A stretch of DNA of 20,440 nucleotides, taken from a virus. The notes under the pieces are model-generated. The model was not told where the DNA came from. It did not search any database and saw nothing but the letters and a program-made list of their open reading frames with translations. Below, piece after piece: positions 1 through 20,440 of the stretch (the stretch's first letter is position 1; each line of letters opens with the position of its first letter). The DNA is taken from IMG/VR virus record IMGVR_UViG_3300027140_000033, positions 1-20,440 of that record. One strand, written 5' to 3'. A program made the position numbers and the translations under genes.

Positions 1-2
1 TT

Positions 3-83
3 ACAGTACAAAACTTGGCTATGTATACAGAAAACCAAAGTGCTGTTCAAAGCTCAATTTACAGAATACAAACAAACGAATAA
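3..83 (+). CDS. C-terminal end of an upstream structural gene (partial)
   Basis: An open frame enters from the left edge and ends at a TAA at 81-83, giving 26 visible residues that end in SIYRIQTNE. The other two forward frames are also open for most of this stretch, so the choice rests on composition: this frame reads as an ordinary soluble protein end, while the others are Lys/Cys-rich and less natural. It ends 26 bases before the next start at 110, which fits the spacing elsewhere in the window. No domain can be named from so short a piece. From its place before an abundant structural gene it may be another virion gene, but that is inference only. Confidence 0.5.
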   Translation, partial: TVQNLAMYTENQSAVQSSIYRIQTNE

Positions 84-109
84 TTTTTAACAATTAAATA
101 TAAAGCAAA

Positions 110-1270
110 ATGGCTGATTTTTCCCTAACCACCCTCTTTGTTGTACCAGTAGGAAATACATTACCTAGCTCTGGATCAACACAGAATTTAACAGCAGGTC
201 AAGTAGGAATATTCCTAAATGACTATAGCGTTGCCACAGCTGGTAACATTGCTGCTGCCCCTTATTTTTATGTAGCTCAAGGTAGAGTTAACACCTACTT
301 ACAAGGTTCTAAGCGTTCAGACAAAATCTCTGGATGTCCTAGTGGTAACTCTTGTAAAACAAACGTAACTGAATGGTACAAATCTTTAGGTTGTCCTACT
401 CCAGTGAATCAAGTAACTGATGTAGTTGACTTCACAGTAAAACCTGGTGAGATTGTAACATTAACTTTACGTGGTTTCTCTAGCTACTTAAACACATTGT
501 ATTTCAATGGTTTCACTCGTTCTGTAACAGTTAATGCTCCATGTCTTGGATGTGGTGATGATCCTTGTACAGATGTAGATGTTCCTGCATTGATTGATGA
601 TCTTATCTATCATTTAGAGTTAGATGCTCCAGGTAATAACCCTGATAACATCACTTTAAATCAATTTTATCAATTCCAAAGAATTGGTAACGATTCATCT
701 GCATTGTTACGTATTACTGGTAAACCTTTGACTGCTTATGGACAACCTTGTGACGTTGCTGCATTCCCTTTTGAGTATGACAGATTCTACTTTAGAACTT
801 TCATCTTCTCTGGTCCAGCTACAACTGCTGACTTCATTGTTGACGATCCTTGTAACAGAGTAGCTCAACCTGTAATTACACAACGTTCTAACTATGCTGT
901 TGGTACTTCTGCTGAGGTTCAACAATTAGAGAAGAACTTCTATAGTTACCAAGCTGGTTACTTGAAGCATCTTTACAGAATGAATGGTTACAACGAGAAC
1001 TTTGAGTCTTGGGTAACTGATGGTCAGATCTATGATTTGTACTATATCAAATTCAATGAGTATGATAAGAGTGCTTACCAATGGGGTGACTATATTATGG
1101 AAGATAGCATGGTGATCATTGCTGTTCCTGAGAATCAAACATCTGCTATCGAAGCTATATTAGTAGCTGGTTTAGGAGCTGTTGCAGGTGACACAGCTTG
1201 TATCACAACTACTAGCACTACAACTACTGTATGGCCTAGCACTTCAACAACAACTACTTTGATCCCTTAA
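110..1270 (+). CDS. Abundant virion structural protein, unassigned (Thr-rich C-terminal tail)
   Basis: A 386-residue protein that I take to be a major virion component, though I cannot say whether capsid, head-auxiliary or tail. It starts at ATG 110 behind the A-rich leader TATAAAGCAAA. Seen: a compact N-terminal region with GQVGIF near residues 31-36, a Cys-rich stretch CLGCGDDPC near 145-153, a mixed alpha/beta middle, and a C-terminal tail of Thr/Ser clusters (about 365-386) like the linkers in other genes here. Codons ending in C (TTC, AAC, TAC) and CGT for Arg are clearly commoner than in the fibre genes, as expected for high expression, and a strong terminator follows at once. Similar sequences, as I remember them, are common in aquatic Bacteroidota phages but lack a firm function. 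No signal peptide or membrane segment is visible. Confidence 0.6.
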   Translation: MADFSLTTLFVVPVGNTLPSSGSTQNLTAGQVGIFLNDYSVATAGNIAAAPYFYVAQGRVNTYLQGSKRSDKISGCPSGNSCKTNVTEWYKSLGCPTPVNQVTDVVDFTVKPGEIVTLTLRGFSSYLNTLYFNGFTRSVTVNAPCLGCGDDPCTDVDVPALIDDLIYHLELDAPGNNPDNITLNQFYQFQRIGNDSSALLRITGKPLTAYGQPCDVAAFPFEYDRFYFRTFIFSGPATTADFIVDDPCNRVAQPVITQRSNYAVGTSAEVQQLEKNFYSYQAGYLKHLYRMNGYNENFESWVTDGQIYDLYYIKFNEYDKSAYQWGDYIMEDSMVIIAVPENQTSAIEAILVAGLGAVAGDTACITTTSTTTTVWPSTSTTTTLIP

Positions 1271-1295
1271 GAAAAAGGTAGCATCATATTAACCT

Positions 1296-1340
1296 ATGCC
1301 AGAGGGTGAGAGGATATCTCAAATCCTCTGGCATTTTTAT
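1296..1340 (+). terminator. Intrinsic terminator after the abundant structural gene
   Basis: A perfect 10-bp stem pairs ATGCCAGAGG (1296-1305) with CCTCTGGCAT (1325-1334). A second stem, TGAGA with TCTCA (1307-1311 and 1317-1321), sits inside the loop, and a run of five T follows (1334-1338). It lies 25 bases after the stop at 1270 and just before the small gene at 1351, so it probably limits read-through from the highly expressed gene into the fibre cluster. Confidence 0.85.
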
Positions 1341-1350
1341 TAGAATAACC

Positions 1351-1908
1351 ATGACATTAGATTTTTTAGTAATTAACACATACACTACACAAACATTGGG
1401 TATAGCTGATATATCTGTCTATGATACAGATCCACCTAATGTAAGTGCTCCTACTATGCAGATTACTGTTCCTGGTTTCACAACACCTGTAGCTATTCCA
1501 TTTAATGTTAATAGCTTTAATGTTTATAACTCAATCATTTTAGGATTAACTCCATTCCCAGCAACATCCCCTTTGCCTGATGGAATATATTTCATGAAAT
1601 ATTCAGTTGCTCCTGCTAATGTAAATTATGTAGAAAAGAACATCATGCGTACTGAACTTATTCAAGAAAAGTTTGATAATGCATTTATGAAGTTAGACAT
1701 GATGGAATGTGATTCAGCTATAAGAACCCAAGCAAAAGTAGTTTTAAGTAGTATTAATTTTATGATTCAAGGCTCCATAGCAGCAGCTAATAACTGTGCT
1801 ATTGATACAGCCAACAAGTTATATATCCAAGCTAATAGACAATTAGATTATTTTATTGCAAACCAATGTGGTTGTACAGGAAACAACTATATAATTAATT
1901 TTCCTTAA
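1351..1908 (+). CDS. Conserved crAss-like phage protein of unknown function (185 aa)
   Basis: This frame stays open upstream to a GTG at 1306, but that codon lies inside the terminator hairpin. I place the start at ATG 1351, after the leader TAGAATAACC, giving 185 residues beginning MTLDFLVINTY. Seen: a beta-rich first half with ITVPGF near residue 38 and the phrase LPDGIY near 77, then a helical second half (EKFDNAFMKLDMMECD, then an Ala-rich helix ending in ANNC) and a CGC motif near the C-terminus. I remember this two-part plan, with the KLDMMECD helix, from crAss-like phages, where it sits next to a small Cys-rich gene just as here. A virion adaptor or fibre-assembly role is plausible from position only. 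Confidence 0.75.
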   Translation: MTLDFLVINTYTTQTLGIADISVYDTDPPNVSAPTMQITVPGFTTPVAIPFNVNSFNVYNSIILGLTPFPATSPLPDGIYFMKYSVAPANVNYVEKNIMRTELIQEKFDNAFMKLDMMECDSAIRTQAKVVLSSINFMIQGSIAAANNCAIDTANKLYIQANRQLDYFIANQCGCTGNNYIINFP

Positions 1909-1909
1909 T

Positions 1910-2056
1910 ATGGCAAACTGTAGAGGTTGTGGCATGAAGGTGGGATGTGGCTGTCAATTAATTAATGGCCTATGTTCAGCATGCAACAACAAACTTAAAA
2001 CTGCTACAAATAGAATAAAAGATGTTATCACCAAGATTAACAGATTGTGTTATTGA
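1910..2056 (+). CDS. 48-residue Cys-rich, zinc-ribbon-like small protein
   Basis: ATG 1910 lies one base after the preceding TAA, in the arrangement TAATATG, and the frame runs to TGA at 2054-2056, the only non-TAA stop among the complete genes here. Seen: C4-x2-C7, C13-G-C15 and C22-x2-C25 followed by a basic helix with a lone Cys at 47. Two CxxC pairs spaced this way suggest zinc binding, like a knuckle or ribbon. It overlaps the next gene by 35 bases. Tiny proteins of this kind next to the 185-residue gene are, from memory, a recurring pair in crAss-like phages. Function is unknown; a zinc-stabilised structural adaptor or a small DNA/RNA-binding protein are both possible. Confidence 0.72.
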   Translation: MANCRGCGMKVGCGCQLINGLCSACNNKLKTATNRIKDVITKINRLCY

Positions 2057-2297
2057 TGCCAGTATTCCTGTTACATTAACACAAATTGATGAAAGATTAA
2101 CATATTGGGCAAATCTCCAATATAATAATATTGTCTTCTCTGTGAATAATTATATTCCTGGAGAGATAATACAAGATTTATTAAATTACAAACAAATATT
2201 AACATACAGACTTTGTAACCCAACCTATGCTATGATATGTGGTATTCCCACAACATCTCAGGTGGTTAGTAGAGTTAAAGTGTTAATTCATAAATAA
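2022..2297 (+). CDS. Small conserved phage protein of unknown function (91 aa)
   Basis: The frame opens at ATG 2022, inside the last 35 bases of the small Cys-rich gene, and ends at TAA 2295-2297. The next ATG in frame is near the end of the gene, so 2022 is the only sensible ATG start. Seen: a mostly helical protein with LLNYKQILTYRLCNPTYA (about 54-71) and a basic end SRVKVLIHK. A similar 'nYk.iL.Yr.CNP.Ya ... SRVK' pattern is familiar to me from crAss-like phages, always in this neighbourhood. It precedes the fibre genes by 7 bases, so a role in fibre attachment or assembly is a reasonable guess without direct evidence. Confidence 0.7.
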   Translation: MLSPRLTDCVIDASIPVTLTQIDERLTYWANLQYNNIVFSVNNYIPGEIIQDLLNYKQILTYRLCNPTYAMICGIPTTSQVVSRVKVLIHK

Positions 2298-2304
2298 ATA
2301 AACC

Positions 2305-3468
2305 ATGTCTTGCGAAAGTTGCTATAATGGATGTGTTCAGACAGTGTCTGATGAATGTGTTAGATATACAGGTATAAACTATCCTGCATTAGGTGTTGAA
2401 ACAGGAGACAATTTAGTTTCTGTTGAACAAGCTATAATGAATGCTCTAGTTCCTTTACTAACTGGTACAGGAGATGCAATCACTCTTAGTGCAGGAGATG
2501 TATGTGCATTAGTTACTGGCTATCTTACAGCAGGTTTAACTCATACATCTAAAGAATGGATTACAGCTCTTTCTAAAGGAGAGTGTAATTTACAAGCACA
2601 GATTGTAGCTATTAATAATACATTAGCTATACTTAATGCTGATTATTCAATTGGTTGTCTTACAGGAGTAACTGCGTCTTCTGACACTCATGATGTTTTA
2701 CAAGCTGTCATAACAAAGCTTTGTACAACAGTAGCTGATCTTGCTGCTCTTACACTTGATGTAGATACAAACTATGTTAAGCTAGCAGACTTAGATGCTT
2801 TGATTGCAGCTTATATAGCTAGTCAAGGTGGTGGTAGTTCAAACCAACAATATTTAAAAATGGTTCCATATGTAGCATATGAATACTATGGATCATTAAC
2901 TAACTTTGATGCTACAGGTGCAGGTTTAAATGCTGCTGGATTCTATAAAGTATATTTATGTAATGGTCTTAATGGCACTCCTGATAAAAGAGGACGTGTT
3001 GCTGTTGGAGCTATTGCTAATGTACCTCCAATAGGAGTTGGCTTAGATGCTGCTGTAAATCCAGCAAATCCAGGCAATCCAAACTATGCTGTATTTAACA
3101 CAGCAGGTGCAAATACTGTTACACTTATCACATCTCAAATTCCTTCACATTCACACGCTGCCTCAGTGGTAGCATCTGGATCAATTGGAAATCATACTCA
3201 TATAGTTATGGGAGGTGGGGGTCCTGGTTCAGGAAGTGTTCCTAATTCTACACAAGTTATATCAAATGAAACTGCACAAGGTGGAAACTCTTCATATAAA
3301 ATGTTACCTGCTAGTGTTCAATCACATAACTCTGGTATAACAAGTGCTAGTGGAGCTGGACCAGTATCACTTAGTATAGCTGTTACAAATGCTAATACAG
3401 GATCTAATGCTTCTCACCCAAACATTCAACCTGTCATAGCTGCATATTATATCATGTACATTCCTTAA
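2305..3468 (+). CDS. Tail fibre / receptor-binding protein with phage tail-collar domain
   Basis: A 387-residue fibre. Seen, in order: a Cys-rich N-terminus (SCESCYNGC) followed by a motif shared with the next gene (Y21-x-G ... T33-G-D-N-L37), likely the docking segment; an alpha-helical, Ala/Leu/Thr-rich shaft (about 40-175); a flexible GGGSS joint near 175; and a C-terminal tail-collar domain marked by PDKRGRVAVGA (226-236), QIPSHSH near 278-284 and the closing NIQPVIAAYYIMYIP. Known: collar domains of this type (T4 gp12-like, also in bacterial microcystin-dependent proteins) trimerise and often bind metal through HxH motifs; two are present here (H282/H284 and H297/H299). Inferred: a trimeric host-recognition fibre. 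It opens the five-gene receptor-binding cluster. Confidence 0.88.
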   Translation: MSCESCYNGCVQTVSDECVRYTGINYPALGVETGDNLVSVEQAIMNALVPLLTGTGDAITLSAGDVCALVTGYLTAGLTHTSKEWITALSKGECNLQAQIVAINNTLAILNADYSIGCLTGVTASSDTHDVLQAVITKLCTTVADLAALTLDVDTNYVKLADLDALIAAYIASQGGGSSNQQYLKMVPYVAYEYYGSLTNFDATGAGLNAAGFYKVYLCNGLNGTPDKRGRVAVGAIANVPPIGVGLDAAVNPANPGNPNYAVFNTAGANTVTLITSQIPSHSHAASVVASGSIGNHTHIVMGGGGPGSGSVPNSTQVISNETAQGGNSSYKMLPASVQSHNSGITSASGAGPVSLSIAVTNANTGSNASHPNIQPVIAAYYIMYIP

Positions 3469-3489
3469 TCTTCTTAAACTAATTATAAA

Positions 3490-5439
3490 ATGGCTTGCAA
3501 TCCTGGAGATCCTTGTTACAACGCATACTATCATCCTAACGAAAACTGTAATTCACTTCCTTGTGCAACTACAGCAGATCTTGTTATATATAATGGTCCT
3601 AATCTTCCTTATACAGGAATACAAACTGGTAACAACTTAGACTGTGCTCTATCAAAAATAGATGATGCATTTAGTAATGGTGTTGTTGGTATTAATGGTA
3701 CATCTGGAACCTCTGGCTCTAGTGGTCGCACAGGTACTGCTGGTACGTCTGGTGCTTCAGGAGCTAATGGTACCAATGGTTCTTCTGGTACCTCAGGTGC
3801 TGGTGGTGCTACTGGTAGTGCTGGTTCATCTGGTACAAGTGGTGACACTGGTTCTAGTGGAACATCTGGAAGTTCTGGTAGAGAAGGTTCTAATGGTACA
3901 TCAGGTTCTGCTGGTTTAAGTGGAACTAATGGTACTTCTGGATCATCAGGAACTTCTGCAAGTTCTGGTCTTTCTGGTTCTGATGGAAGTTCTGGATCAT
4001 CAGGTACAGCAGGTACGTCAGGAGTAGATGCAACAGCAGGTACTTCAGGTCAAGATGCTACAGCTGGAACATCAGGTTCTACTGGTACATCTGCTACTGC
4101 TGGCACAAGTGCGTCATCAGGAACAAGTGGTACATCAGCTTCCTCTGGAAGTTCTGGTACTGCTGGTTTAAATGGAGATAGATATTTAACATCTTCCATT
4201 ACACCTTTAACAATAGGAAATGGTACTCAAACCTTAACTGTTGGTACAGGATTAGCTTATAGTGTTGCTCAAACAGTTTTATTATCATATGATGGTTCTA
4301 ATACAATGCAAGGATCTGTTACAAGCTATGATAGTCTTACAGGTGCCATGGTTGTTAATATAGTATCAACAACAGGTTCAGGAACATATCCACAATGGAC
4401 TGTAAACTTATTTGGGGCTGCTGGTGGTAATGGTACGTCTGGTACTAGTGCATCATCAGGATCATCTGGAACATCAGCTACAGCTGGAACATCTGCAACA
4501 TCTGGTAGTTCAGGATCTTCAGGAACAAATGGTAGTTCTGGTACCAGTGGTACTAGTAGTACAAGTGGAACATCTGCAAGTGCAGGAACTCATGGAACAA
4601 GTGGTAGTTCAGGCTCAGCAGGTACATCTGCTACAGCAGGTACAAGTACTGGTACTTCAGGTACATCAGGTGCAACTGGATCTAGTGGAGCTACAGGATC
4701 TTCTGGTACATCAGGATCTTCTGGTTCTTCTGGTTCTTCTGGATCTTCTGGTACCTCTGGTGGTACAGGTTCTCCAGGTGGAAATGGTACAAGTGGAACA
4801 AGTGGATCATCTGGATCATCTGGCTCTTCAGGATCAAGTGCAACTTCTGGAGCTAGTGGAACATCTGGCTCATCTGGATCTTCTGGATCTTCTGGTTCAA
4901 GTGGTTCATCAGTAGCACTTTCTGGAACAACTAATTATATAGGTAAATTTACAAGTGCTTCAACGCTTGGTAATAGTGGATTTGTTGATGATGGTACAAC
5001 GATTGCTACATCTGAAATTGTATATACTGGAAACAACTTTAAAACAGCAGGAATTGTACAATTTGATAATACTAATACAGGTATATACAATCAAGCTAAT
5101 AACTATACTTTCTACGCATTAACAGGACAAGGTTGGGTATCTAGTACATCTATCACAGCAACAGGATTTTTTGAGTCTTCTGATATTAGATATAAAAATG
5201 TAATTGAAACAAATCCTCAAGTAGATTTATTAGGAATAGATGTAATCAAGTTTGTAAGAACTGATGATGAAACAAATAAAGTTAGATATGGATATTCAGC
5301 TCAACAAGTACAATCAATACTTCCAGATGCAGTTACAGGAGAAGATAAACTATCTGTAAACTACATGGATGTTCATACTTTGAAAATAGCAGCATTAGAA
5401 AAACGTATTGCAGAATTAGAAGCTAAATTAAACAAATAA
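3490..5439 (+). CDS. Tail fibre with Gly-Ser/Thr collagen-like shafts and S74 self-cleaving chaperone
   Basis: A 649-residue fibre. Seen, in order: a docking segment (1-66; Y34-N-G ... T46-G-N-N-L50) shared with the previous gene; a first Gly-x-y shaft (67-229); a small beta domain (about 230-308) with SYDSLTGAMVVNI, a phage insert type I have seen often; a second Gly-x-y shaft (309-474); a beta tip (475-562); and an intramolecular chaperone (563-649). The chaperone carries S564-D-I-R-Y-K569, the Ser/Lys dyad of peptidase S74 (as in endosialidase and L-shaped fibres), GYSAQQVQ, and a final coiled coil (AALEKRIAELEAKL). Known: S74 domains fold the trimer, then cut themselves off just before the Ser. 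The shafts are nearly free of Pro and charge, unusual for collagen-like repeats. The stop overlaps the next start (TAATG). Confidence 0.92.
   Translation: MACNPGDPCYNAYYHPNENCNSLPCATTADLVIYNGPNLPYTGIQTGNNLDCALSKIDDAFSNGVVGINGTSGTSGSSGRTGTAGTSGASGANGTNGSSGTSGAGGATGSAGSSGTSGDTGSSGTSGSSGREGSNGTSGSAGLSGTNGTSGSSGTSASSGLSGSDGSSGSSGTAGTSGVDATAGTSGQDATAGTSGSTGTSATAGTSASSGTSGTSASSGSSGTAGLNGDRYLTSSITPLTIGNGTQTLTVGTGLAYSVAQTVLLSYDGSNTMQGSVTSYDSLTGAMVVNIVSTTGSGTYPQWTVNLFGAAGGNGTSGTSASSGSSGTSATAGTSATSGSSGSSGTNGSSGTSGTSSTSGTSASAGTHGTSGSSGSAGTSATAGTSTGTSGTSGATGSSGATGSSGTSGSSGSSGSSGSSGTSGGTGSPGGNGTSGTSGSSGSSGSSGSSATSGASGTSGSSGSSGSSGSSGSSVALSGTTNYIGKFTSASTLGNSGFVDDGTTIATSEIVYTGNNFKTAGIVQFDNTNTGIYNQANNYTFYALTGQGWVSSTSITATGFFESSDIRYKNVIETNPQVDLLGIDVIKFVRTDDETNKVRYGYSAQQVQSILPDAVTGEDKLSVNYMDVHTLKIAALEKRIAELEAKLNK
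3688..4176 (+). repeat. First Gly-x-y repeat shaft (about 54 triplets)
   Basis: A run of codons for Gly-(Ser/Thr/Ala/Asn)-(Ser/Thr/Ala), residues 67-229 of the fibre. Codons are varied (GGT/GGA with TCT, TCA, AGT, ACA), so this is not a recent microsatellite, although short stretches recur. It ends at GLNGD, where a folded beta domain interrupts the shaft. Confidence 0.93.
4414..4911 (+). repeat. Second Gly-x-y repeat shaft (about 55 triplets)
   Basis: Residues 309-474 of the same fibre. Towards the end it becomes purer, with stretches of Gly-Ser-Ser built from GG(T/A)TCTTCT units around 4715-4760 and 4860-4905. These near-identical 9-base units could allow slippage or unequal recombination that changes fibre length. 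Only one Pro (GSPGGNG, near 4773) is present. Confidence 0.93.
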
Positions 5440-7097
5440 TGAGTTGGAATACATTACTACCTAATCAGTGTATATCATTTAATAATTTACAAGATGCTTG
5501 TAATCAATTATTCTTTCTTTCAACTCAGCCTATTCCTGTAAGTACTGAACAAATTACTAAACAAGACTTTGAAGATTATATACTTGTGCCTGATAGTGTA
5601 GCTAACTATCCTGCTTTTGTAAACAAAACTCAAAATCAACTTGTTGTAAAAAGTGACGTTGCAATATTTGGAGATGCTATATTAACTCCTAATTATGGTA
5701 TATCTTTTACAGGAATATCTTATTATGATTTTTCTACTCAAATACCAGTGGGAATTTGGAGTCTTCCTGCATCTTCAACTCAAAATACTGAATACTATTA
5801 TAGCTTTGGTGTTAGTGGTTTCAATTTATTATATGTAGAAGTTGATGGTACTAGCACTAGCCCATCAGGATATTTTAGCGTAACTCTATCTGTAAATGGA
5901 AATGTAGTTTCTGATGGTACTTTTTACTACACAAGTGGACCACAACCTGCTATAATTCCTCTTAATCCTGAAATTATATATGCTCCTAATAGTATAGAAT
6001 TAACTATTATTGATGGACAAGCAACTCCTATAAATTTTACTTTCCAAGATCAGAATGGAGGAATTCCTATAGTAGCAGTATCTGCAAGTAGAGGATCTGG
6101 TCAATATCAAATGGTAGCAACTGGATCTAATGGTAGTAGAATGAACTTCTTAGAAGGAAGTTTATATAGATCTATTGATTATGGTGCAACATGGCAAAAA
6201 TCTTCTAATAACACATTATACTATTGGGATAGAATAGCAATGTCTGATACAGGTCAGTATATGATGGCTGCTTCATTACAAGGTCCATTAATGTTATCTA
6301 GTAACACTGGTGCAAGTTTTGTTGATATAACTACTAGAATACGAGGTAATGCTACAGAATATTTTGAAGGAGTAGGAATGTCTGGAAATGGACAGTATGT
6401 AATAGTTTGTTATGAAACTGGTGTTGGAGGTGCTCAGACTGCTCAGACAAAGATTTCAAATAACTATGGAGCTGCTGGATCTTGGTCAGTTGTTACGCAA
6501 GCATATGAATACTATATACAAGGAATAGCAATAAGCAATGATGGACAATATATGTATCTTTCATTTACTGCTAATGGTCTTGCAGGATATGTGCTGAGAT
6601 CATCTGACTATGGTGCAAGTTGGCAATCAATAAGTGTTGGAACTACGTATGTAAGAGATGTTAGTTGTAGTAGTGATGGTTCAACTGTTGTTGTAACAGG
6701 TGCTGTGCCAAACTATGGTGCAGAATATTTAACAAGAGGCTTTATGTTTACATCTACTAATTATGGAGCATCTTATACTGGTATTGAAACTGGAAACTCT
6801 TACTTACGAAACTGGTACAGAGTTGGACAATTATATACATCTACCTCTCCTTCTGGATATGGTACTGTAATGATTTATTATCCTCCTGGCACTAGTCAAA
6901 CTGCTTTCCCAACACAAACAGCTCCTGTTGGTAGTAATACTTTAGGATCTGTTGTTAATGGTAGCATTAGTGGTATGGGAGAAAGGAAATTTACAGACTA
7001 TGCAGTAGGTGGTACAGATGGACCATATAGATTGATTGGATCAACAACTGGATTATTTAGATCTACAAATGGAGGAAGCACATGGACTCAACTTTAA
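5439..7097 (+). CDS. Asp-box (BNR) beta-propeller tail protein
   Basis: A 552-residue protein translationally coupled to the fibre before it (TAATG, one-base overlap). Seen: an N-terminal segment (1-75) with FNNLQDAC and EQITKQDFEDY, a pattern common at the start of Bacteroidota phage tail proteins; a beta-sandwich region (about 76-205); then a propeller with six Asp-box-type turns, SIDYGATW (245-252), SSNTGASF (287), SNNYGAAGSW (340), SSDYGASW (388), STNYGASY (439) and STNGGSTW (542-549). Between them are repeated (M/I)S-(D/G/N)-x-GQY strands (MSDTGQY, MSGNGQY, ISNDGQY). Known: Asp boxes mark sialidase, sortilin and related propellers, which bind glycans or proteins. I see no sialidase Arg triad, so binding rather than hydrolysis is favoured. 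Likely a receptor-binding or tail-tip component. Confidence 0.85.
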   Translation: MSWNTLLPNQCISFNNLQDACNQLFFLSTQPIPVSTEQITKQDFEDYILVPDSVANYPAFVNKTQNQLVVKSDVAIFGDAILTPNYGISFTGISYYDFSTQIPVGIWSLPASSTQNTEYYYSFGVSGFNLLYVEVDGTSTSPSGYFSVTLSVNGNVVSDGTFYYTSGPQPAIIPLNPEIIYAPNSIELTIIDGQATPINFTFQDQNGGIPIVAVSASRGSGQYQMVATGSNGSRMNFLEGSLYRSIDYGATWQKSSNNTLYYWDRIAMSDTGQYMMAASLQGPLMLSSNTGASFVDITTRIRGNATEYFEGVGMSGNGQYVIVCYETGVGGAQTAQTKISNNYGAAGSWSVVTQAYEYYIQGIAISNDGQYMYLSFTANGLAGYVLRSSDYGASWQSISVGTTYVRDVSCSSDGSTVVVTGAVPNYGAEYLTRGFMFTSTNYGASYTGIETGNSYLRNWYRVGQLYTSTSPSGYGTVMIYYPPGTSQTAFPTQTAPVGSNTLGSVVNGSISGMGERKFTDYAVGGTDGPYRLIGSTTGLFRSTNGGSTWTQL

Positions 7098-7117
7098 TAT
7101 AAATCAGGTATAGTTAA

Positions 7118-8026
7118 ATGCTAACAAACAACGCTTTAGTAACATATACAGATTTAACAACAATGTTAGTTCCAATAACAGGATTGACTCCTCCTACTGG
7201 AAATCAAATTGCTACTAAATCATTTATTGATACATACTATCGTGTAGATACTGCATCAAGTCCTTATTCTACATATAGTGCAAATAGATGTCCACCATAT
7301 CAAACTATACAACCTCAAGTTCTTCCTTACTTAGCTTGTTGGAATATTACAATTCTTCCTTATTCTGAATTAAATTGTCAAGGTAACTATAACAGTTTTG
7401 AAACTTGGCAAATATCATTACTAGATCAGTATGGAAATGCATATTTTACAGACCAAAATTATTCATTTAATATTGGATATGATTATACATGGCAAAGTGA
7501 TATACCTCCATATTCTGAGTCAGGAAGTAATGTTACTACAGTAAATATATCACCAGGACAATGGCAAGGATTTGCTTCGTTTACTATATACGCTGTAGAA
7601 ACATGTCCTTATTCATCAGCATGTGATGGTAGTTGTTTTAGCACTAATACTAACATAACTGAACTAACTAATACAACTGGTGTACCTGGAGGTTGTGCAT
7701 TACCAACTCCAGCTACAATTACATATTTTGTACCTAATGCATTTATACCTGAAAGTAGTAATCCTGCTGTTAATGTAGTTAGAATTTATAAAGTAATCAA
7801 TTCAACAGCTATTGAATTAGTTTATTCAAACTATCCAAATATGACTTGGGTATTTGCTACTGGTGGATTCGTTCCATATTCAGGAAATAATTCTGTATAT
7901 GTTCCTTGGAATGGTAGATTAAACAATTCAGGAATGCTTTCAAGCTCTACTGCTTATGGTTACTCATTTGCATTAAACGATGGCAGTGGAACTATAATAA
8001 CTGGAGCAATATTACTTCTTCGATAA
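7118..8026 (+). CDS. Tail-associated protein ending in a T9SS/gliding C-terminal-domain-like fold
   Basis: 302 residues, starting at ATG 7118, 20 bases after the previous stop. Seen: an N-terminal segment with NQIATKSFIDTYYRVDTASS (29-48), similar in position to the QITK segment of the preceding gene; a Cys-containing beta-rich middle (about 60-195) with CPYSSACDGSC; then a C-terminal region of 99 residues opening F204-VPNAF and closing PWNGRLNNSG ... YGYSFALNDGSG ... GAILLLR. That opening, the W-(N/D)-G turn, the Y-x-Y strand and the final xLLR resemble the gliding-motility/type IX secretion C-terminal domain of Bacteroidota proteins, although the usual acidic GDGxND loop is missing. Phage proteins are assembled inside the cell, so a structural reuse of the fold is likelier than secretion. 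Could be a host-surface binding tip. Confidence 0.72.
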   Translation: MLTNNALVTYTDLTTMLVPITGLTPPTGNQIATKSFIDTYYRVDTASSPYSTYSANRCPPYQTIQPQVLPYLACWNITILPYSELNCQGNYNSFETWQISLLDQYGNAYFTDQNYSFNIGYDYTWQSDIPPYSESGSNVTTVNISPGQWQGFASFTIYAVETCPYSSACDGSCFSTNTNITELTNTTGVPGGCALPTPATITYFVPNAFIPESSNPAVNVVRIYKVINSTAIELVYSNYPNMTWVFATGGFVPYSGNNSVYVPWNGRLNNSGMLSSSTAYGYSFALNDGSGTIITGAILLLR

Positions 8027-8038
8027 AAACAAACCAAT

Positions 8039-8683
8039 ATGACAATATTAATAACACTTACCCTAGCAGGATCAGATACAGGTCCATTCAACTTATATTC
8101 AAATGTAGATGGTTACACAACAGCATTTGAAACTGGTGTTTCTAGAGCAGCTCTTGTTGCTGGATATACTTCAATTTTAGTCCCAGATGGAACTACAGAA
8201 ATCTTAGTAAGATCTACAGGAGTTTGCCAAAGAGATCTTTATCTATCTGTAGCTGGAGCCCCTGCAACAACCACCACTACCACAAGTACGTCTAGCACTA
8301 GCACTACAAGTACCACAACTACAAGTGCACCATTTAGTTGTATCACAGGTGATAGAAACGCTATTGCTACATGTTCTAATGGAGAGAGTGCTCAATTTAC
8401 AATAGCTCTAGGATATACAGCAGCAATCATTCCAGGTGGATACTATTACAGTGGAAGTGGTACAAGAACATACTATGCATACATTTATGATAGTACAGAC
8501 AGTATAATGTTGTATAGTCTAACATACACACAAGTAGGATCTACTCCTGGTACTTGGACTACATTTGGAACAGGAAACACTCTAACAGCAGGTACTTACT
8601 ACCTACACTTAAACACAGTAAACTGTTCAATCAATGGCTCTGGTACGTTCACTTTACAAGTGGGAGACTGCCAACCAGTTTAA
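8039..8683 (+). CDS. Modular decoration protein: TGPF module, Thr linker, beta-sandwich
   Basis: 214 residues in three parts. Residues 1-74 form a small module with TGPFNLYS (14-21), AFETGVS (29-35) and a late Cys63, shared with the starts of 17265 and 18096. Residues 77-96 are a Thr/Ser linker. Residues 98-214 form a beta-rich domain (YYYSGSG, LTAGTYYLHL, a final CQPV) reminiscent of bacterial pre-peptidase C-terminal or lectin-like sandwiches, a weak match by eye. Known: modules joined by Thr-rich linkers are frequent in virion proteins of Bacteroidota phages. Inferred: a surface decoration that adheres to host or mucus glycans. It is the last gene before tandem terminator hairpins, so it closes the receptor-binding transcription unit. 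Confidence 0.72.
   Translation: MTILITLTLAGSDTGPFNLYSNVDGYTTAFETGVSRAALVAGYTSILVPDGTTEILVRSTGVCQRDLYLSVAGAPATTTTTTSTSSTSTTSTTTTSAPFSCITGDRNAIATCSNGESAQFTIALGYTAAIIPGGYYYSGSGTRTYYAYIYDSTDSIMLYSLTYTQVGSTPGTWTTFGTGNTLTAGTYYLHLNTVNCSINGSGTFTLQVGDCQPV
8267..8326 (+). repeat. ACN (Thr/Ser) codon repeat linker
   Basis: Twenty Thr/Ser codons, mostly ACA, ACC, ACT and AG(T/C), joining the TGPF module to the C-terminal sandwich of the decoration protein. At the DNA level it resembles the linkers at 15613-15648, 16816-16947 and 17487-17507, so these tracts could serve as short patches of homology for recombination between genes. Confidence 0.85.
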
Positions 8684-8691
8684 TATTTAAA

Positions 8692-8749
8692 ACCTCTGTT
8701 TATTGGTTTACAGAAGGTCTCCCCTAGGGTTTCTACCCTGGGGGTTTTT
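8692..8749 (+). terminator. Tandem hairpins, the second an intrinsic terminator
   Basis: A first hairpin pairs ACCTCTGT (8692-8699) with ACAGAAGGT (8710-8718, one bulged A). Two bases later comes a strong GC stem, CCCCTAGGGT (8721-8730) with ACCCTGGGGG (8735-8744, one G-T wobble), loop TTCT, followed by five T. This marks the end of the fibre transcription unit. The GC-rich stem stands out in an AT-rich genome. Confidence 0.88.
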
Positions 8750-8863
8750 GTTTAAACTCTAACTAAAAAAGTTATTCTATATAACCAAAATAGTTAGGTT
8801 ATTTTTGGGAATTTCAGAAATAGTTCCTATCTTTACAATAATTTTAACCAAAATAAACTATAT
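8750..8863 (+). promoter_or_regulatory. Probable promoter region for the phosphoesterase-ring-muzzle unit
   Basis: About 114 non-coding bases between the terminator and ATG 8864, the largest gap apart from the window start. Seen: TATTTTTG at 8800-8807, which fits the Bacteroidota -7 box pattern TAnnTTTG, and a similar TATCTTTAC near 8828-8836. No clear -33 TTTG was found at the right distance for either. Overlapping inverted repeats are also present: CTAACT (8759-8764) with AGTTAG (8792-8797), GTTAT with ATAAC (8771-8785), and ATAACC (8781-8786) with GGTTAT (8797-8802). These could be an operator or RNA hairpins. A phage-specific late promoter is equally possible. The call rests mainly on position. 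Confidence 0.4.
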
Positions 8864-10114
8864 ATGCCTGAGAATCAAGCATTGCTAAACCAGCTAGAAG
8901 AGATTTTGCACTGGAAAAAGAGTAAAAAATTCTACGCTGATAAGCTTGGAATTGCAGAATCAGACGTTGATGAGTTATTAAAAGAGTTAAGAACTAGAGA
9001 AAGTATTATACAAGAAGCAGAATTAGGTAACTACGTTTCTGAGTTAGAGGAAACAATAGTAAGATTTGAGGAAGACATTCTTAAAGGAACTGGAGAGATT
9101 GTCATCAATACAAAGGATGAAATCAAAAGCTTAGATGAGCTTATAGTAAAGTGTAAGATTGACACAGATAAGTGGGAGATTACAAAGTACGTACAGAACT
9201 ACTGGGGAAATGGAGAAACACCTCATTGGCAAGTCAAAGCATGGTTAGGGAAGAAGTCTACAGAACAAGTTTTTCAAGATGCGTTTGTAGACTTTTTAGA
9301 TTCATATAAGCCTGTAAGTCAAGAGGTTATGAGTCCTAAGGTTGATTTTGGCAAACCAAATGGTATGCTAGTAATTAACAAACAAGACTCTCACTTGAAC
9401 AAATATGACATAGATGGTAACAACAATATTGTAGATAGGTTGGCTAACATTATGTATAAGGTAGAGGTGATTGCTAGTCAAGCACTGCTTTCAAATAACC
9501 TAGAACAAATTACGTATATCATTGGTTCTGACGAGTTTAACAGTGAGTTTACAGGAATGACTACAAAGGGCACTCCTCAAACAAACACTCACACATATCA
9601 AACATCTTTTGAATACATTTGTGGACATGAGGTTTTGATGATTACAATGTTATTACAATATGCTGAGAATGTAAACGTTGTGTATGTAGCAGGTAATCAT
9701 GATGAGTTTGTAGGATGGCATATGGTTAATTGGTTACAGACTTACTTTAGAAATACAGAGAGATTAACATTTGATTGTTCTCCTAAGTATAGAAAGTACA
9801 TAAGCTATGGTAGATCAGCATTGATGTTTAATCATGGAGATGCTATTAAGCCTGCAAAGCTTGCTGCATTGTTTCCAATAGAATATAGAGAAGGATGGTC
9901 TTTCCATAATAACTTCTATATCTTCACAGGAGACAAACATCATGAAGTGAGTCATGATTTCAATGGTATTAAGTTTTATCAAATCCCAGCATTCTCTAAT
10001 GCTAAGAGTCTATGGGATGACAAGAATGGTCACACTATGTCCAAAGCAGAAGTGACAGGCTTCCTAATAGATGGGGAAGATGGAATAACAAATATATTCA
10101 AACAGTATTTATAA
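8864..10114 (+). CDS. Calcineurin-like metallophosphoesterase with N-terminal HTH
   Basis: 416 residues. Seen: an N-terminal helical part with a likely helix-turn-helix (YADKLGIAESDVDELLKEL, about 24-42) and a further helical segment (to about 150); then the metal-site motifs of the calcineurin-like phosphoesterase fold in order: D175-S-H177, G-S-D223-E-F-N, G-N278-H279-D280, N-H324-G-D and G-D357-K-H359-H360. These cover the usual two-metal ligands, so the enzyme is probably active. Known: this family includes nucleases such as SbcD/Mre11, and protein or nucleotide phosphatases. The HTH suggests action on DNA, for example end trimming during packaging or repair. It is coupled to the next virion gene (TAATG), so it is made with the structural proteins. 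Start at ATG 8864 after a TAAACTATAT leader. Confidence 0.85.
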   Translation: MPENQALLNQLEEILHWKKSKKFYADKLGIAESDVDELLKELRTRESIIQEAELGNYVSELEETIVRFEEDILKGTGEIVINTKDEIKSLDELIVKCKIDTDKWEITKYVQNYWGNGETPHWQVKAWLGKKSTEQVFQDAFVDFLDSYKPVSQEVMSPKVDFGKPNGMLVINKQDSHLNKYDIDGNNNIVDRLANIMYKVEVIASQALLSNNLEQITYIIGSDEFNSEFTGMTTKGTPQTNTHTYQTSFEYICGHEVLMITMLLQYAENVNVVYVAGNHDEFVGWHMVNWLQTYFRNTERLTFDCSPKYRKYISYGRSALMFNHGDAIKPAKLAALFPIEYREGWSFHNNFYIFTGDKHHEVSHDFNGIKFYQIPAFSNAKSLWDDKNGHTMSKAEVTGFLIDGEDGITNIFKQYL

Positions 10115-10851
10115 TGGCTACATTAAGAAAAATGGTCTCAGATGTGCGTGCAATGCACAAACTATTAACAACAGATAACCTTATCACTGATAGGGTTGTT
10201 GCGTCTGAGATTAGAAACAATACATTTTTATTGGTAAAGAGGGAAACAAACCTTAGAAAGCTTTGGGCTACTGATACAGTATTCCAGACGCTTCCTTGTT
10301 TAAGTATGGTAGAGGTTCCTATTTCTGATTGTTGTGAGTATGTAGATCCTTGTAATGTAGCAAGAAGCCAATATAAACTTCCTCGCATCAGTGAAGGAAA
10401 CTATCAATATCTTATCCAAGGTGTTTACTCTATCAACGCTATGGGTGGTAAAGGAAGAAGATTTAAAGAGATCACAATTAACAGATACTTAAATTTATTA
10501 AAGCTGCCTATCATTAAGAAAGAGCAATACTACTGGATAGCAAATGGTGGATATTTATATGTTAATAATCCTAGTTTACAATCAGTAAGAATTGCTGCAT
10601 TTTTTGAAGAAGATGTTCCTAATGATATATTATATCCATCAGACTGTGCGTGTGGTCCAACTCCTGTAGTAAGCAATGAAGATTACTGTTTAAATCCTTT
10701 AGATAAAGAGTTTGGATGTCCTGGTTATTTAGAGAAACAAGTATTGGAGTTAACATCTCAAAAACTATTATCTACTTACTTTAGCATTAAAACAGACATG
10801 ACATTTGATGGTATAGATGGTCAAGCTCCTAATGCTAAACCAACTAGTTAA
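10114..10851 (+). CDS. Conserved crAss-like virion protein (ring/tail module)
   Basis: 245 residues, coupled on both sides by TAATG overlaps at 10112-10116 and 10849-10853. Seen: a helical N-terminus (MVSDVRAMHKLLTTDN); a basic segment LLVKRETNLRKLWATDTVF (about 37-55); a Cys cluster DCCEYVDPC near 71-79; a beta-rich middle (YQYLIQGVYSI, FKEITINRYLNLLKL); a second Cys-rich part (SDCACG, EFGCPGYLEKQVLELTSQKL) that ends helically; and a low-complexity tail. I recognise this family from crAss-like phages, immediately before the IHF-like gene. From the published virion work on the human gut crAss phage, genes of this block form the rings between portal and muzzle, so a ring or connector role is inferred. 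I cannot assign a specific ring number. Confidence 0.72.
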   Translation: MATLRKMVSDVRAMHKLLTTDNLITDRVVASEIRNNTFLLVKRETNLRKLWATDTVFQTLPCLSMVEVPISDCCEYVDPCNVARSQYKLPRISEGNYQYLIQGVYSINAMGGKGRRFKEITINRYLNLLKLPIIKKEQYYWIANGGYLYVNNPSLQSVRIAAFFEEDVPNDILYPSDCACGPTPVVSNEDYCLNPLDKEFGCPGYLEKQVLELTSQKLLSTYFSIKTDMTFDGIDGQAPNAKPTS

Positions 10852-11327
10852 TGCGAACCAAGATTGACTGGAGAAGCTCCAGTAAAGAAAACTACAACAA
10901 TTTCTGCAAAAAAAATCCCACTGTAAAAATTACATTTGATCAGTGGAAAAACATTATATATCAATATAATGAACATTTCAAAAACTACATTCTAGAAACA
11001 GGAGAAAGAGCAAGACTTCCTTTTGGCTTTGGTGAGTTCTCTATCAATAAAAAGAAGAGAAAGAAGATGAAAACAGTTGATGGTAAAGAGATGGTTAACT
11101 TACCAGTTGATTGGAAAAGAAGCAGAGAAAAAGGTAAGATTATTTACAACTTTAATTATCATACAGAAGGTTACTTCTTTGGTTGGATGTGGTTTAAAGA
11201 GTCTGCTAGAATTAGAAATATAAATCTTTGGTATTTCAAACCCTCTCGTACAACTTCTAGATTGTTGTCCCATTACATAAACACAGACGAAAAATACCAG
11301 CACCTTTACAGGGAATGGAAAAATTAA
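10851..11327 (+). CDS. IHF/HU-fold ring or DNA-binding protein
   Basis: 158 residues, start overlapping the previous stop (TAATG). Seen: a helical N-terminus with the TFDQWKNIIYQYNEHFKNYI helix pair, then GERARLPFGFGEFSINKKKRKK (about 52-73), which follows the HU/IHF pattern of an amphipathic helix, a Gly, a GFG-F strand turn and a basic beta arm. After that come VNLPVDWKRSREKGK and a Tyr/Phe/Trp-rich C-terminal part (NFNYHTEGYFFGWMWFKES, LWYFKPSRTTSRLLSHYI). Known: crAss-like phages carry IHF-like proteins in this block, and ring proteins with that fold have been described in the virion. Inferred: a connector ring subunit rather than a nucleoid protein, given the long C-terminal extension and neighbours. 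A role contacting packaged DNA cannot be excluded. Confidence 0.82.
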   Translation: MRTKIDWRSSSKENYNNFCKKNPTVKITFDQWKNIIYQYNEHFKNYILETGERARLPFGFGEFSINKKKRKKMKTVDGKEMVNLPVDWKRSREKGKIIYNFNYHTEGYFFGWMWFKESARIRNINLWYFKPSRTTSRLLSHYINTDEKYQHLYREWKN

Positions 11328-11333
11328 AACAAT

Positions 11334-12290
11334 ATGGCATATTATTACAAATACAACTTTGTCTCTCCTGAGCCAATTTACTCTATTGTTAAAGAAGAGT
11401 TAAAATCTTATTTTGACACAGGAGCTGTTGATGATTTGATGTTTCCAACTTATTTAGACAAGTGTCTACAAAAGATGGGTAGGTCAAGTTATGTCATTGC
11501 TGAACAAACATTAGATATTTCTGGATATGAAGCTAGACTTCCTGACAACTTCTTTGCTGTTAGAGAAGCTTGGATGTGTACAGAGATTCCTCAACGTCCA
11601 TATCAAACAGCTAACTCGTTCTATTCTCAAGCTGCATCTCAGACTACTATTCAAGTCTCTCCTATAATTAGTGGTGGAGCTCCTTGTACTAATCCACAAT
11701 GTGTAACAGGATGTCCTACGTGTATGCCTGATATTATCCAAGCTGTATATAAAACCAATCAACAGATAGCTAGAGGTATAAGAAAAGAATATCTATTAAA
11801 ACCAGGTAATATATCTTGTCAAGGCAAGTGTGATGTAAGTTATACAGACGCTTGGCAATTCTATTCAACTGCTCCTCCTGTACACGAGTTCACTCCAGGA
11901 AGTGCTGGTTATGATAGCTTTGATATTAGAGACAACAAGTTTGTTACTAACTTTAGCTGTGCTATAGTTCACATGATATTTTATGCTACAGACTATGATG
12001 CTGTAGGTAATCAATTGATTCCTGATAACTATCGTGTCAGAGAATATATAGAAGCATTCCTTAAATATAAAGTTTTTGAAACCTTATCTAATCAAATTAA
12101 TGATGAGACATTCAATCAAATACAAGCCAAGTTAGCTTACTATAAGCAACTTTCAGAAGAAGCCTTTATCATGGCTTACACTGAGATTAAGAAGCAAGAT
12201 CCATGGACAAAGCAAAGAAGAGTAAGAAATGACTTACAACGTTTTGCACAATATGAATTACCAAACAGAAGCTCAAGATATGGCAGATAA
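11334..12290 (+). CDS. Tail ring/stabilisation protein, P22 gp4-like (crAss ring protein R1 type)
   Basis: 318 residues, starting 6 bases after the previous stop. Seen: SIVKEELKSYFDTGAVDDLMFPTYLDKCLQKMGR (about 17-50) and the strand pair EARLPDNFFAVREAW (63-77), the pattern of the P22 gp4-like connector family in crAss-like phages. These are followed by a Cys cluster (C118, C123, C127, C130), a second pair (C162, C166), SFDIRDNKFVTNF near 195-207, and a long C-terminal helix region with the YREYIEAFLKYKVFETLSNQ type. Known: this protein binds below the portal and seats the next tail part. In the human gut crAss phage the homologue is, as I recall, the ring next to the muzzle, and here the muzzle gene follows directly with an 11-base overlap. 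The Cys cluster probably binds metal. Confidence 0.85.
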   Translation: MAYYYKYNFVSPEPIYSIVKEELKSYFDTGAVDDLMFPTYLDKCLQKMGRSSYVIAEQTLDISGYEARLPDNFFAVREAWMCTEIPQRPYQTANSFYSQAASQTTIQVSPIISGGAPCTNPQCVTGCPTCMPDIIQAVYKTNQQIARGIRKEYLLKPGNISCQGKCDVSYTDAWQFYSTAPPVHEFTPGSAGYDSFDIRDNKFVTNFSCAIVHMIFYATDYDAVGNQLIPDNYRVREYIEAFLKYKVFETLSNQINDETFNQIQAKLAYYKQLSEEAFIMAYTEIKKQDPWTKQRRVRNDLQRFAQYELPNRSSRYGR

Positions 12291-15200
12291 CCAAGAAGGA
12301 CAATCTAACATAAAACAAGAATATAATCTTGGAAGAATTGGACTAGATATGGACTCTTCTGTAAATCAAATACAGAAGGGAAAACTTTCTTATGCCTTAA
12401 ACGCAGCATTGGAAAACTTTGATGCTAATTCTGTAAACTATCAGAATGAGCCAAGTAATGAATTTTGTTTAAACTTTCCTGCAAACTATCATGTAATTGG
12501 TAACCATTTTATTCAAGAGAAAAATAAACACATATTCTTTTTAGCTAATCCTGAAACAGGAGATAGTGAAATAGGATATATGGATAATAATGACTGTATC
12601 TACCACACTTTGTGTAGTGAAACAATCACAGGAGAAACAGTATGTGCCAACTCTAAATGTTTAAACTTTGATATAAACTATCCTATTCACAAAGCTGTAC
12701 ACAAGATTACAAACTGTACAACTGAGATTTATTGGACTGATGGATTGAATCCAAGAAGATATATTAATATTGAGCAAGTTCCATATATTACAACATATGT
12801 AGGTAGTCAAAACTGTGATCCAGTTGTTACTGCTGTACTTGATTGTAATAAGTTAAAAGTACAACCTAACTTCTCTATTCCTAATATAGATGTTACTGGA
12901 ACACCTGTAGGTGGAGATTTAGTGGCTGGTACATATCAGTTTGCTGTTCAGTATTGTAATGCTTCAGGAGATGGATATACATCTTACTACTCTGTAACTA
13001 ATCCTACATCTATTGCAAACACAGATATTACTACACCTGACTTCAACTATCGTGTTGGAAAGTCTATTGCATTAACTATTGGTGATGTAGATATTACAGG
13101 ATACTTTCAATACTTTAACTTAGCTGTTATTAAGACTATTAATAGTGGCACTAGTGTAGAACTTGTAGCAACATATAAAATTCAAGATAAGGTAACAACA
13201 GTTATTTATACAGGTCAGAATGTAACTCAGATCCCTTTAAGTCTTGGTGATATATTAGAAAAGTTTCCTTACTATGACATTGCCCAAGATGTTACAAGTG
13301 TACAAGATTATATAGTTTGGGATAATCTTACTTCTGTTGATAGAATTAACTATCAATCAATTGCTAGTAATATTACCTTACAATGGGAAACATATAAGTT
13401 ACCAGCAGGTAATGACTACTCAGATCCTTTCTATACAGCTAACCTTAGAGGATATTTAAGAGATGAAGTATATGCATTTGAGATAGTATTCTTATTAGAT
13501 AATGGTAAACAAACTGATGGCTTTCATATTCCTGGTAGAGTTAAAAATGCTCAAGAGTTAGCTCAACCAGATGTGACCACAGCAAATCCAGACTATGTTG
13601 GAGATGGTTTACCACAGCCTTATTGGAAGATATATAACACTGCAAACGTACTTACTACATACCCTGCACCTACAACTAATGCTGGGAAGATAGGAGATGC
13701 ATATCCTTATCAATCTGGAGAATTTTCATACTGGGAATCTGATGAAGAATATCCTTGTAATGTAGATGTATGGGGAGATCTTGCTGGTACAAAGATTCGT
13801 CATCATAAGTTTCCTGATGTATTGGTATCTCCTTATTTTGAGACTCCTCCTATTACATACGTAGCTGGACAGATATCACCAGTGATGCAAACTTCTAATC
13901 CTATCTATCCAATAGGTGTTAAAATAGATGTACAACAAGTAGCATTCTTAATTCAAACATCTAGTTTAACAGATGCAGAAAAAGCTTCAATTGTTGGATT
14001 TAAAATAGTGAGAGGTAATAGAAGTACAAACAAATCTATTATTGCTAAAGGTATATTAAGAAATGTAGGTAAGTACACTAGACAAGGTACAGACTTTTAC
14101 TATCCTAACTATCCATATAATGACCTTAGTGTTGATCCTTTCTTACTAGAAAAGAGTAATTCGTACATGTCTGAGTGTGATACATTTACAGTGGCAGCTA
14201 CAGTTGATGGTACATATCAATATACAGATTGTTATACAGGTGAGGTAACCAGTGCTAACTTTACTACATCTACTAGTAAAATTTATTCTCTTACGCTCCC
14301 TGTTGTAAATTCTGGTACAGCTACATTTACAAATGTTACACTTGCTACATATGTTATTTCTGCACAAAATGCATGTAATGGTATATTTAGTATTCAGCCT
14401 GCTCCTACATTTCAATATACAGATCCTGCAACTGGTGCAATTATAAACATCACTGTAGCAAAAGGAACAACAGAAACAGTCAACTCATTGGGAGCTCCTA
14501 CATTTGTATCAGGCTGTGATCGCTATACTATAGTATCAAGCAGTAAGGTAAACGTTGATGCATTTCCAAAAAACTTAGATGGATTCAATAATACTGAATC
14601 TCCATATAGACAAGTATTTAACTCACCAGAAACATCTTTTGGACAGCCTACATTAGGTAATGTTCTTAAATTAGAAAGTGTTTTATTTGGTGGTGGTAGG
14701 TCTCACTTTGTTCAAGTACAGAAGCATGCCATGTATAAGCTTCTTACTAGACAAGCTCAGATTGATGCTTTGAACTCTAGTAAAAAAATTGCTGATCTAG
14801 GAGGATTTAGTGCTGTAGCATTCTTTACAGCATATCAAACTTACTTACAGATTTATGTAAATGGTATCAGTAGAAAAAACTTTGCACAATCATTTAACTC
14901 TATCTCTAGCTATGACTATAGTGTAGATGTTCCTAATGATCAAGGAGTTAAACAAAGGCAACTTGATAGATGCCAGTATGTTTTTCCTGGTGTACAGAAC
15001 GTAGGTGATATTCATGATCTTAACAACTGGAATAGAGAGTCTTCAGTTTATACAAAGACTATTGAGACTAGACCTACAGTTGGTATTGTTATACCATTGC
15101 CTTATCCAAATCAAAGTCCTTCATTATATACAGGTGGTGTAAGTCAGATATCTGATAACTCAAGATTTACCATATCTCAAAAAGATAGTTGTGGTGCCCC

Positions 15201-17253
15201 TGAGTTTCAACATGATATCAAAGTTGTATCTTACTATGCATCAATAAAGACTATTAATAATAATCAATGGGGACAAATATATACATATCAAACTATTGAT
15301 ACTGGATTCCAAAGAATATTTGATGCTCTTCCAGCAAATGATACTGAGGTAATATTTGGTGGTGATACATTCATTGGTAAGTTTGGATTCAAAACTAAGC
15401 TTCCTTTCTTTATTGATAATAGAGTGAATGCTCCAGATGATTCTGATATTTACTATGATGAGTTAGGTAATGTAGCCTATCCACAATATTGGTATTCAGC
15501 TAGATCTGAATTATCTGATTACTATGTAGGTGCTACTTTGATGAAGAATCTTATCTCTACCAAAGCACACTATTTAGACTGTCCTAATGATAGTATAGTA
15601 GATAACATTAATACTACCACTACTACCAGTTCTACAACTGCTGCTCCAGGAACTATAGTAGCAGGTTCACAAAACTATATCTATGATGGTAAGATGTATT
15701 TGTTTGCTTATGGTATTCCTTACTATTATGTAGAGAGCTCTATAAATGTAGACTTACGTCAAGCATTTAATAATTTAGAAGGTGACTTCTACCCACACGT
15801 GAGCTCAGGTATTCCTGATACTTGGTTCCAAGAAAGCAAAGTGCCTATTGCTCTAGATAATACATATTACTATAATACTACTTATTCTAAACAGAATACA
15901 GAGAACTTCTTTTCTCATTTACCTTCAGACTGGATAAAACAACTTTGTTTTACATACTTCCCATTCAGAGCTATATACTCTGATCCACAAGAAAGTTATT
16001 CTGATAATAGAATTAATAGTTGGTTGATATATCGTCCAATATCATTCTTTGACTTCCCACAAAACTATGGTAAGTTAATATCCTTAGATGGTATTCAGAA
16101 CAGAGCTACATTAGCTAGATTTGAGAATAAAACATTACTATATGGTAATATGCTTACAATCAATACAAGCAATCCTCAAGTAGCCTATTTAGGTAACCCT
16201 TCATTGTTTGGAACTACACCTCCTGTAGATTATGCTGAAACAGACTTAGGATATGTAGGATGCCAAAATAAATTCTTGCTTAAGATACCCAATGGACAAA
16301 TAACAATAGATGCCAAGAGAGGTCAGATATTTTTAATTGTAGGTACCCAAGCTATAGATATCTCAGGATATGGTTCTGGTCTTAATAGATTCTTTACAGA
16401 CCATTTAGCATTTGAAATATTAAGATACTATCCTACAGTTAATATAGATAATCATTTCAATGGTATTGGTTTACATGGTGTATTTGATAGTAAGTTTGAG
16501 AGAATAATCATAACTAAGTTAGACTATATCCCTCAGCCTAATAAGCAGATATACTATGATGATATTGCTCAAAGGTTTTATATAAATCAACCTGTAGCTG
16601 GCAATACATCAGTGAAGACATATGTAAACTTAACAGATATAAACTATTTCTGTAATAAGTCTTGGACTATATCCTTTAACTTAAATACTAAGTCTTGGGT
16701 GAGTTTCCATACTTATCTACCTAACTTCTATGTAGGAGAAAATAACTTCTACTATTCTGGATTGAATGAAGGCTGTAATTTAACTGCAGTGGCTGTTGTA
16801 GAAATACCTTCTCCAACTACCACAACTACAACTACAGCAGCTCCATTAGAATGTGCTTTAAATGGTACAGCAGTATATATTCCACCACCAACTACCACGA
16901 CTACTACAACCCCTACTCCTCCTCCTACAACAACAACTACAACAACCCCTCCTCCTGCAAATTGTACATTAACTGCAGGTAGTGTTCAAGTGAGTTCTTT
17001 ATTGTATTCTGAAGATAGATTTCATTTTAGCAATAGTACTATTGGAACATGTATTGCTGTAGCAAGTCCTGCTTACTATGAACCAGGAGCAACGTTTTTT
17101 GATCCTGTAGTAAAAATATTCCAAGATCCAGAAGGTTTAGTTCCTTTTCCATATACTTATGTAACTGATACATTCTTTCCACCTCCTACAGCTATATATA
17201 ACTATAGTAGCACTACAGGAGTTGTAGGATCATATGCAAGTTCATGTTTATAA
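12280..17253 (+). CDS. Muzzle-type tail protein with Thr-linked decoration domains (apparently lacking its usual C-terminus)
   Basis: I choose ATG 12280 (MADNQEG, ATGGCA like many starts here), overlapping the ring gene by 11 bases; an ATG at 12229 would add 17 residues and a 62-base overlap. The product is 1657 residues. Seen: an opening with GLDMDSSVNQIQKGKLSYALNA (20-41) and VNYQNEPSN, typical of crAss-like muzzle or phage propeller proteins; long beta-rich repeats with Ig-like inserts; a Thr linker in the middle (1112-1123); propeller strands ending SWTISF ... SWVSFHTY (1461-1478); then three linkers of exactly seven Thr (1513-1519, 1538-1544, 1550-1556) and a final Cys-bounded beta domain (C1562 to the end). 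Known: the muzzle closes the tail tip in crAss-like virions. The expected continuation LWRH... appears instead in 18096-18962, implying a split protein. Confidence 0.82.
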   Translation: MADNQEGQSNIKQEYNLGRIGLDMDSSVNQIQKGKLSYALNAALENFDANSVNYQNEPSNEFCLNFPANYHVIGNHFIQEKNKHIFFLANPETGDSEIGYMDNNDCIYHTLCSETITGETVCANSKCLNFDINYPIHKAVHKITNCTTEIYWTDGLNPRRYINIEQVPYITTYVGSQNCDPVVTAVLDCNKLKVQPNFSIPNIDVTGTPVGGDLVAGTYQFAVQYCNASGDGYTSYYSVTNPTSIANTDITTPDFNYRVGKSIALTIGDVDITGYFQYFNLAVIKTINSGTSVELVATYKIQDKVTTVIYTGQNVTQIPLSLGDILEKFPYYDIAQDVTSVQDYIVWDNLTSVDRINYQSIASNITLQWETYKLPAGNDYSDPFYTANLRGYLRDEVYAFEIVFLLDNGKQTDGFHIPGRVKNAQELAQPDVTTANPDYVGDGLPQPYWKIYNTANVLTTYPAPTTNAGKIGDAYPYQSGEFSYWESDEEYPCNVDVWGDLAGTKIRHHKFPDVLVSPYFETPPITYVAGQISPVMQTSNPIYPIGVKIDVQQVAFLIQTSSLTDAEKASIVGFKIVRGNRSTNKSIIAKGILRNVGKYTRQGTDFYYPNYPYNDLSVDPFLLEKSNSYMSECDTFTVAATVDGTYQYTDCYTGEVTSANFTTSTSKIYSLTLPVVNSGTATFTNVTLATYVISAQNACNGIFSIQPAPTFQYTDPATGAIINITVAKGTTETVNSLGAPTFVSGCDRYTIVSSSKVNVDAFPKNLDGFNNTESPYRQVFNSPETSFGQPTLGNVLKLESVLFGGGRSHFVQVQKHAMYKLLTRQAQIDALNSSKKIADLGGFSAVAFFTAYQTYLQIYVNGISRKNFAQSFNSISSYDYSVDVPNDQGVKQRQLDRCQYVFPGVQNVGDIHDLNNWNRESSVYTKTIETRPTVGIVIPLPYPNQSPSLYTGGVSQISDNSRFTISQKDSCGAPEFQHDIKVVSYYASIKTINNNQWGQIYTYQTIDTGFQRIFDALPANDTEVIFGGDTFIGKFGFKTKLPFFIDNRVNAPDDSDIYYDELGNVAYPQYWYSARSELSDYYVGATLMKNLISTKAHYLDCPNDSIVDNINTTTTTSSTTAAPGTIVAGSQNYIYDGKMYLFAYGIPYYYVESSINVDLRQAFNNLEGDFYPHVSSGIPDTWFQESKVPIALDNTYYYNTTYSKQNTENFFSHLPSDWIKQLCFTYFPFRAIYSDPQESYSDNRINSWLIYRPISFFDFPQNYGKLISLDGIQNRATLARFENKTLLYGNMLTINTSNPQVAYLGNPSLFGTTPPVDYAETDLGYVGCQNKFLLKIPNGQITIDAKRGQIFLIVGTQAIDISGYGSGLNRFFTDHLAFEILRYYPTVNIDNHFNGIGLHGVFDSKFERIIITKLDYIPQPNKQIYYDDIAQRFYINQPVAGNTSVKTYVNLTDINYFCNKSWTISFNLNTKSWVSFHTYLPNFYVGENNFYYSGLNEGCNLTAVAVVEIPSPTTTTTTTAAPLECALNGTAVYIPPPTTTTTTTPTPPPTTTTTTTPPPANCTLTAGSVQVSSLLYSEDRFHFSNSTIGTCIAVASPAYYEPGATFFDPVVKIFQDPEGLVPFPYTYVTDTFFPPPTAIYNYSSTTGVVGSYASSCL
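16816..16947 (+). repeat. Three heptathreonine (ACN)7 linkers with Pro-rich spacers
   Basis: Three runs of seven ACN codons (residues 1513-1519, 1538-1544 and 1550-1556 of the muzzle gene) with spacers LECALNGTAVYIPPP and PTPPP. Codons inside each run differ (ACT ACC ACA ACT..., ACT ACC ACG..., ACA ACA ACA ACT...), so the constant length of seven is not simple copying of one DNA unit. The same seven-Thr run occurs in the next gene at 17487-17507. Confidence 0.88.
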
Positions 17254-17264
17254 AATAAAATAAT

Positions 17265-18083
17265 ATGCCATTTTCAGTAATAACATTAGCAGCAGCAGGG
17301 ACAGATACAGGACCTTTTGATTTATATTCAGATGATGATAGTTATGCTGTTGCATTTGAAACAGGGGTTAGTAAAAGTAGTTTATTGGCTGGATACTACA
17401 CGTTTGTTCCTAATGCAGCTACTGTAGTTAGAGTTAAATCAGCTAGTGCATTGTGTACAAACTTTGTAGATATGGAAATAACTAGTACTACTACCACTAC
17501 AACAACTCAAGTACAATCTTATCAATATTACACTGCAGAATATTGTAGTGGTGGAAGTGCAGGAATTGTAAGATGTAACGTTGACCAAGTATTAAATTCA
17601 GTATTTGATTTAGGAAGTTATGTTTGTATTAGATTAACTGGATTTGCATCTGGTCCTGCATATAATATTGATTTAGGAGATGGAGAAAGTTATATTGGAA
17701 ATAATTGTAGTTTATGTCCTACACCACCACCACCACCTACATATGCTCAAATTCCTTCATATCCATATCTTTATAATACATCAGATGCTTCTAATGTTGG
17801 AGTGTGTTGTCAAGGTTCTTATTTGTATGTTGATGAGTCAGGTAACTTTGTAACAACTCCAACTGCTGGTTATACTCTAGTAGAGTATTTTTATGTAGAT
17901 GATAATGGAGCATTTCCAGATTATTTTGATAATGCAACAGAAATGTATGCAGATGTTCTATTACTTTTCCCTGTTCCTGCTGGTTATTATGGAAGTCAAG
18001 CTGCTGGATATAGACAAATTGCTGGTACAGCTGGTCAGTTTTCAACATCAATAACTAGTTGTGCAGGAGTATTCTGTCCTTAA
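17265..18083 (+). CDS. Modular decoration protein: TGPF module, seven-Thr linker, two small domains
   Basis: 272 residues, 11 bases after the muzzle-type gene. Seen: a TGPF module (1-72; TGPFDLYS 15-22, AFETGVS 30-36, Cys64) close to that of 8039; a linker of exactly seven Thr (75-81); a domain starting YYTAEYCSGGS with four or more Cys and DLGDGESY, ending CSLC (about 86-150); a PPPPP spacer; and a C-terminal domain (about 155-272) with CCQGSYLYVDESG, Tyr/Phe-rich strands and a terminal CAGVFCP. Cys pairs bracket both domains. No enzyme motif is visible. It lies inside what I infer to be one split muzzle unit, so it may be a tail-tip decoration mounted next to the muzzle. The sequence alone does not show what it binds. 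Confidence 0.7.
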   Translation: MPFSVITLAAAGTDTGPFDLYSDDDSYAVAFETGVSKSSLLAGYYTFVPNAATVVRVKSASALCTNFVDMEITSTTTTTTTQVQSYQYYTAEYCSGGSAGIVRCNVDQVLNSVFDLGSYVCIRLTGFASGPAYNIDLGDGESYIGNNCSLCPTPPPPPTYAQIPSYPYLYNTSDASNVGVCCQGSYLYVDESGNFVTTPTAGYTLVEYFYVDDNGAFPDYFDNATEMYADVLLLFPVPAGYYGSQAAGYRQIAGTAGQFSTSITSCAGVFCP

Positions 18084-18095
18084 ATAAAATAAAAG

Positions 18096-18962
18096 ATGGC
18101 TAAAACAGTAATAATAAGATTGACATGTTCAGGTAACAGAACTGGACCCTTTGATATCACAGATAACTTAGGGACTGTCTTGGGCACTGACATAACTAAG
18201 CAAAACCTTATTGATGGATATACTGTTAGTGTAGCTGATGCTGTGACACAGATTGTTATAACATCTGCAGGAAAGTGTACTAATGCTATTACTGTTAATA
18301 TTGGAACTGCTACCATAGAACAACTTGCTGCACTACCTTACGTAGAATGCAACACAGCTTCTTTATGGAGACATCTAACTGATGTGGTTAATTACAATAA
18401 ATACTATGGCAATGTAGAACCTTACATTATAGAGTATCCATTTGCTTACCAAAGCTATGATGAGATACTTCAGAACATTAAAGATTACAGTAAGGTATTT
18501 AACTATCTACCTATTCTAGATGGTGTGTTTAATGACAATGCTCAGATAGCTGTTGATAATCAATGGTTTAACAAAGCTGTATTATATAACAACCAACAGT
18601 CTACAGGTATACTAGAGTTAGTACCTAAGCCAATGCACAACCTAAAACAATATCTAGCCTACCCAATATATAATGAGTTTAGCAAAACTATTACATATAC
18701 TAAGTCAGATAATTTCTATCAATATAATACTTTCTGGGGGTTAGTTAAAAATAAAACATTACCTTTGTTTACAACAAGTTGTGAGTCTTTATCAGTAGAT
18801 AAGCTTGTAAATCAAGTTAATATGGATTATGGAAAAAGATCATTTAAGAAAGAACCATTAAGAGCTAAAGACTTGAAGGTAAGACACATCCTTGACAACA
18901 GTTCTATAGCTCATATCGTTTCTCAATTTATTGTTGCACCATCTCAAATCTCTTACAAATAA
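18096..18962 (+). CDS. TGPF module fused to a muzzle-type C-terminal segment
   Basis: 288 residues. Seen: a TGPF module (1-72; TGPFDIT 16-22, Cys61) without a Thr linker, then L90-W-R-H93, VEPYIIEYPFAY (107-118), DEILQNIKDYSKVF, WFNKAVLYNNQQSTGILELVPKP, KSDNFYQYNTFW, RSFKKEPLRAKDLKVRHILD and a final VSQFIVAPSQISYK. In single-chain muzzle-type proteins, as I remember them, the phrase SWISFH.Y.PN is followed directly by LWRH..., and the protein ends in a SFKK.PLRAKDL...SQFI..P....SYK tail. Here SWVSFHTY is in 12280-17253 and the rest is in this gene. Inferred: this is the detached C-terminal part of the muzzle, with a new N-terminal module. The stop overlaps the next start (TAATG). Confidence 0.75.
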   Translation: MAKTVIIRLTCSGNRTGPFDITDNLGTVLGTDITKQNLIDGYTVSVADAVTQIVITSAGKCTNAITVNIGTATIEQLAALPYVECNTASLWRHLTDVVNYNKYYGNVEPYIIEYPFAYQSYDEILQNIKDYSKVFNYLPILDGVFNDNAQIAVDNQWFNKAVLYNNQQSTGILELVPKPMHNLKQYLAYPIYNEFSKTITYTKSDNFYQYNTFWGLVKNKTLPLFTTSCESLSVDKLVNQVNMDYGKRSFKKEPLRAKDLKVRHILDNSSIAHIVSQFIVAPSQISYK

Positions 18963-20440
18963 TGGCAAAGTGGTTAGATAAATACGAACAAGGAGGAATG
19001 GTCTTAAAGAAAAAGACTAAGGATAACTATGGTAAGAAACCTAATGTTAATGACGTCAAAGTATCTGCAGGTCCTGGTTTTGAAGGAGATGGATACACAG
19101 CTCAAAACTGGAAGTCTCCAGCATGGGGAGGACAGTTTGCTATGGGTGGTGCTTTACCAGGTGCTGTAGGATTCACATACGCACGCACAGCTGGTTCAGC
19201 TCCTGCTAATGGTAAGTACACAAAGAAAACATTAGCTAGTGCTCAGAAGGGTAAGAATATATTAAAGGATTATAAGTTTCCTGATGATATACTTTATACC
19301 ACTTCTAACGATAACATACCTTCAACATCTTCTGTTAATAGAAAGATAGCAGAGAAAGTAGCATATGATACTGATCCTCAAAGAAAAGTTGAAGCAGCTC
19401 AAAGAGCTAGAGACAGACAAGGATATATAACAAAAGCTGGTCCTGAACAATCTACTGCTTCCAAAGTATGGAATGTATTATCACATCCTATGACAGCCTT
19501 GTCATACAAGACTCGTGGTAAAGATATACCAGAGCACTTTGAAAGAGGTGAACAGAACATATTAGAAAATGCTACTAATATACTTAATCCATTTTTTTAT
19601 GCAAATGAAGGAAAGGAAGCTATACAAGATATAAATAAATATAATCAGGATGTAAGAGATAGAGGTTTTTATCGTGCAAATCCTAACACTTTAGCTAGTG
19701 GTGCATTCCATGCTTTTAATGCTCTTCCATTAGCTGCTGAAGCTGCACCATTTATTTCTAAAGCAGCAAAATATATACCAACATCATCACGCTATATTTC
19801 AGAACTTGAAAATCTTGGGCATGTTCAAACTGCAGGTCCAGATAGAAGAGCACTTCAAATGATGATGGGAAGAGAACCAGGACCAAGTAATGTATTAGGA
19901 AGAGAAGCTCAAGCAGTAGGAAGTGAAGCTCAAACATTAGGTACTCAAGCTAGATCTCAACGACTTGCTGCTTATGAACCTCCTACAGATGCAGAACTTG
20001 CATTAATGAATGAGGCTGAAGCTAACAGATATTTCAGAAGACCTGCTCAGCAAACAACTCCTGATCCTGATAGTTTTGATTGGACACCAAATCCACCAAG
20101 AAGAGGAGGAGGAATATCACAAGATGAAATAGAAAGTTACTTAGCACAAGATTCTCAATCAGCATCAGCAGCTCAAGCAGCACAAAATGATATACGAAGT
20201 CAAGCAACAACTTCTCCTAATGCAAATAACGTAATACATCGTAATAATCCAACAATGACAGAAGATAGATTATTACGAAGACAAAATGCATTAAGAACTA
20301 GTGGATTTACAGATGCTGAAATTGCAGCAGATGAAACAGCTATTCGTGCAGGAGAAGCTTTAAGAACTCCATCTCAAATAAGAGGAGGAGGACAGGGAAC
20401 GTTTGATCTTTCTAGAAATCGTCCAGAAACTCCTATGAAA
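18962..20440 (+). CDS. Large internal virion (cargo/ejection) protein, N-terminal 493 residues
   Basis: ATG 18962 overlaps the preceding TAA by one base. The frame is open to the window edge (493 codons, no stop), so the gene is truncated by the window and probably much longer. Seen: an N-terminus WLDKYEQGGMVLKKK followed by PAWGGQFAMGGALPGAVGFTYARTAG (about 54-79), a Gly-rich peptide I know from the first residues of large virion proteins in crAss-like and related Bacteroidota phages; VWNVLSHPMTAL and NILNPFFYANEGKEA (about 207-221), typical of ejected internal proteins; a hydrophobic Ala-rich helix region (GAFHAFNALPLAAEAAPFISKAA); and then low-complexity Gln/Ala/Arg-rich sequence. Inferred: a cargo protein released with the DNA. 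Whether it carries a peptidoglycan-hydrolase or other enzyme domain lies beyond the window. Confidence 0.75.
   Translation, partial: MAKWLDKYEQGGMVLKKKTKDNYGKKPNVNDVKVSAGPGFEGDGYTAQNWKSPAWGGQFAMGGALPGAVGFTYARTAGSAPANGKYTKKTLASAQKGKNILKDYKFPDDILYTTSNDNIPSTSSVNRKIAEKVAYDTDPQRKVEAAQRARDRQGYITKAGPEQSTASKVWNVLSHPMTALSYKTRGKDIPEHFERGEQNILENATNILNPFFYANEGKEAIQDINKYNQDVRDRGFYRANPNTLASGAFHAFNALPLAAEAAPFISKAAKYIPTSSRYISELENLGHVQTAGPDRRALQMMMGREPGPSNVLGREAQAVGSEAQTLGTQARSQRLAAYEPPTDAELALMNEAEANRYFRRPAQQTTPDPDSFDWTPNPPRRGGGISQDEIESYLAQDSQSASAAQAAQNDIRSQATTSPNANNVIHRNNPTMTEDRLLRRQNALRTSGFTDAEIAADETAIRAGEALRTPSQIRGGGQGTFDLSRNRPETPMK

Follow-up and report, generated by a model that had tools for sequence, protein, structure and literature searches.

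A diverged T9SS type-B-like domain as an exchangeable C-terminal end of a tail-locus protein in a crAss-like phage

Why would a protein encoded among the tail genes of a phage end in something that resembles a sorting domain of the Bacteroidota type IX secretion system (T9SS), and what might such an ending do? The question is raised by a 302-residue protein encoded in a 20,440-nucleotide stretch of viral DNA (IMG/VR record IMGVR_UViG_3300027140_000033), the whole of which is referred to here as the window. The window carries a gene for a crAss-like muzzle protein (12229 to 17253, + strand; PF25731, E 9e-34, scanned from 12274), and the same family scored over its cut-off in three related records, G001, G002, and G003. 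The match to the muzzle family indicates that the window comes from a crAss-like phage. To our knowledge, little has been established about which receptors crAss-like phages use, especially those outside the gut.

The gene in question (7118 to 8026) lies in a cluster of fiber genes. A tail-fiber-like protein is encoded upstream (2305 to 3468; PHROG, 1.5e-12), followed by a collagen-like tail fiber with an S74 chaperone-like end (3490 to 5439, + strand; PF01391, 2.7e-32; PHROG tail fiber, 3.8e-29) and a BNR/Asp-box repeat protein (5439 to 7097, + strand; PF15899, 1.4e-6), such that the gene in question is next but one to the collagen/S74 fiber gene. PF13884 scored just under its cut-off of 22 on the collagen-like fiber (20.2 bits, E 7.6e-4) and over it in the contigs L135, L002, and L004. 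Downstream lie the gene at 8039 to 8683, an exonuclease-like gene (PHROG), virion structural genes (PHROG), and the muzzle gene. We note that the product of 3490 to 5439 has a long GTSGSSG-type collagen-like repeat and 649 residues, compared with 658 in the near-identical L001, and that in the collagen-like fibers of L002 and L004 GPQGPTG stretches are mixed with GTSGSSG ones. Elsewhere in the window, 1306 to 1908 and 2022 to 2297 are adjacent frames, the first of which is listed from a GTG and its L002 counterpart from a later ATG, and the sole named phage record with a relative of 11334 to 12290 is Leptolyngbya phage Lbo-JY46 (cyanobacterial host; 26% identity, E 3e-18).

The 302-residue product of 7118 to 8026 (+ strand) is a modular tail-locus protein and a probable virion adhesin, as suggested by the open reading frame, its homologs in other contigs, and an ortholog in contigs L130 to L136. 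Residues 1 to 195 (7118 to 7702, + strand) constitute an N-terminal module that is conserved among sister contigs and presumably attaches to the virion. The last 99 residues (residues 204 to 302; 7727 to 8023, + strand) constitute the domain that resembles the T9SS type-B, or gliding, C-terminal domain. The domain opens with FVPNAF, the first residue of which is residue 204 at nucleotide 7727, and continues in order with LVYSNYPNMTW, VPWNGRLNNSG, YGYSFALNDGSG, and GAILLLR; every string singled out in the preliminary description was found at the place and in the order given there. Alignments identify PWNG (7904 to 7915, + strand) as the conserved W-x-G turn, YGYSF supplies a Y-x-Y strand, and GAILLLR (8003 to 8023, + strand), identified by sequence, HMM, and pairwise alignment as the terminal strand and basic end, is followed directly by the stop codon at the extreme C terminus. 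The site at which a PNGDGxND loop would be expected, FVPNAFIPESSNP (7727 to 7765, + strand), is collinear with FSPNGDGIDDTW of L135 and lacks the acidic residues of that loop. The absence of an acidic GDGxND loop had likewise been pointed out earlier, and FIPESSNP indeed stands in its place.

Curated models were silent on the domain: no Pfam or NCBIfam family was reported at an E value of 10 or less, no PHROG family matched, and a PDB sequence search gave a best E value of 0.61 to an unrelated entry. Such silence would suit a chance resemblance, in which the conserved-looking residues occur by coincidence in a phage domain rich in beta structure. Because the curated models gave no match, sets of type-B domains were collected with a type-B consensus, 80 from bacterial genomes (the best of 557 confirmed) and 32 from viral contigs. 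Residues 195 to 302 scored 12.6 bits against an HMM of the 80 bacterial domains, and the best of 1,000 shuffled sequences scored 7.2. The window domain was not separated from shuffles by the viral-domain HMM, whether two viral proteins encoded next to a fiber gene, L044 and L045, were left out (5.4 bits versus a best shuffle of 10.9) or included (9.3 versus 10.0); an HMM of L044 and L045 alone gave 18.1 bits versus 12.1. When the window domain was ranked among 672 real open reading frames from the fetched loci, all of those scoring above it carried a PN-x-D/N motif (124 with the bacterial HMM, 124 with the joint HMM, and 79 with the L044/L045 HMM). In tblastn searches of 50,697 phage records, the whole protein had no match at an E value of 1 or less, the domain gave weak matches to unrelated proteins only (E about 1 to 9), and the L135 and L044 proteins had no match; a window-domain pattern run against the genome collection returned 67 stretches and no relative.

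Intermediate sequences were found when the window domain was aligned with L044 and L045 and contigs were scanned with the result. The scan recovered seven sister crAss-like contigs (L130 to L136) that encode two distinct proteins from an orthologous 308-residue gene, and these proteins end in an intact type-B domain. In L135 and L136, for which the neighboring genes were listed, gene order is the same as in the window, and residues 1 to 195 are 51 to 52% identical to the window base. PF13585 (CHU_C) scored over its cut-off of 27 in both of these scanned sisters (33.0 and 35.1 bits), and TIGR04131 scored under its cut-off of 35 (25.4 and 25.3 bits). Exactly one PF13585 match was present in each of G001, G002, and G003, the records that hold L135, L136, and L132, respectively. 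The acidic loop was intact in seven of seven contigs, which represent two distinct sequences, and was also present in L044 and L045, and alignments placed a common VYVPWNG in the window, L135/L136, and L044/L045.

Comparison to the sister domains was decisive. An HMM of the L135 and L136 domains scored the window domain at 35.7 bits (E 4e-10; best shuffle, 11.6), and global pairwise alignment to the L135 domain scored 106, compared with a mean of −12, a standard deviation of 10.8, and a maximum of 42 for 2,000 shuffles. The alignment ran end to end with identity in 33 of 111 columns and set FIPESSNP of the window opposite FSPNGDGIDD of the sister, a collinearity which indicates that other residues took the place of the loop and that it was not excised. 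The MAFFT alignment made for structure prediction, which had 83 rows and left out part of the available domains, instead set an 11-residue gap at the lost-loop region. With an intact ortholog and shuffles so far below the observed scores, the intermediates refute chance resemblance, to which we assign a negligible probability. The domain resembles the type-B domain (TIGR04131; PF13585) in homologous sequence, C-terminal position, W-x-G turn, Y-x-Y strand, and terminal G-x-hydrophobic-x-R strand, and differs in that it has no PNGDGxND loop, falls under all curated cut-offs, and sits on a protein without a Sec-like N terminus encoded in a phage fiber locus. Because the loop and a signal peptide are absent and the cut-offs were not reached, we treat it as a diverged homolog and not as a member of either family. 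We conclude from HMMs, pairwise shuffles, and sister-phage intermediates that the C-terminal 99 residues share common ancestry with the T9SS type-B sorting/gliding C-terminal domain, in support of the resemblance proposed in the preliminary description.

Structure prediction was compatible with that relationship. AF2 run on the single sequence gave an unusable model (pLDDT 33), and a model built with the 83-row alignment showed seven strands in residues 201 to 302 (pLDDT of 67 to 92 in ten-residue blocks) and an N-terminal part with block values of 34 to 76. VIA-align matched the predicted domain to a PorZ chain (5m11; Z 7.3, 85 residues aligned, 3.1 Å), PorU (6za2; Z 6.6, 76 aligned, 3.9 Å), and the RgpB C-terminal domain (5ag8; Z 6.1, 77 aligned, 3.4 Å), all of which were tied in Z-score with other Ig-like domains. 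Foldseek found nothing in the PDB at an E value of 0.001 or less with the alignment-based model. The top viral matches, in BFVD, were A0A6J5NJX2 and A0A6J5L8Z9 (E 3.7e-5 and 4.2e-5), proteins of uncultured Caudovirales phages named "Gliding motility-associated, C-terminal domain," which have 187 and 199 residues versus 302 for the window protein. Thus, structure comparison did not place the domain in an unrelated phage fold, the outcome that would have spoken against the earlier assignment, but since the alignment behind the model included bacterial type-B domains, the agreement in fold is consistency and not independent proof.

The preliminary description had further proposed that the phage captured a domain of a host surface protein. 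The L135 domain matched 23 of 395 Bacteroidota genomes at an E value of 1e-5 or less, and its best host match, at 41% identity, was found in Chitinophagaceae bacterium LY-5 (genome G010). A tree was built from 36 rows selected by hand (5 tail-locus domains, 22 host domains, and 9 of the 30 cargo-like phage domains described below). The five tail-locus domains, from the window, L135, L136, L044, and L045, grouped apart from host and cargo domains (support 88/84, not starred), and the window copy sat on a very long branch of 3.38. The grouping is biased because the shared VYVPWNG pattern was what led to L130 to L136, and no claim of a single capture was rested on it. Based on the match of the sister domain to host proteins, we conclude that the domain was likely captured from a Bacteroidota host.

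Comparison of closer relatives revealed that the domain is not a fixed part of the protein. An exact copy of the 302-residue protein is encoded in L001, and homologs were found in five full-length contigs and one truncated contig, the copy in L005, which ends at residue 155. Identity to the window base over residues 1 to 195 is 88% in L002, 69% in L004, 76% in L010, and 75% in L011, and the L002 and L003 proteins are identical to each other. In L002, L003, L004, L010, and L011, however, the base is followed by a TTTTTT linker and, at the same joint, by an unrelated 165-residue end, for which no Pfam, NCBIfam, or PHROG match was obtained in the one sister scanned (L002). At the DNA level, the window and L002 are 82 to 98% identical in 60-base blocks up to approximately codon 195, and no identity remains thereafter. 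We conclude that the C-terminal head has been exchanged between phages over a conserved base. The locus is a clear case of a phage lineage trading a domain, likely captured from a host, for an unrelated head at one joint.

Nearby genes vary in a similar way. The gene at 8039 to 8683 (+ strand) is, by comparison with L002, a second modular gene with a conserved N terminus and a swapped C terminus: 83 of the N-terminal 95 residues are identical to those of L002, and the remainder is unrelated. Sister phages differ in whether they carry the BNR gene: the window, L001, L011, L135, and L136 have it, and L002 to L005 and L010 lack it between the same two genes. Exchange of the head, the swapped C terminus encoded by 8039 to 8683, and presence or absence of the BNR gene together are the behavior of a host-recognition region. 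The 8039-to-8683 product contains a Thr/Ser-rich linker and a C terminus unrelated to either sister compared (L002 and L135), and the BNR/Asp-box proteins of L011 and L135 have another Thr-rich linker toward the end, together with a tail that contains cysteine. A shared adaptor between residues 1 to 75 and the BNR neighbor was considered and rejected, as HMMs gave 0.8 to 3.2 bits, under best shuffles of 8.5 and 10.3.

A T9SS domain on a phage protein could also mean that the protein is T9SS cargo, exported to the surface of the infected cell, for example to exclude other phages, and not built into the virion. Phage-encoded T9SS cargo is known (PMC7468147). Moreover, 30 of the 32 type-B proteins from viral contigs had an N-terminal hydropathy maximum of 2.3 or more, taken as the highest 9-residue window within the first 50 residues, a measure of hydropathy only. 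By that measure, these 30 proteins look like secreted T9SS cargo, and phage-borne type-B cargo looks common (the L014 to L043 proteins). The two exceptions were L044 and L045 (1.02), and the maxima were likewise low in the window (1.64) and in L135 and L136 (0.89). The type-B gene of L044 and L045 directly follows an S74 fiber gene, which in L044 has tail-fiber PHROG matches. We conclude that two phage groups carry, as judged by their predicted N termini, a type-B domain in a fiber-locus protein without sign of Sec export, and gene position suggests that in both groups, those of the window and of L044/L045, the proteins are virion parts. Since the protein has no Sec-like N terminus and its gene lies among those of the virion, a role of the domain as a secretion signal is unlikely here. 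In addition to the low hydropathy and the tail-locus position, the domain is swapped in L002 for a head with no T9SS family match, and we regard export as cargo as very improbable for the window protein. In L044 (3695 to 4582) and L045 (3695 to 4579), the type-B-like domain is internal and followed by about 100 residues; the L044 record also has a weak match, under the cut-off at 20.1 bits, to the end of the crAss muzzle model.

The reading that we favor, and hold to be probable, is that the 302-residue protein serves as a tail adhesin of modular build, in which the base stays constant, the head is exchangeable, and one of the head types is a captured host domain. Residues 1 to 195 would form the base fixed on the virion, and recombination between phages would swap the C-terminal head. 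One head type would be a T9SS type-B sorting domain of Ig-like fold that came from a surface protein of Bacteroidota, intact in L130 to L136 and loopless in the window, and the head would be the binding part that touches the host surface. Absence of the loop and the long branch of the window copy suggest either that its target has changed or that it has become a plain structural platform, and we consider the two equally possible.

Structural decoration could also account for the whole domain: the beta-sandwich would space or stiffen the tail tip or stick weakly to glycans, and its T9SS origin would no longer matter. Such a role has been proposed for other Ig-like domains on phages. Fraser et al. 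reportedly described Ig-like domains on structural proteins of tailed phages, which, like the window domain, are beta-sandwiches common to cellular proteins and hung on virion proteins. The window domain differs from them in that it was borrowed from the signal which hosts themselves use for secretion and surface anchoring, and in that it is one head among several that can be exchanged. Loss of the loop, the long branch, structure matches scattered across many Ig-like domains at tied Z-scores, and the unrelated head of other sisters are each consistent with decoration. The head is nevertheless the part that is exchanged, as expected of a recognition part, and the loop is intact in both distinct sequences of L130 to L136; on balance, decoration seems unlikely, though less so than the other alternatives to a modular adhesin.

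If the head of a modular adhesin does bind the host surface, the target of the intact version may be conjectured from how hosts handle type-B domains, and PorP/SprF-like proteins would be the most natural candidate. In hosts, PG1035 is bound by PorP and SprB by SprF, such that PorP/SprF-like outer-membrane barrels hold type-B domains, probably at the cell surface (PMC9143113); type-B domains pair with specific shuttles (PMC12618676); and phages of Flavobacterium columnare have been suggested to use receptors that belong to the gliding machinery (PMC7345892). As host shuttles bind type-B domains and gliding-machinery receptors have been suggested, an intact phage head could grip a free shuttle. 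PorP_SprF matches over the cut-off numbered seven and eight in the two Bacteroidota genomes examined, and none was found in six phage records; thus, the phage would need the barrels of its host. Against secretion-signal mimicry, in which the head docks on PorP/SprF-like shuttles as its receptor, stand the missing loop of the window domain, the finding that secretion or recognition by the shuttle depends on each of five conserved motifs in the type-B domain of SprB (PMC12618676), and the chance that a shuttle is already occupied by its own cargo. The missing loop and the SprB motifs bear equally on the suggestion in the preliminary description that the domain mimics or binds T9SS-exported adhesins or the gliding machinery, which is conjectural. 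We therefore consider such docking, argued by analogy, rather improbable, and the broader proposal that Bacteroidota phages of more than one lineage dock a tail-borne secretion-and-anchoring signal on PorP/SprF-like proteins, with the loopless window copy as a case of changed target, slightly more doubtful still. A tail head derived from the hosts' type-B domain nonetheless points to concrete candidate receptors, namely, PorP/SprF-like barrels and the gliding machinery, and, if docking were true, a secretion signal would double as a receptor-binding domain.

T9SS domains have been encountered in phages before. Cryophages encode T9SS cargo with type-A sorting domains (PMC7468147), and crAss-BACON phages have open reading frames with T9SS sorting domains near head genes (PMC6949934). 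Both resemble the window in having T9SS C-terminal domains in the genomes of Bacteroidota phages and variable cargo and differ in that they concern secreted cargo or neighbors of head genes, whereas the window protein has no signal peptide and is encoded in a fiber-gene cluster (PMC7468147, PMC6949934). Phage-encoded T9SS cargo is already known; searches of open-access full text turned up no report of a T9SS domain that serves as an exchangeable part of a tail. Among the other phage type-B proteins, a class of mini-proteins of 93 to 123 residues consists of scarcely anything beyond a hydrophobic N terminus and an intact type-B domain (L040 and L043, 3929 to 4249; L024, 3926 to 4204; L020 and L021, 3872 to 4237; L022, 3869 to 4237), and these could saturate or decorate the host T9SS, perhaps against other phages. 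Finally, three and four matches to the type-B consensus were present in LR756502.1 and LR745206.1, respectively, which are huge uncultured phages of about 640 kb.
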